Assembly: GCA_945868845.1 (NCBI GenBank)
Contig: CAMBMS010000012.1
Span: 1 to 64,000, forward strand
Length of the DNA: 64,000 bases
DNA from: Asaia bogorensis
GTDB lineage: Bacteria > Pseudomonadota > Alphaproteobacteria > Acetobacterales > Acetobacteraceae
Direction of reading: 5' to 3'
Positions 1 through 64,000 of this stretch are shown in pieces. Numbering within the stretch: the first letter of the stretch is position 1; each line of letters opens with the position of its first letter. The position numbers were made by a program, and so were the translations under genes. Under the pieces are notes generated by a model. It was not told the origin of the DNA. It saw only the letters and a program-made list of their open reading frames with translations, and did not search any database.

Positions 1-12
1 CGCAACGCGGTC

Positions 13-402
13 TCACTCTTTACCGGCGCCGGTTGCAACGGCGGCCTTCAGCGTCTCGACGCTGCCATTCATGTGATCACTGTGCGTCAGCCGAACCGTG
101 TCTTCACGCACGCTGAACGCCTCGGCGATCCTCGGGCTGGTCCAGCCGGCCAGTGTCACAGTATGGCGCGGGAACGGTCTGCCTTTCCACGGTCTTGCGA
201 ATTGGCCAGGCCCGTTAGGGCAGATCGCTACGTTTCGGTGGATGAGAGTGGCGATCTTTCGGTCATGTCTGGTATCTGCAAAGCACCGCAGCCAGGGAAC
301 CAACCCACCAAACGTTAGCCAATTAGACATTTTCTGGTTATGATACTGTGTGGAAGCCCGGCACCCGCCCTGGCTTCCACGCCTGACATGGCTTCCACGC
401 AT
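13..402 (-). pseudogene. IS630-family transposase remnant (N-terminal helix-turn-helix part)
   Basis: The minus-strand frame ends with a stretch like the helix-turn-helix of IS630-type transposases: SPRIAEAF-V-EDTVRL followed by G-VE-LKA. The tryptophan-arginine pair normally following VRL is changed, and the frame stops at 13-15, before any DDE catalytic domain. The N-terminal part (high coordinates) does not resemble a transposase, so only the HTH segment near 15-150 is convincing. It is probably a decayed insertion-sequence fragment; the catalytic part could lie left of the window in another frame. Moderate confidence in the family, low in the boundaries. Confidence 0.45.
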
Positions 403-461
403 GACTGCTCGAACTCGCCGTTTCCGTCAGTACTGTGACAACCGATGATCGGAACTCCTTC

Positions 462-1391
462 ATGAGTCTGGAAACCGATCTGCTGTTGGATCGCCACCAT
501 CTTAAGCGCCGGCTCTTTATCTGGCGCGCGGTTGCCGTGCTGGTCATTCTTGCCGGCGTGCTGGTGGCGGTTCGTACCGGCCGAGACGGCGAGATCGTCG
601 GACGCGACCATGTCGCCCGTCTTATGATCAACGGTGTGATCCTCGACAACCGCAAACTTACCGAGCGCCTGACGGCGGCGGTCAAGAATGAGCAGGTAAA
701 AGCCCTGCTAGTGACGATCGACAGCCCCGGCGGCTCGATGGGCGGAGGGGAGAGCCTGTATCGCGTGCTGCGGGCGGTGGCAGATAAGAAGCCGGTGATT
801 GCCATCATGCGCGGCACCGCGGCCTCCGCCGGCTATATGATCGCCATGCCGGCGTCGCGCATTTTCGCCCGGGAATCCACTATTACTGGCTCCATTGGCG
901 TGCGCATGGACACGACGGAGTTTTCCGGCCTGATGCGCACGCTCGGTGTCAGTGCGGAGAGCTTCGTCTCTGGCCCGCTTAAGGATCAGCCATCGATGAC
1001 ACATCCTGTCAGTCCTGAGGGCCGTCTCGTACTACAAGGGCTGATCGACGATCTTTATGACCAGTTTGTGGAGATCGTCGCACGCGGCCGCAAGATGGAG
1101 CAGAACGCGGTGCGCCGGCTGGCCGATGGGCGCGCTTACACAGGCCGCCAGGCGCTGGCCCTCGGCCTAGTCGATGCCATCGGCGATGAGGCCGATGCCC
1201 GTGCCTGGCTGGCCGCGCATCACGATATTTCCACCGATCTGCCGATACGCGATATCGTCACTTCGGGCATAGCCGACCGCCTGCTCGATCGTGGTGGCGA
1301 GTCCCTCCTGGGAGGTATCTGGAAAACCCTGTTTTCCCAACGAGTTATGCTTGACGGCGCCTGGGCCATCTGGCAGCCTGCGCAAAATTGA
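462..1391 (+). CDS. sppA: Signal peptide peptidase SppA, S49 family
   Basis: Membrane-bound serine protease that degrades cleaved signal peptides. From the ATG at 462 the protein has 309 aa, the size of short SppA forms with one protease domain. A single N-terminal membrane anchor spans about residues 21-38. The SPGGS motif (88-92) shapes the oxyanion region, TAASAGY holds the nucleophile Ser122, and SGPLKDQ holds the general base Lys174, forming the Ser-Lys dyad. A GTG at 435 would add nine residues; neither start has a strong ribosome site. It heads a plus-strand run with ihfB, lapA and trpF, a common alphaproteobacterial order. Confidence 0.93.
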
Positions 1392-1440
1392 GGTGCGCGC
1401 AAGACGCTGCGCCCCCGAGGGCTTGTGGGGATCAGGGGTC

Positions 1441-1770
1441 ATGACGAAATCCGAATTGATCGCCGACCTGGCGGTCGCCAATCCGCATCTTACCGCAAAG
1501 GACGTGGAGCTGATCGTGTCCACCGTGTTCGACGAGATCACCGCCGCCCTGGCACGCGGGGATCGAGTGGAACTGCGTGGCTTCGGTGCCTTCACGGTAA
1601 AGCACCGCAACGCGCGCACGGGGCGCAACCCTCGTACTGGATCGGCGGTGGTGGTGGATGAAAAATCGGTGCCCTTCTTCAAGGCGGGTAAGGAATTGCG
1701 CGAGCGGGTCAATACCGGTAGCACGCCAGTGGTCCGCCGGCCCACTCGCGTCGTGGCCCGGCCGGCGTGA
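1441..1770 (+). CDS. ihfB: Integration host factor subunit beta
   Basis: Nucleoid DNA-bending protein that pairs with IhfA. The 109-aa product starts MTKSEL and shows the HU/IHF fold: helix pair at about residues 1-40, then the hallmark [19 protein letters not shown] segment (about 56-74) containing the arm with the intercalating proline. The C-terminal tail is Arg/Pro-rich. The ATG at 1441 matches family starts; the frame is open further upstream but that part overlaps sppA and is not family-like. It lies 49 bp after sppA and upstream of lapA, probably in the same transcript. Confidence 0.95.
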
Positions 1771-1823
1771 CGCCTCGCCCGCGTTTTGTCCGATTTTTTT
1801 AGAGCGGCGCACATGAGGCCGTC

Positions 1824-2108
1824 ATGCGTCTGATCACAGGCGTCGTGTTATTGCTGGTGCTGGTGGTTTTCGCGCTTTCCAACACACAGTCGGTGCGGGT
1901 CGGCCTTTGGCCCATCGATGTTTTTTTAGAACTGCCGCTTTCCATCGCTATTCTCACTGCCATGGCGGTCGCGTTTTTCGCTGGCGGCCTGATTGTCTGG
2001 CTGGGTGCTCTCGGTCAGAGCCGCCGCGCGCGCCAAGCCGAGCATCTGGTCCGGCTGCTGCAAGCCCAGCTGGCGGAACGGCGGCCCGCCGCGCCGGCGC
2101 AGCCCTAG
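1824..2108 (+). CDS. lapA: LapA-domain (DUF1049) small membrane protein
   Basis: 94-aa inner-membrane protein with two transmembrane segments (about residues 4-20 and 38-62) separated by a short loop containing the family-typical NTQSVRVGLWP stretch. The cytoplasmic tail is basic and helical (RRARQAEHLVRLLQAQLAE). In E. coli LapA works with LapB in regulating LPS synthesis through FtsH/LpxC; no LapB-like gene lies next to this one, so the role is inferred from family only. It sits between ihfB and trpF, and its stop is 4 nt before the trpF start, which indicates co-transcription. Confidence 0.85.
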   Translation: MRLITGVVLLLVLVVFALSNTQSVRVGLWPIDVFLELPLSIAILTAMAVAFFAGGLIVWLGALGQSRRARQAEHLVRLLQAQLAERRPAAPAQP

Positions 2109-2112
2109 TCGC

Positions 2113-2751
2113 ATGCCTATCCGCGTCAAAATTTGCGGTATCAATAGCGCCATCGCTTTCGACACCGCCATCGCGGCCGGGGCGGATTGGCTCGGCTTCG
2201 TATTCTTTTCGGGCTCGCCGCGCTGTGTCTCCCCGGCCCTGGCCGCTGCCCTTTCCGCGCGCCATCCGGTTGGTCCGATCCGCATCGGCCTGTTCGTCTC
2301 CCCCAGCGTCCCGGAGATCGCCGCGGTGCTCGCGACGATGCCATTGGACGGCTTGCAGCTTTATGGCACGGTCGATTTCCCGGCGATCCGTGCGCGCTTC
2401 AACCTGCCGCTTTGGCGCGCTGTCGGCGTCGCGACGCGTCCGGACCTTCCCGGCACCTGCCAGGACGCGGATGCTTTGTTGATCGAGGCTAAGGCCCCGC
2501 CAGACGCAACTCGTCCTGGCGGCAACGCTCTCACCTTCGATTGGTCCGTGCTACAAAACTGGGCGGCCCCCTGTCCCTGGCTGCTGGCCGGCGGACTGAC
2601 GTCCGACAATGTGGGCGAGGCCGTTCGCGCCACCGGGGCACAAGCGGTCGATGTGTCCTCTGGCGTCGAAAGTGCCCCGGGTGTCAAGGATCCCGCCCGT
2701 ATCCGCGCCTTCATCGCCGCCGCGCGCGCCGGGGCATCATCGCAGGCTTAA
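2113..2751 (+). CDS. trpF: Phosphoribosylanthranilate isomerase
   Basis: Catalyses the Amadori rearrangement of N-(5'-phosphoribosyl)anthranilate in tryptophan synthesis. The product is 212 aa, normal for TrpF. It begins with a VKICGI motif whose Cys7 is the general base; the C-terminal phosphate-binding part reads LAGGL then AVDVSSGVE, the family signature with the catalytic Asp. The start at 2113 is 4 nt after lapA. In many alphaproteobacteria trpB and trpA follow directly; here the gene runs into convergent uppP, overlapping it by 15 nt, so trpBA are elsewhere or absent. Other trp genes (GDC) lie 16 kb away at 18157. Confidence 0.95.
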   Translation: MPIRVKICGINSAIAFDTAIAAGADWLGFVFFSGSPRCVSPALAAALSARHPVGPIRIGLFVSPSVPEIAAVLATMPLDGLQLYGTVDFPAIRARFNLPLWRAVGVATRPDLPGTCQDADALLIEAKAPPDATRPGGNALTFDWSVLQNWAAPCPWLLAGGLTSDNVGEAVRATGAQAVDVSSGVESAPGVKDPARIRAFIAAARAGASSQA

Positions 2752-3540
2752 TAGCCCCAGCATCACGGCGCCGATGACGATCCGGTACCAGGCGAAGGGA
2801 ACGAACCCGTATAAGCTCACCCAGGCGATCAAGGCTCGTACCACCAGTATCGCGGCGATGAACGCGGCGACAAACCCCACCGCGATCAATTCCATCCCCG
2901 CCATATCCAGGTCGCCCCAGTTTTTATACAGGTCATACACGGTCGCCCCCAGTATGGTGGGAATGGCGAGGAAGAAGGAAAATTCGGCCGCCGCCCGCCT
3001 GTTTGCCCCCAGCATCAGCGCTCCCATGATGGTGGCGCCGGAACGTGACACGCCGGGGATCATCGCCAGGGTCTGGCAGAACCCGACCGCCAGGCAGGTG
3101 CGATAGGAAAACTGCTCCACCGCCACATAGCGCGGCACCGGCCGCCAACGCTCCACCGCCAAGATGACGCAACCGCCGACAATCAAACTCACCGCCACCA
3201 CCCAGGGCGAAAACAGCACCGATTTGATGAAGCCGTGCGCCAACACGCCGATCGCTGCCGCCGGCACGACAGCCAAGAGGATACCGAGGATAAAATGCCG
3301 AGCATCCGCATCGCGTGGTGCATACACTAACAACTTCAGCAAGCGCGAGAAATACAGCACGCAAATTGCCATAATGGCGCCGAACTGGATCGTCACCTCG
3401 AACACCCGTCCCGACGGCCCGCGAAATCCCAGCAGATCCACTAGGAAAATGAGATGCCCGGTGGAGGAAACCGGGATGAATTCGGTCAACCCTTCCACCA
3501 GGCCGAGCAATGCGGCCTGTAGCCAGGTAACCTCGTTCAT
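2737..3540 (-). CDS. uppP: Undecaprenyl-diphosphatase (BacA/UppP)
   Basis: Integral membrane phosphatase that recycles undecaprenyl pyrophosphate to the monophosphate carrier used in peptidoglycan and surface polysaccharide synthesis. The 267-aa product is full length. Motif 1 has Glu16 and Glu20 followed by PVSSTGHL (23-30); motif 2 is PGVSRSGAT (162-170), including the conserved Ser/Arg. Seven to eight hydrophobic segments are visible. The gene is convergent with trpF, sharing 15 nt at the 3' ends, so no terminator separates them. It appears monocistronic; upstream lies a decayed region. Confidence 0.96.
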   Translation of the reverse strand: MNEVTWLQAALLGLVEGLTEFIPVSSTGHLIFLVDLLGFRGPSGRVFEVTIQFGAIMAICVLYFSRLLKLLVYAPRDADARHFILGILLAVVPAAAIGVLAHGFIKSVLFSPWVVAVSLIVGGCVILAVERWRPVPRYVAVEQFSYRTCLAVGFCQTLAMIPGVSRSGATIMGALMLGANRRAAAEFSFFLAIPTILGATVYDLYKNWGDLDMAGMELIAVGFVAAFIAAILVVRALIAWVSLYGFVPFAWYRIVIGAVMLGLLSLR

Positions 3541-3960
3541 GCAGGGCTCCAGGGACGATGGTGGGACGTTTGTTTCTTTTATCCCTCTCGGTCGCGCCGC
3601 GCCAAATTTTTACGGCAATACCTGCTGCACGTTGGAAAAATCGGCGATCTTCTAGTCCATGTGTAGTTTCACCGTATTGTCCTTCCGGATGATTTTCCTC
3701 GCGGTGCCTTGTATCGTGAAGAAGATGGCCACACTGCTTTGGTTCTAATGACTCGCAGCGAATAAGGCTCGACCGACCGGCAGTGAATAATTCTGGCTCC
3801 GGCCGACGGCTGTTTGACGCCCCAATCGATGGGTTGCTATCCCGCAGCATTAGGAATCAAAGTCTTCTGGATATTGCTATCGGGAGGCGCCCATGGTGGC
3901 AATCTCCATTCTTGTGCGAATCTATCTTAAAGCCTTACAAACAGTGATCCACAGCGCTAA
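3541..3960. other. Non-coding stretch upstream of uppP
   Basis: About 420 nt with no convincing reading frame on either strand. The base composition is more AT-rich than the flanks. The part next to 3540 must hold the uppP promoter (minus strand), but I cannot place the hexamers. The right part runs into the decayed epimerase and may be the unrecognisable N-terminal half of that gene. Confidence 0.5.
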
Positions 3961-4367
3961 AATTCGCCACTTAGAAACGGCTTTATCCGGGTTATCTATG
4001 GAGACGCCGAACAGATGTGCTGCTTAAGTCATATTGAGGATTGTCTGTCGTCGCTTCTGACATTGGGTCAGTCCGATCGTGGCCAGGCGCAGACGATCAA
4101 TATCGGACCGGATGATGAGTTCGTCTCGATCAGCCGGCTCTTTCGCAGTCTCAAAGGCATTGGCGGATTTGAGGGGTAAGCCATCTATGTCCTGGATCGG
4201 CCGGAGGAGGTGAAGCACGCCTATTATTCGTCGAATAAGGCGCGCCAGATGCAGGGTTATGAAACCACGCGGTCGCTAAAAGACGGGTTAGGTGACATCG
4301 TTGATTGCATCTGCGGCATCGGGCCGCGGAAATCCTGCTATCACCTGGATATTGAAATCCGTAATTA
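3961..4367 (+). pseudogene. NAD-dependent sugar epimerase remnant (C-terminal part)
   Basis: In one plus-strand frame the conceptual translation resembles the C-terminal third of UDP-sugar/NAD-dependent epimerases: VIYGDAEQM, then IEDCLSSLLTLGQS, QTINIGPDDEFVSI, RPEEVKHAYYSSNKARQM and GYETTRSLKDGLGDIVD. A TAA interrupts the frame at about 4177, and there is no start, Rossmann glycine motif or YxxxK upstream. It is therefore a decayed gene lacking its N-terminal half and carrying a premature stop. The usual partners would be surface polysaccharide genes, but none remain nearby. Confidence 0.75.
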
Positions 4368-4700
4368 GAGCTCGCCGCGCACCTGGACCGAACGGCTGAT
4401 GTAGCGCAGGCCGCCAGGCGAAGCGTCCGGCGCCGTCGTCTCGGGTTGTTTCTGGCGCCGCTCGGCTCGTCGCGCCGGGCAGGGGCTCGGTGTGGCTGTG
4501 ATAGGTCTCCAGCATGCGTTGGCTGGAAATGGCATTCCTCACCCTGCCGCTATCGTCGCGAAATTCGAGTACGACTATGCCCAGCCCGGCATCCAGCCGC
4601 AGCGTGGGGTGGGCATCGGTTGGTTATGATTCTCAGTGCCCGGCGTGGGTGGCACGACGGCTGCCTGCCGGGACACGCTGGCGCCGGGGGAAGGGGCCGC
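4368..4700 (-). pseudogene. Disrupted small gene, FlaG-like appearance
   Basis: Two minus-strand frames together look like one protein: PTLRLDAGLGIVVLEFRDD followed by an SQRMLETYHSH region (about 4490-4625), then, after a frame change near 4430-4470, GGLRYISRSVQVRGEL with a stop at 4366-4368. A TAA sits just upstream of the first segment in its own frame. The hydrophobic LGIVVLEFRDD core plus a QR-L--Y end resembles small FlaG-type flagellar proteins, but that is only a guess. At least two frame changes make it non-functional. Confidence 0.4.
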
Positions 4701-4754
4701 GTAGGGCGCGATGACGGGAAAAAATATAACATGGACCGGCGGATCCTGTTTTGC

Positions 4755-4783
4755 CGAGATGTCTTCATGCCAGAGACATCTCG
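4755..4783. terminator. Perfect 10-bp hairpin
   Basis: CGAGATGTCT at 4755-4764 is exactly complementary to AGACATCTCG at 4774-4783, with a 9-nt loop. There is no U-tract on the plus side (CAAATTACG follows), so it is not a standard intrinsic terminator. It lies just 3' of the minus-strand Bug-type gene and may stop that transcript or be an insertion-sequence end. Confidence 0.4.
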
Positions 4784-4842
4784 CAAATTACGACCGATTG
4801 GCTAACGTCATATGAACAGGTGATGACCTTGTATGGTCCTTC

Positions 4843-5897
4843 TTACTTGCGTCGGTATGCGGCGAACCAGGTGCGCAGTGCAGTGAGTGCCGCCGGGTTG
4901 GCGGCCAGCGTGCCAGGTTTGGCTTGCAGGCGCACGGCCTGTCCGACGGCCATGGTCCTGATGTCGGGTAGCGCGACGGCCTGTTCCACCGCGATCTGCC
5001 ACAGCGCGATCATGGCGGCGGGGGTCAATGGGGGCAGCATCAGATTGAACGCCTGTTGCGCGACGACCGCCGCGACGCGCCATCCTGTCGACAGTGGATC
5101 ATCAGGTATACCGCCGAGCAATTCCCTGAGATGCGGCACGTCCGGTAAGGCTGGGTCGCGCAGCAGGGCGCCGGTGGCATCGGGCGTTCCCAGAACACAG
5201 ATCGGTCGTGTGTCGTTGCTCGCTGCCAGGGTCGCGGCGACGCTGGTGCCGCGCAGCAACATGACATCTATGTTGAGTTGGGCAAAAGCTGCCTGGGTCA
5301 GCGTGAAATCCACCAGGCCGGGCACGGGCACCAGCCCGAGCCGCTCCAGCCCCAGCAACGCTGCCGTCTCCGGTCCGTCCGGTCTGGCGATACCAATCCG
5401 CAATTCCTGCCCGCGCGTCAGGGAGGTGGGGTCCACCCGTCCGGCGAGTAACGTGGGATAAAAGCCCGCCAGCAGTGGCACGCAAGATCCAAGGTTCGAT
5501 TGTACCCTTGGGTCTGCGAACAACCAGGCCATTAAGGCGGTGCCGGGAGTGAGCAGGGCGGCGGACCCATCGGGTTGCGCCTGGGCCTCGAATTGGTTGG
5601 TGCCCGTGATGCCGTCCAGGCCACCCGCCAGGACACGCCGCATGGGGGGGTAGTGGACAGGAAACGGTCGAGCGCCATAAGCAGTCCATCGGCCCAGATA
5701 TCCAGTTCGCCACCTTCCGGGCCGGCAACCGTCAAGGTCGCGGCATCGGGAAATAGGGTTGGCGGGGCAATGGACCCAGGGGTTTGTAGCAGGGCCTGTG
5801 CCCGGGCCTGGTGGGTGTGCAGACAGCCGGCTAGGGCTAGGCCCAGCCCTCCACGTACCATGCCGCGTCGGTGCAGCGAGGGTAGGCCGGGAATCAT
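4843..5897 (-). pseudogene. Periplasmic solute-binding protein, TctC/Bug-like, frameshifted
   Basis: Two overlapping minus-strand frames make one protein of about 350 aa. The first starts at 5897 (MIPGLPSLHRR) with a secretion signal (GGLGLALAGC, a possible lipobox, then ARAQA) and runs through EGGELDIWADGLLMALDRF. The second continues with RRVLAGGLDGITGTNQFEAQ to a normal end. They join only by a one-base shift in a run of seven G (plus strand 5644-5650). The order resembles tripartite tricarboxylate (Bug) binding proteins, where a PGG-GT motif and a PDG motif bind the carboxylate; here GGLDGITGTN and QPDGSAAL correspond. Genuine loss or a homopolymer sequencing error are both possible. No permease is adjacent. 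Confidence 0.6.
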
Positions 5898-6029
5898 TGA
5901 GCCTTTAGCAGGACGATCGCAAGGGCGGGACATGCCCGCTTTAGCAGGCGGACGGCGTGGCAGATGCAATCACGGAGCGGCAATGTGGGCATCGCGCGGA
6001 AGCCCAGTCACTCTGGCCGATTCATGGTG

Positions 6030-6509
6030 TCAGGCCAGATCAGGTTGGGGGGATAGTGCCTCTTGCGGTCCCATCGATTTGATCAGCTCAAACACGCGCT
6101 TGCGCAATGCGGCGTCGGTGATCCGATAATAGGCGCGCACCAGTTCCAAGGTTTCCCGTTGGTTCAATATATCGCCGCCAAACCCGTGCTGCGCCTCAGC
6201 GAACCCGGCCACGCGGCGCCGGGGCTGCGTGCCATAGGTGGCGGCGAGGGCATCGGACATGTCGTCGAAGAAAAAGCTGATTGGCACATCCAGCGCGCGT
6301 GACAGATCGAACAGCCGGGAGGCGCCAACCCGGTTCACGCCACGCTCATATTTCTGCACCTGTTGAAAAGTGAGGCCGAGAGCTTCACCCAGCCGTTCCT
6401 GGGACATGCCCAGCAAGGTGCGGCGTAGCCGGATCCGCGACCCGACATGCACGTCGATCGGGCTCGGGCGGGATATACGTTCGCGAGTAGCCTCATGTTC
6501 ACCACGCAT
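6030..6509 (-). CDS. XRE-family transcriptional regulator, PraR/PhrR-like
   Basis: DNA-binding regulator with one helix-turn-helix (Cro/C1) domain: PIDVHVGSRIRLRRTLLG, then SQERLGEALGLTFQQVQKYE and NRVGASRLFDLSRALDVP. These are close to the Rhizobiales PraR/PhrR family, which controls adhesion, quorum sensing or acid response. The C-terminal 60 residues end in an alpha-helical block (LVRAYYRITDAALRKRVFELIKSM, quoted in parts) typical of the same family. Starts at 6569 and 6542 are also open; I prefer 6509 (159 aa) because AAGGA and TAGG lie upstream and the N-terminus then matches the family. It is monocistronic, with a very AT-rich promoter region. Confidence 0.85.
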   Translation of the reverse strand: MRGEHEATRERISRPSPIDVHVGSRIRLRRTLLGMSQERLGEALGLTFQQVQKYERGVNRVGASRLFDLSRALDVPISFFFDDMSDALAATYGTQPRRRVAGFAEAQHGFGGDILNQRETLELVRAYYRITDAALRKRVFELIKSMGPQEALSPQPDLA

Positions 6510-6872
6510 GCTGCCTACCGTTCCTTTTACTGCTTCAGGCATGATGGTATTCTCGACACTACCACTCATAAAAAAATAATCATTATAATGATGTTAAAAA
6601 TACGTTAACAATACAACCTGAGATGGTCAATGATTTTGTCAAAAAATCCCCATAAATTCCTGTAAATATTAGAATATTCCTATTTCATTTTTTTATCATA
6701 AATTGATCATATTCTTTATCGCCTGCAGTTTCGCGGGCATCTGTTTGATTGTTGTGCGGCGATGCTTTCGGGTTAAAGCTGCTGCTAGCGGAAGGCCGTC
6801 GGGGCCGCTACGCCGCGCTGTCCATCATCTCTCATCCCTCCCCAGCTACCGTCTGCTTAAGGGATGTCTCGA
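6510..6872. other. AT-rich intergenic region
   Basis: About 360 nt between the 5' end of the XRE gene and the 3' end of lnt. 6570-6760 is strikingly AT-rich against the 60% GC background, with A/T runs around 6568-6700. It probably contains the promoter of the XRE gene (minus strand). No convincing coding sequence was seen, so either a regulatory region or old foreign DNA. Confidence 0.5.
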
Positions 6873-8399
6873 TCAACTGTGGGACCGGGGAATTCGACGC
6901 TTTACAAGAGACAGGGTCAAAACGCTCAGAGCTAGCAAAAGAGAAAAAGGCCACCCCCATCGAGCGAAGTAGGGCGGCGGAAGCGTGCCAGGTAGTTTGA
7001 CGGACACGACCCCGGATTGACCCAGCCCGAGCCGCACCAACTCTCTTCCAAATCCATCATAAGCAGCTGAAATTCCAGTATTTGCTGCACGAAGGACGGG
7101 TAGTCCTTCCTCCACTGCCCGCAACCGGGCCGCGGCCAGATGCTGGTAGGGGCCGGCGGAATTGCCAAACCATGCGTCGTTGGTCACGTTCACCAGCCAG
7201 ACCGGGCGATTGGCGCGATCAACGATCTGGCCGCTAAAGATCGCCTCATAGCAGATCAGCGGTCCGAAGGGTGGGACACCATGCACATACATGGTCCGTG
7301 GCCCAGGGCCCGGCGCGAAACCACCACCGGGGACGAGTTGGATGGGCAAGGGAAACCAGGGCGGCTGCACCTCGCCAAAGGGCACCAAGTGCCATTTATC
7401 GTAGATATCCCCCAGTGCGCCACCCGCCAGCACCGGGATGATGCTGTTGCGTGGCCGTCCGGCGGCATCCCAGCGCACGGAGGTGGCGAGGACCGGATGT
7501 CCGGACGCCGCGGAGGCGATGGCCAAACGGGCATTTTGGTCCGGCTCCAGCGGAAAGGGGCTGGCGGCTTCGGGCCATACGACGATCACTGGCCCACCCG
7601 CCACCCCGGCAACCCCTGTGGCGGTCAGACGCAGATAGAGGGAAAAAATTTCTACCGCGCGCGCACGGTCCCATTTCTCCCCCTGTGGCACGTTGCCCTG
7701 GACGAGGACGACGTGATGCCCAGGGGCAGCTTGTTCCGGCTGGTGCAATCGCCAGAGGCCAAACCCGGCCCAGCCGACGATCACCAACAGCCCCACCGGC
7801 AGGCCCCGTCGCCCCAGCATCGGTAATCCGGCCAGCAGGAGGGTGAATAGGCCGAGGCCATGCACGCCAATCAATGCGGCCGGTTGCAGCAGAACGTCAC
7901 CCAGCTCGCCAGGAATCGCCCAGACCGTGCCCCAGAGGTTCCAAGGAAATCCCGACAGGGTGAATTGCCGGGCGATATCGGTCAGTGTCCATGCTCCGGC
8001 CAGTCCCACCACCCGAGCCCATCCGGCTTTTGTATATTTGACAAGGGCCACCGGCAGCGCGACGAAGAACGCTAGGCACGCGGCCAGGGCCGGCACCGCC
8101 AGCGGCACCAGCCACCAGTAGCGCGCGGCCTCCACCAGGATCGCCTCGGTGATCCAATAGAGGCCAAGGAAATTTAGGCCGAACCCGAACCACCAGCCGA
8201 ATCGGCCGGCCGCGCGTGGCGTGGGCGCGGCCTCGATCGCGGCCAGCAGGGCGGGAATCGCCAGGAACAAGGCCGGCAGGACATGCAGTGGAGGCAAGGC
8301 CAGGGCCGACAGGGCGCCGAGACCCAGCAACACCAGATTCGCCCGGCGCTGGGAGGTGGTGAATTGCGCCAGCAAGGCGCCCTGGAGCCGGGTCAGCAT
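6873..8399 (-). CDS. lnt: Apolipoprotein N-acyltransferase
   Basis: Inner-membrane enzyme that adds the third acyl chain to the N-terminal cysteine of lipoproteins, the step after Lgt and signal peptidase II. The product is 508 aa. Several transmembrane helices fill about residues 20-215, followed by a nitrilase-like periplasmic domain with the Glu-Lys-Cys triad: Glu277 in VVWPEAASP, Lys335 in YDKWHLVPFGE and Cys383 in LICYEAIF. A final hydrophobic segment lies near 485-500. Lgt is encoded 6 kb away at 14004, and the lipoprotein at 16656 is a likely substrate. Confidence 0.96.
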   Translation of the reverse strand: MLTRLQGALLAQFTTSQRRANLVLLGLGALSALALPPLHVLPALFLAIPALLAAIEAAPTPRAAGRFGWWFGFGLNFLGLYWITEAILVEAARYWWLVPLAVPALAACLAFFVALPVALVKYTKAGWARVVGLAGAWTLTDIARQFTLSGFPWNLWGTVWAIPGELGDVLLQPAALIGVHGLGLFTLLLAGLPMLGRRGLPVGLLVIVGWAGFGLWRLHQPEQAAPGHHVVLVQGNVPQGEKWDRARAVEIFSLYLRLTATGVAGVAGGPVIVVWPEAASPFPLEPDQNARLAIASAASGHPVLATSVRWDAAGRPRNSIIPVLAGGALGDIYDKWHLVPFGEVQPPWFPLPIQLVPGGGFAPGPGPRTMYVHGVPPFGPLICYEAIFSGQIVDRANRPVWLVNVTNDAWFGNSAGPYQHLAAARLRAVEEGLPVLRAANTGISAAYDGFGRELVRLGLGQSGVVSVKLPGTLPPPYFARWGWPFSLLLALSVLTLSLVKRRIPRSHS

Positions 8400-8520
8400 T
8401 CGTTGGCCAAGTCAATCATGTTTTTGTGAAACAACACCCTGCTTTCACCCTGCAACATTACGGACACAATTCCCACGCACCCTGTGTGCAGCCAGAGGAG
8501 ATCGAGACATAAACATTATT

Positions 8521-8812
8521 TTGTCGCGTCGGGTCGGCCGCATCGCGTTAGCTGCGGCGGGTGCACTCGTATTGCTGGCTGCGACCTCGGGCAGCAGTGA
8601 AGCCCGGCATTACAACGATTGCGGGAGTAGCTATTACGGGGGTGGGGGTGGCTTCTGGCCTGGCGTCGCGCTGGGCGTCGGAATTGGGGTCTTGAGCACG
8701 GCACCTTTTATATTACCCACCTACCTGTGATACCCCGCCGGCGGTCTATTATGCGCCGTCGCCGGTGGCCTTTTACCCGTATCCGCCACCCCATGGCTAT
8801 GTCGTGTGGTAA
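8521..8812 (+). pseudogene. Small secreted Gly/Tyr/Pro-rich protein, frameshifted
   Basis: From a TTG at 8521 the frame encodes a signal peptide (RIALAAAGALVLLAATSGSSEA), then HYND and GGGGG runs, a hydrophobic segment (GVALGVGIGVLSTAPF) and a stop at 8728-8730. A second frame that takes over near the TTTT at 8706-8709 continues naturally as YYPPT, AVYYAPSPVAFYPYPPPHGY and ends at 8810-8812. The two halves together form a typical alphaproteobacterial short exported protein with a Pro/Tyr tail. One indel therefore separates them. The function of this class is unknown. The start codon is uncertain; GAGGAG at 8496-8501 is rather far upstream. Confidence 0.6.
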
Positions 8813-8814
8813 TA

Positions 8815-8920
8815 GGTGGTGTCAGTTTGAAGTCCGGCACCGGCCCGTACCCCCACGAATTACACTCCCGTGGGTTGGGGGTGCGGGCCAATGCCGGACT
8901 TCAAACTGACCTACTATCCT
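8815..8920. repeat. Long imperfect palindrome (REP-like family, copy 1)
   Basis: GTCAGTTTGAAGTCCGGC at 8821-8838 is perfectly repeated in reverse complement at 8893-8910. Inside it, GGCCCGTACCCCCAC pairs imperfectly with GTGGGTTGGGGGTGCGGGCC, leaving a loop of about 10 nt. The whole is a roughly 90-nt hairpin between convergent genes (the small secreted protein and the olsB-like gene, whose stop is at 8920). Its outer half TTTGAAGTC-GG-CACCGGC recurs in the hairpins at 21971 and 22825. It may double as a bidirectional terminator. Confidence 0.7.
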
Positions 8921-9756
8921 CAGTCCAGCGCCTCACGCATCTGCCGCTCATAGTGGCGATGATATTTTTCGGTGATCAGGTCTGCTTTCACCACCACCGC
9001 CACGTCGGTGGTGTTGAACTGGCCGTCGATCACCGCGCCATCGCCGATGAAGCCGCCGAGGCGCAGATAGCCCTTGATCAAGGGCGGCAGCGCATTCAGG
9101 GCCCGGCGCGGATCGATCGTCGCCGGATCCACCCGGCGCATGTCGACATAGCTATCCGGCAAGGCCCGCAGCCGCAGCGCCGGCGGAGCGAGGTGATTGT
9201 AATAGAGATAGGTCAGATCGACCGCGAGCGCGTCCAGGTCCGTACCCGGCAGGCTGGCGCAGCCGAACATCAGGTCGATCTTGTGGCGGTGAATATAGGC
9301 GGCGATGCCGCGCCAAAGCAGCTGCATCACCGCGCGATTACGATAGACGGGATCCACGCAGGAACGCCCCAGTTCCAGCACGTGGCCGGGGTAATTTTCC
9401 ATCGGCGTGGTGTCGTACTCGCTGGCGGAGTAGAATTGGCCCACTCGGTCCGCCGCCGCGCGCAGAATCAGCCGATAGGTGCCGACCACACCCTCGTGCC
9501 CTGGCCCAATGGCGTGATCGACCACCAGAAGATGATCCGCCACCGCGTCGTAAACGTCGCGATCGCGCTGGCTGGCAGCCATGGTGGGGTCTGCCTTAGC
9601 GCCCATTTCCTGATAGAAAATGCGAAAGCGCATGGCCTGCACGGCATCGATTTCTGCTGCCGTGGTGGCGATACGGACGCCGAGACTGCCAGCTCGTAAT
9701 TCCCTGAATCCAGGGGTGGATATCGTTGTAAGAGGCGCGGCCGGTTTCGTGTTCAC
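8920..9756 (-). CDS. olsB: OlsB-like ornithine/acyl-ACP N-acyltransferase (GNAT fold)
   Basis: Predicted first enzyme of ornithine-lipid synthesis, transferring a 3-hydroxyacyl group from ACP to the alpha-amino group of ornithine. The 278-aa product matches the OlsB/hemolysin-like acyltransferase family: an RFRIFYQEMGA segment near residue 45, YRLI and SEYD around 100-120, the ELGRSCVDP--R-RAVMQLLWRGI core, and GCASLPG with a long C-terminal domain. No olsA is adjacent, so a general acyltransferase cannot be excluded. Its ATG overlaps the stop of the upstream fur-family gene (ATGA at 9753-9756), so the two are translationally coupled. Confidence 0.85.
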   Translation of the reverse strand: MNTKPAAPLTTISTPGFRELRAGSLGVRIATTAAEIDAVQAMRFRIFYQEMGAKADPTMAASQRDRDVYDAVADHLLVVDHAIGPGHEGVVGTYRLILRAAADRVGQFYSASEYDTTPMENYPGHVLELGRSCVDPVYRNRAVMQLLWRGIAAYIHRHKIDLMFGCASLPGTDLDALAVDLTYLYYNHLAPPALRLRALPDSYVDMRRVDPATIDPRRALNALPPLIKGYLRLGGFIGDGAVIDGQFNTTDVAVVVKADLITEKYHRHYERQMREALD

Positions 9757-10232
9757 CGTGTCGTTCTCGGCTCCGGTTCCGCTGCTGCCTCTGCCCGCCG
9801 CTTGCGCGCGGCTGGCTCGTCGGGCGTGCCATGCTTGCGGGCGAACAGTTCCAATCTGACAGAAACCAGATCGAAGCCGAGCCGTGCCGCGATGGCACGC
9901 ATCAGCCGGTCATGCTCGGCATCTTCGAATTCGATCACCTTGCCGGTCTCGATATCGATCAGGTGATAATGCCGCCCGCTCTCGCTGGGTTCGTAGCGTG
10001 CCCGCCCGCCACCGAAATCGCGGCGTTCCAGGATACCTTTTTCCTCTAGCAGCCGCACCGTGCGATAGACGGTCGCAACGGAAATTCTGGCATCCAGGGT
10101 GCTGGCGCGACGATATAGCTCCTCGACATCAGGATGGTCTTCCGCATCCGACAATACCCGCGCGATGACCCGGCGTTGCCCGGTCATTTTCAGTCCGCGT
10201 GCCACGCACAAGCGTTCGATACGCGATTCCAT
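9753..10232 (-). CDS. fur: Fur-family metal-responsive transcriptional regulator
   Basis: 159-aa repressor. The N-terminal winged helix (residues 1-80) includes MTGQRRVIARVL and the recognition region SVATVYRTVRLLEEKGILER. The metal/dimerisation part shows HYHLIDIETGKVIEF, as in alphaproteobacterial Fur/Mur proteins, and lacks the CxxC zinc pair of enterobacterial Fur. It may respond to manganese rather than iron, as Mur does; mntH/mntR are at the other end of the window. The start at 10232 is chosen because AGAAGG lies 6-8 nt upstream; longer starts add non-family sequence. Coupled to olsB. Confidence 0.88.
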   Translation of the reverse strand: MESRIERLCVARGLKMTGQRRVIARVLSDAEDHPDVEELYRRASTLDARISVATVYRTVRLLEEKGILERRDFGGGRARYEPSESGRHYHLIDIETGKVIEFEDAEHDRLMRAIAARLGFDLVSVRLELFARKHGTPDEPAARKRRAEAAAEPEPRTTR

Positions 10233-10395
10233 GCACAACCTTCTGCCAGACCGTGCGATTGTCCGCCAGCCATCAGGTGGACCCACGCCTAGTCCCTTCC
10301 GCAACGCCTAGCCGATCCAACCCCGCCCTGTCCAATCCCACGATAGCACGGTAACGTATTGGTTCGGTGCCCAGGCTATTGTAGTCCGGCTCCAG

Positions 10396-10469
10396 GCGCC
10401 TGTAGCTCAGTTGGTTAGAGCGGGCCGCTCATAACGGCTTGGTCGCAGGTTCGAGTCCTGCCGGGCGCA
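10396..10469 (+). tRNA. tRNA-Ile (CAT anticodon, ileX/Ile2 type)
   Basis: A full cloverleaf can be drawn: acceptor GCGCCTG with CGGGCGC, D arm GCTC/GAGC, anticodon stem GGCCG/CGGCT with loop CTCATAA, T arm GCAGG/CCTGC with loop TTCGAGT, discriminator A; CCA is not encoded. The anticodon is CAT. The CTCATAA loop followed by CTTGGTCGC resembles the isoleucine tRNA whose C34 is changed to lysidine by TilS to read AUA, rather than elongator or initiator tRNA-Met. It stands alone between fur and ettA. Confidence 0.88.
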
Positions 10470-10545
10470 GACCCTCACGGATTGCCCTTCACGGCGTGCA
10501 TCCCTAGATAGGGCGCCCACATCCCCCTCCTCGGAGCCCGCGCCG

Positions 10546-12225
10546 ATGGCCGCCTACCAATATGTCTATGTGATGAAGGACCTCACCAAGGCCTATCCGG
10601 GCGGGCGAGAGGTTTTCAAAGGCATTACCCTTTCCTTCCTGCCCGGTGTGAAGATCGGCGTGTTGGGCGTCAATGGCGCGGGCAAATCTACGCTTTTGAA
10701 GATCATGGCCGGGATAGAGAAGGAATATGGCGGGGAGGCCTGGGCCGCCGAGGGCGCGCGCGTCGGCTATCTGGAGCAGGAGCCAAAGCTCGATGCCACC
10801 AAGACGGTCGGTGAAAATGTCGCCGAGGCGTTCGCGGAGCTGAAGGCCACCATCGCCCGGTTCAATGACATTTCGATGAAATTCGTTGAACCAATGAGCG
10901 ATGAGGAGATGAACGACCTCCTGGCCGAACAGGGCGCGCTACAGGAGAAAATCGATGCTGCGGATGGCTGGGACCTCGACAGGAGGATCGACATCGCGCT
11001 CGACGCCCTGCGCTGTCCACCTGCCGATTCCGACGTCGAAAGTCTCTCGGGTGGCGAACGCCGGCGCGTGGCGCTGTGCCGGTTGCTGCTGGAAAAACCC
11101 GATATTCTGCTGCTCGATGAACCGACCAACCATCTGGATGCGGAATCCGTCGCTTGGCTGGAACATACGCTGAAGGAATATACCGGTACCGTGTTAGTCG
11201 TTACCCACGACCGCTACTTCCTCGACAACATCACCAACTGGATTTTGGAAATCGAACGCGGCCGCGGCTATCCGTTCGAGGGTAATTATTCGTCCTGGCT
11301 GGAACAGAAGCAGAAGCGGCTGAAGCAGGAAGAAAAAGAGGAATCCGCCCGCCAGCGCGCCCTAGCCGCCGAGCGCGAATGGATTTCGTCCAGCCCTCGT
11401 GCGCGGCAGGCGAAGAGTCAGGCACGTATCCAGCGCTATGAGGAACTGCTGCAAAAATCCCAGGAACAGGTTGGGGGCATCGCGGAAATCGTCATCACAC
11501 CCGGTCCGCGCCTAGGTGGCACTGTAATCGAGGCGGAAAACCTCACCAAATCTTTCGGCGACCGCATGTTGATTGAGAACCTGAATTTCAAGCTGCCACC
11601 CGGCGGTATTGTCGGCATCATCGGTCCGAATGGCGCCGGCAAGACCACCCTGTTCCGGATGATCACCGGCCAGGAACAGCCCGATTCCGGCGCTATCCGC
11701 ATCGGTGAAACCGTCAAGCTCGGCTATGTCGATCAGTCCCGCGATAGCCTCGATGCGGATAAGAATGTCTGGCAGGAAATCTCCGGTGGCACCGATGTGA
11801 TTTACCTGGGTAAGCGCGCTGTGCAATCGCGCGCCTATGTGGGTGCCTTTAACTTCAAGGGCGCCGACCAGCAAAAAAAAGTTGGCATCCTCTCTGGCGG
11901 TGAACGCAACCGTGTGCATTTGGCAAAGATGCTGAAGGCCGAGCACAATGTTCTGTTGTTAGACGAACCTACTAACGATCTCGACGTCGACACTTTGCGC
12001 GCGTTAGAAGATGCGTTGATGGAATTTCCCGGCTGCGCCGTGATCATCACCCATGACCGCTGGTTCCTCGATCGCCTCGCCACCCACATTCTCGCCTTCG
12101 AAGGCGATAGCAATGTCGAATGGTTCCAAGGAAACTTCGAAGCCTACGAAGAAGACAAACGTCGTCGTCTCGGCGCCGATGCTACCGAACCCCACCGAAT
12201 CAAATACCGCCCACTGGCGCGGTGA
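10546..12225 (+). CDS. ettA: Energy-dependent translational throttle protein EttA (ABC-F)
   Basis: Soluble twin-ATPase that binds the ribosomal E site and gates the first elongation step according to the ATP/ADP ratio. The product is 559 aa, the usual EttA length. It has two ABC domains: Walker A GVNGAGKST (about residue 44) with LSGGERRRVALCRLL, and Walker A GPNGAGKTT (about 361) with LSGGERNRVHLAKML. The EttA-type arm insertion in domain 1 (GWDLDRRIDIALDALRCP) separates it from Uup and YheS. The domain linker is Lys/Glu/Arg-rich and helical (about 245-310). Monocistronic. Confidence 0.96.
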   Translation: MAAYQYVYVMKDLTKAYPGGREVFKGITLSFLPGVKIGVLGVNGAGKSTLLKIMAGIEKEYGGEAWAAEGARVGYLEQEPKLDATKTVGENVAEAFAELKATIARFNDISMKFVEPMSDEEMNDLLAEQGALQEKIDAADGWDLDRRIDIALDALRCPPADSDVESLSGGERRRVALCRLLLEKPDILLLDEPTNHLDAESVAWLEHTLKEYTGTVLVVTHDRYFLDNITNWILEIERGRGYPFEGNYSSWLEQKQKRLKQEEKEESARQRALAAEREWISSSPRARQAKSQARIQRYEELLQKSQEQVGGIAEIVITPGPRLGGTVIEAENLTKSFGDRMLIENLNFKLPPGGIVGIIGPNGAGKTTLFRMITGQEQPDSGAIRIGETVKLGYVDQSRDSLDADKNVWQEISGGTDVIYLGKRAVQSRAYVGAFNFKGADQQKKVGILSGGERNRVHLAKMLKAEHNVLLLDEPTNDLDVDTLRALEDALMEFPGCAVIITHDRWFLDRLATHILAFEGDSNVEWFQGNFEAYEEDKRRRLGADATEPHRIKYRPLAR

Positions 12226-12330
12226 ATCGGACGGGGGTCCGTGCGGAAGGCTGGTGCTTTGTCCGAGATCTCGCGGGGGCGTTATTCTGGATTTGGCAAG
12301 GGGCAGTCGTCTCTTGTATTTCTCTATGTT

Positions 12331-12406
12331 TGGGTTTGTCTCGCAGGGGCGATGATCGACGAAGCGGTTCGGTTCGTTTTGTCACGTTCTCTATGAGACA
12401 AACCCA
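12331..12406. repeat. 12-bp inverted repeat with 52-nt spacer
   Basis: TGGGTTTGTCTC at 12331-12342 and GAGACAAACCCA at 12395-12406 are perfect reverse complements in the 274-nt gap between ettA and the GNAT gene. The spacer shows no obvious further pairing and there is no T-run. It could be terminal repeats of a tiny element or a looped transcript end. No gene is seen in the gap. Confidence 0.4.
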
Positions 12407-12499
12407 AGTAAAAGGGGTGTGGGGGATGATTATCCCATGGCTGGGTGCAGGGGTAGGGCCCCTGCCGGAGGCCAAGGGGCGGCCCCCCCATCCTTCCTC

Positions 12500-13033
12500 A
12501 TGAATCCCGCCTGGCACATTCGCACCGCGCGGCTGAATTTGGCGCCGGTGGGGTGGAGGGATTTGTCCGACCTGGTGGCGATCAAGGGCGATCCGGGCGT
12601 GTATGCGGTGATGTTGGGTGGGGTGCGGAGTTTCGCGCGGGTGGCGGAGGAGCTGGCGTCGGATATCGCGGATTGGGGGGCGTTGGGTTATGGACTATGG
12701 GCGGTGTGCGATATTGACGCCCGGGTGTTTCGCGGCCTGACGGCGTTGCAAGCGCGCCCGGATGGGCGCGGCGTGGCGCTGCGGTTTGCGTTTTGGCCGG
12801 ACGGGCAGGGCAGGGGTTTAGCGCGGGAGGCCGCGGGGGCCGCGTTGAGATTCGGGCATGATCGGGCGGGGTTGCGCCGGATCGTGGCGGTGGCACGTGA
12901 TGAAAATATCGCCTCGCGCATGGTATTGGGAAGTATTGGCATGATCGAGGCGGAGCGGTTTACCCAGGCCGGCCATGCCATGGTGCTGTATGAGAGCGTG
13001 AGGCTTTCACCGGCGCGGGCGCAGTCCGTATAA
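12500..13033 (+). CDS. GNAT-family N-acetyltransferase (RimJ/RimL-like)
   Basis: 177-aa acetyltransferase of the RimJ/RimL type: the N-terminus HIRTARLNLAPVGWRDL is the classic beta1-alpha1 opening, and the acetyl-CoA pyrophosphate loop is FWPDGQGRGLAREAAGAALRFG (given here in parts of a longer segment, about residues 90-115), followed by RRIVAVARDENIASRMVLG. The substrate cannot be told; ribosomal-protein N-termini or small molecules are both possible. The start at 12500 fits the family; the frame is open upstream but without homology. It lies 8 nt before the hldD-like gene and may be co-transcribed. Confidence 0.8.
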   Translation: MNPAWHIRTARLNLAPVGWRDLSDLVAIKGDPGVYAVMLGGVRSFARVAEELASDIADWGALGYGLWAVCDIDARVFRGLTALQARPDGRGVALRFAFWPDGQGRGLAREAAGAALRFGHDRAGLRRIVAVARDENIASRMVLGSIGMIEAERFTQAGHAMVLYESVRLSPARAQSV

Positions 13034-13041
13034 GGCATCGC

Positions 13042-14007
13042 ATGTTCATGCTCGCCGGCGGCGCTGGCTTCATTGCGTCCAACCTGTATGCCGGCCTAGT
13101 TGTGCTGGGGCGTGAGACGGTGATCGTCGATCGGCTGGGTACGGACGATAAATGGCGCAACCTTGCCAAGCATCCACCGGCGCGATTGATCGCCTCCGAG
13201 GCGTTGGACGATTTCGTTGCCAGCCATCCGCCGCTGGAGACGGTGTTTTATCTGAGCGCGGCCAGCGATACGGCGGTGATCGACGCCGATCTGAGCTGGG
13301 TGGTGAATGTGCAGACATCGCTCGCTTTGTGGCGCTGGTGCGGCGCACGTGGCGTGCAGTTTATTTATACCTCATCCGCGGCTATCTATGGCGATGGCTC
13401 GGCGGGTTTTGACGGCGATGCATCGGTAGTGGTGCTCGATCCCTTGCGGCCACTGAACCTGGATGGTTGGACCAAGGAGGTGTTCGATCTGCGCGTCGTG
13501 CGCATGGTTGCCGCTGGCGAGGCGCGGCCACCACAATGGGCGGGGCTCAACTTCTTCAATGTCTATGCCTTGAGCGAGTATCACAAAGGCATGGCCTTGG
13601 TCGTGAAGACCAAGCATCACGAGACCCCGGCAGGTCGCGCGCCGCAGTTGTTTCGTTCCGAACACTCCGATATCGTCGATGGTGGGCAGCAACGTGATTT
13701 TACCTGGGTGAAGGATACGGTGGATATGTTGCTTTGGTCTCTCGATAACCCTGGTGCGAATAGCCTGCTGAACGCCGACATCGGACAGGCGCGCAGCTTG
13801 CTCGATATGGCGCATGCGGCTTGTGTGCCGTGCAATGTGGAATGCATCGACATGCCGGAGAGCCTGCACGGAAAATATCAATCTTTCACGCAGGAAACTG
13901 CGACCAAACTTTGCGTGGCCGGACATGCACGCCAGCCAACGTCGCTGGAGGGCGGTGTTCGCTACTATGCGCGCGATTACCTGATGCAATCGGATACGCA
14001 CCGATGA
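13042..14007 (+). CDS. hldD: HldD-like ADP-heptose epimerase with altered active site
   Basis: The 321-aa product aligns along its length with ADP-L-glycero-D-manno-heptose 6-epimerase, which makes the LPS inner-core heptose donor (FIYTSSAAIYGDG, WTKEVFDLRV, NFFNVYALSEYHKG, RDFTWVKDTVDMLLW, GKYQSFTQET). Key positions are changed: the third glycine of GxxGxxG is Ala12; the YGxxK motif reads DGWTK, so the catalytic Tyr is Asp141 (Lys145 kept); VYGP is VYAL; and the GTG of the sugar-site loop is ADI. The frame is intact and overlaps lgt by ATGA. It may be an early pseudogene or a protein with changed function. Activity as an epimerase is doubtful. Confidence 0.75.
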   Translation: MFMLAGGAGFIASNLYAGLVVLGRETVIVDRLGTDDKWRNLAKHPPARLIASEALDDFVASHPPLETVFYLSAASDTAVIDADLSWVVNVQTSLALWRWCGARGVQFIYTSSAAIYGDGSAGFDGDASVVVLDPLRPLNLDGWTKEVFDLRVVRMVAAGEARPPQWAGLNFFNVYALSEYHKGMALVVKTKHHETPAGRAPQLFRSEHSDIVDGGQQRDFTWVKDTVDMLLWSLDNPGANSLLNADIGQARSLLDMAHAACVPCNVECIDMPESLHGKYQSFTQETATKLCVAGHARQPTSLEGGVRYYARDYLMQSDTHR

Positions 14008-14807
14008 GCGCACCGCTGCAATTCCCCCATATCAGCCCGAATTTGATCGAGATTGGGCCGTTCGCGATTCGCTGGTATGCGCTGGCTTATATCGCTGGTT
14101 TGGTGCTGGGCTGGCAAATGCTGCGCCGGCTGGTGGGGCACGCGCCGGCCGTGGCGATGCGCGAGCAGGCCGATGATTACCTCACGTGGGCGACCTTAGG
14201 TGTCGTTTTTGGTGGGCGCCTGGGTTATGTGCTGTTCTATCAGCCAGCTCGCTTTATCGGCGCGCCCTGGGAATCTTTCGCTGTCTGGCAGGGGGGCATG
14301 AGTTTTCATGGCGGTTTGCTGGGTGTGGCGCTGGCGACGATTATTTTCTGTCGGCGTAACGGAATTTCGGTGCTGGACTTCGGTGATCGTCTTGTGGTTG
14401 GGGCACCGATCGGATTGTTCTTTGGCCGGTTGGCGAATTTCATCAATGGGGAATTATGGGGACGTCCCGCGGCGGAGGGCTTGCCTTGGCGGATGGTGTT
14501 TCCGCATGTGGACCCCCTGGCGCGCCATCCCAGCCAGATTTATCAAGCATTACTGGAAGGGGTGGCGCTATTTGTCGTGCTGTGGCTGCTGTCACGGCGT
14601 ACTAGCCTGCGTGCGCGTACTGGATTTCTGACCGGCATTTTTGCTGTTGGTTATGGGGTCGCGCGAATCATTGGGGAATTGTTTCGCCAGCCCGATGCGT
14701 TCCTCGGGTTTCTTTACGCCGGTGCCACCATGGGTCAGTTACTTTCGCTGCCTATGCTCATCGTCGGTCTTTGGCTGATCCTGCGCTCGGGTCGGAAACT
14801 CGCGTGA
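14004..14807 (+). CDS. lgt: Prolipoprotein diacylglyceryl transferase
   Basis: Membrane enzyme that transfers diacylglycerol from phosphatidylglycerol to the lipobox cysteine of prolipoproteins, the first lipoprotein-modification step. The 267-aa product has about seven hydrophobic helices, IRWYALAYIAGL near residue 22, the substrate-binding HGG segment (GGMSFHGGLLGV), and the Lgt signature GRLANFINGELWGRP with the essential Arg and Asn. The start at 14004 overlaps the hldD-like stop by ATGA, and the stop overlaps the next GTG start (GTGA), so translation of the three genes is coupled. Confidence 0.96.
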   Translation: MSAPLQFPHISPNLIEIGPFAIRWYALAYIAGLVLGWQMLRRLVGHAPAVAMREQADDYLTWATLGVVFGGRLGYVLFYQPARFIGAPWESFAVWQGGMSFHGGLLGVALATIIFCRRNGISVLDFGDRLVVGAPIGLFFGRLANFINGELWGRPAAEGLPWRMVFPHVDPLARHPSQIYQALLEGVALFVVLWLLSRRTSLRARTGFLTGIFAVGYGVARIIGELFRQPDAFLGFLYAGATMGQLLSLPMLIVGLWLILRSGRKLA

Positions 14808-15790
14808 GCGAGCGGCTGGATCAATTTATGGCCCGCGCTAACGCTACCTATTATGCAACGCGGGATCCGTTTGCTGACTTTACCACCGCTCCGGAGCTTT
14901 CGCAGGCATTCGGGGAAATTCTTGGCCTGTGGGCCGCGATCGTCTGGCAATCGATGGGGCGCCCCGATCCGGTGATCTTCGCCGAGGCTGGGCCTGGGCG
15001 GGGTACGCTGATGGCCGATGCCTTGCGGGCCATTCATCGAGCGGCACCGGATTTTTCCGCAGCACTGTGCCTGCATCTGGTGGAGATATCGCCGCGCTTG
15101 CGCACCATTCAGGCGGGCAAGCTGTCGCGGGTCACGTGGCATGGAACGCTGTCAGATATTCCAACGGGCCCGATGATCCTGCTGGCCAATGAATTCCTGG
15201 ATGCCCTCCCGCTCCGCCAGTTCATCAACCGTGGGGCTGGCTGGATGGAACGTTTCGTCCGCGATGGCGTCTTCGTCGAATATCCCGCTGATCTGCCCGC
15301 GTGCGGCCCGCCAATCGGCGCACAAGAGGGCGTGGTGGTGGAAATCTGCGAACCCGCCCTTGCCATCGCGGCCGAACTAGGCGCGCGGTTGTCCTGTCAG
15401 GGTGGTGCCGCGCTGTTCGTCGATTACGGGCCAGAAAATTCTACCGTGGGTGAAAGCCTGCAGGCGCTGCGCGATGGCGATCCCGCCGACCCGTTGGCCA
15501 ATCCCGGAACCGCCGATCTGACGGCGCACGTCGATTTTTCTGCCCTTGCCAGCGTGGCGCGTGCTGTTGGGGCCAGCGCGTATGGCCCCGTCGCACAAGG
15601 AAAATTTCTCACCCGCCTTGGCCTGATGCCACGCAGTATCGCCTTGGCGCGCGGCCTTCCGCCTCGTCAGGCGGCCGCCATGATGCAGACCGCGCAACGT
15701 TTGACCGAACCCGACCAGATGGGCCAGCTGTTCAAGGCGCTGGCGGTTTGCCATCCGGGCTTGCCCACTCCCCCCGGTTTTGAGGCATAA
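14804..15790 (+). CDS. MidA/NDUFAF7-family SAM-dependent methyltransferase
   Basis: 328-aa protein of the DUF185 family, whose mitochondrial member NDUFAF7/MidA dimethylates an arginine of complex I subunit NDUFS2; the bacterial substrate is usually unproven. Visible features are ATYYATRDPFADFTTAPELS near the N-terminus, the SAM-binding EAGPGRGTLMADALR (about residues 63-77), ANEFLDALP (the family acidic loop) and LFVDYGPE. The GTG start overlaps the lgt stop; an internal ATG at 14829 would shorten it by 8 residues. lgt, this family and pgeF are consecutive in many alphaproteobacteria. Confidence 0.88.
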   Translation: MSERLDQFMARANATYYATRDPFADFTTAPELSQAFGEILGLWAAIVWQSMGRPDPVIFAEAGPGRGTLMADALRAIHRAAPDFSAALCLHLVEISPRLRTIQAGKLSRVTWHGTLSDIPTGPMILLANEFLDALPLRQFINRGAGWMERFVRDGVFVEYPADLPACGPPIGAQEGVVVEICEPALAIAAELGARLSCQGGAALFVDYGPENSTVGESLQALRDGDPADPLANPGTADLTAHVDFSALASVARAVGASAYGPVAQGKFLTRLGLMPRSIALARGLPPRQAAAMMQTAQRLTEPDQMGQLFKALAVCHPGLPTPPGFEA

Positions 15791-15797
15791 GGCGGGC

Positions 15798-16613
15798 GTG
15801 GCGATCTCCCTCACACCTTCGGCCTTTGTCCTGCCCGCCCTTGCCGTGGCGCATGGGTTCTTTGGCCGACGGGGCGGGGTTTCGACGGGGCCCTACGCAA
15901 GCCTGAATTGCGCTTTTTCCGGTCAGGACGATCCGGCGGCAGTGCGTGAAAATCGTGCACGCGCCGCGTGGGCACTCGGGGTCGATCCCGCCAATCTGGT
16001 GGGTGTGCATCAAGTTCATGGCGCCCTGGCGGTGACGGTCCGCGAAGCCTGGGCGCCTGGAGCAGGCCCCAGGGCCGATGCGATGGTCACGGATCGGCCG
16101 GGATTGGCGTTGGGCATCATCACCGCCGATTGTGCCCCGGTGCTGTTTGCCGATGCCGATGCCGGGGTGATCGGCGCGGCGCATGCCGGCTGGCGTGGCG
16201 CACTGGGCGGGGTGCTGGAAGCCACCCTGGTGGCGATGGCGACATTGGGCGCGCGGCGGATCCGGGCGGCGATCGGGCCATGTATCGCGCAGGCTTCCTA
16301 TGAGGTGGGGCCGGATTTGCGCGATGCTATTTTACCCCGCGATGCCGGGGATGTGAGGTTTTTCGGGCATGGCCAACGGGAGGGGCGCTGGCAGTTTGAT
16401 CTGCCCGGCTACTGCAACGCCCGGCTACGCGCCGCAGGGATAGGCGATATCGGCATTGTGGCGGCCGATACCTGTGCGCGGGAGGAAGAATTTTTCAGCC
16501 ATCGCCGCCGTATGCTGGCCGGTGGTGGGCCGATCGGGCACCAAATCTCGGTGATTACCCTGGCTGGCGGCGCTTTGGCCGGTGGTACTTCGGGGGCGGC
16601 ATGCCCTATCTGA
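15798..16613 (+). CDS. pgeF: PgeF/YfiH-family laccase-domain peptidoglycan editing factor
   Basis: 271-aa protein of the multicopper-like DUF152 fold. Members remove UDP-MurNAc-L-Ser mis-made by MurC or act as purine nucleoside phosphorylases/deaminases. The zinc/copper ligands are all present: His74 in GVHQVHG, Cys112 in ITADCAPVLF and His129 in AAHAGWRGAL. GRRGGVSTGPYASLN near residue 24 is the family opening, and CIAQASYEVG the middle motif. The GTG at 15798 is preferred, 7 nt after the midA stop; a TTG at 15780 is the alternative. Confidence 0.88.
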   Translation: MAISLTPSAFVLPALAVAHGFFGRRGGVSTGPYASLNCAFSGQDDPAAVRENRARAAWALGVDPANLVGVHQVHGALAVTVREAWAPGAGPRADAMVTDRPGLALGIITADCAPVLFADADAGVIGAAHAGWRGALGGVLEATLVAMATLGARRIRAAIGPCIAQASYEVGPDLRDAILPRDAGDVRFFGHGQREGRWQFDLPGYCNARLRAAGIGDIGIVAADTCAREEEFFSHRRRMLAGGGPIGHQISVITLAGGALAGGTSGAACPI

Positions 16614-16655
16614 TTCAGTTTTTCGTTTTGTTTATTCTGTCTGTACTGGTCGGCT

Positions 16656-17516
16656 GTGTTCTTATCTAGGTTTTTTTTCAGCATCCTACTGTTGGGCAGT
16701 TGCGCCGATCTACCGCGTCCGTATCAGGGCGCGCCGGGTGCCACGGCCATGCGCCTGGCGCAGCCGCCGCCCGCGCGCATCGCGGTACGGGCATCCGCCG
16801 ATATGATGTTACCGAACGGCGCCAATCTGGCTTATGAGCGCGCTGTCGCGGCAGCATTGCAGCAACATGACGTTCCCGCCGTGCCCGGGGAGGCGCGTTC
16901 CGGCGATTGGCGCCTAGCCCTGGGGGCGCGGCGTGGTGGCGGCATGGTGACGCCGATTTTCATCCTCATCGCGCCGTCCGGGGAAGAAGAGGGAGCGGAA
17001 CAGGCGGGCCCTGTGCCCGCGGAAAGCTGGCAACGCGCGCGCCCTGAAACCTTTCGGCAGGTGGCGACCGATGCAGCGGGGCGCGTTGCCACGTTGCTCG
17101 GGCGGGTGGAGGCGGCACGTCGGCAAAGCAGCCCGGCCAGCCTGAACAATCGCCCCACCCGCACTTCTCTGACGGAAATTACCGGCGCGCCGGGCGATGG
17201 CAACCAAGCGTTGGCCCGGCTGCTGCGGGAAAGCCTGGGCAAACTGGGTCAGGTGGTGCAGGAAAGCACGGTCGGCGCCGATTTCCTGATCACGGCGCGG
17301 GTGAGTGAACGCTCGGCAACGGCGAAAACCCGCCGCATCGAGATCGTCTGGCTGATCCATAATTCGCGTGGCGAGGAGGTCGGCCGGGTCGCGCAACAGA
17401 ATGACGTGCCGAATGGTATGCTGGATCGCTACTGGGGGGATGTCGCCGTCGTGGTGACGCAAGAAGCCTCCGTGGCGATCCGTGATGTGATATTGACCCA
17501 ATCAGACCGGCGTTGA
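16656..17516 (+). CDS. Conserved hypothetical lipoprotein
   Basis: 286-aa protein from a GTG start, with a short signal (FLSRFFFSILLLGSC) ending in a lipobox LGSC, so lipidation at Cys16 and export are expected (by Lgt and Lnt encoded nearby). The mature part has an Arg/Gln-rich middle (about 140-165) and a C-terminal domain with VGADFLITARVSER and IVWLIHNSRGEEVGRV that looks like a beta-rich sensor or assembly domain, but I do not recognise a named family. It follows pgeF by 42 nt, probably in the same operon. Confidence 0.7.
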   Translation: MFLSRFFFSILLLGSCADLPRPYQGAPGATAMRLAQPPPARIAVRASADMMLPNGANLAYERAVAAALQQHDVPAVPGEARSGDWRLALGARRGGGMVTPIFILIAPSGEEEGAEQAGPVPAESWQRARPETFRQVATDAAGRVATLLGRVEAARRQSSPASLNNRPTRTSLTEITGAPGDGNQALARLLRESLGKLGQVVQESTVGADFLITARVSERSATAKTRRIEIVWLIHNSRGEEVGRVAQQNDVPNGMLDRYWGDVAVVVTQEASVAIRDVILTQSDRR

Positions 17517-17556
17517 ACAACGCCGGACCTATAACTCTGCTGGAGAAGTGGTGACG

Positions 17557-17898
17557 ATGCCCGACAAGATTCCTAATTTCAACGATCGCATGAAAGCCTC
17601 CGCCGAAGCCAAGCAAGCTATCGCGGAGAAATTCCGCAACAAGCCCAAACCCACGGATCCGGAAATCCAGGAGCGCCTGCGCGAGCGCGCCGTCATCGCC
17701 GCCGCCCGCGAAGCGCGCCTGGTCGAGCGCAGGGCCGCGAAGGAAGCTGAGGCGGCACGCCTGCGCGCGGAAAAAATCGCCAAGGATGCGGCGGAAGTCG
17801 TGCGGCAAAAAGAAGAATTGGCCCGCCTCCGTGCCTTGGCGGCGGAACAGAAGGCTGCGCGCGATGCCCGCTATGCGGCGCGCAAGGCACGCCGGTAG
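17557..17898 (+). CDS. DUF6481-type small basic coiled-coil protein
   Basis: 113-aa highly charged protein that is almost entirely alpha-helical, dominated by Ala, Arg, Lys and Glu, and ends ARDARYAARKARR. It matches my memory of the DUF6481 family (FNDRMKASAEAKQAIAEKFR opening), common in Rhodospirillales and of unknown function. GGAGA at 17542-17546 gives a good spacing to the ATG at 17557; GTG codons at 17548 and 17551 are alternatives. It lies 40 nt after the lipoprotein gene. Confidence 0.65.
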   Translation: MPDKIPNFNDRMKASAEAKQAIAEKFRNKPKPTDPEIQERLRERAVIAAAREARLVERRAAKEAEAARLRAEKIAKDAAEVVRQKEELARLRALAAEQKAARDARYAARKARR

Positions 17899-18156
17899 AT
17901 CCAAAATCGAGCAGGCTTGTTGTCGTTCGGTATGATCCAAGTTGTTCGGCGTGGATCGGAGAATAACAATTTCTGTTCGGTTGGTGGCGGCTAAATGATA
18001 CGATCGCACCAAAACTGTCTACTATTCGTGAATAATTCAAGGTAAGATAAATTTTTTAGACGCGCTAATTTATATTTTTCTGCTGGCCCTCGTTTCCCCA
18101 TCGGCTATACTCGCCCCCGCTGTCGCGCACGCCATGAACACAAGGATAGACGCGAT
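17899..18156. promoter_or_regulatory. AT-rich upstream region of trpG
   Basis: About 260 nt separating the preceding operon from trpGDC-moaC. 18000-18090 is notably AT-rich, and a TATACT hexamer at about 18113 could be a -10 element, though I cannot find a good -35. Tandem TGGTGG (17982-17987) lies in a short open frame but without a usable start codon, so a Trp leader peptide is not supported. Confidence 0.3.
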
Positions 18157-18753
18157 ATGCTTCTCCTGATCGATAATTACGACAGCTTCACTTTCAACCT
18201 TGTTCATTTCCTGGGCGACCTCGGCGCGTGCTGCGAGGTCTGGCGGAACGATAAGATCAGCGTCGCGGAGGTGCTGGCCAAACAGCCGGAAGCGATCGTG
18301 CTGTCGCCTGGTCCGTGTACGCCAAACGAGGCCGGAGTTTGTCTGGATCTGATCGCTGCGGCGGCGGGAAAAATTCCGTTATTTGGTGTCTGTCTGGGCC
18401 ATCAGGCTATCGGACAGGCTTTCGGCGGGCGAGTGGTGCGGGCACCGGTGCCGATGCATGGCAAGCTCTCCGCCATCACCCATGCGGGCATGGATGTGTT
18501 CCAGGGTATTCCCAGCCCGTTTCAGGCCACGCGCTACCACAGCCTGACGGTGGAGCGTGACACCATACCCGAAACCCTGATCCCCACCGCTTGGACGGAA
18601 GACGGGATTGTCATGGGGCTGCGCCATCACAGCCTGCCGATCTTCGGCGTGCAATTCCATCCGGAAAGCATCGCCAGCGAGCATGGCCATCAGTTGCTGG
18701 GCAATTTTCTGGCCATCGCGCGTGGCACCAACGCGCCCGCGCGGGCGGCCTGA
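18157..18753 (+). CDS. trpG: Anthranilate synthase component II (glutamine amidotransferase)
   Basis: Supplies ammonia from glutamine to the TrpE subunit for anthranilate formation. The 198-aa class I amidotransferase shows the full triad: Cys79 in FGVCLGHQ, and His168 and Glu170 in VQFHPES. LIDNYDSFTFNLV at the N-terminus and SPGPCTPNEAG are the TrpG/PabA signatures. The same subunit may also serve PabB in folate synthesis. It heads trpG-trpD-trpC-moaC with short gaps; no trpE is present in the window. AAGGA lies about 11 nt upstream of the ATG. Confidence 0.95.
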   Translation: MLLLIDNYDSFTFNLVHFLGDLGACCEVWRNDKISVAEVLAKQPEAIVLSPGPCTPNEAGVCLDLIAAAAGKIPLFGVCLGHQAIGQAFGGRVVRAPVPMHGKLSAITHAGMDVFQGIPSPFQATRYHSLTVERDTIPETLIPTAWTEDGIVMGLRHHSLPIFGVQFHPESIASEHGHQLLGNFLAIARGTNAPARAA

Positions 18754-18762
18754 ACCCACCCT

Positions 18763-19782
18763 ATGGCCAACGACCTGAAGCTGGCCCTCGCCCGCGTGGC
18801 CGCGGCGGAAACCCTGACGGAAGCCGAGGCCGAGGCCGCCTTCGGCATCATCATGGCCGGCGAGGCGACGCCGGCGCAGATCGGCGGCTTGCTGATGGCC
18901 ATGCGGGTGCGTGGCGAGACGGTGGCGGAAATCGCCGGCGCGGTACGGGCGATGCGCGCGCGCATGGTGGCGATCGAGGCTCCGGAGGGCGCTATCGATG
19001 TCTGCGGTACGGGTGGCGACAATGCGGGCACGTTGAATGTCTCCACGGCTGTCGCCTTTGTCCTCGCCGGGGCCGGGGTGCCGGTGGCGAAGCATGGCAA
19101 TCGGGCGATTTCCTCGCGGACCGGCGCGGCAGATGTGCTGGCGGCGCTAGGTGTCAACATAGATGTGCCCTTGGAGCGCCTGGCGTCCATTCTGCGCGCG
19201 GCCAGTTGCGTGTTCCTGTTTGCCCCGCGCCATCACGCCGCGATGCGCCATGCGGCTGGCCCGCGCGCGGAACTGGGCACGCGCACTCTGTTCAACCTGC
19301 TCGGCCCGCTGGCGAACCCGGCACGCGTCAAACGTCAGCTCATGGGCGTTTTTTCCCCGGACTGGGCGCTTCCGATGGTGGAAAGCCTCGCGCGTCTAGG
19401 CAGCGAAAAAGTCTGGCTGGTGCATGGCCAGGGGCTCGACGAATTGTCGCTCGCCGGGGAGAATAAGGTGGTGGCGCTGGAGGACGGCTCGATCCGTGCC
19501 TTTACCCTAACCCCGGAGGAGGCGGGTCTGGCCCGCGCGCCCATCGCCGCGATTGCCGGGGGCGATCCCGCCTACAACGCGGCCGCCCTGGAAGCGCTGC
19601 TGGGCGGGGCACGGGGAGCCTATCGCGATACCGTGCTGCTGAACGCCGCTGCTGCGCTGATCGTCGCGGGGCGGATGGAATATTTGCCCGACGCGGTTGC
19701 CATGGCGGCTAAGGTGATTGATACCGGCGCTGCTCGGACTGCTTTGGACAGGCTGCGGGCCGAGACAACGCGTGCCGAGTAG
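18763..19782 (+). CDS. trpD: Anthranilate phosphoribosyltransferase
   Basis: Transfers the 5-phosphoribosyl group from PRPP to anthranilate. The 339-aa product is of standard length. The glycine-rich PRPP loop [16 protein letters not shown] (about residues 80-95), the [17 protein letters not shown] segment, and [12 protein letters not shown] are all intact. The gene starts 9 nt after trpG, and trpC follows after 25 nt, giving the classic trpGDC unit. Confidence 0.97.
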
Positions 19783-19807
19783 GCGGCGCGAATCTTAGGA
19801 ACAGCGT

Positions 19808-20623
19808 ATGGTGCAAATCACTGCCCAAGACCACGTTTTGGCCCGAATCTGCGCCGAAACACGCGCCGAGACCGCGCGGAGAAAGGCCGTGATCAGCCTG
19901 GAATATCTGCAAGACAAGATCTCCGATGCCGAGGACGCCCCGCGTGGTTTTGGGCGCGCCCTGATGGCGGCCTGCGCGCGCGATGGGTTTGGGCTCATCG
20001 CCGAGATCAAGAAAGCCTCGCCGTCCGGCGGGTTGATTCGCGCCGACTTCGATCCCGCGTCCCTCGCCATGGCTTACCACGAAGGTGGAGCGGCTTGTTT
20101 GTCGGTGTTGACGGACACGCCCTATTTCCAGGGCAGCATCACGCATCTGCTGGCCGCGCGGGCGGCCGTCGATCTGCCGGTGCTGCGCAAGGATTTCATC
20201 CTAGATCCCTGGCAGATCTATGAAAGCCGGGCTATGGGCGCTGATTGTATCCTGCTGATCATGGCAGCGCTGTCCAATACGGAGGCCCGCGAGTTGGAAG
20301 AAATCGCCCGCGTGTTCGATCTCGATGTTCTGGTCGAAGTGCATGATGCGGAGGAATTGCAGCGTGCGCTTGGCTTGCAAACCAAGCTGATTGGCATCAA
20401 CAACCGCAATCTAAAAACGTTGACGACGGATATCGCCACCACGTTTATCCTCGCCGCCGATGTACCACCGGATCGCTTCCTGATCAGCGAAAGCGGCATT
20501 CGTAGCAATGACGATGTGAACAAACTGGCCACGGTGGGGGCGCAAGGGTTCCTGGTCGGCGAACAATTGATGCGCCAGCCCGATATCGCAGCTGCGACGC
20601 GCATGTTGATGGGCCGGGCATGA
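19808..20623 (+). CDS. trpC: Indole-3-glycerol phosphate synthase
   Basis: Closes the indole ring from CdRP. The 271-aa monofunctional TIM barrel has [12 protein letters not shown] (catalytic Lys and phosphate-site residues), [17 protein letters not shown] (catalytic Lys), [19 protein letters not shown] and SESGI. AGGAAC lies upstream of the ATG. Its last codons overlap the moaC start (ATGA at 20620-20623). Confidence 0.97.
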
Positions 20624-21096
20624 GCGACAAGCTCACCCATTTCGACGCCGCCGGGAATGCCGCGATGGTGGATATCTCGGCTAAGGATATTTCCGAACGC
20701 ACGGCAACAGCGCGTGCGCGGGTGCTGATGTTGCCGGCGACATTGAAACTGATCATGGACGGTACCGCGAAGAAGGGCGACGTCCTCGGCGTCGCGCGGC
20801 TGGCCGGCATCATGGCGGCGAAGCGGACGGCGGATTTGATCCCGCTGTGCCACCCGTTGCCGATTGCCGCCGTGACCGTCGATCTGACCGCGAATGCGGC
20901 CGACAACGCGGTAGAGATCGCGGCAACTGTACGCACGATAGGCCGCACAGGGGTGGAGATGGAGGCGCTGACGGCGGCCTCCGTCGCCGCGCTGACTGTC
21001 TATGACATGTGCAAAGCCGCAGATCGCGGCATGGTCATTTCAGACGTGAAGCTGCTGGAAAAGCACGGGGGCAAGAGCGGTAGCTGGGTGGCGTGA
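20620..21096 (+). CDS. moaC: Cyclic pyranopterin monophosphate synthase
   Basis: Second step of molybdenum cofactor synthesis, forming cPMP from the MoaA product. The 158-aa protein carries [16 protein letters not shown], the [15 protein letters not shown] loop, and [20 protein letters not shown] with KAADRGM, all family hallmarks. Translational coupling to trpC is a conserved alphaproteobacterial arrangement, where moeA and lexA often follow; here the operon ends in insertion-sequence debris. Confidence 0.96.
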
Positions 21097-21186
21097 CAGT
21101 GACCACTCACAAATCAACGATGAAGCCGCCCTCAGATTGAGGCTTTGTCCCATTTCTGTCCCACTCACGAGCAGAGATGGTGTCGC

Positions 21187-21769
21187 TCAGACAACACGGT
21201 AGTGGATGGCACGTCCATCCGTCAGCGTGTCAGACACAAAGTCGAATAACCACCGTTGGTTCGGACCCTGCGGCAACGCCATTGGCGCGCGCGTGCCAAC
21301 CGCTCGCTTGCACCCTCCACGACAGCGCACCTGAAGCCGCTCCAGCCGATACAGACGGCGTAGCTTCTTGTGATTGATACAGATGCCTTCCCGACGCAGA
21401 AGCAAATGCAGACGCCGGTAGCCGAACGGCTGGCCTTCCGCCGACAGTGCCTACAGCCGTGCCCTAACCTCGCCATCGCCACCACGCAACCGCCGATAGC
21501 GGATCGTCGCCCTGTCAGTCCCGATCGCCCAACACGCCCAACACGCCCGACGCGCCTCCGACACGTCCAGGCCACCGTGCTTGGCCTTCCACTTGTAGAA
21601 CGTCGCACCGTTGATCCCGCGCTGGCGGTACAACGCCGTCGCCGGCTAACCAGATGCCAGCTTGCGCAGAACCCCAATAACCTGCTCTTCGGTGAACCGC
21701 GATCGCTTCATCGTCCGTCCCCTTCAAAACGTATCCTACTCAAAATAGAGGAAATCCAGGGGCTCAGGT
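21187..21769 (-). mobile_element. IS3-family insertion sequence remnant (orfA-orfB internally deleted)
   Basis: Minus strand. OrfA begins at 21711 (MKRSRFTEEQVIGVLRKLASG), meets a TAG, then continues with GINGATFYKWKAK and GLDVSEARR. It fuses directly to OrfB-like sequence (WAIGTDRATIRYRRLRG, then YRRLHLLLRREGICINHKK and PQGPNQRW) without the OrfA C-terminus and the OrfB N-terminus. OrfB stops at 21187 after LTDGR, losing the DDE core. TGACCTGAGCCCC at about 21757-21769 resembles an IS3 terminal repeat and marks the left end of the element. Non-functional. Confidence 0.8.
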
Positions 21770-21874
21770 CACCGGTTTCGACGGTTCGGGCGGCGGCCTT
21801 TCGCAACACATGCCGTGGCTTTCAACCGCTGCAACCACATGCTCGCGAAGATCGATAGAGTAAGGTTTGGCCAT
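21770..21874 (-). pseudogene. IS630-family transposase N-terminus, interrupted by the IS3 remnant
   Basis: On the minus strand from 21874 the frame reads MAKPYSIDLREHVVAAVESHG, the typical start of IS630-type transposases. After about 20 residues the frame slips (an alternative frame gives LRKAAARTVETG, closer to the family), and the sequence then meets the IS3 end at 21769. The rest of the transposase is missing. The natural reading is that the IS3 element inserted into an IS630 copy and both later decayed. Confidence 0.7.
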
Positions 21875-21970
21875 CCATACTGGCCTCCTGCCCAACCATT
21901 GAATTGAATCAGAAATAAACCGATTGGGAAATCCCCAATCGACCCATCCTAAAATCATCCCTCTCTCAAG

Positions 21971-22110
21971 TCCGTTTCAAAATTTTCTGGAGGGCGCATT
22001 TTGGAAGTCTGCCATCGGCCCACTCCTCCCACCCGGCCACCCACAGCAGTGTACGCTCGTTGGGTGGCCGGGTGGGGGAGCGGGCAGGTGCTAGATTTTC
22101 GAACGGACTT
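21971..22110. repeat. 140-nt nested palindrome (REP-like family, copy 2)
   Basis: Outer arms AGTCCGTTTCAAAAT (21971-21985) and ATTTTCGAACGGACT (about 22096-22110) pair imperfectly. The inner arms CCCACTCCTCCCACCCGGCCACCCA (given in two parts, 22021-22045) and TGGGTGGCCGGGTGGGGGAGCGGG (in parts, 22063-22086) pair almost perfectly around a 17-nt loop. The left arm GAAGTCTGCCATCGGC, the inner stem and the loop (AGC-GTA-GCT-GT) are shared with 22825-22912. It abuts the 3' end of the GNAT gene. Confidence 0.75.
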
Positions 22111-22629
22111 TTACGCCGGGATATCGCTATCACTCTTACCGAGGCCGCGCTGCATATAAACGACATCCAGCCAGCGGCCGAACTTGATGCCGCTCGCGCG
22201 CAGAATGCCGGTATGGTGAAAGCCCAGGCTGGCATGCACGCCAATCGAGCCGACATTTTCCGAATCGCCGATCACCGCGATCATCTGCCGGAATCCCTGT
22301 GCCGCGGCTCGGTCAATCAGTTCCTGCACCAGCGCCTTACCGACGCCCTGGCCGCGCACATCGTCGCGCACATAGATCGAGTTTTCTACGGTGTAGCGAT
22401 AGGCGGTGCGGTCGCGAAACTGCGTGTAGTAGGTATAGCCGAGAACACCCGTGGCGTCGGTAGCGACCAGCCAGGCCCAGCCAGGCCGGACGACTTTCTC
22501 GAAACGCTCCGTTATTTCCTCGACCGAGGGCGGGTTTTCTTCGAACGTGCCGGTGCCATGCAGCACGTGGTGGGCATAGATCGCCTGAATCTCCGGTAGA
22601 TCGGTCAGCTTGGCGTCGCGGATGTCCAT
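22111..22629 (-). CDS. GNAT acetyltransferase, phosphinothricin/methionine-sulfoximine N-acetyltransferase-like
   Basis: 172-aa acetyltransferase resembling the Pat/Bar/MddA (YncA) group: IRDAKLTDLPEIQAIYAHHV at the start, TFEENPPSVEEITERF, AYRYTVENSIYVRDDVRGQG with the acetyl-CoA loop RGQGVGKALVQELI, and GDSENVGSIGVHASLGF. In the family this protects against toxic glutamate or methionine analogues; the true substrate is unknown. A palindromic repeat lies on each side (21971-22110 touching its 3' end and 22825-22912 upstream). Confidence 0.82.
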   Translation of the reverse strand: MDIRDAKLTDLPEIQAIYAHHVLHGTGTFEENPPSVEEITERFEKVVRPGWAWLVATDATGVLGYTYYTQFRDRTAYRYTVENSIYVRDDVRGQGVGKALVQELIDRAAAQGFRQMIAVIGDSENVGSIGVHASLGFHHTGILRASGIKFGRWLDVVYMQRGLGKSDSDIPA

Positions 22630-23103
22630 GCGGCCTCCAGAATAGAAAAATTAATCCGATGTTAGCAGATACGCGGCGACTTCGCGTCCCGATAGCGATC
22701 CCGGTGCTAGCGGTGGGCACTCGGCGTGCAGGCGGCGGCTAAAGAAAAGCCCCCGCGGGCAATCGGTTACCAATTATGGCATACAAATATCTTAGATCGG
22801 GATATTCTGGCGCGTCTTCCTTTGAAGTCTGCCACCGGCTTGCTCCTCCTACCTGGCCACCCATAGCGACGTATGCTTGTCGGGTGGCCAGGTGGGCGAG
22901 TGGGCCGGTGCCGTAATGTGAACAGAGACACAACCGATATTTTGCCGGATACGGTGTTAATTTGTTACCAACCATCCCCGCTCGGATGGAGTCTACTGCG
23001 GCGCTGGCTGCAACAGGCGCGCGATGAGGGATTGCGGCGGCGGAGAGCGATTTCGTAGCCCTGCCGCCGGAGACATCGCTGGACGCTGCGAGTTAATAAT
23101 CGA
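22630..23103. other. Intergenic stretch carrying a palindromic repeat
   Basis: About 470 nt between the GNAT 5' end and the truA 3' end. The only recognisable structure is the palindrome at 22825-22912. Short frames on both strands have no family resemblance. The GNAT promoter (minus strand) must lie near 22640-22740. Confidence 0.5.
22825..22912. repeat. Palindromic repeat (REP-like family, copy 3)
   Basis: Left arm GCCACCGGCTTGCTCCTCCT plus ACCTGGCCACCC (22831-22862) pairs with CGGGTGGCCAGGTGGGCGAG plus TGGGCCGGTGCC (22881-22912) around an 18-nt loop. It aligns base by base with copy 2, including the TTTGAAGTCTGCCA lead-in and the loop, and its TTTGAAGTC-G-CACCGGC part also matches copy 1. 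Confidence 0.75.
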
Positions 23104-23877
23104 TCATGCGGGATCGGCGATGAAGGGATCGATGGGATAAAACACGCCGGTCAGGCAGAGCCCCTCCGGTGGCGCGGTTGCGCCGGCGGCGGCGCGGTCG
23201 CGGGCAGCGAGCGCGGTGGCGACCCTGCTGGCGGGCCAGCTACCGTCGCCCACCAGTTTCAGGGTACCGGTCATGTTACGTACCTGATGGTAAAGGAAGC
23301 TGCGCGCCTCGGCGGTGATTTCGATGATGTCACCGATGCGCGTGACGTCCAGCCGGTCCAGGGTGCGCAGCGGAGATTTCGCCTGACAGGACGCGGCGCG
23401 GAATGATGTGAAATCATGCTGGCCCAACAGCATTTGCGCCGCTGCATGCATTGCGTTTGCGTCCAGGGTGCGCGGGATGTGCCAGACGCGATCGGCGAGC
23501 AAGGCGGCGCGGGCGTGGCGGTTGAGGATGCGATAGCGGTAGCAGCGACGGATAGCGGAGAAGCGGGCATTCCAGCCGGCGGGCGCATGGGCTACGTCCA
23601 GCACCGCGACGCGATGTGGTTTCATGTGAAAATTAAGGGCCTCGCGCACTCGCTCCGCCGTGAAATGGGCGGGCAGGGGGAGTTGCGCGACCTGCGCAGT
23701 GGCATGTACGCCGGCATCGGTGCGACCGGCGACGATACTGGCGACAGGGATACCGGCGTTTAGTTTCGTGGCGGCTTCCTCCAGTATCTGTTGTACTGAA
23801 AGACCGTTGACCTGGCGCTGCCAGCCGACGAATGCTGTTCCATCATATTCCAGGCGAAGCGCCCATAGGATAGTCAC
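23104..23877 (-). CDS. truA: tRNA pseudouridine(38-40) synthase
   Basis: Isomerises uridines 38-40 in the tRNA anticodon stem-loop. The 257-aa product is normal for TruA. RLEYDGTAFVGWQRQVNG opens the fold, AGRTDAGVHATAQV contains the catalytic Asp, and FTSFRA and FLYHQVRNMTGTL are further conserved motifs. It is the third gene of def-fmt-truA, with only 1 nt between the fmt stop and its start, a conserved alphaproteobacterial order. Confidence 0.96.
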   Translation of the reverse strand: MTILWALRLEYDGTAFVGWQRQVNGLSVQQILEEAATKLNAGIPVASIVAGRTDAGVHATAQVAQLPLPAHFTAERVREALNFHMKPHRVAVLDVAHAPAGWNARFSAIRRCYRYRILNRHARAALLADRVWHIPRTLDANAMHAAAQMLLGQHDFTSFRAASCQAKSPLRTLDRLDVTRIGDIIEITAEARSFLYHQVRNMTGTLKLVGDGSWPASRVATALAARDRAAAGATAPPEGLCLTGVFYPIDPFIADPA

Positions 23878-23878
23878 T

Positions 23879-24778
23879 TCAGGACCGTGCCGGGGGAAAT
23901 TTATAGCCGCGCAGGAAGGTATCCGCCGGCTGTGCCAGGCGGCCTGGCAGTTGCACGCGGGTGAGGCGCAGCGCGCCGTCGCCGCAGGCCACGGTCAGCG
24001 CGTCATCCAGGATCGTGCCGGGTTCGCCGGTGCCGGAGGCGGGTTCCGCGGCGAGGATTTTCAGGACGACGTCGCCGAGATGGCAGAACGCACCCGGCCA
24101 CGGATTGAGCGCGCGTACGCGGCGGTCCAGCGCGATGGCGGGCTGGGAAAAATCTAGTTTCCCGTCCATGCGGCCCAGCTTCGGCGCGTAGCTGGCGCCT
24201 TCGGCTAATTGGGGCGTGGGGGCGGGGTTTTCGGCCAAAGCCTGCAGGATCAGCAATTTGCCGAGCGTGGCCAGGGTGTCGTGCAAATCGCTAGCGGTGG
24301 TGGTGGCGGTGATGGGCACGGCCGCGCGCAGCAGCATCGGCCCGGTATCCAGGCCCGCATCCATTTGCATGATGGTGATGCCGGTTTCGGTGTCGCCCGC
24401 CAGGATCGCCGCCTGGATCGGGGCGGCGCCGCGCCAGCGCGGCAGCAGGCTGGCATGGACGTTGAGGCAGCCGCGGCGCGGCGCGTCCAGCATCGCCTGC
24501 GGCAGGATCAGGCCGTAGGCGACGACGACCGCGATATCCAGATCGAGGGCGGCGAAATCCGCCTGAGCCTGGGCGTCTGTGCGCAGCCGGACCGGGGTGC
24601 GGACGGGCAAGCCGATGTTCAGTGCCGCCGTGTGGACGGGACAGGGGCGCACGGCATGGCCCCGTCCCGCGGGACGGGGGGGCTGGCAATAGATGGCGGC
24701 AATCTCGTGTCCAGCATCGTGCAAGGCGCGCAATGTGGGGACGGCGAAATCCGGGCTGCCCATGAAGGCAAGGCGCAT
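23879..24778 (-). CDS. fmt: Methionyl-tRNA formyltransferase
   Basis: Formylates initiator Met-tRNA using 10-formyl-tetrahydrofolate. The 299-aa protein shows the formyltransferase core: [34 protein letters not shown] with the catalytic Asn-His, and [20 protein letters not shown] with the catalytic Asp. A C-terminal OB-like domain follows ([11 protein letters not shown]). It lies 1 nt from both def and truA, so all three are made from one message. Confidence 0.96.
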
Positions 24779-24779
24779 A

Positions 24780-25325
24780 TTATCGCCCCGCTGCTTCCTC
24801 GCGCAGGATGCGCATTTCCTTGGCTAGGCGGCGTAGGATCATGTTGCGCTTCAGGGCGGAGAGGTGATCGACGAACAGCACCCCGTCCAGATGATCGATC
24901 TCATGCTGCAAACAGGCGGCGAGCAGTCCCTCGGCCTCGATTTCCTGGTGCGCGCCCATGGCATCCACGAAACGGACCTTGACGCGGGCGGGGCGGGTGA
25001 TTTCCGCATATTGCTTCGGCAGCGAGAGGCAGCCTTCCTCGCGCGTTGCCAATTCGGTCGAAGTGGCGATGATTTCCGGATTGATCAGGGCGAAGGGTTG
25101 CGGCTTTTCATCGGGCATTAAATCGACCACCGCGACGCGCAGGCCGATGCCGACCTGTGGCGCGGCGAGGCCGATGCCTGGGGCGCGGTACATGGTGGCG
25201 AACATGCGCGGCAGCAAAGCGCGCACGGCCTCGTTGTTCGCCACGCCGACCGGGCGGGCGGGCGCCTTCAGCGCTGGGTCGGGTGCGATCAGGATCGGCA
25301 GGGTCTCGGATGGTTTTGATGCCAT
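24780..25325 (-). CDS. def: Peptide deformylase
   Basis: Metalloenzyme removing the N-formyl group of nascent proteins. The 181-aa product has the three class I motifs: [20 protein letters not shown] with the metal-binding Cys, and [13 protein letters not shown] with the two metal-binding His and catalytic Glu. The start at 25325 ([17 protein letters not shown]) is family-like; the frame is open further upstream without homology. It is the first gene of def-fmt-truA, divergent from hsp20. Confidence 0.95.
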
Positions 25326-25370
25326 GGGGTGGATGTAACCCCGTGCCGGCGCGCAATCAACATATCCCCC

Positions 25371-25400
25371 CTTGCAACCCAGTGGTCCGCTGCCAAAATA
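25371..25400 (+). promoter_or_regulatory. Possible heat-shock (sigma-32) promoter of hsp20
   Basis: CTTGCA at 25371-25376 and CCAAAAT at 25393-25399, separated by 16 nt, are loosely like the RpoH consensus CTTGAA/CCATTT. They lie about 60 nt upstream of the hsp20 start and inside the def upstream region. The -10 element is poor, so this is tentative. Confidence 0.3.
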
Positions 25401-25459
25401 CCGGTCATCGGGATGCCAGAATGGGTTCCGGACCACGCTTCGCTCAGATTGGGGGGGCC

Positions 25460-25915
25460 ATGACCGCTAGGATGTTCACATCGCCGCTGTTTCTCGGTTT
25501 CGATCATTTGGAGCAGATGATCGAGCGCGCCAGCAAGAATTCTTCGGACGGCTATCCGCCCTACAATATCGAGCAGACCGGGCCGGCCGGATTACGCATC
25601 AGCCTCGCGGTGGCGGGGTTCAGCATGGATGATTTGCAGATCACCCAGGAGGACAACCAGCTGGTGATCCGCGGCCGCCAACAGGATGACAGCGAGGGAC
25701 GGGTGTTCCTGCATCGCGGTATCGCGGCGCGACAGTTCCAACGCGCGTTCGTCCTGGCCGAGGGGATCGAGGTGAAGGGCGCCTGGCTGGATAACGGCTT
25801 GCTGCATATCGATCTGGTGCGCCCGCAGCCGGAGGTGCGCGTGCGCTCCATCCCGATCACCAAACCGGCCCCGAATGGCCGCGCCAAAATGGTAGAAGCC
25901 AAGCCGGGCGAATAA
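25460..25915 (+). CDS. hsp20: Small heat-shock protein (Hsp20/IbpA family)
   Basis: 151-aa ATP-independent holdase. The N-terminus SPLFLGFDHLEQMIERASK and YPPYNIE are as in alphaproteobacterial class A/IbpA proteins. The alpha-crystallin domain covers about residues 36-130, with ISLAVAGFSMDDLQITQEDN, LHRGIAARQFQRAF and the A-WLDNGLLHIDL strand (the family's GVL motif reads GLL). The C-terminal I-x-I-like element is SIPI. Followed 65 nt later by the DUF1150 gene, its usual partner. Confidence 0.92.
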   Translation: MTARMFTSPLFLGFDHLEQMIERASKNSSDGYPPYNIEQTGPAGLRISLAVAGFSMDDLQITQEDNQLVIRGRQQDDSEGRVFLHRGIAARQFQRAFVLAEGIEVKGAWLDNGLLHIDLVRPQPEVRVRSIPITKPAPNGRAKMVEAKPGE

Positions 25916-25980
25916 TTTTACCCGTTGGCGATGAACTGCTAGCCCATCCGGGGAGCGCGCCATCGGCGAGGAGACCGACG

Positions 25981-26223
25981 ATGAACAAAACGACCAATCC
26001 TGTTTCTGAATCCGCTCTGATCGATATTCGCCATTTATCGGAGAAGGAATTTTCCGAACTCGGCGTGGCGCAGGTGGCCTATGTGAAGCCAGTGACCGTG
26101 GGTGGAAAATTGGTGTTCGCCATCCATGCCGCCAACGGCATACCGATGGCGTTGGCCGAGGGCCGTGAGGTGGCGCTGGCTGCGATCGCGCAGCATGAGA
26201 TGCTGCCGGCGCAGGTGCATTAA
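25981..26223 (+). CDS. DUF1150-family protein
   Basis: 80-aa acidic protein with the family pattern LSEKEFSELGVAQVAYVKPV followed by a small beta strand region and ANGIPMALAEGREVALAAI. DUF1150 genes sit directly behind hsp20 in alphaproteobacteria, suggesting a heat-shock-linked role that has not been defined. A GGAG-containing site (AGGAGACC) lies just before the ATG. Its 3' end is 4 nt from convergent serB. Confidence 0.88.
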   Translation: MNKTTNPVSESALIDIRHLSEKEFSELGVAQVAYVKPVTVGGKLVFAIHAANGIPMALAEGREVALAAIAQHEMLPAQVH

Positions 26224-26227
26224 GTTT

Positions 26228-27103
26228 TTAGGCGGCGCGGATATCTGCCACGCGATAACCCTGCGCGAAAAGTAAAGCGCGTAGGTCGGCGTGATCGACG
26301 CGTGCGCGGGCCGCGGCCGCGACCGCCGGCTTGGCGCGGAATGCCACGCCCAGGCCGGCTTGGGCCAGCATGGCGAGATCGTTGGCACCATCGCCCACCG
26401 CTAGGGTGGCGCTCATTTTTAGCTTGCGTTGCGCCGCCATTTCCTTGAGTGCCGCGACCTTTGCATCTCGGCCGAGGATCGGTTCGCTCACCGCGCCGAG
26501 GAGCGCCACGCCGTCATCAAGTAAAATATTGGCGCGATGTGTATCGAACCCGAGCAAAGAGGTGACGCGGGACGTAAAATAAGTAAACCCCCCGGATACC
26601 AAGGCCGTCATCGCGTTATGCGCGCGCATCGTCGCAACCAGTTCCCTGGCGCCCGGAGTGAGTTCCGTGCGCGCCCACGTTTTTGCAAGCGCATCTAGGC
26701 TGAGGCCTTTCAGCATTGCCAGGCGTTCGCGTAGGGCCTCCTCGAAATTCAGTTCGTTGTTCATCGCCCGTGCGGTGATGGCGGAGATTTTTTCCTTCAA
26801 CCCGGCGTAGGCAGCCATCTCGTCCAGGGTTTCGCTAGTGATGATTGTGGAATCCATGTCCGCGATCAGCAGACCTTTGCGCCGTCCACGCGCTTTCACC
26901 GTGATGGCATCGATCGGTTTGTTGCCCAGGACCGCGCGCACCAGTGCCATATCGGGCGACGTGGCCAGTTGGATATCGGCGGCCTCCCCCGGGGAGAGGA
27001 TGTCGAGCGTTCCACCGCGCACCGCGTCGCGCACGCGAGCGATGGTCGGATCATCGAGGGTTGTGGCGGCGCGATTGGCGATCAGGGTAAGGATATGGGT
27101 CAT
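26228..27103 (-). CDS. serB: Phosphoserine phosphatase
   Basis: Last step of serine synthesis. The 291-aa HAD phosphatase has an N-terminal ACT-like segment (about residues 1-70) and the HAD motifs LIADMDSTIITSE (nucleophile Asp in DxDST), SGGFTYFTSRV and GDGANDLAMLAQAG. The start at 27103 is chosen on family grounds; the frame is open to 27142. It is divergent from miaA with only a few nucleotides between the starts, so their promoters must overlap the coding regions. Confidence 0.94.
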   Translation of the reverse strand: MTHILTLIANRAATTLDDPTIARVRDAVRGGTLDILSPGEAADIQLATSPDMALVRAVLGNKPIDAITVKARGRRKGLLIADMDSTIITSETLDEMAAYAGLKEKISAITARAMNNELNFEEALRERLAMLKGLSLDALAKTWARTELTPGARELVATMRAHNAMTALVSGGFTYFTSRVTSLLGFDTHRANILLDDGVALLGAVSEPILGRDAKVAALKEMAAQRKLKMSATLAVGDGANDLAMLAQAGLGVAFRAKPAVAAAARARVDHADLRALLFAQGYRVADIRAA

Positions 27104-27106
27104 GAG

Positions 27107-28105
27107 ATGGCGGAAATTGGCAGTGGGTGTGATGTGACGCAAGACAGGGCGGCAACAACCCTACCGAGTGCCCTTATTGTGGCGGGCCCCACCGCAAGCG
27201 GAAAATCGGCTCTCGCCATTGCTATCGCTGAACGCCTTGGCGGGGTGATCATCAATGCCGATTCCATGCAGGTGTATCGGGAATTACGCATCATCACCGC
27301 GCGGCCTACTGTGGCTGAGGAGGCGTGCACGCCGCATCGCCTGTATGGGACGCGCGCCGCGTCGGTGGCGGGCAGCGTGGCCTGGTGGCGCGAGAGAGCG
27401 TTGGCGGAGATGGCGGCGGCGCGGGATGCGGGCTTGCTGCCAATCGTCTGTGGCGGCACGGGGCTTTATTTCGCCGCGCTTCTGAACGGGCTCGCCGACA
27501 TTCCCGATCCTGGCGCGCCAGCGCGGGCGGAGGCGCGCGCGCTGTTGGCCGCGTATGGCCCCGCCGCCCTGCATGCCCGGCTGCTGGATATGGATCCGGC
27601 AACGGCCAGGCGGTTGAAACCCACCGACAGCCAACGTCTCGCCCGTGCCTGGGAGGTGTGGCTCGGGACGGGGCGGGGCCTCGCGGCATGGCATGCGCGG
27701 CCGTTGCCCCCCGCGACATGGCGCCTGCGTGCCATCCTGCTCGACCCGCCGCGCGCGGATTTGCGCGCCGCCATTGCTACCCGCTTCAACGCCATGCTGG
27801 TGGCCGGCGCGTTGGAGGAGGCGCGCGCCTTGTTGGCGCTGGGCTTGGATCCCGCGCTGCCGGCCATGCGTGCCCATGGGATGCCGGAGCTGGCGGCGCA
27901 TCTGCGGGGGGAAATCACCCTCGATGAGGCGGCACATCGCGCCAGGTTGGTGACGGGGCAGTATACCAAGCGCCAGGCAACGTGGTTTCGGCATCATGAA
28001 TTATCGAATATTGATCCCGTGCACACAATTCATGCGAGATTTGTCGATATGGCGCAATTTCCAGAAAGAAAATTGGCAGAAATATTGAATTTTATTCAAG
28101 GCTAG
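27107..28105 (+). CDS. miaA: tRNA dimethylallyltransferase
   Basis: Adds the isopentenyl group to A37 of tRNAs reading UNN codons. The protein (332 aa from 27107; 323 from the GTG at 27134) shows the P-loop IVAGPTASGKSALA, NADSMQVYRELRIITARPT, PIVCGGTGLYFAALL and QYTKRQATWFRHH, all MiaA signatures. No clear ribosome site marks either start. Divergent with serB; the ilvBNC operon follows after 78 nt. Confidence 0.94.
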   Translation: MAEIGSGCDVTQDRAATTLPSALIVAGPTASGKSALAIAIAERLGGVIINADSMQVYRELRIITARPTVAEEACTPHRLYGTRAASVAGSVAWWRERALAEMAAARDAGLLPIVCGGTGLYFAALLNGLADIPDPGAPARAEARALLAAYGPAALHARLLDMDPATARRLKPTDSQRLARAWEVWLGTGRGLAAWHARPLPPATWRLRAILLDPPRADLRAAIATRFNAMLVAGALEEARALLALGLDPALPAMRAHGMPELAAHLRGEITLDEAAHRARLVTGQYTKRQATWFRHHELSNIDPVHTIHARFVDMAQFPERKLAEILNFIQG

Positions 28106-28107
28106 GG

Positions 28108-28134
28108 TTGACGCGGTGCACCATCCCCTATTAT
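28108..28134 (+). promoter_or_regulatory. Candidate sigma-70 promoter of ilvB
   Basis: TTGACG at 28108-28113 and TATTAT at 28129-28134 are close to consensus but with a short 15-nt spacer, about 50 nt before the ilvB start. No run of Leu/Val/Ile codons indicating an attenuator leader was seen in the remaining 50 nt. Confidence 0.4.
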
Positions 28135-28183
28135 CCGTTCGCCCTCACGCGGCCTGAGGCGCCGCATCGTTAAGGACATCGAC

Positions 28184-29980
28184 ATGCCGGCCGATATTCA
28201 GCCCCCAACCGGCCCCAAGCCGGGCGCCGAAATTCTGCTTCAAGCCCTGAAGGAACAGGGTGTCGAGGTGATTTTTGGCTATCCGGGTGGCGCGGTACTG
28301 CCGATTTATGACGCGATTTTCAAGCAGAATGCCATTCGCCACATCCTAGTCCGCCAGGAAGGCGGCGCGGTGCATGCAGCGGAGGGTTATGCGCGTTCCA
28401 CCGGCAAGGTGGGCGTGGTGCTGGTGACCTCCGGCCCCGGTGCGACGAATGCGGTGACCGGGTTGGTAGACGCGCTGATGGACTCGATTCCAGTTGTTTG
28501 CCTCACCGGGCAGGTGCCGACGCATTTGATCGGCAATGATGCGTTTCAGGAAGCCGATACCACGGGGATCACGCGGCCGGCGACGAAGCATAACTATTTG
28601 GTAAAGAAATCCGAGGATCTGGCGCGGGTGGTGCATGAGGCGTTCTACGTTGCGCGCTCTGGCCGGCCGGGGCCGGTGGTCATTGATCTGCCGAAGGATA
28701 TCCTGATCAATCCGGCGCCCTATACCGCCGCGCTTGAGACGCCGCATCGCAGCTACAAGCCGCAGACCGAGCCCGATCCGGCATTGATCGCGCAGGCGGT
28801 GGCGTTTCTGAAGCAGGCGAAGAAGCCGGTGATCTATACCGGCGGTGGGGTCATCAATGCCGGGCCTGCGGCGTCCGCCGCGATGGTGGAATTCGTGCGT
28901 GCCACCGGCTTTCCGGTGACGAATACCCTGATGGGGCTGGGGGCCTACCCGTCGCCCGATCCGTTGTTCCTCGGCATGCTGGGCATGCATGGCACGTATC
29001 AGGCCAACATGGCGATGCATGATTGCGATGTGATGCTGAATATTGGCGCACGGTTCGATGACCGGGTGACGGGGCGGCTGAACGCGTTCAGCCCGAACTC
29101 GAAGAAGATCCATATCGATATCGACCGGTCTTCCATAAACAAGAGTGTGCATGTCGATCTGGGCATCGTCGCCGATGCCGGCAAGGCGATTTCCGCCCTC
29201 GCGGCAGCGTGGAAGAAGGATAAAACCAGAGTGGATTCGAAGGCGCTGGCCACTTGGTGGGCGCGCATCGAGGATTGGCGGGCGAAGGATTGCCTGAAAT
29301 TCACCCAGGATATGACCAAGGGTGCGGTAATTAAGCCGCAATACGCCATCCAGCGTCTGTTCGAAATCACGCAGGAATTGAAGCGGGAAACCTTTATCAC
29401 GACGGAAGTGGGCCAGCATCAGATGTGGGCGGCGCAGTTCTTTCATTTTCGCCAGCCCAATCGCTGGATGACTTCGGGCGGGCTTGGCACCATGGGTTAC
29501 GGATTGCCGGCGGCGATGGGCGTGCAGGTGGCGCACCCCGATGCGCTGGTGATCGATATCGCGGGCGAGGCATCGATTCTGATGAACATCCAGGAAATGT
29601 CGACTCTGGCGCAATATCGCCTGCCGGTGAAAATCTTCATTCTTAATAACCAATATATGGGCATGGTGCGCCAGTGGCAGGAATTGCTGCATGGCGCGCG
29701 CTATTCGGAAAGTTACACCGCGGCGCTGCCGGATTTTGTGAAACTGGCGGAGAGCTTCCATGCCGAGGGATTGCGTGCCGAATCGGTAGATCAGCTGGAC
29801 GAAGTGATCCGGCGCATGATCGTCAGTGAAAAGTCAGTGATGGCCGATATCTGCGTAGACCAGAAGGAAAATTGCTTTCCGATGATTCCGTCCGGAGCCG
29901 CGCATAATGAAATGATCCTGGGGCCGGAGCATGACGACCAGGTGGCTGGCGTGACCGATGCCGGCATGGCGCTGGTTTAG
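28184..29980 (+). CDS. ilvB: Acetolactate synthase large (catalytic) subunit
   Basis: Condenses pyruvate with pyruvate or 2-oxobutyrate, the first step of Val/Leu/Ile synthesis. The 598-aa thiamine-diphosphate enzyme has the catalytic-Glu segment near GYPGGAVLPIYDAI and EGGAVHAAEGYARSTG, the FAD/central domain (GARFDDRVTG), and the TPP-binding GEASILMNIQEMST followed by LNNQYMGMVRQWQE. The GEAS form of the GDGS motif is usual in alphaproteobacteria. First gene of ilvB-ilvN-ilvC. Confidence 0.96.
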   Translation: MPADIQPPTGPKPGAEILLQALKEQGVEVIFGYPGGAVLPIYDAIFKQNAIRHILVRQEGGAVHAAEGYARSTGKVGVVLVTSGPGATNAVTGLVDALMDSIPVVCLTGQVPTHLIGNDAFQEADTTGITRPATKHNYLVKKSEDLARVVHEAFYVARSGRPGPVVIDLPKDILINPAPYTAALETPHRSYKPQTEPDPALIAQAVAFLKQAKKPVIYTGGGVINAGPAASAAMVEFVRATGFPVTNTLMGLGAYPSPDPLFLGMLGMHGTYQANMAMHDCDVMLNIGARFDDRVTGRLNAFSPNSKKIHIDIDRSSINKSVHVDLGIVADAGKAISALAAAWKKDKTRVDSKALATWWARIEDWRAKDCLKFTQDMTKGAVIKPQYAIQRLFEITQELKRETFITTEVGQHQMWAAQFFHFRQPNRWMTSGGLGTMGYGLPAAMGVQVAHPDALVIDIAGEASILMNIQEMSTLAQYRLPVKIFILNNQYMGMVRQWQELLHGARYSESYTAALPDFVKLAESFHAEGLRAESVDQLDEVIRRMIVSEKSVMADICVDQKENCFPMIPSGAAHNEMILGPEHDDQVAGVTDAGMALV

Positions 29981-30015
29981 ACCTTTCTTACATTCCTTCG
30001 TAGGCGGTTTGACGT

Positions 30016-30525
30016 ATGTCCGGTACTCTTGAGCGCATGGCGACCATCTCGATGCTGGTTGATAACGAGGCCGGGGTATTGGCGCGCGTGATCGGATTGT
30101 TTGCCGGGCGTGGCTATAATATCGATAGTCTGACCGTGGCCACGGTGGATGCCGATCGGCGGCAGTCACGGATCAATATTGTGACGTCCGGCACCGACAT
30201 GGTGATCCAGCAGATCACGGCGCAGCTGGACCGGCTGGTGCCGGTGCATAGGGTGTCAGACCTGACCCATGAAGGCCCTTATATCGCGCGCGAGATGGCC
30301 ATGATCAAGGTGGTGGCATCCGGGGAACCGCGGGTGGAGGCGCTGCGGATTGCCGAGGCGTTTCGCGCGCGAATGATCGACGCGACCACCAACAGTTTTG
30401 TCTTCGAACTGACTGGAAACACGGACAAGTTGGATGCGTTTCTCGACCTGATGCGCCCCTTGGGTTTGGCCGAAATTTCGCGTACAGGCGTTGCCGCGAT
30501 CGCGCGCGGTGTGCGCACCATCTGA
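30016..30525 (+). CDS. ilvN: Acetolactate synthase small (regulatory) subunit
   Basis: 169-aa regulatory subunit conferring valine feedback inhibition and activating the catalytic subunit. The N-terminal ACT domain reads ISMLVDNEAGVLARVIGLFAGRGYNIDSLTV (in part), the most conserved feature, with the valine-binding Asn in GYNIDSL. The C-terminal domain includes FRARMIDATTNSFVFELTGN. It follows ilvB by 35 nt and precedes ilvC by 21 nt. Confidence 0.95.
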   Translation: MSGTLERMATISMLVDNEAGVLARVIGLFAGRGYNIDSLTVATVDADRRQSRINIVTSGTDMVIQQITAQLDRLVPVHRVSDLTHEGPYIAREMAMIKVVASGEPRVEALRIAEAFRARMIDATTNSFVFELTGNTDKLDAFLDLMRPLGLAEISRTGVAAIARGVRTI

Positions 30526-30528
30526 TAA

Positions 30529-31566
<1,038 letters not shown>

Positions 31567-31586
31567 AGTCTGCTTGGCACGATAAA

Positions 31587-31613
31587 GGCGGACCCCCTGG
31601 TGGGGGTTCGCGG
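31587..31613 (+). terminator. Terminator-like hairpin after ilvC
   Basis: GCGGACCCCC (from about 31588) and GGGGGTTCGC pair around a TGGT loop, about 20 nt after the ilvC stop; GGAGTTTTG follows. It is a good candidate for the end of the ilvBNC transcript and marks the boundary to insertion-sequence DNA. Confidence 0.6.
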
Positions 31614-31649
31614 AGTTTTGTCGTGTCGCTGCAGGGTCGGCCGGTAATG

Positions 31650-32048
31650 CGGTACGTCTCTCGCCAACATCAGGTCCGACAATGGCTCGTAGTTTATCGC
31701 TGCTGCCGTAAAGAAATAGCTTGGCAAGACCGGCGTGACGACGCTCTACATCACGTCCGCTTCCCCTTGGGAAAGCGCCTACAACGAGAGCTTCAACAGG
31801 TCGCTGCGTGACGAATTTCTCAACGGTGAGATCGTCTGCAGTCTTGCCGAGGCCAAGATTTTGATCGAAGCCTAGCGACGGCACTACCACACAATCCGCC
31901 CGTACAGCAGCCTCGGCTATCGACCACGGGCCTCGGAAACCGTGACGCCGCTATTGCCGCCTTCCGGTTCCGCCACGCTCCACCTCCAGGCGGCTATCGC
32001 GAAGGAAGCAACAATACACTAACATTCAATCTGGACCACCTAATGGGG
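31650..32048 (+). mobile_element. IS3-family orfB remnant (3' end with terminal repeat)
   Basis: One plus-strand frame reads IRSDNGS (second catalytic Asp region), a stop, VKK, a stop, then GKTGVTTLYITSASPWESAY, NESFNRSLRDEFLNGEI with the catalytic Glu, SLAEAKILIEA, a stop, RRHYHTIRPYSSLGYRP, and ends at 32020-32022. The frame is intact apart from three nonsense codons, so decay was by point mutation. CTGGACCACCTAATGGGG at 32031-32048 is a typical terminal inverted repeat. The 5' two-thirds of the element is missing. Confidence 0.85.
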
Positions 32049-32050
32049 AT

Positions 32051-32164
32051 CGATCAGTTTCGGGCTTCCTGGTCACGGTGCCCGGGATCACACAGGTGGT
32101 TTTTACCTGTTTCGGCGCGGATATCCTGCTGGCCTATCAAAGCGCGATGGAGAATGTTGCATGA
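32051..32164 (+). pseudogene. Beheaded gene tail coupled to the epoxide hydrolase gene
   Basis: From the insertion-sequence end a frame runs RSVSGFLVTVPGITQVVFTC, FGADILLAYQSAMENVA, stopping at 32162-32164 and overlapping the ATG of the next gene (ATGA). The sequence looks like a natural protein C-terminus, so the insertion or a later deletion seems to have removed the rest. The family is not recognised. Confidence 0.5.
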
Positions 32165-33318
32165 CGCCCCAGCCCTTTCGCCTGCATGTCGATGATGCCG
32201 CGATTGCGGATTTGCGGGATCGACTAGGACGGACTCGTTTCCCCGATCAGGCCCCGGATGCTCCCTGGGCCTATGGCACGGATATCTCATATCAACGCGT
32301 GCTCGTCGCCTATTGGCGAGACAAATTCGACTGGCGAGCCTGGGAAGCGCGGCTGAATGCATTTCCGCAATTCAAGGTTCCTCTGTATGGCATCGACCTG
32401 CATTATCTGCACGTCCCTGGCGTGGGGCCGAATCCGAAGCCCTTGCTGCTGCTGCATGGTTGGCCCGGTTCGGTGTTTGAGTTTATCGACATCATTCCGC
32501 GCCTGACGGACCCGGTGCGGTTTGGCGGGCGGGCGGAAGACGCGTTCACGGTAATCGCCCCATCGCTGCCGGGCTATGGATTATCGTTCGTACCTAACCA
32601 GAAACGCTTTGGCATAGCGCAAATCTCCGACTGCTTTGCCGATTTGATGACGCAAGTCCTGGGCATAAAAAAATTCGCTGCGCAGGGCGGCGATTGGGGT
32701 GCGTTTACCTGCTCCAGTCTGGGTGCGCGGCATGCGGAGAAGCTGGTGGGCATTCACCTCAATATGCTCGCCCTGCGCCCGGATGCCCCGTTGCCTGCCA
32801 ACCCGACGCCGGAGGAGTTGCGTTATGCGGAGGAAATTAGGCGTTGGGCGAAGGAAGAGACAGGCTATATCCAGATTCAGGGCACGCGGCCGCAGACCTT
32901 GGCTTATGCACTGACCGACTCTCCCGCGGGTCTGGCTGCCTGGATCGCGGAAAAATTCCATGTTTGGACGGATCACGCGGGTGATTTCGAAACCGTGGTC
33001 GGACGTGATCATCTGCTTGCGAATATTTCCCTCTACTGGTTCACCGGCGCGATCGGCTCCTCCTTCTGGCCCTATCACGACCGGTTGCACGGGCCGTGGC
33101 CAATCCCCGATGGGCGGACAGTGGATGTACCGACCGGCTACGCGGCGTTTCCGCGGGAAATCCGCCGCCCGCCGCGCTCGATCGCGGAGAAGATTTATAC
33201 CGATATCAGGCAATGGACGGTGATGCCCAAGGGCGGGCATTTCGCGGCGATGGAGCAGCCGGAAGCGTTGACGCGGGATGTGGTGGATTTTTTTCGGCCA
33301 TTGCGCGGCGGGTTTTAG
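32161..33318 (+). CDS. Epoxide hydrolase (EHN domain, alpha/beta-hydrolase fold)
   Basis: 385-aa hydrolase of the microsomal epoxide hydrolase type. The N-terminal EHN domain (about residues 3-110) contains LRDRLGRTRFPDQ and WRAWEARLNAFPQFKV; the hydrolase core has the oxyanion HGWPGS (99-104), nucleophile Asp178 in GGDWG, and catalytic His360 in KGGHFAAMEQPE. The YWFTGAIGSSFWPY segment supplies cap-domain tyrosines. The physiological substrate is unknown. Its start overlaps the tail of a beheaded gene; a VOC gene follows by 15 nt. Confidence 0.9.
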   Translation: MTPQPFRLHVDDAAIADLRDRLGRTRFPDQAPDAPWAYGTDISYQRVLVAYWRDKFDWRAWEARLNAFPQFKVPLYGIDLHYLHVPGVGPNPKPLLLLHGWPGSVFEFIDIIPRLTDPVRFGGRAEDAFTVIAPSLPGYGLSFVPNQKRFGIAQISDCFADLMTQVLGIKKFAAQGGDWGAFTCSSLGARHAEKLVGIHLNMLALRPDAPLPANPTPEELRYAEEIRRWAKEETGYIQIQGTRPQTLAYALTDSPAGLAAWIAEKFHVWTDHAGDFETVVGRDHLLANISLYWFTGAIGSSFWPYHDRLHGPWPIPDGRTVDVPTGYAAFPREIRRPPRSIAEKIYTDIRQWTVMPKGGHFAAMEQPEALTRDVVDFFRPLRGGF

Positions 33319-33333
33319 TTTTGGGAGGATGGC

Positions 33334-33864
33334 ATGAGCCGGCTATTCGGAGATTTTCGTCAGGTTGGCATCGTCGTGCGCGATATCGAATCGGCGATGA
33401 AGCATTGGATCGAGGTCTGCGGCGTCGGGCCGTGGTTTTATACTGACAGGTTGGCAGTGACGGGTTTTACCTATCGCGGTGTGCGCCATGACGACATTCA
33501 CCTGTCGATCGCCCTGGCGAATTCCGGTGATGTGCAACTCGAATTGATTCAGCAGCGTTGCAACCGGCCGAGTATGTATCAGGATTTTCTCCGCGCCGGG
33601 CGCGAGGGGATGCAGCATTGGTCGAGCTGGCCGGTGGATTATGATGCGAAGCTGACATATGCCTTGGCTAATGGCTATACGATCGGCCAGCAGGGCGATA
33701 GCCCGCGCGGACCGTTCGTTTACTTATGGAATGAAGGCCATCCCGGTACGGTGATCGAGATGGCGCAGATGACACCCGAACGCGCGCGGATTTTCGGCGG
33801 TGTGCGCGATGCGGCGCTTGACTGGGATGGGCGGGATCCGGTTCGGCGCAGCTGGCCAGCATGA
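33334..33864 (+). CDS. VOC-superfamily (glyoxalase/epimerase-like) protein
   Basis: 176-aa protein with the vicinal oxygen chelate fold: FRQVGIVVRDIESAMKHWIEVCGVGPWF is the first beta-alpha-beta unit, here shown as part of residues 6-33, with similarity to methylmalonyl-CoA epimerase/glyoxalase I proteins. VQLELIQQ and GTVIEMAQMTPER give acidic metal-ligand candidates. The 15-nt gap to the epoxide hydrolase suggests shared transcription, perhaps a small catabolic or detoxifying unit whose first gene has been destroyed. GGGAGG precedes the ATG. Confidence 0.8.
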   Translation: MSRLFGDFRQVGIVVRDIESAMKHWIEVCGVGPWFYTDRLAVTGFTYRGVRHDDIHLSIALANSGDVQLELIQQRCNRPSMYQDFLRAGREGMQHWSSWPVDYDAKLTYALANGYTIGQQGDSPRGPFVYLWNEGHPGTVIEMAQMTPERARIFGGVRDAALDWDGRDPVRRSWPA

Positions 33865-33871
33865 GGGGGCA

Positions 33872-34558
33872 TTACGCTGCCGGGTTGACGGCCTCGGCTG
33901 GGATGTCGCGCAGTCGTTTGGATAGGCTGGCGACGACATTGGCGAACATCGATTCTGTCAGCCGGCCCGTGTTCGTGTTGTAGCGAGAGACGTGATAGCT
34001 GTCCGCCAGTAACAGCCCGCCGGGTAGGCTGTGGACATCGCCATGGCGGAAGCGGATGCGGGTTACCGGTATGCCGCAGGCCTTCAGCACGGCGGCATGC
34101 GCCAGGACACCCAGCGTCAGTACCGCGCGCAGACGCGGCATCGTTTGCAGTTCGCCGCGCAGGAAGCGGTTGCAGGTGGTGACTTCCAACAAATTGGGCA
34201 AATTAGCCGGCGGCACGCATCGCACGGCATTGGCGATGCGGCAATCCTGGAGTAGCAATCCGTCCGAGAGGTCCGCACCATAGACGCCGGTGGCAAAGCC
34301 ATGCGCCAGCAGGGTGTTGTAGAGTAGCAAGCCCGCGTGATCGCCGGTGAAGGGCCGGCCGGTGCGGTTGGCGCCGCGTAACCCGGGGGCCATGCCAACC
34401 ACCAGCAGGCTGGCGCTCAGCGGTCCGAAGCTGGGCACGGGGGCATTGAACCAGCCCGGATTCGCGGCGCGGTTGGAGACCCGGTAGGCAGCCAGCCTTG
34501 GGCAGAGTTCGCAATCCCCTGCCGGGGCTGAAGGATCGCTATCCGAAGTTTGTTTCAC
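33872..34558 (-). CDS. Uracil-DNA glycosylase, family 5 (UDGb)
   Basis: 228-aa iron-sulfur DNA glycosylase that removes uracil and other deaminated bases. CELCPRLAAYR supplies two cluster cysteines, and ANAVRCVPP and EVTTCNRFL the other two. Motif A is GMAPGLRGANRTGRPFTGD, which lacks the polar catalytic residue of families 1 and 4, a UDGb hallmark; motif B is SYHVSRYNTNTGRLT (UDGb often has HCS). The start overlaps the stop of the NYN gene (ATGA at 34555-34558). Confidence 0.87.
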   Translation of the reverse strand: MKQTSDSDPSAPAGDCELCPRLAAYRVSNRAANPGWFNAPVPSFGPLSASLLVVGMAPGLRGANRTGRPFTGDHAGLLLYNTLLAHGFATGVYGADLSDGLLLQDCRIANAVRCVPPANLPNLLEVTTCNRFLRGELQTMPRLRAVLTLGVLAHAAVLKACGIPVTRIRFRHGDVHSLPGGLLLADSYHVSRYNTNTGRLTESMFANVVASLSKRLRDIPAEAVNPAA

Positions 34559-35157
34559 GCGGTTTCTGTGTCCGGGAAGGGATCCGCTGGGGTGGTCCGG
34601 GCCGGGCCCGTGCGGGGGCGCGGTTCGGTCTGTCGGCGGGTGAAATCGGGGGCGATGTCGGACAGTTCGATGAACTGGTCCGCCTGGCGGCGTAATTCAT
34701 CGGCCACCATCGGCGGCGTGGTGCGGATGGAGGAAATGATGGAGACGCGCACGCCCTGTCGCTGCACGGCTTCTACCAACCGGCGAAAATCGGCGTCGCC
34801 CGAAAACAGCACGGCATGGTCGATCTTCGGGGCCAGTTCCATCATGTCCACAGCGATTTCGATGTCCATATTGCCCTTCACGCGGCGACGGCCGGTGGCA
34901 TCGGTGTATTCCTTGGCGGGTTTCGTCACTAGATTATAGCCGTTATATGCCAACCAATCAGTTAATGGCTTCAGGGGCGAATAATCCTCCGTCTCCAGCA
35001 GTGCGGAATAGTAATAGGCGCGGATGATCTGTGCCTTGCCGCGGAAGTAATGCAGCAGATTGCGGTAATCAACGTCGAAGCCGATATTGCGCGAGGCGGA
35101 ATAGAGATTGGCGCCATCGATAAACAGAGCCACCCGCTCCTGGGGTAAAAAATGCAT
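34555..35157 (-). CDS. NYN-domain (LabA/DUF88) putative ribonuclease
   Basis: 200-aa protein with a PIN-like NYN domain: ALFIDGANLYSASRNIGFD, NMDIEIAVDMMELAP and HAVLFSGDADFRRLVEAV carry the acidic residues expected to bind the metal for RNA cleavage. The C-terminal 25 residues are Pro/Arg/Thr-rich and probably disordered. Family members act on RNA, and LabA itself affects circadian output in cyanobacteria; the role here is unknown. Translational coupling to UDGb is notable. Divergent from folK. Confidence 0.85.
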   Translation of the reverse strand: MHFLPQERVALFIDGANLYSASRNIGFDVDYRNLLHYFRGKAQIIRAYYYSALLETEDYSPLKPLTDWLAYNGYNLVTKPAKEYTDATGRRRVKGNMDIEIAVDMMELAPKIDHAVLFSGDADFRRLVEAVQRQGVRVSIISSIRTTPPMVADELRRQADQFIELSDIAPDFTRRQTEPRPRTGPARTTPADPFPDTETA

Positions 35158-35289
35158 GGTGAATGACCTTCCTGTTCGAATATGGACAAATGCCGGGGGT
35201 GAATATTACCGGTGAGAATTGCGCGGGCCGCATCAAATATAAAACGCTAATCTCCGCGTGGCGGCATTATCGCGCGCGGGAGGGCAAAT

Positions 35290-35844
35290 GTGAACCAGAT
35301 TGACGCAATCGGATCGATCCTAGTGGCGATCGGGTCCAATCTGGGGGACGCGGCCGGGCATCCGCCGCTGGAGATCTGCCGCCGCGCGGCCATGGCGCTG
35401 GATGGTTTGGTGGGATTGCGGGCGGTAGCGGTCTCCCGCTGGTATCGCAGTGCGCCGCAGCCGCCGTCTGACCAGCCGGATTTCATCAATGGTGTGGCGC
35501 GGCTGGCCGGGAAGGTCGCGCCGGAGGTTTTGTTGGCGGCGTTGCAGCGTATGGAGGCGGCGGCCGGGCGGGTGCGGGGCGTGACGAACGCGGCGCGCGT
35601 GCTGGATCTGGACATCATTGCCATGGGCGATCTGGTGTGTTCGGCGCCGGATCCGATCCTGCCGCATCCGCGCGCCCATATGCGGGCCTTCGTACTGGCG
35701 CCGTTGGCCGAAGTGGCACCGGATTGGCGCCATCCGCTGCTGCATTGCAGCGCGACTGACCTGCTGGCCCTGGTGAAAGACCAGCCGGTAGATGTGATTT
35801 ACCCGCCGATTGGCGCGATTTGCTTGCCGAAAGGCGTAGTTTGA
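35290..35844 (+). CDS. folK: 2-amino-4-hydroxy-6-hydroxymethyldihydropteridine pyrophosphokinase
   Basis: Transfers pyrophosphate from ATP to the pterin in folate synthesis. The 184-aa product shows VAIGSNLGDA, VSRWYRSAP, DQPDFINGVARL and the HPPK signature GRVRGVTNAARVLDLDIIAMG (in part; RxLDLDI holds the metal-binding Asp pair), followed by LPHPRAHMRAFVLAPL. GGAGG lies 6 nt before the GTG start. folP is not adjacent. Confidence 0.94.
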   Translation: MNQIDAIGSILVAIGSNLGDAAGHPPLEICRRAAMALDGLVGLRAVAVSRWYRSAPQPPSDQPDFINGVARLAGKVAPEVLLAALQRMEAAAGRVRGVTNAARVLDLDIIAMGDLVCSAPDPILPHPRAHMRAFVLAPLAEVAPDWRHPLLHCSATDLLALVKDQPVDVIYPPIGAICLPKGVV

Positions 35845-35924
35845 AGGGCTTGGCGCTTGCTTTCCAGGGAGGGCACGCCTAACTAGGGTCTCGATACCCG
35901 ATATCTTGCCCGGAGGCTACACGG

Positions 35925-36332
35925 ATGGCCCGCGTCACCGTCGAGGATTGCGTCGAAAAAATTCCCAACCGCTTTGAACTGGTTTTGCTGGCGACGCAGC
36001 GCGCGCGCAATATCAGCCGTGGTGAGGAACTGACCATCGACCGCGATAATGACAAGAACCCGGTGGTCGCGCTGCGTGAAATCGCCGAGGAGACGATCGA
36101 TCTCGACCGGATCGAGCAGGATCTGGTGAAGTCGCTCTCGCGTGCGGCGGAACCTGAACCGGCGGACGAGGAAGTGCTGGATTTGATCCCGACCGATCAG
36201 AATATTTTTGGTCTGCAGGATATTTCGGCCGAGGAAGAAGTCGCTAACCTGAATGTTGAGGCCGACAATCTGTCGGCGGAGGGCATGGCGACAGCGATCG
36301 AGGCCGAGCTCGGCGGCCGGCAGCGCCGGTAA
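35925..36332 (+). CDS. rpoZ: RNA polymerase omega subunit
   Basis: 135-aa subunit that helps assemble beta-prime and forms part of the ppGpp site. [20 protein letters not shown] and [32 protein letters not shown] are the standard omega motifs. The C-terminal extension (about residues 70-135) is acidic and characteristic of alphaproteobacteria. GGAGG lies 9 nt before the ATG. It precedes rsh by 20 nt, the conserved rpoZ-rsh arrangement linking omega with ppGpp synthesis. Confidence 0.95.
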
Positions 36333-36352
36333 GCTCGCCCCGGGACGCCGCG

Positions 36353-38644
36353 ATGACCCCGGGCGTCCGCAACTGGACCGTCTCGGCCGCGCCCGACGGC
36401 ACCGGCAGGCAGGAGGGGGTGCCGAACGCGGCATCCCCTGAGCAGCCCTTCCCATTGCTATTGGCTTTGCTCGAAACAATCCATGCCTATGATCCTAAGG
36501 CGGATACGTCCCTGATCGAGGCGGCCTATGCGCTGGCCGCGCAGGCGCATAGGGCGCAGAAGCGCGACAATGGCGATCCCTATATCACCCATCCCGTGGC
36601 GGTTGCCGAAATTCTAGCTGGGTACAAGCTGGATATCGCCTCCATCATCACTGCCCTGTTACATGATGTGATCGAGGATACGCCGGTTACGCTGAAGGAA
36701 ATCGAGCAGTATTTCGGTAAGCCCGTCGTCGGGCTGGTTGATGGCGTGACAAAGTTAAACCGGTTGGAGCTGCAATCGACGCGGACCAAGCAGGCGGAAA
36801 ATTTCCGCAAGCTGGTTTTGGCGATGAGCCGCGATATCCGCGTTCTGCTGGTGAAGCTGGCGGATCGGTTGCACAATATGCGCACCCTGCATTTCGTGGA
36901 AAACCAGGAACGGCGCGAACGCATCGCGCGCGAGACGATGGAGATCTACGCCCCGCTCGCCGAACGCATCGGCATGGAGGCGGTGAAAGCGGAATTGCAG
37001 ACCATTTCTTTTTCGCAGCTGGAACCCGAAGCATTCGATACGATCCAGGCGCGGATGAATTTTCTGCGCGGGCAGGGCGCGGATGTGGTGGAGGATGTAC
37101 GTGCGGAGTTGCGGCGCGTGTGCGAAAAATCTGGCGTTGACGTGATCGAGGTGACGGGGCGGGAGAAAAATCCGTTCTCAGTCTGGGAGAAAATGCAGCG
37201 CCGGAATGTCACCTTCGAGCAGCTTTCCGATATCATGGCGTTTCGCGTTGTGGTGCCGACGCGCGAGGCCTGCTATGCGGCGCTGGGGGCGCTGCATGCG
37301 GCCTATCCAGTGATTGCGGGACGGTTTAAGGATTATATTTCCACGCCGAAATCGAACGACTACCAGTCCATCCATACCGGAGTGACGCTGCGCGCGCCGC
37401 GGCACCAGAAGATCGAGGTGCAGATCCGCACGCAGGATATGCATAATGTGGCGGAAAACGGCGTCGCCGCGCATTGGTTCTACAAGAAGGATGATCCCCG
37501 CGCGGGCTTGCCATCGGCGAATGACTTGCAGAAACTTCGCTGGGTGCAGGATTTGCTGGATATTTTGGAAAATTCGGCTGCGGCCGATGAATTTCTAGAA
37601 GACACCAAGCTGGAACTTTACGGCGATCAGGTGTTCTGCTTTACGCCGAAGGGTCAGCTGATCCAGTTGCCCAGTGGGGCGACGCCGGTAGATTTCGCCT
37701 ATGCGGTGCATAGCCAGGTGGGCGATACCTGCGTTGGCGCCAAGGTGAACGGGCGACTGATGCCGGTGCGCCATGAATTAGAGAATGGCGACCAGGTCGA
37801 GATCATCACGGCGCGCGGTGGCACGCCCTCTCCGGCCTGGGAACGCTTTGCGGTGACGGGCAAGGCGCGCGCGCGGATCCGCCGCTTCGTGCATCAGCAG
37901 CAGCGGCAGGAAAACTTCGATAACGGCCGTGCCGCCCTAGCGAAGGCGTTTCGTCAGGAAGGTGTTGACGGCTCCGAACGTGTGCTGGAGCCAGTGTTAA
38001 AGCAGCTGAAATTTTCCACGCTGGACGATCTTTATGTCGCGGTGGGCAGCGGCACGGTTGGCCCGAAGGAAGTGGTTTACACTGCCTATCCGGAATTCCG
38101 TCAGGCACCGCGCGCGCCACGCATGATGCCGAGTTTGCAACCACTCCATCCGCGCCCGTCCGCGCGCGATGAGAACGCTATGGCGATTACCGGATTGGTG
38201 GCTGGCATGGCGGTGCTGTATGCCGCGTGCTGCCATCCTCTACCAGGTGATCGGATTGTTGGCATCATTGCAACGGGGAAGGGAGTGATGATCCATACTA
38301 AGGCTTGCCTGACCCTAGAGAGTTTTGCCGCGACCCCGGAACGCTTCATCGATGTCGATTGGGATCTAACGGTGCAGCCGGCGAAGCGGGACGGTAAATC
38401 GAGCCTGCATACTGGGCGGGTTAGCGTGATGGCTGCGAATGAACCGGCGACCTTGGCGAACCTGACCAATGCGATCGCTAAGCATGAAGGTGCGGTCTCG
38501 AACCTGAGGATCCAGAACCGGCAGACCGACTTTATGGAGGTTCTGGTGGATGTGGAGGTGCGCGATCTGAAGCACCTGTCCACCGTGATCGCCGGGTTGC
38601 GCGCGGCGCCTGGGGTCACGCAAGTGGAACGAGAGAAGGCGTGA
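36353..38644 (+). CDS. rsh: Bifunctional (p)ppGpp synthetase/hydrolase (Rsh)
   Basis: 763-aa RelA/SpoT homologue, the single long Rsh of alphaproteobacteria. Order: HD hydrolase ([21 protein letters not shown] in part, then [11 protein letters not shown] with the metal HD; about residues 60-215), synthetase (about 260-390, [19 protein letters not shown] with the catalytic Glu region following), TGS ([28 protein letters not shown] in part, about 425-485), a conserved Cys-containing region ([10 protein letters not shown]) and a C-terminal ACT domain. Both HD and synthetase residues appear intact, so both activities are expected. Confidence 0.95.
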
Positions 38645-38651
38645 CGCGGGT

Positions 38652-39068
38652 ATGATTTTGGGCATCGGTTCCGATATCTGCGACATAAGGCGCATGGAAC
38701 GGGTGATCGAACGTCACGGCGAGCGTTTCCTGCAGCGGGTGTTCACCGACCTTGAACGGGCTAAGGCGATGCGGCGGACGGAGCGTATCCGGGCGGCCAC
38801 ATTCGCCAAGCGGTTTGCGGCCAAGGAAGCAGCGGCGAAAGCGTTGGGCACAGGGTTCCGACGGGGCGTGTTTATGTCCGATCTCGGCGTAGTCAATTTG
38901 TCGGGTGGGCAGCCCAGCTTGTGCATGACGGGCGGCGCGGCGACGCGGCTGGCGGCGATCACGCCAGCGGGGATGGTGGCTGCGGTAGCACTGACGATGG
39001 CGGATGAGTACCCCTACGCCTTTGCCCAGGTGATTATCTCGGCGATGCCGGCGACAGTGCTAGCCTAA
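38652..39068 (+). CDS. acpS: Holo-[acyl-carrier-protein] synthase
   Basis: Transfers phosphopantetheine from CoA to apo-ACP. The 138-aa product has the [20 protein letters not shown] metal-binding motif (Asp7-type) and [19 protein letters not shown] with the catalytic Glu-Lys. It lies 7 nt after rsh and before lepB; acpS-lepB-rnc-era is a common alphaproteobacterial order (pdxJ, often in front of acpS, is not here). Confidence 0.95.
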
Positions 39069-39151
39069 GCCCATTGTAGCACGTGCTTGACAGGATGTTG
39101 CCCCCTGGGCTTCATCCGCCGCCACTTCCCCATTGAAAGTATGTCGACCCT

Positions 39152-39895
39152 ATGGCGAAACGCGCCTCTATCGGCTGGTTGGAGAATATCAAAACCATTG
39201 TCTATGCCGGCCTGATCGCCATTGGCATTCGCACGGTTGCGTTCGAGCCGTTCAATATTCCATCCGGCAGTATGATCCCTAGCCTGCTGGTAGGTGATTA
39301 CCTGTTCGTTTCGAAATACAGCTATGGGTATTCGCGCTATTCTCTGCCCTTCGCACCGCCCTTGTTCAGCGGGCGGATTTTTGGTGGCGACCCGCAACGC
39401 GGCGATATCGCGGTGTTCAAATGGCCGCGCGATAATCGCACCGATTATATTAAGCGCATCGTCGGCCTGCCAGGCGATACCGTGCAGGTGCGGATGGGGC
39501 AGCTTTATATCAACGGCAATGAAGTCAAGCGGGATGCGGCGGAGCCGATGATATCGCGCGATGATTCGGGCCTGCTCGTGGCAGGCAAGCGCTACATCGA
39601 AATGCTGCCCGGTGGCGCGATGCATGGCATCCAGAAATACAGCGATTCCGGCTATATGAATAATACGCCGGAATTCAAGGTGCCCACGGGGGCTCTGTTC
39701 GTCATGGGTGATAATCGCGACAACAGTGCCGATAGTCGCGATCCTAATAGCGGCGTTGGTTTCGTGCCGATTGAAAATCTTGTTGGGCGCGCGGAATTCA
39801 TTTTCTTTTCTGTCGAGCCGGGCAATCCGTGGTGGGAAGTGTGGACCTGGCCCTTCGATATTCGCTGGAGCCGGTTGTTCCGGGGCATTCATTGA
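39152..39895 (+). CDS. lepB: Signal peptidase I
   Basis: Membrane serine protease releasing exported proteins. The 247-aa protein has one N-terminal membrane segment (about residues 13-30); Ser40 in IPSGSMIPSLLVGD is the nucleophile and Lys101 in YIKRIVGLPGDTV the general base. GDNRDNSADSRD is the third conserved box. It appears to be followed directly by rnc with an 10-nt gap, matching the lepB-rnc-era operon. Confidence 0.96.
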   Translation: MAKRASIGWLENIKTIVYAGLIAIGIRTVAFEPFNIPSGSMIPSLLVGDYLFVSKYSYGYSRYSLPFAPPLFSGRIFGGDPQRGDIAVFKWPRDNRTDYIKRIVGLPGDTVQVRMGQLYINGNEVKRDAAEPMISRDDSGLLVAGKRYIEMLPGGAMHGIQKYSDSGYMNNTPEFKVPTGALFVMGDNRDNSADSRDPNSGVGFVPIENLVGRAEFIFFSVEPGNPWWEVWTWPFDIRWSRLFRGIH

Positions 39896-39905
39896 GCGGG
39901 CGGAC

Positions 39906-40571
39906 GTGAGCGGCGATCTGGAAGCGATCCTGGGTCACGCGTTTTGCCGGCCGGAATTGCTGCGCGAAGCGTTGACGCATAGGTCCATTAGCGCGCGCCG
40001 GGGCGGGATTTCCAATGAGAGGCTGGAATTTATTGGCGATCGGGTGTTGGGATTGTTGATGGCGGAATGGCTAGCGGAGAGATTTCCGGCCGAACAGGAA
40101 GGCGCGCTGGGTAGCCGGTTGGCGCTGCTAGTGTCCCAGCCAGTGCTGGTGGCGGTGGCGGAGGCGATCGAGCTCGGCACCGCGATCGCGGTGGCGCCGG
40201 GGGAGGCGCGGGTCGGGGTGAAACGACGCGCGACCGTGCTGGCTGATGCGTTGGAGGCGACGATCGGGGCTCTGTTTCTCGATGATGGATTGGCGCCGGC
40301 ACGGGATTTTGTGCGCCGGGTCTGGCAGGGGCAGATGCAGGCCCTGGTGGCGCCGCCGAAAGACGCGAAAACAGCGTTGCAGGAATGGTTGCAGGCGAAA
40401 GGAAAAGACTTGCCCGCGTATAAGATAGTCTCGCGCGAAGGGCCGTCCCACGCGCCGGTCTTTGTGATTGCCGTGGCCAGTGGTGCGTTGGTGGGAACCG
40501 GACGGGCGGGAGCGAAGCGTCTGGCGGAACAGGAAGCGGCGGCGGATCTGTTGCGCCAGTTGCGCTCATGA
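39906..40571 (+). CDS. rnc: Ribonuclease III
   Basis: Double-stranded-RNA endonuclease for rRNA and mRNA processing. The 221-aa product starts with a GTG. The catalytic signature NERLEFIGDRVLGL and the second acidic site DALEATIGALFLDDGL are present, with a C-terminal dsRNA-binding domain (about residues 148-218, LQEWLQAKGKDLPAYKIV and KRLAEQEAAADLLRQL). The start is inferred from family length; the frame is open upstream through lepB. Overlaps era by 4 nt. Confidence 0.94.
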   Translation: MSGDLEAILGHAFCRPELLREALTHRSISARRGGISNERLEFIGDRVLGLLMAEWLAERFPAEQEGALGSRLALLVSQPVLVAVAEAIELGTAIAVAPGEARVGVKRRATVLADALEATIGALFLDDGLAPARDFVRRVWQGQMQALVAPPKDAKTALQEWLQAKGKDLPAYKIVSREGPSHAPVFVIAVASGALVGTGRAGAKRLAEQEAAADLLRQLRS

Positions 40572-41473
40572 GCACGCGTTGCGGTTTTGTGGCCATTGTC
40601 GGTGCGCCCAACGCGGGAAAATCGACGTTGTTAAACCGTCTGACAGGGGCAAAACTGTCCATCGTCAGCCCGAAGGCGCAGACGACGCGGTTTCGTGTGC
40701 TGGGCATCCTCATGCGCGGGGCGACGCAGATGCTGCTGGTGGACACGCCTGGAATTTTCCATCCGCGCCGGAAGTTGGATCGCGCCATGGTGGCCGCGGC
40801 TTGGACGGGCGCGCAGGGTGCGGACCTGACCGTGCTGCTGGTGGATACGAAAACAGGCGCGAGCGAAGCGGTGACAGATATCGTCGCGCGGTTGAAGGAA
40901 AGTGGGCGGCGGTGCTGGCTTGTGTTGAACAAGATCGATCTAGTGGCGCCGGAACAGTTACTTCCATTAACTGCGCGGCTTTCCGAGCAGATGGAATTTG
41001 AACATATATTTATGGTGAGTGCGTCCAACGGCGATGGGTTGAACGGATTGCTGAATACGCTGGCCACGGCGTTGCCGGAAGGGCCGCATTTGTTTCCCGC
41101 GGATGAGCTGACCGATCTACCGGATCGGCTGTTGGCAGCGGAGATCGTGCGTGAGCAGATTTTTTTGCAAACGCATGAGGAAGTGCCCTATGGCGCGACG
41201 GTGGAGACGGAAAGTTTCAAGGAACGCAAGGATGGCTCGGTGCGGATCGATGCGACGATCTATGTTGCGCGGGCCGGGCATAAGGCGATCCTGATAGGCG
41301 CGAAGGGGACGCGCATTCGCGAGATTGGCGCCAAGGCGCGATCGCATTTGCTGCAATTGCTGGATCGGCCAGTGCATCTGTTCCTGAACGTGAAGGAACG
41401 TGTCGGGTGGGATGAGGAGCGTGCCCGGCTACGCGCCATTAATCTGGACCCGGATGACGGCGCCGCTGGGTAA
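40568..41473 (+). CDS. era: GTPase Era
   Basis: Essential GTPase for 16S rRNA maturation and 30S assembly. The 301-aa protein has G1 GAPNAGKST, the T of switch I in AQTTRFRVLG, G3 DTPGIF and G4 NKIDL, then a KH RNA-binding domain with GHKAILIGAKGTRIREIG. Its ATG overlaps the rnc stop (ATGA). It ends the acpS-lepB-rnc-era run; recO, which often follows, is absent and a convergent dehydrogenase gene begins 4 nt on. Confidence 0.96.
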   Translation: MSTRCGFVAIVGAPNAGKSTLLNRLTGAKLSIVSPKAQTTRFRVLGILMRGATQMLLVDTPGIFHPRRKLDRAMVAAAWTGAQGADLTVLLVDTKTGASEAVTDIVARLKESGRRCWLVLNKIDLVAPEQLLPLTARLSEQMEFEHIFMVSASNGDGLNGLLNTLATALPEGPHLFPADELTDLPDRLLAAEIVREQIFLQTHEEVPYGATVETESFKERKDGSVRIDATIYVARAGHKAILIGAKGTRIREIGAKARSHLLQLLDRPVHLFLNVKERVGWDEERARLRAINLDPDDGAAG

Positions 41474-41476
41474 AAT

Positions 41477-42370
41477 TTACCGGGTTTTTGGAATTTCAAA
41501 CCTCGCATCGCGTTCGATATATTTGACGATCGCGGTAAGATCTTCCTTCGCCGCGCCTTGGAACATGGCGTGCTTGAAGACAAGGCGCGCGGCCTGACAA
41601 ACCCACATGGGTACGCCCAGTGCCTCGCCCTGTGCGATGGCGAGGTCGATATCCTTCATCAGGATATGCATCTCGGCGCCGAAATCGAAGCTGCGGGTGA
41701 GGACAGCGAGGGGGAATTTTGCCTGTGTGGCGCTATTCTGCCCGCTGCCGGCATTGATGGCTTTCAGCATCACTTCTGGGTCCAGCCCGCCCTTGGCGCC
41801 CATGACGAAGGCTTCAGCGGTGGCGGCCAGAGCCACCGCCGACAGGATGTTATTGGTGAGTTTCAGTACCTGCGCAGCTCCCGGCTTGTCGCCCGCCACG
41901 GTGACGGTGCGCCCCCAGAGGGAAACCATGGGCAGAACCTTTGTTACCGCTTCGGGATCGCCGGAGATCATGACGGAGAGCGTGCCAGCGCGTGCGCCCG
42001 GCGGGCCACCGGAGATCGGGCAATCGACCACGGTGACACCGCGGGCGGCCATGCCGTGTTCGATCTCATGCAGGAACGGCACGCCGATGGTGCAGGTATT
42101 GACCAGGATCTTCATACCGCTGCCCTGCATCAGCCCGGTTTCGCCGGAAACTACGGTGCGGAAGGCGGCCAAAGTGGGCAGGGAGACGAACACGACCTCG
42201 CATTTATCGGCGAGGTCTTTCGGTGAGTCGGCCTTGCGGGCCTGGCGATCTAGCAAGGGGCGCATGGCGTCCTCGCGGATGTCGAATAAAGTTAAGTTGT
42301 GTCCGCCATCCATGAGTTTTCCAGCCATGGGCAGGCCCATATTTCCGGTGCCAAGAAATCCTGCATCCAT
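41477..42370 (-). CDS. 3-hydroxyisobutyrate dehydrogenase-family oxidoreductase (paralogue A)
   Basis: 297-aa NAD(P)-dependent beta-hydroxyacid dehydrogenase. Rossmann motif GFLGTGNMGLPMAGKL, substrate motif DCPISGGPPGARAGTLSVMISG (in part), catalytic Lys in AAQVLKLTNNILSA and NAGSGQNSAT at the sugar/acid site. Substrate not predictable; hydroxyisobutyrate, tartronate semialdehyde or related acids are possible. It is highly similar, and equal in length and C-terminal FEIPKTR, to the next upstream gene, so the two arose by a local duplication. Confidence 0.87.
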   Translation of the reverse strand: MDAGFLGTGNMGLPMAGKLMDGGHNLTLFDIREDAMRPLLDRQARKADSPKDLADKCEVVFVSLPTLAAFRTVVSGETGLMQGSGMKILVNTCTIGVPFLHEIEHGMAARGVTVVDCPISGGPPGARAGTLSVMISGDPEAVTKVLPMVSLWGRTVTVAGDKPGAAQVLKLTNNILSAVALAATAEAFVMGAKGGLDPEVMLKAINAGSGQNSATQAKFPLAVLTRSFDFGAEMHILMKDIDLAIAQGEALGVPMWVCQAARLVFKHAMFQGAAKEDLTAIVKYIERDARFEIPKTR

Positions 42371-42382
42371 TAACCTTCTCCC

Positions 42383-43276
42383 TTATCGCGTCTTTGGAAT
42401 CTCAAAGCCGGCGCCCTTTTCGATCATGCGCACGAAGGTGCTGATATCGTCCTGGCCCTTGCCAGCGAAGGCGGTGTGTTTCAGGACCAGGCGCACGGCG
42501 TGGCAAACCCACATGGGCACGCCCAGTGCCTCGCCCTGTTCGATGGCGAGATCGACATCCTTGATGAGCACATCCAGGGTTGCGCCGTAATGGAAGGAGC
42601 GGTCGAGCACGGAGGCGGGGAAAAGCTGCTGGGTGGCGCTGTTCTGCCCGCTACCGGCGTTGATGGCGTTCAGCATCACCTCGGGGTTCAGGCCGCCCTT
42701 AGCACCCATCACGAGTGCCTCTGCGGTGGCCACTTGCGCGACTGCGGCGAGGATATTGTTGGTCAATTTCAGCACTTGCGCGGCGCCGGTTTTGTCTCCG
42801 GCGATGGTCAGGGTTGGACCCCATAGGGAAATAAAGGGGCGGATTTTTTCGATCAGGGCGGGATCGCCGGAGACCATAACCGACAATGTGCCAGCCCGCG
42901 CGCCGGCCGGGCCTCCGGAGATCGGGCAATCGACGACAGTCACGCCTTTCGGGGCCAGGGTCGCCTCGATTTCGCGCAGAAAGGGCACGCCGATAGTGCA
43001 GGTATTGACCAGTAGCTTCATTCGGCTGCCTTGCGTCAGGCCGTTCGGGCCGTTCACCACGGCCCGGAACGCGGCGAGGGTGGGCAGGGAGACGAACACC
43101 GTCTCGCACTGATCGGCCAGTTCGCGCGGGGTATTGGCTCGCCGGGCTTGGCGTTGCAGGAGCGGGGTCATGGCGGCTTCGTTGATGTCGCACAAGGTGA
43201 GCTGATGCCCTCCATCGATCAATTTTTCCGCCATGGGCTGGCCCATATTACCGACCCCCAGATATCCCGCCTCCAT
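42383..43276 (-). CDS. 3-hydroxyisobutyrate dehydrogenase-family oxidoreductase (paralogue B)
   Basis: 297-aa paralogue of the downstream gene: GYLGVGNMGQPMAEKLIDGG Rossmann motif, CPISGGPAGARAGTLSVM, catalytic Lys in AAQVLKLTNNILAA and NAGSGQNSAT. The start at 43276 gives the same length as paralogue A; the frame is open to 43477 but that part overlaps the divergent promoter region. 12 nt separate it from paralogue A, so they form a two-gene unit, divergent from paralogue C. Confidence 0.87.
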   Translation of the reverse strand: MEAGYLGVGNMGQPMAEKLIDGGHQLTLCDINEAAMTPLLQRQARRANTPRELADQCETVFVSLPTLAAFRAVVNGPNGLTQGSRMKLLVNTCTIGVPFLREIEATLAPKGVTVVDCPISGGPAGARAGTLSVMVSGDPALIEKIRPFISLWGPTLTIAGDKTGAAQVLKLTNNILAAVAQVATAEALVMGAKGGLNPEVMLNAINAGSGQNSATQQLFPASVLDRSFHYGATLDVLIKDVDLAIEQGEALGVPMWVCHAVRLVLKHTAFAGKGQDDISTFVRMIEKGAGFEIPKTR

Positions 43277-43374
43277 GTGGTCCTCCGCGCGTGCCAAAGC
43301 TACAATGTTGGCGTCAACCATAGCGTGGTCACGGCGTAACGCCACTGCGCGCAATCCAGAGGGGATAATGAAGC

Positions 43375-44280
43375 ATGAGCGCACCCAGAATCGGGTATAT
43401 CGGCCTTGGCGTGATGGGTGGGGCGCTAGCACGGCGGTTGCTGCGCGAGTACAAGCTGACGGTGTATGACCTTTCATCCGAACGCTGCGCCGAGTTCGCC
43501 AAGCTGGGCGCCACGGTGGTGGGCTCGCCCGCCGAGGTTGGCGCCGTATCTGACATCGTGCTGACGTGTCTGCCGACCTCGGCGCAGGTTAGGGAAGTTG
43601 TTTTCGGCGGCAATCACGGTTTAGTCCGTGGCATGCAGCCGGGGGGGGTGATCGTCGATCAGACATCCGGTGCCACCGCGGCGACGCGGGAAATGGCGGC
43701 CGAACTGGTGCCGACCGGGGTGAGCCTGATCGACGCGCCGGTGAGCGGCGGCCCGCAAGGCGCGGATGCGGGAACCATCGCCATTATGGTCGGCAGCACG
43801 GACGAGCAATACGCGCGGGTTGCTCCGATCCTGAACGTGATTAGCCCGAATGTCGTCCATGTCGGCCTATTGGGCGCGGGGCATACCGTGAAGGCAGTAA
43901 ACAACATGATGTCGGCCGGCAACCGGCTGCTCGCCTTTGAGGCAGTGAGCCTGGCCACCGCGCAGGGGTTGGACCCAAAAATTGTTGTGGACGTGATCAA
44001 TAAATCATCGGGGAGCAACAATGCTACGCAGAACACGTTCCCCAATAATATCTTTACCGACAATTTCGAGGCACGCTTTACCCTGGCGCTGATGGAAAAA
44101 GACGTGGCGCTGGCCAATGACTTAGCCACGGGCGATTTCGAAAAATTAAGTTTGGCGCCGGCGATCCTGCGCAATTACCGCATGGCCATCGAACGCTTTG
44201 GTCGCAATGGCGATCTGCACCAGATGTTCCGCTTATACGAAGAAGCGGCGGGCAAACAGATCGCCAAGAAACCAGCCTGA
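43375..44280 (+). CDS. 3-hydroxyisobutyrate dehydrogenase-family oxidoreductase (paralogue C)
   Basis: 301-aa member of the same family but more distant from A and B: GYIGLGVMGGALARRLL, DAPVSGGPQGADAGTIAIMV, catalytic Lys in GHTVKAVNNMMSA and NKSSGSNNAT. The different active-site context (SSGSNN instead of GSGQNS) suggests a different substrate. It is divergent from paralogue B with about 98 nt between the starts. A hairpin-rich gap follows before the metallo-beta-lactamase gene. Confidence 0.86.
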   Translation: MSAPRIGYIGLGVMGGALARRLLREYKLTVYDLSSERCAEFAKLGATVVGSPAEVGAVSDIVLTCLPTSAQVREVVFGGNHGLVRGMQPGGVIVDQTSGATAATREMAAELVPTGVSLIDAPVSGGPQGADAGTIAIMVGSTDEQYARVAPILNVISPNVVHVGLLGAGHTVKAVNNMMSAGNRLLAFEAVSLATAQGLDPKIVVDVINKSSGSNNATQNTFPNNIFTDNFEARFTLALMEKDVALANDLATGDFEKLSLAPAILRNYRMAIERFGRNGDLHQMFRLYEEAAGKQIAKKPA

Positions 44281-44428
44281 TCGCGGCGTTGATACCGGGG
44301 TTCTGGGGGTACCGCAAGTAAGGTGGAGGTTTTTCTCCCTGCCCCCCCCTTCTTCATCATCACAAAATGAATGAGTTCTAAGGGACGTCGCCCCGATTTT
44401 ACTTACGATAGTCTCCCTGAACCCGGTG

Positions 44429-45304
44429 TTATGCCTCGAACCGCCAGGCTTCGGGCACCAGGGCGTAGCCTGATGCGGAGTGGTCGAGGAAGCCGAAGCC
44501 GGGATAGTGCAGGTGCATGCCGGCGACGGGGATGCGGTCGGTTGCCACCATATCGAAGACGCGGCTGCGCATGGCAGCGGCGGCGTGTGGGTCGGTATCG
44601 AAGGCGATGGTGACTTCCGGGCGGGGGATTTGCACTTCCGGGATGTGAACGATGTCGCCCCAGACCAGTAGCTGTTCGCCGCCCGAGGCAATGCGGTAGG
44701 AAGTATGGCCAGGTGTGTGGCCGGGTATGGGTTCGGCGATGACGCCGGGGAAGACCTCGGTCGCCGCGTTGAAGACGCGCATGCGGTCCTTGTAGGGGGC
44801 TATTTGTTCGCGCGCGCATTGGAAGTACATCAGCTTTTCGCGTTCGGTGCCGCGCGACATGGCAGCGTCGTCGTGCCAGTGGCGGGGTTCGTTTTCGTGC
44901 ACGACCAGTTCCGCGTTTGGGAAGAAGCGGCGGCCGGTTTCGCGTTCCGCGAGGCCGGCGGAATGGTCGGGGTGCATATGGGTGAGCATCACCGCCTCGA
45001 TCGACGCCGGATCGACGCCGGCGACCTGGAGATTGCCGAGCAGCCAGCCCAGGGTGCCGCCCATATAGGTGCCAGAGCCGGTCTCGATTAGGGCGGTGCG
45101 ATGGCCATTGCGTATGAGGTAGGCGTTGACCGAAATGCGCCGCTTCGGGCGAAATTGGGCAGCGAGCATGGCCGCGCCTTCCTCTGGCGTGATACCGCGC
45201 AGCACATCTAACCCGCCATCCACGTAGCCATCCGCCAGGGCGGTGATGGTGATGTCGCCCACCTTTCGGTGATAGACACCAGGGACTTGGGTGATGCAAC
45301 TCAT
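44429..45304 (-). CDS. Metallo-beta-lactamase-fold hydrolase
   Basis: 291-aa cytoplasmic (no signal peptide) MBL-fold enzyme. Zinc ligands His109, His111, Asp113 and His114 lie in THMHPDHSAGL; PIPGHTPGHTS and LVWGDIVH supply the other His and bridging Asp, and HLHYPGFG the last His. The family includes N-acyl homoserine lactonase-like and other lactone or ester hydrolases; substrate unknown. GAGGAAA 9 nt upstream supports the start at 45304 over 45319. Divergent from prfC. Confidence 0.86.
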   Translation of the reverse strand: MSCITQVPGVYHRKVGDITITALADGYVDGGLDVLRGITPEEGAAMLAAQFRPKRRISVNAYLIRNGHRTALIETGSGTYMGGTLGWLLGNLQVAGVDPASIEAVMLTHMHPDHSAGLAERETGRRFFPNAELVVHENEPRHWHDDAAMSRGTEREKLMYFQCAREQIAPYKDRMRVFNAATEVFPGVIAEPIPGHTPGHTSYRIASGGEQLLVWGDIVHIPEVQIPRPEVTIAFDTDPHAAAAMRSRVFDMVATDRIPVAGMHLHYPGFGFLDHSASGYALVPEAWRFEA

Positions 45305-45405
45305 GCTAATTTTCCTCACTGCCGAATAGTGAGACCAGCATGGCGTACTCCTGCCGGAAAGGGGAGGACTTGACCGGCGGGTCGCGCGATGACAGACGCG
45401 CGCGC

Positions 45406-46962
45406 ATGGACATCACTTCGAACTCGGATGTGGCGGCAGCAATTGCGCGTCGGCGCACCTTTGCCATCATCTCCCACCCCGATGCGGGCAAGACCACGTT
45501 GACCGAGCGGTTGTTGCGCGCCGGCGGCGCGATACAGTTAGCGGGTAATGTGCGCGCCAAGGGTGAGCGGCGGCGCACGCAATCGGACTGGATGGCGATC
45601 GAGCGGGAGCGCGGGATTTCCGTGGTCACCTCGGTGATGACGTTCGAGTACGCGGACTGCGTGTTCAATCTGCTAGACACACCCGGCCATGAGGATTTTT
45701 CCGAAGATACTTACCGGACGCTGACGGCGGTGGATTCGGCGGTGATGGTGATCGACGCCGCCAAGGGGATCGAGGAACGCACGCGGAAACTGTTTGAGAT
45801 TTGCCGGTTGCGCGATATTCCGATTATCACTTTCATCAATAAGATGGATCGGGAGGCGCGTGATCCGTTTGAATCCCTGGACGAGATTTCCTCGGCGCTG
45901 GCTTTGGATACCGCGCCAGCGAACTGGCCGGTGGGGCGGGCGGCGACGTTTTGTGGTACGTATGATCTGCGCAAGCGGCGTTTGAATGTGGCGCAGGAGC
46001 TGGCGCAATCCGATCCGCGCTTGCAGATTTTGGACGAGGAAGCGGATTTGGTGCATGCGGCGCTGCCGGAATTTAACGAGGAGGAATTCGCGGCGGGACA
46101 TTTGACGCCGGTATTTTTCGGTTCCGCCATCAAGGATATCGGTGTGCTGGAGCTTCTCAACGCACTGGCGGAATTCGGGCCCCGCCCGCGCGCGCAGCCT
46201 GCTGATAAGCGCGTGGTGCAGGCGACGGAGGAACATCTGACGGCGCTGGTGTTCAAGATCCAGGCGAACATGGATCCGAATCATCGCGATCGGATCGCGT
46301 TTGCACGCGTTTGCTCGGGGCGACTGGTGCGAGGGATGCGGCTGAAGCAGGTGCGTACGGGCAAGCAGATTCCGCTGCATGCGCCGCAATTCTTTTTCGC
46401 GCGCAACCGTGAACTGGCGGAGGAAGCCTTTGCCGGCGATGTGGTGGGGATTCCCAATCATGGCACGTTGCGTATTGGCGATACGCTGACGGATGGCGAA
46501 GAAATAAATTTTGTCGGCGTGCCGTATTTTGCGCCGGAAATCTTGCGCCGGGTGCGCCTGGACGACGCAATGAAGTCGAAGAAACTGCGTCAAGCGTTGC
46601 AGGAACTGGCGGAGGAAGGCGTGGTGCAGCTGTTTCGCCCGCAGGATGGGGCGCCGCCCTTGGTGGGGGTGGTGGGCAGCTTGCAGTTGGATGTGCTGGT
46701 AACGCGACTGGCCAATGAATATGCCGTGCCGATCGGGTTTGAGCCGGTGCCCTATACGGTAGCGCGATGGGTTAGCGGCACGGATCGAGCGGCGCTGGAA
46801 AAGTTTATCGCCGCCAACCGCACCGCGATGGCTGACGATGTGGATGGGGCGCCAGTTTTTCTGGCCAGCTCCGCCTTCATGATGCGCAGGGCGATGGAAG
46901 GGGCGTCGGAACTGACATTCCGCGACATCAAGGATGTGCGGGCGGACAGCCTCGCTGCCTGA
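45406..46962 (+). CDS. prfC: Peptide chain release factor 3
   Basis: GTPase recycling RF1/RF2 from the ribosome after termination. From 45406 the product has 518 aa; an ATG at 45340 in the same frame would add 22 residues with little family resemblance. G1 ISHPDAGKTTLTERLL, G2 ERERGISVVTSV, G3 DTPGHEDFSEDTYR and G4 FINKMDREARDP are clear, followed by EF-G-like domain 2 and the RF3 C-terminal domain (LQLDVLVTRLANEYAV). No neighbour in the same direction. Confidence 0.94.
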   Translation: MDITSNSDVAAAIARRRTFAIISHPDAGKTTLTERLLRAGGAIQLAGNVRAKGERRRTQSDWMAIERERGISVVTSVMTFEYADCVFNLLDTPGHEDFSEDTYRTLTAVDSAVMVIDAAKGIEERTRKLFEICRLRDIPIITFINKMDREARDPFESLDEISSALALDTAPANWPVGRAATFCGTYDLRKRRLNVAQELAQSDPRLQILDEEADLVHAALPEFNEEEFAAGHLTPVFFGSAIKDIGVLELLNALAEFGPRPRAQPADKRVVQATEEHLTALVFKIQANMDPNHRDRIAFARVCSGRLVRGMRLKQVRTGKQIPLHAPQFFFARNRELAEEAFAGDVVGIPNHGTLRIGDTLTDGEEINFVGVPYFAPEILRRVRLDDAMKSKKLRQALQELAEEGVVQLFRPQDGAPPLVGVVGSLQLDVLVTRLANEYAVPIGFEPVPYTVARWVSGTDRAALEKFIAANRTAMADDVDGAPVFLASSAFMMRRAMEGASELTFRDIKDVRADSLAA

Positions 46963-47008
46963 AGCGAGCCGTCCCACCGGAGAATGGCCGGCGGGACAAG
47001 GTTTGGTC

Positions 47009-49426
<2,418 letters not shown>

Positions 49427-49603
49427 GGATGACTTCCTTATGGACCATCGAGGCTCGGTCCGCCCTATTTTGGCACGGACCGTATCCCACCACGCAATGT
49501 TTTATATCAATCGGGCGGGGCTATCCGCCGAAGCGGCATATTTGCAGGCCATGGGCATCTCGCAAGGGCTTGACAGCCATATCCGGGGAGTAAATTGGCG
49601 GCG

Positions 49604-50857
49604 CTAGGCGCTAGTTTCCACGCGCTCCTTGCCATAGACGTACACAGGCGCCTGTTTGGAATCGGCCACGTCACGGTTGATCACCACTTCCTCCACCCCG
49701 TCGAGACCGGGCAGGTCGAACATGGTACCAAGCAGGATCGATTCCAGGATGGAGCGCAACCCACGCGCGCCGGTCTTGCGCCCGATCGCGCGGGTAGCGA
49801 CGGTGCGCAGCGCGTCGTCTGTGAAGGAGAGCTTCACGCCCTCCATTTCGAACAGCCGGCCATATTGCTTGACCAGGGCGTTCTTCGGTTTGGAGAGGAT
49901 TTCGACCAGGGCGTTCTCGTCCAGGTCTTCCAAAGTGGCTACGACGGGCAGGCGGCCGATAAATTCAGGGATCAAGCCGAATTTCAGCAAATCCTCCGGC
50001 TCCACCTCATGGAGTATCGCGCCGACGCGGCGTTCATCGGGGGAGATAACCTCGGCGCCGAAGCCTATGCCGGAGCCCTTGCCACGCGCGCCAATGATGC
50101 GTTCGAGGCCGGAGAAGGCGCCGCCGCAGATGAACAGGATGTTGGTAGTGTCAACTTGCAGGAATTCCTGCTGGGGGTGCTTGCGCCCGCCTTGCGGCGG
50201 GACGGAGGCGACCGTGCCTTCCATAATCTTCAGCAGCGCTTGCTGCACCCCCTCGCCGCTGACGTCGCGGGTGATAGAGGGGTTGTCCGATTTGCGTGAA
50301 ATCTTGTCGACCTCATCGATGTAGACGATGCCGCGTTGGGCGCGCTCGACGTTGTAATCGGCCGCTTGCAGCAGCTTGAGGATGATATTCTCCACGTCCT
50401 CGCCGACGTAACCAGCTTCCGTCAGCGTAGTGGCGTCCGCCATGGTGAAGGGGACGTCGAGGATACGGGCCAGCGTCTGCGCCAGCAGGGTTTTGCCCGA
50501 GCCAGTGGGGCCGAGGAGAAGAATATTCGATTTGGCGATTTCGATATCGTTGTTCTTCTGGCCGTGCGCGAGGCGCTTGTAGTGATTGTGCACGGCGACC
50601 GAGAGCACTTTCTTGGCATGCGCCTGGCCGATGACATAATCGTCCAGCACCTTGCAGATCTCGCGCGGGGTGGGCACGCCGTCACGGGATTTCACCAGAA
50701 GGGTTTTGTGTTCCTCGCGGATGATGTCCATGCAGAGTTCCACGCATTCATCGCAGATGAATACGGTGGGGCCGGCTATCAGCTTGCGCACCTCATGCTG
50801 CGACTTTCCGCAGAAGGAGCAATAGAGGGTATTTTTCGAATCGGCAGACTTGCTCAT
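49604..50857 (-). CDS. clpX: ATP-dependent Clp protease ATP-binding subunit ClpX
   Basis: 417-aa AAA+ unfoldase feeding ClpP. The N-terminal zinc-binding domain has [10 protein letters not shown] and CDECVELC (four Cys); the ATPase has Walker [16 protein letters not shown], Walker [11 protein letters not shown] and sensor [14 protein letters not shown] loop for ClpP docking is expected in the middle ([10 protein letters not shown] lies in the corresponding region). AGGAG 5-9 nt upstream fits the ATG at 50857. In alphaproteobacteria ClpXP degrades CtrA and other cell-cycle factors. Confidence 0.97.
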
Positions 50858-50948
50858 GCGCACTCCTGCCCAGGACTCGCCTGGGACTTCAAGGGCAAAT
50901 ATAGCCCCTTTAGTGAGGTGTCGACAAGGATTCGGTGGGGGGGGCCGG

Positions 50949-51590
50949 TTAGGATTTGGCGGCGTCCTCGGCGCCGGGGGGGCGGCTTTCTACCACCTCG
51001 TCGACCAGACCGAAATCGCGGGCTTCCGTAGCGGACATGTAGCTGTCGCGTTCCAGCTTACGCTCGATCGCTTCCAAAAGCTGACCGGTATGGACGACAT
51101 AGATCTCGTTCAGCCGCTTGCGTAGGGAGAGAATCTCGCGCGCCTGGATCTCGATATCCGTGGCCTGCCCCTGGGCACCGCCGGAGGGTTGGTGAACCAT
51201 GACGCGGGCATTGGGCAAGGCGTAGCGCTTTCCCTTGGCGCCGGCGGCGAGCAGTAGCGAGCCCATCGAGGCGGCCTGGCCGATGCAGACCGTGCTGACC
51301 GGGCAGCGAATATATTGCATCGTGTCGTAGATCGCCAGTCCGGCCGAAACGACACCACCAGGGCTATTGATATAAAAAGAAATATCCTTCGTGGAGTTTT
51401 CTGATTCCAGGAATAGGAGCTGGGCGCAGAGCAGCGAGCTGACCTGATCGTAAACCGCACCTGTCAGGAAGATGATGCGTTCCTTCAGCAGGCGGGAATA
51501 GATGTCATAGGCCCGTTCGCCGCGCGCGGTCTGCTCGACCACCATGGGGACCAGGCTGTTGGCGTAGATCTCGACCGGATCGCGGTCCAT
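50949..51590 (-). CDS. clpP: ATP-dependent Clp protease proteolytic subunit
   Basis: 213-aa serine protease forming the tetradecameric chamber. Catalytic Ser108 in IGQAASMGS, His133 in VMVHQPSGG and an Asp near 182 (in the D-S-YMS-TEA region) are in place. The start at 51590 ([15 protein letters not shown]) matches family N-termini after processing; the frame is open further upstream. Precedes clpX by about 90 nt and follows tig by about 100 nt. Confidence 0.96.
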
Positions 51591-51692
51591 TTTATTTCGC
51601 CTTTCAGGGCATGGCCCGAAGGGAGCGGCCCAAACGCACGATAGTTTCAGATAGGTTGGCAAGGCCTGGTCACCAAGGGGATGGCCTGCCCC

Positions 51693-53030
51693 TTAGGCTT
51701 CCGGCGCGCTGGCCAGGACCTCCGGGGTGGTGGTTTCGTCCGTCACTTGGGCGAGTTCCAGCACATAGTCCACCACCTTGTCCTCGAAGATCGGGCCACG
51801 CAGTGATTCGACGGCCTGCTGATTCTTTCGGAAGAAATCCATCACCTGGACTTCCTGGCCCGGGTAGCGCATCGCCTCCACCCGCATGGCGCGGGTGAGT
51901 TCTTCCTGGCTGACGCTCAGGCCGTTGACCCGACCGATATCGGCCAGCAGCAGGCCCAGGCGGACGCGGCGTTCGGCGATGGCGCGGTATTCTGCGCGCA
52001 GGGTGACTTCGTCCTTATCCTTATCTTCGTCGTCCTGGCGGCCTTCCTTCATGTTGGTCTCGATGCGTTGCCAGATCTGGTTAAACTCGGCTTCCACCAT
52101 GCTTTCGGGAAGCACAAAATCCGCTTGGATCGCCAACGCGTCCAGTAATTGGCGCTTGATGCGCAGGCGGGCGAGATGGTCGTATTCGCGCTGGATCTGC
52201 TGGATGATCATTTCTTTCGCCGCGTCCAGGGTTGTGAGGCCCATTTTCTTCGCCAGATCATCGTCGATCGGCGGCAGGACGGGGCGTTTCAGTGCCTTCA
52301 CGGTGATGTCGAAGGTGGCGTCCTTGCCGGCCAGGGCCGCGGCCCCGTAATCGGGGGGGAAAGCAACATTGATGATTCGGGTTTCCCCAACCTTCACACC
52401 TTCAAGCTGCTGGGTGAACCCGGGGACGAAGCCCTCGCCGGCGACTTCCACCGTCGCATCCGTCGCGGCGCCACCCTCGAAGGGCTCGCCGTCGATCTTG
52501 CCGAGGAAATCGACGGTCAGCACCTCGCCCTTTTCGGCGCCGCGATCCTCCTCAATATCCTGCAATTCGCGATTGCGGGTGGCGATTTGGTCCAGGGCGC
52601 GATCCACCGCTTCCGGTGTGGCGTCGGCGCGCAGGCGGGTCAGCGTGATGGCGCTGAAATCCGGCATCTGGATGTCTGGCAGCACTTCCATCTCGACCTT
52701 GAATTCCAGGTCTTTTTCCAGTGCCGCGGTGGGTTCGCCGAAATCAGACAACTCGACCTTGGGCTGGCCGGCCGGGCGCAGGCCGCGATCGGAGATGACC
52801 TTCTGCATCGCTTCATTGACGCTTTCCTGTAGCACCTCGGCGATGACGGCGGTGCCGTAGCGCTGCTTGACAAGGGGCATCGGTACCTTGCCGGGGCGAA
52901 AGCCGGGCAGACGCAAATTTTTGCCGATATCGGCCAGGCGCGCGGTGCGCCGCCCCTCAATATCGGTGGCCGGCAACACCACGGTGAAGCCGCGCTTCAG
53001 CCCATCGGAGAGCGTTTCGGTAACCTGCAT
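51693..53030 (-). CDS. tig: Trigger factor
   Basis: Ribosome-associated chaperone and peptidyl-prolyl isomerase. From the ATG at 53030 the product has 445 aa. Ribosome-binding domain (GFRPGKVPM near residues 42-50), FKBP-like PPIase domain (about 150-245, with FLGKIDGEPFEGG) and the C-terminal cradle. An upstream in-frame extension to 53114 overlaps tRNA-Leu and is not coding. First gene of tig-clpP-clpX-lon. Confidence 0.95.
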   Translation of the reverse strand: MQVTETLSDGLKRGFTVVLPATDIEGRRTARLADIGKNLRLPGFRPGKVPMPLVKQRYGTAVIAEVLQESVNEAMQKVISDRGLRPAGQPKVELSDFGEPTAALEKDLEFKVEMEVLPDIQMPDFSAITLTRLRADATPEAVDRALDQIATRNRELQDIEEDRGAEKGEVLTVDFLGKIDGEPFEGGAATDATVEVAGEGFVPGFTQQLEGVKVGETRIINVAFPPDYGAAALAGKDATFDITVKALKRPVLPPIDDDLAKKMGLTTLDAAKEMIIQQIQREYDHLARLRIKRQLLDALAIQADFVLPESMVEAEFNQIWQRIETNMKEGRQDDEDKDKDEVTLRAEYRAIAERRVRLGLLLADIGRVNGLSVSQEELTRAMRVEAMRYPGQEVQVMDFFRKNQQAVESLRGPIFEDKVVDYVLELAQVTDETTTPEVLASAPEA

Positions 53031-53072
53031 CGGGCGGGAAATCCTCAATACCTGTCGGGCCATAGCGGGTAG

Positions 53073-53157
<85 letters not shown>

Positions 53158-53811
53158 GACCGGGAAACCGATGGCCGGGGCCATTGGCTCCAGAGCCACT
53201 AGACCCGGCTTCGCGACCGTTAGTGCGGCGCTTTAGCGCAGCGCGGGCATGCCGACAAGCGGGGAGTGAGGGGAGTGGGCGATCGGCGATGCGCGCAGTT
53301 CCGATCGATATCGGGATCGATGCCCTGATCGATGCCGGCAGGCCAGTGTTTCTCACGCAAGGGGCACGTGAAAACATACACAGCCAGCCGTCCAACGATT
53401 ATCCTGATGTTTAATCAGGCTATCTTCGTGATGAAATCCCTTGTTGCGCCCGAGCGGGGCATTGCGGGGTGCGGGCCTTGGCCGATCTGGGGATCGTGAG
53501 CGCCTATCCGGCGGGCTTGCGCGGAGACGGTGGCGGTGCGCGCCGGGACAGTCTCGGCGGTGGCGTTGTCATCGGCTGATCCGGTGTTGGGCGTGGATAG
53601 GGCCGTTGCCACGGGTGTGGCACGGTGGCCGAACCTGGAGGATCGCTTGCTAGGGGGTAAAAATTCCGCCATACCGCACGCGCCGGCTTCTGGCTGGTAA
53701 TTCGCACGCAGGGCTTCCTCCCCGGTTACTCGGGTCCGGTGGCAGAGAGGAGAAATCCCCTTTGGCAAAACCCTGCGGAGGTACAACCGGACTTAGGAAA
53801 GGACCCGCCCT
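53158..53811. other. Intergenic region upstream of rpsB
   Basis: About 650 nt with no convincing gene. A plus-strand open frame at 53506-53700 (ending PHAPASGW) has coding-like codon use but no start, ribosome site or family resemblance. The rpsB promoter and the tRNA-Leu promoter (minus strand) should lie here. Possible remains of a lost gene. Confidence 0.45.
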
Positions 53812-54597
53812 ATGGCGATGCCCGATTTCACCCTGCGCCAGCTTCTGGAAGCCGGTGTTCATTTTGGCCATCACACGCGCCGCTGGAACCCGAAGATGGG
53901 TCCGTATCTGTTTGGCATACGCAATAATGTCCATATCATCGATTTGCAGCAGACTGTGCCGATGCTCGATCGCGCGCTGCGCGCAGTGCGCGATGTCACC
54001 GCTGCCGGTGGGCGCGTGCTGTTCGTCGGCACGAAGCGTGCGGCTGCGGAACACGTGGCTGACGCGGCGAAGCGCTGTGGCCAGTACTACGTCAACCATC
54101 GCTGGCTGGGCGGCATGCTCACCAACTGGAAGACCATCACTGGCTCGATTAAGCGGCTGCGCCAGATCGAGGAGCTGGTCGGTGGCGACACCCAGGGCCT
54201 GACTAAGAAAGAAGTTCTGGAAATCACCCGCGACCGCGACAAGTTGGAGCGCGCGCTGGGCGGTATCAAGGAAATGGGTGGCCTGCCGGACATCCTGTTC
54301 ATCATCGATACGAACAAAGAGAAGCTGGCAATCGAGGAAGCCACCAAGCTCGGCATCCCCGTCGTCGCGGTGCTGGATTCCAATTCCGATCCAGCCGGCG
54401 TGACCTATCCGATCCCAGGCAATGACGATGCGATCCGTGCCATTACCATCTATTGTGATCTGATCGCCGGCGCGGTGCTGGATGGGATTTCCGCCGAGCT
54501 TTCGGCATCGGGCCGTGATCTTGGCGCCGCCGAGGATATTCCCCTCGAGGCAATGCCGACCGCCGAAATTATCACCGATCAGCCGAGCGCCAACTGA
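53812..54597 (+). CDS. rpsB: 30S ribosomal protein S2
   Basis: 261-aa ribosomal protein. [28 protein letters not shown] (quoted in part), [30 protein letters not shown] and [19 protein letters not shown] are all standard S2 motifs. AAAGGA precedes the ATG by about 10 nt. It forms rpsB-tsf; the pyrH and frr genes that usually follow are not here. Confidence 0.97.
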
Positions 54598-54615
54598 ACG
54601 CGGGGGGACAGAAAC

Positions 54616-55530
54616 ATGGTTGAAATTACCGCCGCCCTTGTGAAGGACCTGCGCGAGAAAACTGGCGCGGGCATGATGGATTGTAAGAAGGCGTTGACCG
54701 AAAACGCCGGGAATATCGAGGAATCGATCGACTGGCTGCGCAAGAAGGGCCTCGCTGCCGCGGCGAAGAAATCCGGCCGCGTGGCCGCCGAGGGGCTGGT
54801 GGGTGTCGCCTCCGTCCCCGCTAAGGCGGCGATGGTGGAGGTGAATGCTGAAACCGATTTCGTGGCGCGCAACGAGGCGTTCCAGGATTTCGTCGCCAAT
54901 GTGGCGAAGACCGCGCTGCATGTGGGCGAAGACCTCGCCACCATCAACGCCGCGCCCTATCCGGGCACCGGGCGGACGGTTGCGGAGGAAATGACGCACC
55001 TCATCGCGACGATTGGCGAAAACATGAATATTCGGCGCGCGCGCGTGCTGACCGTGTCGCAGGGCGTCGTCGCCACCTATGTCCACTCCGCGCTGAAGCC
55101 TGGCATGGGCAAGATCGGCGTGCTGGCCGCGGTGGAAGGCACGTCGGAGCCAACGGCGCTGGAAACGCTGGGCCGGCAGGTGGGCATGCATGTCGCGGCC
55201 ACGCGGCCAGAGGCGCTGGATGTCTCCACCGTCGATCCCGGCGCGTTGGAGCGCGAGAAGCAGGTGCTGATCGAACAGGCAAAAGCATCGGGCCGGCCGG
55301 ACAACATCATCGAAAAAATGGTCGAAGGCCGCATCCGTAAATACTACGAGGAAGTCGTGTTGCTGGAACAAGTCTGGGTGCATGACGGCGAAAGCCGGGT
55401 GAAAGCAGTGATGCAGAAATCCAGCGCGACCCTGAAAGATTTTGCGCGATTCCAACTCGGCGAGGGCATCGAAAAGAAGGCCGATAACTTCGCGGCCGAG
55501 GTCGCCGCGGTCGCGGGGGCTAGCGGGTAA
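54616..55530 (+). CDS. tsf: Elongation factor Ts
   Basis: 304-aa GDP/GTP exchange factor for EF-Tu. The N-terminal UBA-like domain [19 protein letters not shown] is followed by [13 protein letters not shown] and VAATRPEAL, and the coiled-coil/core region with LLEQVWVHD. Length fits alphaproteobacterial EF-Ts. A GGGG-rich ribosome site precedes the ATG, 18 nt after rpsB. Terminator hairpins follow immediately. Confidence 0.96.
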
Positions 55531-55533
55531 TGT

Positions 55534-55670
55534 CGGGGCGCTGCCCCGAACCCCGCTAAGGGCGGAACGTCCTTAAAATTTATTTATTTGGTTCTCCATG
55601 AGAACCATAAGGGCGTGGGTCCAAAAACGACGCGTCGTTAGTGAGGGTTGGGGGCACAGCCCCCAATCTT
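55534..55670 (+). terminator. Cluster of three hairpins after tsf
   Basis: CGGGGC-gct-GCCCCG (55534-55548), GGTTCTC-cat-GAGAACC (55590-55606) and TTGGGGGC-aca-GCCCCCAA (55648-55666, then TCTTGCTTCTTT) are perfect stems within 140 nt. The last, with its T-rich tail, is the best terminator candidate for rpsB-tsf. The middle region is AT-rich. Confidence 0.55.
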
Positions 55671-55701
55671 GCTTCTTTGCAGTGCCAGACTGACCTCGAA
55701 A

Positions 55702-56480
55702 TTACCCCGCTAATGCCTGTGTGTCGCCTGCGGCTTCGGCGAGCAACCAATTGCGGAAGATGGTGATTTTTGGGAATGAGGCGGTGGCGGCCGGGCAGAC
55801 GATCCAGTAGCCGCAGAGGGCCTGCAGGGCGATTGGGAATAGCCGGTCGGGCGGTCGGAGATCGGGTCTCAGGCGGCGAGGGTGGTCCGGGCAAGGCAGC
55901 GCCTCGGCCGTCCGCGTCGTCGCCGGTGACCATGTTGTCCTGGTCCACCAGGGGGCCGCGCAGTGGGGGGATATCGTTGCAGCCGGCGGTCTGGAACCAT
56001 TTCATCCAATTCTGGCGGTCGTTGAAATGCAGTAGCGGCATGGTGGCAATTTCGGCCCGGCTGCGTTGTTTGGTATGGCCACGCAGTGATTTCGGGCTGC
56101 ACATCGGAAGCGTTCTTCCTTGCAGAGCCGGGTGATGTTTAATCTGTTGGCGTGATCTTCGCCGTGGTGAATGGCGAGATCTACATCCTTACGTACGAAA
56201 TCGACACGCTGGAATGATGCGCTGACGCGCAGGTCGATGTCCGGGTGCTCGGTGGCGAAACGACCGAGGCGGTGGACAAGCCATTTGGTGACGAAATTCG
56301 TTGAGGCACTGGCGGTCGTGGCTGAACAGTTTCAGGCCTAGCTCGGCTCCAGCGCCTTCACCTGATGGCTGACTAGGCCCTGGGTGACGCAGAGTTCCGC
56401 CGCCGCCAGGGTAAGCTTTCATACTGGGCGGGCTTCGAAGGCGCGCAGAGCGTTCAGGGGCGGCAGGCGGCATGGCGTGC
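55702..56480 (-). pseudogene. LysR-family (GcvA-like) transcriptional regulator pseudogene
   Basis: The minus strand carries an entire LysR regulator in pieces and several frames. N-terminus: RLPPLNALRAFEA (about 56440-56480), a stop, then LTLAAAELCVTQGLVSHQVK (HTH) and LGLKLFS. Effector domain: a VRKDVDLAIHHG-type region near 56165-56200, LHFNDRQNWMKWFQTAGC and GPLVDQDNM. C-terminus: IFRNWLLAEAAGDTQALAG, ending at 55702. At least four frame changes and several stops make it dead. The LPPLNALRAFEA start and the DQDNM box are of the GcvA type. Diverges from the DUF1127 gene at 56613. Confidence 0.8.
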
Positions 56481-56612
56481 CCCTGATAGTGTCATGAAAA
56501 AATCTCGAGCGACTGAGATAGGTGTTGTTTTGACAACAAGGCGAAAGCGATTTTGTTAATCTGGCCTCGATGATTGCCCGGTTGCCGTGCGGGCATGGGA
56601 CAGGAGGCAAGG

Positions 56613-56852
56613 ATGGCACAGAGAATTCTTCCGGGTCTGGGGATTTTTACTGGGCTGACGATTGCACCGGCGCGGTGTGCCGGGCAACGCTGGGTAGGTT
56701 GGGCGGCGGCAATCGCGGTGGTGCGCCTGTGCGCCACGCGGTGGCGGCAGCGTCGCGCGCTGGACGACCTGGATAATCTTTTATTGCGCGATATTGGCGT
56801 CTGCAGTGGCGAGGCAAGGAGGGAAGCGAGGCTGCCATTCTGGCCGCCGTGA
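56613..56852 (+). CDS. DUF1127 (YjiS-like) small protein
   Basis: 79-aa protein with the DUF1127 C-terminal signature RALDDLDNLLLRDIGV followed by GEARREARLPFW. In other alphaproteobacteria such proteins bind RNA or affect phosphate, carbon and stress regulation. AGGAGG lies 6-11 nt before the ATG at 56613, a strong ribosome site that decides the start. Convergent with the NUDIX gene (12-nt gap); divergent from the LysR pseudogene. Confidence 0.8.
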   Translation: MAQRILPGLGIFTGLTIAPARCAGQRWVGWAAAIAVVRLCATRWRQRRALDDLDNLLLRDIGVCSGEARREARLPFWPP

Positions 56853-56864
56853 CAGGCGCGGCGA

Positions 56865-57299
56865 TCAGGCGTGGCCCAGCAGGGTGCGGGCAATGGCGAT
56901 GGCGCGGTGGGCTTCGCTCCAGAGGTCGTACTCGTTGAGTTTATCGAGCAGCCCCCATCTGAGGTCGGTGACATCGTCGCCGGGGTGTGGATCGCCGGAG
57001 ACCCAGGCGGCGGCGAAGTCGATGATAGTGTAGTGAAAGCGGATGCGGCCTGCTTCGTCGTGGTGGATGGCGTCGACATTAGTAGCGAGATATATCGGGC
57101 CGACGCTGAGCGCGGTTTCTTCTAGCAATTCGCGCCGCGCGGCTTGCTCGGCGGTTTCGCCGAGTTCCTGCGCGCCGCCGGGCAGCGACCATTTGCCCCA
57201 GTTGGGGGCCTTGCCGCGGCGAACGAGGAGGACGGCATCGGGTTTCAGCACGATGATACCGATGCCGACGAAGGGGCGGTCGGGGTATTCGCGGCTCAT
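56865..57299 (-). CDS. NUDIX hydrolase
   Basis: 144-aa pyrophosphohydrolase. The Nudix box GGAQELGETAEQAARRELLEET is complete in its consensus positions (G-x5-E-x7-REUxEE, residues about 40-62), and the surrounding fold (GIGIIVLKPDAVLLVRRG, NWGKWSLPGG) is that of ADP-ribose/nucleotide-type Nudix enzymes. The start at 57299 overlaps the stop of the upstream DUF4340 gene (ATGA), so this enzyme is translated with the ABC exporter operon. Substrate unknown. Confidence 0.9.
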   Translation of the reverse strand: MSREYPDRPFVGIGIIVLKPDAVLLVRRGKAPNWGKWSLPGGAQELGETAEQAARRELLEETALSVGPIYLATNVDAIHHDEAGRIRFHYTIIDFAAAWVSGDPHPGDDVTDLRWGLLDKLNEYDLWSEAHRAIAIARTLLGHA

Positions 57300-58315
57300 T
57301 GTTTGGCTGGCGGAGGTGGAATAGGGCGCAGATCCTCCAATGTCGGGGCGAAGGATTTTTCTTTCCAGGACCCGAATTGATAGACCCAACCACGGGTGCG
57401 GTTGGCGAGCAAGGTGGCTTCGTCGTTTACCGCGTCCGTGCCGCTGGCATCGAATTGCGCCCAGATATCACTACCGGCGCGGAAGATCGTGGCGGTGATA
57501 GTGAGGCCGTCCGCGGTGACGAAGCGGCCGATGCCGAGTTTTTCGCCTGGTGTGTTTTTCGCTTCCTTAACTTCCACGAAGCTGAGGCTTTCCAGGGCAC
57601 GGCTGACTTCGTCGAGTTTGAAACTGTCCAGGGTGCCAGCTTCGGTGGGGTGGCGGAGGATGAATTTATCCTCGGCGCGGGCGATTTCTAGGGTTTCGTC
57701 GCCACGCGTGATGGTGGCGGTTGCGATGCGGCCTGAAGCGATGTTCATGACATCACGGTCGAGCCAGAGCGAGGCGTCGGTATCCGGGGCGAGACGGCCT
57801 TCGGCGAGCCAGGTGTGGTTTTCGCCGGGGCGGCGGAGATAGATCGATTCGGAGACGTTGCCCTGCGTGCGCGTGCGGCGATGGCCGGTGATCAGTTCGG
57901 CCAGCGTCTTGCTGTTGCCGTCGAGAACGCGCAGCAGCGTGGCCGTGGATTCGGCGTGCATGGGATCGTCGAGGCCAAGGCGGGAGAACTGTTCGGGGTC
58001 CGTGGTGCGGGGCTCTAGCAGGCGTAACTCGGTGAGGCCGGTGAGAAATTCGCGCAATTTTACTTGCTGCACGCGGTAGTGGGCGGCGCTGGCGAGGCCC
58101 CAGTTCTCGCCTTGTTTGGCGATGACGGTGGTTTTGCCCTTGCTGGTGATCTCGATACGCGTGGCCGCTTGCAGGCTGGGGGCGAGGTTGGGGAAAAGCA
58201 GGGCGCCGGCGGCGATTTCACCGCGTTCGGGGGAGGCGACCCAGTTGGTGTACCATCCGCCGGCCAGCACAAGTGCGGCGAGGGCGGCAAGGAGGGAAGT
58301 TTGGATGGGTTTCAT
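57296..58315 (-). CDS. DUF4340-domain membrane-anchored protein
   Basis: 339-aa protein with one N-terminal transmembrane anchor (about residues 6-26) and a large external region of repeated beta domains typical of DUF4340 (EITSKGKTTVIAKQGENWGL, LREFLTGLTELRLLEPRTTD, LDSFKLDEVSRALESLSFVE). Such genes follow Gld-like ABC transporter genes, and the product is thought to be an accessory of the exporter. Its start overlaps the gldG-like stop; its stop overlaps the NUDIX start. Confidence 0.85.
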   Translation of the reverse strand: MKPIQTSLLAALAALVLAGGWYTNWVASPERGEIAAGALLFPNLAPSLQAATRIEITSKGKTTVIAKQGENWGLASAAHYRVQQVKLREFLTGLTELRLLEPRTTDPEQFSRLGLDDPMHAESTATLLRVLDGNSKTLAELITGHRRTRTQGNVSESIYLRRPGENHTWLAEGRLAPDTDASLWLDRDVMNIASGRIATATITRGDETLEIARAEDKFILRHPTEAGTLDSFKLDEVSRALESLSFVEVKEAKNTPGEKLGIGRFVTADGLTITATIFRAGSDIWAQFDASGTDAVNDEATLLANRTRGWVYQFGSWKEKSFAPTLEDLRPIPPPPAKQ

Positions 58316-60216
58316 GCACGGGCCCTCGCGCGGCGGCGGTTGCGCCCGATGCCCCAGGCGATGGCGAAGACGGTAAGCAAAGCGGGGACCATTACGATGT
58401 TGAATAGGCGTAGGGCGTTTTGCAGCGCGCCGATGTCGCGGCGGAGGTCGAGCTGCACGTTGCGCAGTTTTTGCCGTGTCTCGATCATGTCCTTGCGCAG
58501 CGCGTCGATGGTGGCGCGTTGTTCGGGGGTGATTATGGCTTGTGCCGTGGTGTTGGTACCCGGCGCATTGCCTTGGCGTAGCTCGCGCAGTTTCTTCTCG
58601 GTTTCCTCCAGGCTTTGCTGCAGGGCGCGCTCAGTTTGGCGGAAACGCGCTTCGGCGTCTCTCTGCATCACGTCCACCAGCTCAAACGGGCGGACGGTGC
58701 CGCCGCGTGAGCGCAGGCCGATCAGCGCGTCGCCGCCGGCCAGAGTGCCAACGACATTGGCGAGGAAGGCGCCGTTATCGGCAAACGGGGTGGCTTGCTG
58801 TTCGCCGAAGAATTCCTGCACGCGGACCCAGTAGCGATCTCCCAGAAAATCAGTATCGGCGACGATCACCAGGTTGGCTTGTGCTAACGTGGCGACGATG
58901 TGGGGTGGAAAATTTTCTGGCTGCGGCGCGCCTTCCACCGGGGCGGGCGGGCTTTCGAAAGCCGATTTCAACTGGCCGCGGGCGCGCGCGGCGATGGTGG
59001 CGGGCCCGCCCTCAGGCTTGAATTCGGCTAGGATGCGTGCCGGGTCAGGCTGGCGGAGTTTGTCCAGCGCGACGGTGCCGGAGCGCGGGCTGGATTGCAG
59101 GAGAGGAAGAATTTCGATTCCGGCGCCGTCTTTTATACCGATGGCGCCAGCGGAGGCGACGGTAACCTGCTGAATTTCCGCGTTTGCAGGATCGGCTGCG
59201 TTGATGCCGGCATCGCGGATGTTGAACCACGCGACGTAATCCACCGCCTGGACCCGGTCGTTCGGGTTGGCACGCACCCGCCAGGCGCCGCCGAGGTCGC
59301 CGACGGCGCGGCTGGTATCGACCTTGATGCCCCAGGCGTCGAACAATTTGTCCAACTCCGAGCCGGTGATCATCGCGGGTTGGCCACCAGGGCCTGGCGT
59401 GCTGGCCTGGGCCTCGCTGTGCGGATCGACCATCACCATCAGGCGGCCACCGCGCATGACGAACTGGTCGATTGCGTAGAGCGTGTTTGCAGAAAGATCC
59501 TGCGGATGGATGACGAGCAGAACCTGGATATCGGCGTCGATCACCTGCGCATCCATCGCCACAGTCTTAACGTTGTTGGTCTGGCGTAATTGCGTCATGG
59601 CGACCCAGGGCCGGCCGGCCTGGCCACGTGACATCATCATCTGGCGTTGATCGCCATCTACCGGTAGGCCGGTCATCAGTCCGACCACGGCGCGCTTCGG
59701 ATTGGAGAGTTCGTAGATTAGCTTCGTTAGGTCGAATTCCAGGAAGCGTTCGCGATCGGTCTGGAAGAAGCCAATGCTGCGTTCATCATCTAGAAGATTG
59801 CTGCCGGCAAGGCCAAAATAGACCTTCTCGCCGCCCTGATCGACCGGCACGCCTTGCAAGCCGAAGGACATGGCGCGGTCCTCGGTGTCTGAGAAAGGTT
59901 CGGGGTCGTAGATTTCCAATTTTAGTTTTCCGGCGGAAAGCGCCACGTATTGTTGCAGCATTTCCTGCACCCGGTCAGCGAAGGAGCCATAGAGTGGCAC
60001 GGTGCTGCCCAACTTGCGCGAATAAAACAGCCGCAAGGTGACCGGGTCTTTCAGATTGGCGAGAATCTGCTTCGTACCTGGCGAGAGCGTATAGAGCCGC
60101 TGTTGCGTTAGGTCGAGGCGGACTTGCCCCAGCTGCGCGTCGGCGAACAGATTGATGCCGATGGCGAGCGCGGCGGCTGCGATGATACCGAGGGCGGAGA
60201 ACCAGGTGCGCTGCAT
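58312..60216 (-). CDS. GldG-like ABC-exporter auxiliary protein
   Basis: 634-aa protein with a transmembrane helix at each end (about residues 5-26 and 605-625) and a large periplasmic region containing a GldG/ABC-type uncharacterised domain: VRLDLTQQRLYTLSPGTKQI, LKDPVTLRLFYSRKLG, RAVVGLMTGLPVDG, and RGGRLMVMVDPHSEAQ, followed by a coiled coil (about 530-600). GldG is named from Flavobacterium gliding, but the family is widespread in non-gliding bacteria. It sits behind the permease (3-nt gap) and overlaps DUF4340. Confidence 0.85.
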   Translation of the reverse strand: MQRTWFSALGIIAAAALAIGINLFADAQLGQVRLDLTQQRLYTLSPGTKQILANLKDPVTLRLFYSRKLGSTVPLYGSFADRVQEMLQQYVALSAGKLKLEIYDPEPFSDTEDRAMSFGLQGVPVDQGGEKVYFGLAGSNLLDDERSIGFFQTDRERFLEFDLTKLIYELSNPKRAVVGLMTGLPVDGDQRQMMMSRGQAGRPWVAMTQLRQTNNVKTVAMDAQVIDADIQVLLVIHPQDLSANTLYAIDQFVMRGGRLMVMVDPHSEAQASTPGPGGQPAMITGSELDKLFDAWGIKVDTSRAVGDLGGAWRVRANPNDRVQAVDYVAWFNIRDAGINAADPANAEIQQVTVASAGAIGIKDGAGIEILPLLQSSPRSGTVALDKLRQPDPARILAEFKPEGGPATIAARARGQLKSAFESPPAPVEGAPQPENFPPHIVATLAQANLVIVADTDFLGDRYWVRVQEFFGEQQATPFADNGAFLANVVGTLAGGDALIGLRSRGGTVRPFELVDVMQRDAEARFRQTERALQQSLEETEKKLRELRQGNAPGTNTTAQAIITPEQRATIDALRKDMIETRQKLRNVQLDLRRDIGALQNALRLFNIVMVPALLTVFAIAWGIGRNRRRARARA

Positions 60217-60219
60217 GGT

Positions 60220-60951
60220 CTAGTCCGCCTTCCGTGATTCGACGATGATCGTATTCACGAAGAGCCAGAAGCTGATGAACGTAGCGAAGTAAATCAGATC
60301 GCGCAGCGCGATGACGCCGCGGACGAAATTTAGGAACCGGTCGAAAACGCTGATCCGGCGTGCAATCTCGGCCAGGACCGGCGTGTTGCGCGATAAAAAA
60401 TCGGTGACGATGGGATAGGAAGCGACGGCAAAGATAAAACATATCGAGACGGAGAGGACGAAGGCGATGACTTGGTTTTTTGTCGCCGCCGAAATCGCCG
60501 CGCCGATAGAAAGGAAGGCGCCGGCCACCAGCAGCGCGCCGGCATAACCCGCCGCGATGACGCCGTTATCGGGCTTGCCCAGGATGTTGACGGTGATGAC
60601 GAAGGGAAAGGTCAGCAAGAGCGCAATGGCGCAGAAGGCCCAGGCGGCAAGAAATTTCCCCAGCACCGCCTGCGCGCGGGTGATCGGCAGGGTGAGCAGA
60701 AGCTCGATGGTGCCGAGGCGGCGCTCCTCCGCCCAGAGTCGCATGGTAATGGCGGGCACCAGCACCAGCAGCACCCAGGGAACGAAGTTAAAGAACGATA
60801 CTAGGTCGGCCTGGCCGCGATCGAAGAAATTGCCGAGATTGAAGGTCAGCACACCTTGCAGGGCGAGGAAGATGACGATGAACACGGTGGCGACCGGGGT
60901 GGAAAAATAGGCGGCGAGTTCGCGTTGGACGATGACAGCGGTGATCTTCAT
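60220..60951 (-). CDS. ABC-2 type permease, GldF-like
   Basis: 243-aa membrane protein with six predicted transmembrane helices (residues about 18-38, 50-70, 104-126, 138-160, 165-190, 215-240). RELAAYFSTPVATVFIVIFL and LWAEERRLGTIELLLTLPIT are the ABC-2 permease signatures. It lies 2 nt from the ATPase gene; a single permease gene implies a homodimer. Exporter substrate unknown. Confidence 0.9.
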   Translation of the reverse strand: MKITAVIVQRELAAYFSTPVATVFIVIFLALQGVLTFNLGNFFDRGQADLVSFFNFVPWVLLVLVPAITMRLWAEERRLGTIELLLTLPITRAQAVLGKFLAAWAFCAIALLLTFPFVITVNILGKPDNGVIAAGYAGALLVAGAFLSIGAAISAATKNQVIAFVLSVSICFIFAVASYPIVTDFLSRNTPVLAEIARRISVFDRFLNFVRGVIALRDLIYFATFISFWLFVNTIIVESRKAD

Positions 60952-60953
60952 GC

Positions 60954-61727
60954 TCAGGCGGCCTTCGTGGTGAGCGCGCGGAAGACATCGTCGAGCTTGC
61001 CCGAGGGGGCCATCTTTTCCAACTCCGCCGGCGTGTCGTTGGCGACGATTTTACCGCGCGCGATGACGATGGCGCGGGTGCAGACGGCGTTCACCTCCTC
61101 CAGGATATGGGTGGAGATGACAATGGCTTTTTCTGGCGCCATACGCGTGATCAGATTCCTGACCTCGTGCTTCTGGTTGGGGTCGAGGCCGTCCGTGGGT
61201 TCGTCGAGCACCAGCACGGGTGGGTCATGCAGCAAGGCCTGGGCCAGGCCGACGCGACGCTTGAACCCTTTCGACAATGTTTCCACGGTTTGCAGGTGGA
61301 CGCCTTCAAGGCCGGTGAGCGCGATGGCATTGTCGATCCGGTCCACCAATTCGCCGCCGCTGAAACCGCGAATTTTGGCGGTGAAGCGAAGAAAGGAAAT
61401 GACGGTCATTTCCGGGTATGTGGGTGCGCCCTCGGGCAGGAAGCCGAGTTGGCGCCGGGCAGCGATAGCGTCGGATTGCACATCGTGGCCGCAGATGCGC
61501 GCAGTGCCGGCGGCGGGGATCATGAAGCCTGCCAGCATGCGCATTGTGGTGGACTTGCCGGCGCCGTTGGGACCGAGGAAGCCCAGTACCTCGCCGCGCG
61601 CGACGGTGAAGGAGACATTATCGACAGCGGTGATGCCGCCGAATCGCTTGGTCAGGTTTTCGATTTCGATCAATCTGGGTTCGTTCAGCTTGGGCGCGAT
61701 CTGCGTGCGCGCTGTGGTGGTGGACAC
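60954..61727 (-). CDS. ABC transporter ATP-binding protein, GldA-like
   Basis: 257-aa ATPase with Walker A LGPNGAGKSTTMRML, Q-loop FLPEGAPTYPEM, signature LSKGFKRRVGLAQAL (LSGGQ variant typical of ABC-2/Gld-type exporters), Walker B VLVLDEPTDGLDPNQ and switch His in ISTHILEE. The GTG start at 61727 is supported by GAGGGG about 10 nt upstream; the in-frame upstream part is not family-like. First gene of the ATPase-permease-GldG-DUF4340-NUDIX operon. Confidence 0.92.
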   Translation of the reverse strand: MSTTTARTQIAPKLNEPRLIEIENLTKRFGGITAVDNVSFTVARGEVLGFLGPNGAGKSTTMRMLAGFMIPAAGTARICGHDVQSDAIAARRQLGFLPEGAPTYPEMTVISFLRFTAKIRGFSGGELVDRIDNAIALTGLEGVHLQTVETLSKGFKRRVGLAQALLHDPPVLVLDEPTDGLDPNQKHEVRNLITRMAPEKAIVISTHILEEVNAVCTRAIVIARGKIVANDTPAELEKMAPSGKLDDVFRALTTKAA

Positions 61728-61877
61728 GATTTGTTTCCCCTCGATGGGCCCCGTCGATGGGCATGACCGGCCCGGACATAGCGCAACCGCCAGCCAATGC
61801 AAGCCGGATGGGGTCGTATGGAGAAAGCTTCATGCCCCTGGCAGGCTGGGGGTAAGGCAATAGACGGGAGGTACGAC

Positions 61878-62262
61878 ATGGCACGGCGCTAATGTATCCA
61901 TATCGCCGAGTTCAAACACGCGAACCGGATTCCGGCAGCTAGCCGAATCGATAATCTGTCGGTCTCTGGCTGCATCGACGGTATGGATCCGGCGACGGGG
62001 AGGAATGCGGAGAGCTTGGAGGACCAGCTACGATTCATGTTCCAGCATGTGCGCGCGGTGATGGCGACGGTCGGGGGGTGCGGACGATATCATCAAGTTC
62101 GCGGTCACAATGACGGATGGCTCGCAGCGTCCGGCGCTGAACGTGGAATGGCTGCAGATGTTCCCTGACGAGCATTTCCGGCCGACGCGGCACATGTCGG
62201 AGGGGAGTTTGAGGCCTGGGATGCGGGTGCAGTACGATATTATGGTGGTGATTGGGGACTGA
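61878..62262 (+). pseudogene. RidA-family (YjgF/L-PSP) protein, frameshifted
   Basis: A ribosome-site-like GGGAGG precedes ATG 61878, but the reading is MARR then TAA. The same frame continues as a RidA-like protein: IAEFKHANRIPAASRIDNLS, GMDPATGRNAESLEDQLRF and MFQHVRAVMATVGG. At the run of six G (62073-62078) the homologous reading moves to another frame: ADDIIKFAVTMTDGSQRPAL, VEWLQMFPDE, then MSEGSLRPGM and a stop at 62260-62262. One G too many plus the early stop make it inactive. RidA removes reactive enamines released by PLP enzymes such as IlvA. Confidence 0.75.
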
Positions 62263-62340
62263 AATAGTTAGTCCAGCACCGGTTATTGACTCATTGGGCG
62301 GACCGGCCCGATGATCGGTCATCATTTTTTGGGAAATGCC

Positions 62341-63138
62341 ATGTCCAGCACGCTTGATCGTCCCGTTGTAGCTGCCTTGGCGGTTGTCGATATCGACCGT
62401 AATCGCCTGCAAGCCCGTATCGACCTGGCGGCCGCGCACCGGCTGGCAGTGATGCACGGGTTTCATGAGGGAATCTTCAACCATCTCACCCTGCGTGTGC
62501 CGGGGACCAATGACCGCTACTACCAGATCCCGTTCGGCTTGCACTGGTCCGAGGTGACAGCAAGCTGCTTCATGGAAGTTGGCTATGACGGCAAGCTCAA
62601 GGCGGGCTCCGGCGAGATTGAGCAGTCCTGCTATTGCATCCATGCGCCGATCCATGAGCTGTCGGCGCAATCGGCGGCGGTGTTTCATACGCATATGCCG
62701 TTCGCTACCGCGCTGTCACGGTTGGAGGACCAGAGCATCCTGCCGATCGGGCAAACGGAACTCGGGACGCGGATGACAACCTGCTACGACGATCATTACG
62801 ATGGCCCGGCCTTCGATCCGGCCGAGGGGCGTCGTTTGGCGGGGTTGCTCGGCGGTCATACGATCATGATGATGGCCAATCATGGCGCGCTGACCGTCGG
62901 CGCGACGGTCGCCGAGGCGTATGACCGGCTGTATTATCTGGAACGTGTAGCGCAGGTGCAGCTTTACGCCATGTGGACCAACCGGCCGCTACGTCATTTG
63001 CCGCAGGCGACGGTGGACAAGACCTATGCGGAATATCGCCAGTCGGGGGTGAAATATGGCGGACGGTCGAATGCCGATTGGCATTTCGCGGCGTTGAAGC
63101 GGATACTGGACAAGAAGGAACCCGATTACCGCGACTGA
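62341..63138 (+). CDS. Class II aldolase/adducin-family protein
   Basis: 265-aa protein of the fuculose/ribulose-phosphate aldolase fold: LAAAHRLAVMHGFHEGIFNHLTLRVPG (in part), the zinc motif AAVFHTHMPFATALS, and MMANHGALTVGATVAEAYDRLYYLER with the third His. Several cytoplasmic short-chain sugar or hydroxy-acid enzymes share it; the substrate is not predictable. The ATG at 62341 is favoured; 62311 is also open. A bidirectional terminator separates it from convergent mntR. Confidence 0.85.
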   Translation: MSSTLDRPVVAALAVVDIDRNRLQARIDLAAAHRLAVMHGFHEGIFNHLTLRVPGTNDRYYQIPFGLHWSEVTASCFMEVGYDGKLKAGSGEIEQSCYCIHAPIHELSAQSAAVFHTHMPFATALSRLEDQSILPIGQTELGTRMTTCYDDHYDGPAFDPAEGRRLAGLLGGHTIMMMANHGALTVGATVAEAYDRLYYLERVAQVQLYAMWTNRPLRHLPQATVDKTYAEYRQSGVKYGGRSNADWHFAALKRILDKKEPDYRD

Positions 63139-63161
63139 TCGGGGCGGTAGAGAGGAAAAAC

Positions 63162-63191
63162 CCTGCGCCGGCGATCGGCGCAGGTTTTTTT
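63162..63191. terminator. Bidirectional intrinsic terminator
   Basis: CCTGCGCCG (63162-63170) and CGGCGCAGG (63176-63184) form a perfect 9-bp stem with a GCGAT loop, followed by seven T on the plus strand and preceded by AAAAA, so it can terminate both the aldolase (plus) and mntR (minus, stop at 63190-63192). Confidence 0.85.
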
Positions 63192-63648
63192 ATTTGCGGG
63201 CGAGAAACCGTTCGAAAGCTCGCAGGGTGGCTTCGCTGACATGGTGCTCGATGCCTTCGGCGTCGGCTTCCGCGGTGGCTTGGTCGAGGCCGAGGGCGAG
63301 GAGCAGGCGAACGACGACGCTGTGGCGGTGGCGCGCGGCCTGCGCGGCGGCGCGGCCGGCATGGGTGAGGAAAAGGCCGCGATAGGGTCGCGTTTCCACC
63401 AGCCCGTCGCGTTGCAGGCGGGCGATGGCGGCGGCGACGGTTGCTTGTGTGACGCCGAGGCGGTGCGCGAGATCGACGGCGCGAGCCTCGCCCAGGGCAT
63501 CCAGAAGGTCGGCGATGAGTTCGACGTAATCCTCCGTCACCGCCGAGCGGTCGCGCGTGCGCGCGCGGGAGAAGCGCGCGGCCTGGGTGTCGGCTGCTGG
63601 CAGGGGGGGGCGGGAAAGCGGCGGTTCGGTGGGTGGATCGGTTGCCAT
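63190..63648 (-). CDS. mntR: Manganese-responsive regulator MntR (DtxR family)
   Basis: 152-aa DtxR/MntR repressor. The winged helix includes DRSAVTEDYVELIADLLDAL, RAVDLAHRLGVTQATVAAAI and GLVETRPYRGLFLTHAGRAA. The metal-binding segment reads RHRHSVVVRLLLALG then AEADAEGIEHHVSEATLRAFE, giving His/Glu/Asp ligands like MntR. It is divergent from mntH, its expected target, with 102 nt between. The N-terminal 30 residues are Pro-rich and extra. Confidence 0.9.
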   Translation of the reverse strand: MATDPPTEPPLSRPPLPAADTQAARFSRARTRDRSAVTEDYVELIADLLDALGEARAVDLAHRLGVTQATVAAAIARLQRDGLVETRPYRGLFLTHAGRAAAQAARHRHSVVVRLLLALGLDQATAEADAEGIEHHVSEATLRAFERFLARK

Positions 63649-63690
63649 GGAAGGTTTCTAACATGATGTGCGGGGATCAAATAGGCGGAC

Positions 63691-63740
63691 TTGAATTTTA
63701 ACCGAAACCTGATTAATTCAGCCTTCACTTAATTAAGGAG
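63691..63740. promoter_or_regulatory. mntR-mntH control region with inverted repeat
   Basis: TTAATT (63713-63718) and AATTAA (63731-63736) are inverted with a 12-nt spacer in an AT-rich stretch between divergent mntR and mntH, next to the mntH ribosome site AAGGAG (63735-63740). TTGAAT at 63691 could be a -35. A plausible MntR operator, not proven. Confidence 0.4.
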
Positions 63741-63750
63741 TCTTTGCATC

Positions 63751-64000
63751 GTGACGCCGTCGCCGCTCGACGGACCAGGTGCGATTGAGCTGGGCCGCAG
63801 CCTCCCGGAGGTGCATCGCAGCGTGGCGGTGCCGCCGGCCGGCGCGGGGTGGCCGCGCAAGCTGGTCGCGTTCATCGGGCCGGGCTATCTGGTCTCGGTC
63901 GGCTACATGGACCCTGGCAACTGGGCGACCGCGTTAGCCGGCGGGTCGGCGTTTGGCTACACCTTGCTGGCGGTGGCGCTGCTGTCTTCGCTGATGGCAA
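63751..64000 (+). CDS. mntH: Mn2+/H+ symporter, NRAMP family (5' part)
   Basis: Partial gene running off the right edge. From the GTG at 63751 (AAGGAG 10 nt upstream), the 83 visible residues contain an N-terminal tail, [20 protein letters not shown] with the conserved DPGN metal-binding motif of helix 1, and [20 protein letters not shown] of helix 2. NRAMP transporters import manganese with protons. Divergent from mntR, which supports manganese control. Confidence 0.93.

Follow-up and report, generated by a model that had tools for sequence, protein, structure and literature searches.

The consequences of losing HldD, the ADP-glyceromanno-heptose 6-epimerase, have been described in several bacteria. 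The HldD-deficient S. sonnei 4351 carries D,D-heptose, according to the available excerpt of PMC9600226, and rfaD mutants of E. coli and H. influenzae are said, in the accessible part of PMC3577681, to do the same. As far as these two partial texts go, the D,D-heptose cores of the enteric and Haemophilus mutants undergo no further extension, and hldD mutants of C. jejuni have neither heptose in the core. D,D-heptose is also contained in the LOS of Kangiella japonica, as stated in an extract of PMC12472108. With regard to gene arrangement, the portion of PMC6728339 at hand reports strict coupling for 13 of the 14 cases of overlapping gene pairs that were tested there.

A literature search with phrases on lack or loss of hldD gave no occurrences among the matches listed, and a search combining HldD with the catalytic tyrosine gave no title on natural loss of the Tyr. 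HldD is widespread in the family studied here, with a match at E < 1e-50 in 56 of 60 genomes. Among them are the genome of Asaia bogorensis, from which we analysed a stretch of 64,000 nucleotides (hereafter the window; contig CAMBMS010000012.1, positions 1 to 64,000, forward strand), and that of the sister species (G001); the 100 genomes searched include no third member of the genus.

Results

The frame begins with an ATG at 13042, ends with a TGA at 14005–14007 and encodes a 321 aa protein, with no internal stops or frameshifts. The match to the ADP-glyceromanno-heptose 6-epimerase profile spans residues 3–314, nearly the full length, while the TIGR02197 score of 238.9 bits lies below the curated cut-off of 274.6; the HldD of the sister species, about 70% identical, scores 338.4 bits. 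The original prediction had described an intact hldD frame carrying Asp141 (GAT), Ala12 and a VYAL loop, and this is what the sequence contains, the sister being canonical at all the sites named. It had also reported a GTG loop changed to ADI; the loop is indeed altered, but it reads DIG (Asp246-Ile247-Gly248) and the preceding Ala is shared with the sister. The features of the frame are as follows.

13042–14007, + strand: hldD-derived open frame, 321 codons, predicted to be catalytically dead (TIGR02197 score below cut-off; synteny with the sister)
13054–13077, + strand: NAD-binding loop with T5A (13054–13056) and G12A (13075–13077), both sites invariant in 63 other HldD
13249–13257, + strand: HxGA motif with H70Y and G72S (64-protein conserved-column comparison)
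13462–13464, + strand: codon 141, GAT (Asp) in place of the catalytic Tyr, at the position of Tyr140 in the E. coli enzyme (1eq2)
13567–13575, + strand: FNVYGPNE loop with G176A, P177L and N178S (64-protein conserved-column comparison)
13777–13782, + strand: GTG loop with G246D and T247I, now DIG (alignment with the sister and relatives)
about 13819–13831, + strand: in-frame deletion of four residues (12 nt) when compared with the sister's hldD (the alignment shows a gap following about residue 261)

The equivalence of Asp141 to E. coli Tyr140 was counted from the alignment with 1eq2. Both the Tyr and the Lys of the YxxxK motif are present in 104 of 105 HldD, the sister's included, with the window protein as the lone exception; these 105 comprise two truncated proteins (L065, which stands outside the 64-protein alignment, and L149) and are not all independent, as some species may occur in both genome sets. 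The GxxGxxG nucleotide-binding loop is not canonical either, its third Gly being Ala12 and Thr5 being replaced by Ala. Further changes, L233S, F268C and F299P, are core-like as judged by residue type.

In a leave-one-out comparison of 64 proteins, 62 columns are near-invariant, with conservation of 97% or more among the sequences other than the window's. The window HldD is altered at 16 of them, compared with 0–5 in each of the 63 others. Among the 16, residue 110 is altered in the sister too and one other is a deletion. Over the whole protein, 63 columns depart from the family consensus in the window lineage alone (59 substitutions and four deleted residues). With this many changes, the first stage of decay proposed in the original prediction understates how far it has gone.

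The surroundings of the gene are shared with the sister. The run GNAT-hldD-lgt-midA-pgeF (names other than hldD and lgt were assigned by eye) is syntenic between the two genomes by tblastn, and the order hldD-lgt-midA, with pgeF where the stretch is long enough, recurs in further relatives.

12419–13033, + strand: GNAT-like frame upstream of hldD (tblastn synteny with the sister)
14004–14007, + strand: ATGA overlap of the hldD stop (14005–14007) with the lgt start (14004–14006), seen in the sequence and the same in the sister
14004–14807, + strand: lgt, prolipoprotein diacylglyceryl transferase (TIGR00544, 226.4 bits, cut-off 118.9), with no acceleration
14771–15790, + strand: midA-like frame, downstream control gene (synteny; translation probably begins further inside the ORF)
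15780–16613, + strand: pgeF-like frame, downstream control gene (synteny)

In the tree of 64 HldD, the window and sister proteins form a clade with an ultrafast bootstrap of 100. The window hldD is a vertical ortholog and a native gene, a foreign origin being ruled out by synteny and tree. Its terminal branch measures 0.357, compared with 0.089 for the sister and a median of 0.221. The ten longest terminal branches (at least 0.391) belong to other sequences, and at least nine other HldD have longer terminal branches than the window's, yet lack a comparable loss of conserved columns.

Selection was compared along branches with a custom codon model (F3x4, branch-specific omega, five taxa). The omega estimates for hldD are 0.252 (window branch), 0.055 (sister branch) and 0.123 (remaining branches), absolute values that are rough as synonymous change is near saturation on these long branches; equality of window and sister is rejected (LR 9.19, p 0.0024), and so is omega = 1 on the window branch (LR 11.6, p 0.0006). 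Among the six genes tested hldD alone is accelerated, with likelihood ratios for window versus sister of 0.12 (lgt), 0.79 (midA), 0.11 (pgeF), 0.16 (a hypothetical gene) and 0.08 (hldE) in the controls. Since the branch-average omega is below 1, only a recent or partial release of hldD fits, and a history of constraint at the level of the sister or the background, followed by release, would place the release over about 15–21% of the window branch.

We then counted the columns altered solely in the window lineage and those altered solely in the sister, against a consensus of 29 other HldD (L003–L030 from the same family, plus Roseicella). Window-only and sister-only changes number 21 versus 2 among the 112 columns of class A (at least 96% conserved), 15 versus 4 among the 65 columns conserved at 80–96%, 20 versus 7 among the 89 at 50–80%, and 7 versus 4 among the 58 below 50%. 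A fixed-fraction model, in which release is regardless of conservation and the sister supplies the ordinary rates, fits these data with f = 0.185 (chi2 0.82, p 0.84), the expected values from class A downwards being 22.2, 14.0, 18.2 and 8.5 for the observed 21, 15, 20 and 7. A proportional speed-up of every class fits badly (chi2 22.5); the contrast of class A with the rest is, taken alone, non-significant (Fisher p 0.13). The excess of changes is independent of site conservation and is not aimed at the active site. The original prediction had all changes confined to near-invariant sites and the remainder of the protein aligning well; in this respect it does not hold, more variable sites having changed in excess to the same degree.

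The spectrum and severity of the changes were also determined. The window lineage has 44 single-step changes, 31 of them transitions, as against 2 of 13 in the sister lineage; 25 of the 44 go from GC to AT and 11 from AT to GC. When the sister's hldD was subjected in silico to unconstrained random mutation until 20 class-A columns were altered, 40–42 columns with a consensus of at least 50% were changed, with a mean BLOSUM62 of −0.63 to −0.77. The corresponding columns of the window hldD hold 53 substitutions with a mean of −0.45, of which about 13 would be ordinary divergence, going by the sister's count (13, mean +0.38). In severity, the changes roughly match those of the unconstrained simulation.

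The expectation that a decayed hldD should have gathered many stops proved wrong, the simulated mean being just 1.6–3.6 overall and 2.3–3.6 on the way to 16–20 conserved changes. At that level of change, the chance of zero stops in 321 codons is 0.034–0.126 in the neutral simulation, which covers substitutions; frameshifts would lower the chance of an open frame. The open frame is mildly unexpected, and hence weak evidence for protein function.

This evidence would suit a new, non-epimerase role, as a pseudoenzyme or on a new substrate, for which the active-site changes would be adaptive, and the replaced catalytic-site residues and a branch omega below 1 point the same way. The excess, however, is spread evenly over the four conservation classes, and none of them is spared (a small conserved patch could be missed). 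The severity is close to that of random mutation and includes the core-like L233S, F268C and F299P, the Tyr is replaced in none of the 104 other HldD, and the old role would have been given up without a covering duplicate. We consider such a role improbable; of the two outcomes proposed originally, it is decay that has good support, and the new role is unsupported, given an excess that is even across classes.

The rest of the genome, a draft of 49 contigs, contains no second HldD above the TIGR02197 cut-off, and nine other matches reach 19–85 bits. The best of them is an SDR epimerase adjoining a gmhA-like gene on contig C8, in a cluster near the contig end that comprises the SDR, the gmhA-like gene and a nucleotide-sugar epimerase (L085:7849-10577). 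The cluster is common to another genome, G015, with identities of 74% (SDR), 77% (gmhA-like) and 61% (epimerase). The sister genome, at 85% completeness, yielded no full counterpart of the gmhA-like gene, its GmhA match being just weak and partial (1.2e-4). Both the neighbourhood of gmhA-like gene and SDR epimerase and the weak match in the sister would be in line with an unrelated enzyme of this kind having taken over the epimerase step and made hldD redundant. Against this, the C8 epimerase is closest to 5u4q (labelled dTDP-glucose 4,6-dehydratase) and to the 6zl6 epimerase group, and none of the best 60 of 118 matching chains bears the name heptose 6-epimerase; G015 moreover has the same cluster alongside a canonical HldD (L006). 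The C8 epimerase as a replacement is unsupported by these structure matches and this coexistence, and we regard a takeover of the step as unlikely.

Other steps of the heptose pathway are represented in the window genome. HldE is a full two-domain protein, both domains scoring above cut-off (TIGR02198, 360.6 bits; TIGR02199, 194.2 bits), and its lineage-only counts for window versus sister are 1 versus 1 of 89 columns, 2 versus 3 of 75, 8 versus 5 of 138 and 15 versus 12 of 165, from the most conserved class downwards. Had hldE been released together with hldD, 16.5 of the 89 conserved columns should have changed instead of one (P about 1e-6). A HAD-family phosphatase on contig C14 scores 111 bits, above the cut-off of TIGR01656, a family that we take to include GmhB; none of its 18 conserved columns is altered (3.3 expected under release), a weak test with so few columns. 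A KdtA-type transferase (PF04413) is located on contig C10 and a single GT9 transferase on contig C6, with matches in 33 genomes out of 40, counting its own. This GT9 protein reaches none of the three heptosyltransferase cut-offs (I, II and III), and 5 of its 71 conserved columns are altered, compared with 13.1 expected and 0–10 in other genomes, the comparison being made without a sister sequence. Besides window and sister, these comparisons used a subset of the relatives matched, 24 for HldE, 20 for GT9 and 14 for GmhB. Decay of the whole pathway is ruled out for hldE, and the GmhB-type phosphatase and GT9 are without excess change.

The gmhA-like gene on contig C8 scores 153.7 bits, below its family cut-off of 209. 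Strong GmhA matches (TIGR00441, E < 1e-40) are sparse in the family, in just 14 of 36 genomes (G000–G035), and PF13580 agrees (10 of 22 family genomes searched, E up to 1e-10); the second HldE domain scores above cut-off in 34 of the same 36. One family member, G020 (92% complete), lacks a strong match to either HldE or HldD; its GmhA and its GmhB-type phosphatase are encoded on the same contig, separated by about 750 bases, and it possibly has another activated-heptose route. GT9 matches number one in the window genome (G000), none in the sister (85% complete) and 2–17 in the other 34 family genomes listed; in G004, G007, G011, G016 and G017, GT9 relatives have one TGA inside the matched stretch, possibly the frame end.

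Discussion

The even spread of the excess, its random-like severity, the transition-rich spectrum and an acceleration confined to hldD together lead to the conclusion that constraint on the HldD protein has been lost, recently. Among the features of a pseudogene, the gene shows an excess of changes independent of conservation, and neither a dN/dS near 1 nor stops or frameshifts. It is probable that the sole hldD found in the window genome encodes a protein recently released from selection as ADP-glyceromanno-heptose 6-epimerase. To judge from its sequence, the enzyme would be inactive. The protein does keep the catalytic Lys of YxxxK (Lys145) as well as the SSA and RDF motifs, as would a still working HldD with Asp141 in place of the Tyr; with a Tyr that is otherwise universal among the HldD compared, with Gly12, Gly176, Pro177, Gly246 and others also gone, and with a score below the family cut-off, this is very unlikely. 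A sequencing or assembly error is extremely unlikely, as the 63 lineage-only columns lie over the whole gene and in frame, and the tested neighbours on the same contig evolve normally.

With constraint on the protein probably lost, the frame may be open partly by chance if the release was recent, and it is probably also held open by the ATGA overlap with the lgt start. In well-studied Gram-negative bacteria the Lgt enzyme is essential. No GGAGG-like ribosome site was seen by eye just 5' of the lgt ATG. Frame breaks in hldD would cut lgt translation and carry a cost, and missense changes would be free. The spacing of hldD and lgt as an ATGA overlap is found in 9 of 24 relatives' loci with lgt in reach, window and sister included, the lgt start being extrapolated from the alignment in some of the nine. 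We tentatively propose that hldD may serve as a translational relay, its frame selected for an ATGA-dependent lgt start and its decay restricted to missense changes, with ADP-D,D-heptose as the final donor.

The original prediction had linked decay of hldD to loss of LPS heptose. The conserved hldE, together with the presence of the GmhB-type phosphatase, the KdtA-type transferase and one GT9, leaves this unsupported: with HldE, the GmhB-type phosphatase and GT9 showing no comparable decay, use of D,D-heptose appears likelier than heptose loss. From the gene content, the pathway would most likely persist in a form that lacks its last step, and ADP-D,D-heptose would most likely be the product left.

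Gene loss of this kind is ordinary; here it is seen early in its course. If the reading is right, it provides a clean natural example in which the enzyme at the end of a pathway is lost under full constraint on an earlier one (HldE), at a time when no stop or frameshift has yet arisen. Gene callers would go on annotating hldD, and its unbroken frame could wrongly be taken as a sign of an L,D-heptose pathway. Under this reading, one species within a mostly HldD-bearing family should have a D,D-heptose envelope, and the locus lends itself to testing whether the start of an overlapping gene can protect a dead gene's frame.

The closest known system is the HldD family itself (structures 1eq2, 2x6t and 4ej0), to which the window protein is homologous over nearly its whole length, and its gene adjoins lgt as in most relatives looked at; it differs in having lost the catalytic Tyr, the NAD-loop Gly and both the GPN and the GTG loop, with a score below the curated cut-off. 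Loss of HldD function, predicted here, was shown for the gmhD frameshift mutant S. sonnei 4351 in the available text of PMC9600226. That mutant was obtained by laboratory mutagenesis, and its D,D-heptose core was seen, whereas the change in the window hldD is natural, by missense and with an open frame, and a D,D-heptose envelope is predicted for the species. The drop in score without a frame break (238.9 versus 338.4 bits) resembles the delta-bitscore divergence of bacterial orthologs outlined in the part of PMC5181535 accessible to us, to which relative-rate, spectrum and simulation tests on one gene are added here. Finally, the stop of hldD and the start of lgt share bases in the way coupled by ATGA in the excerpt of PMC6728339, with the difference that here the part of such coupling in keeping the frame of a dead hldD open is predicted from the sequence.
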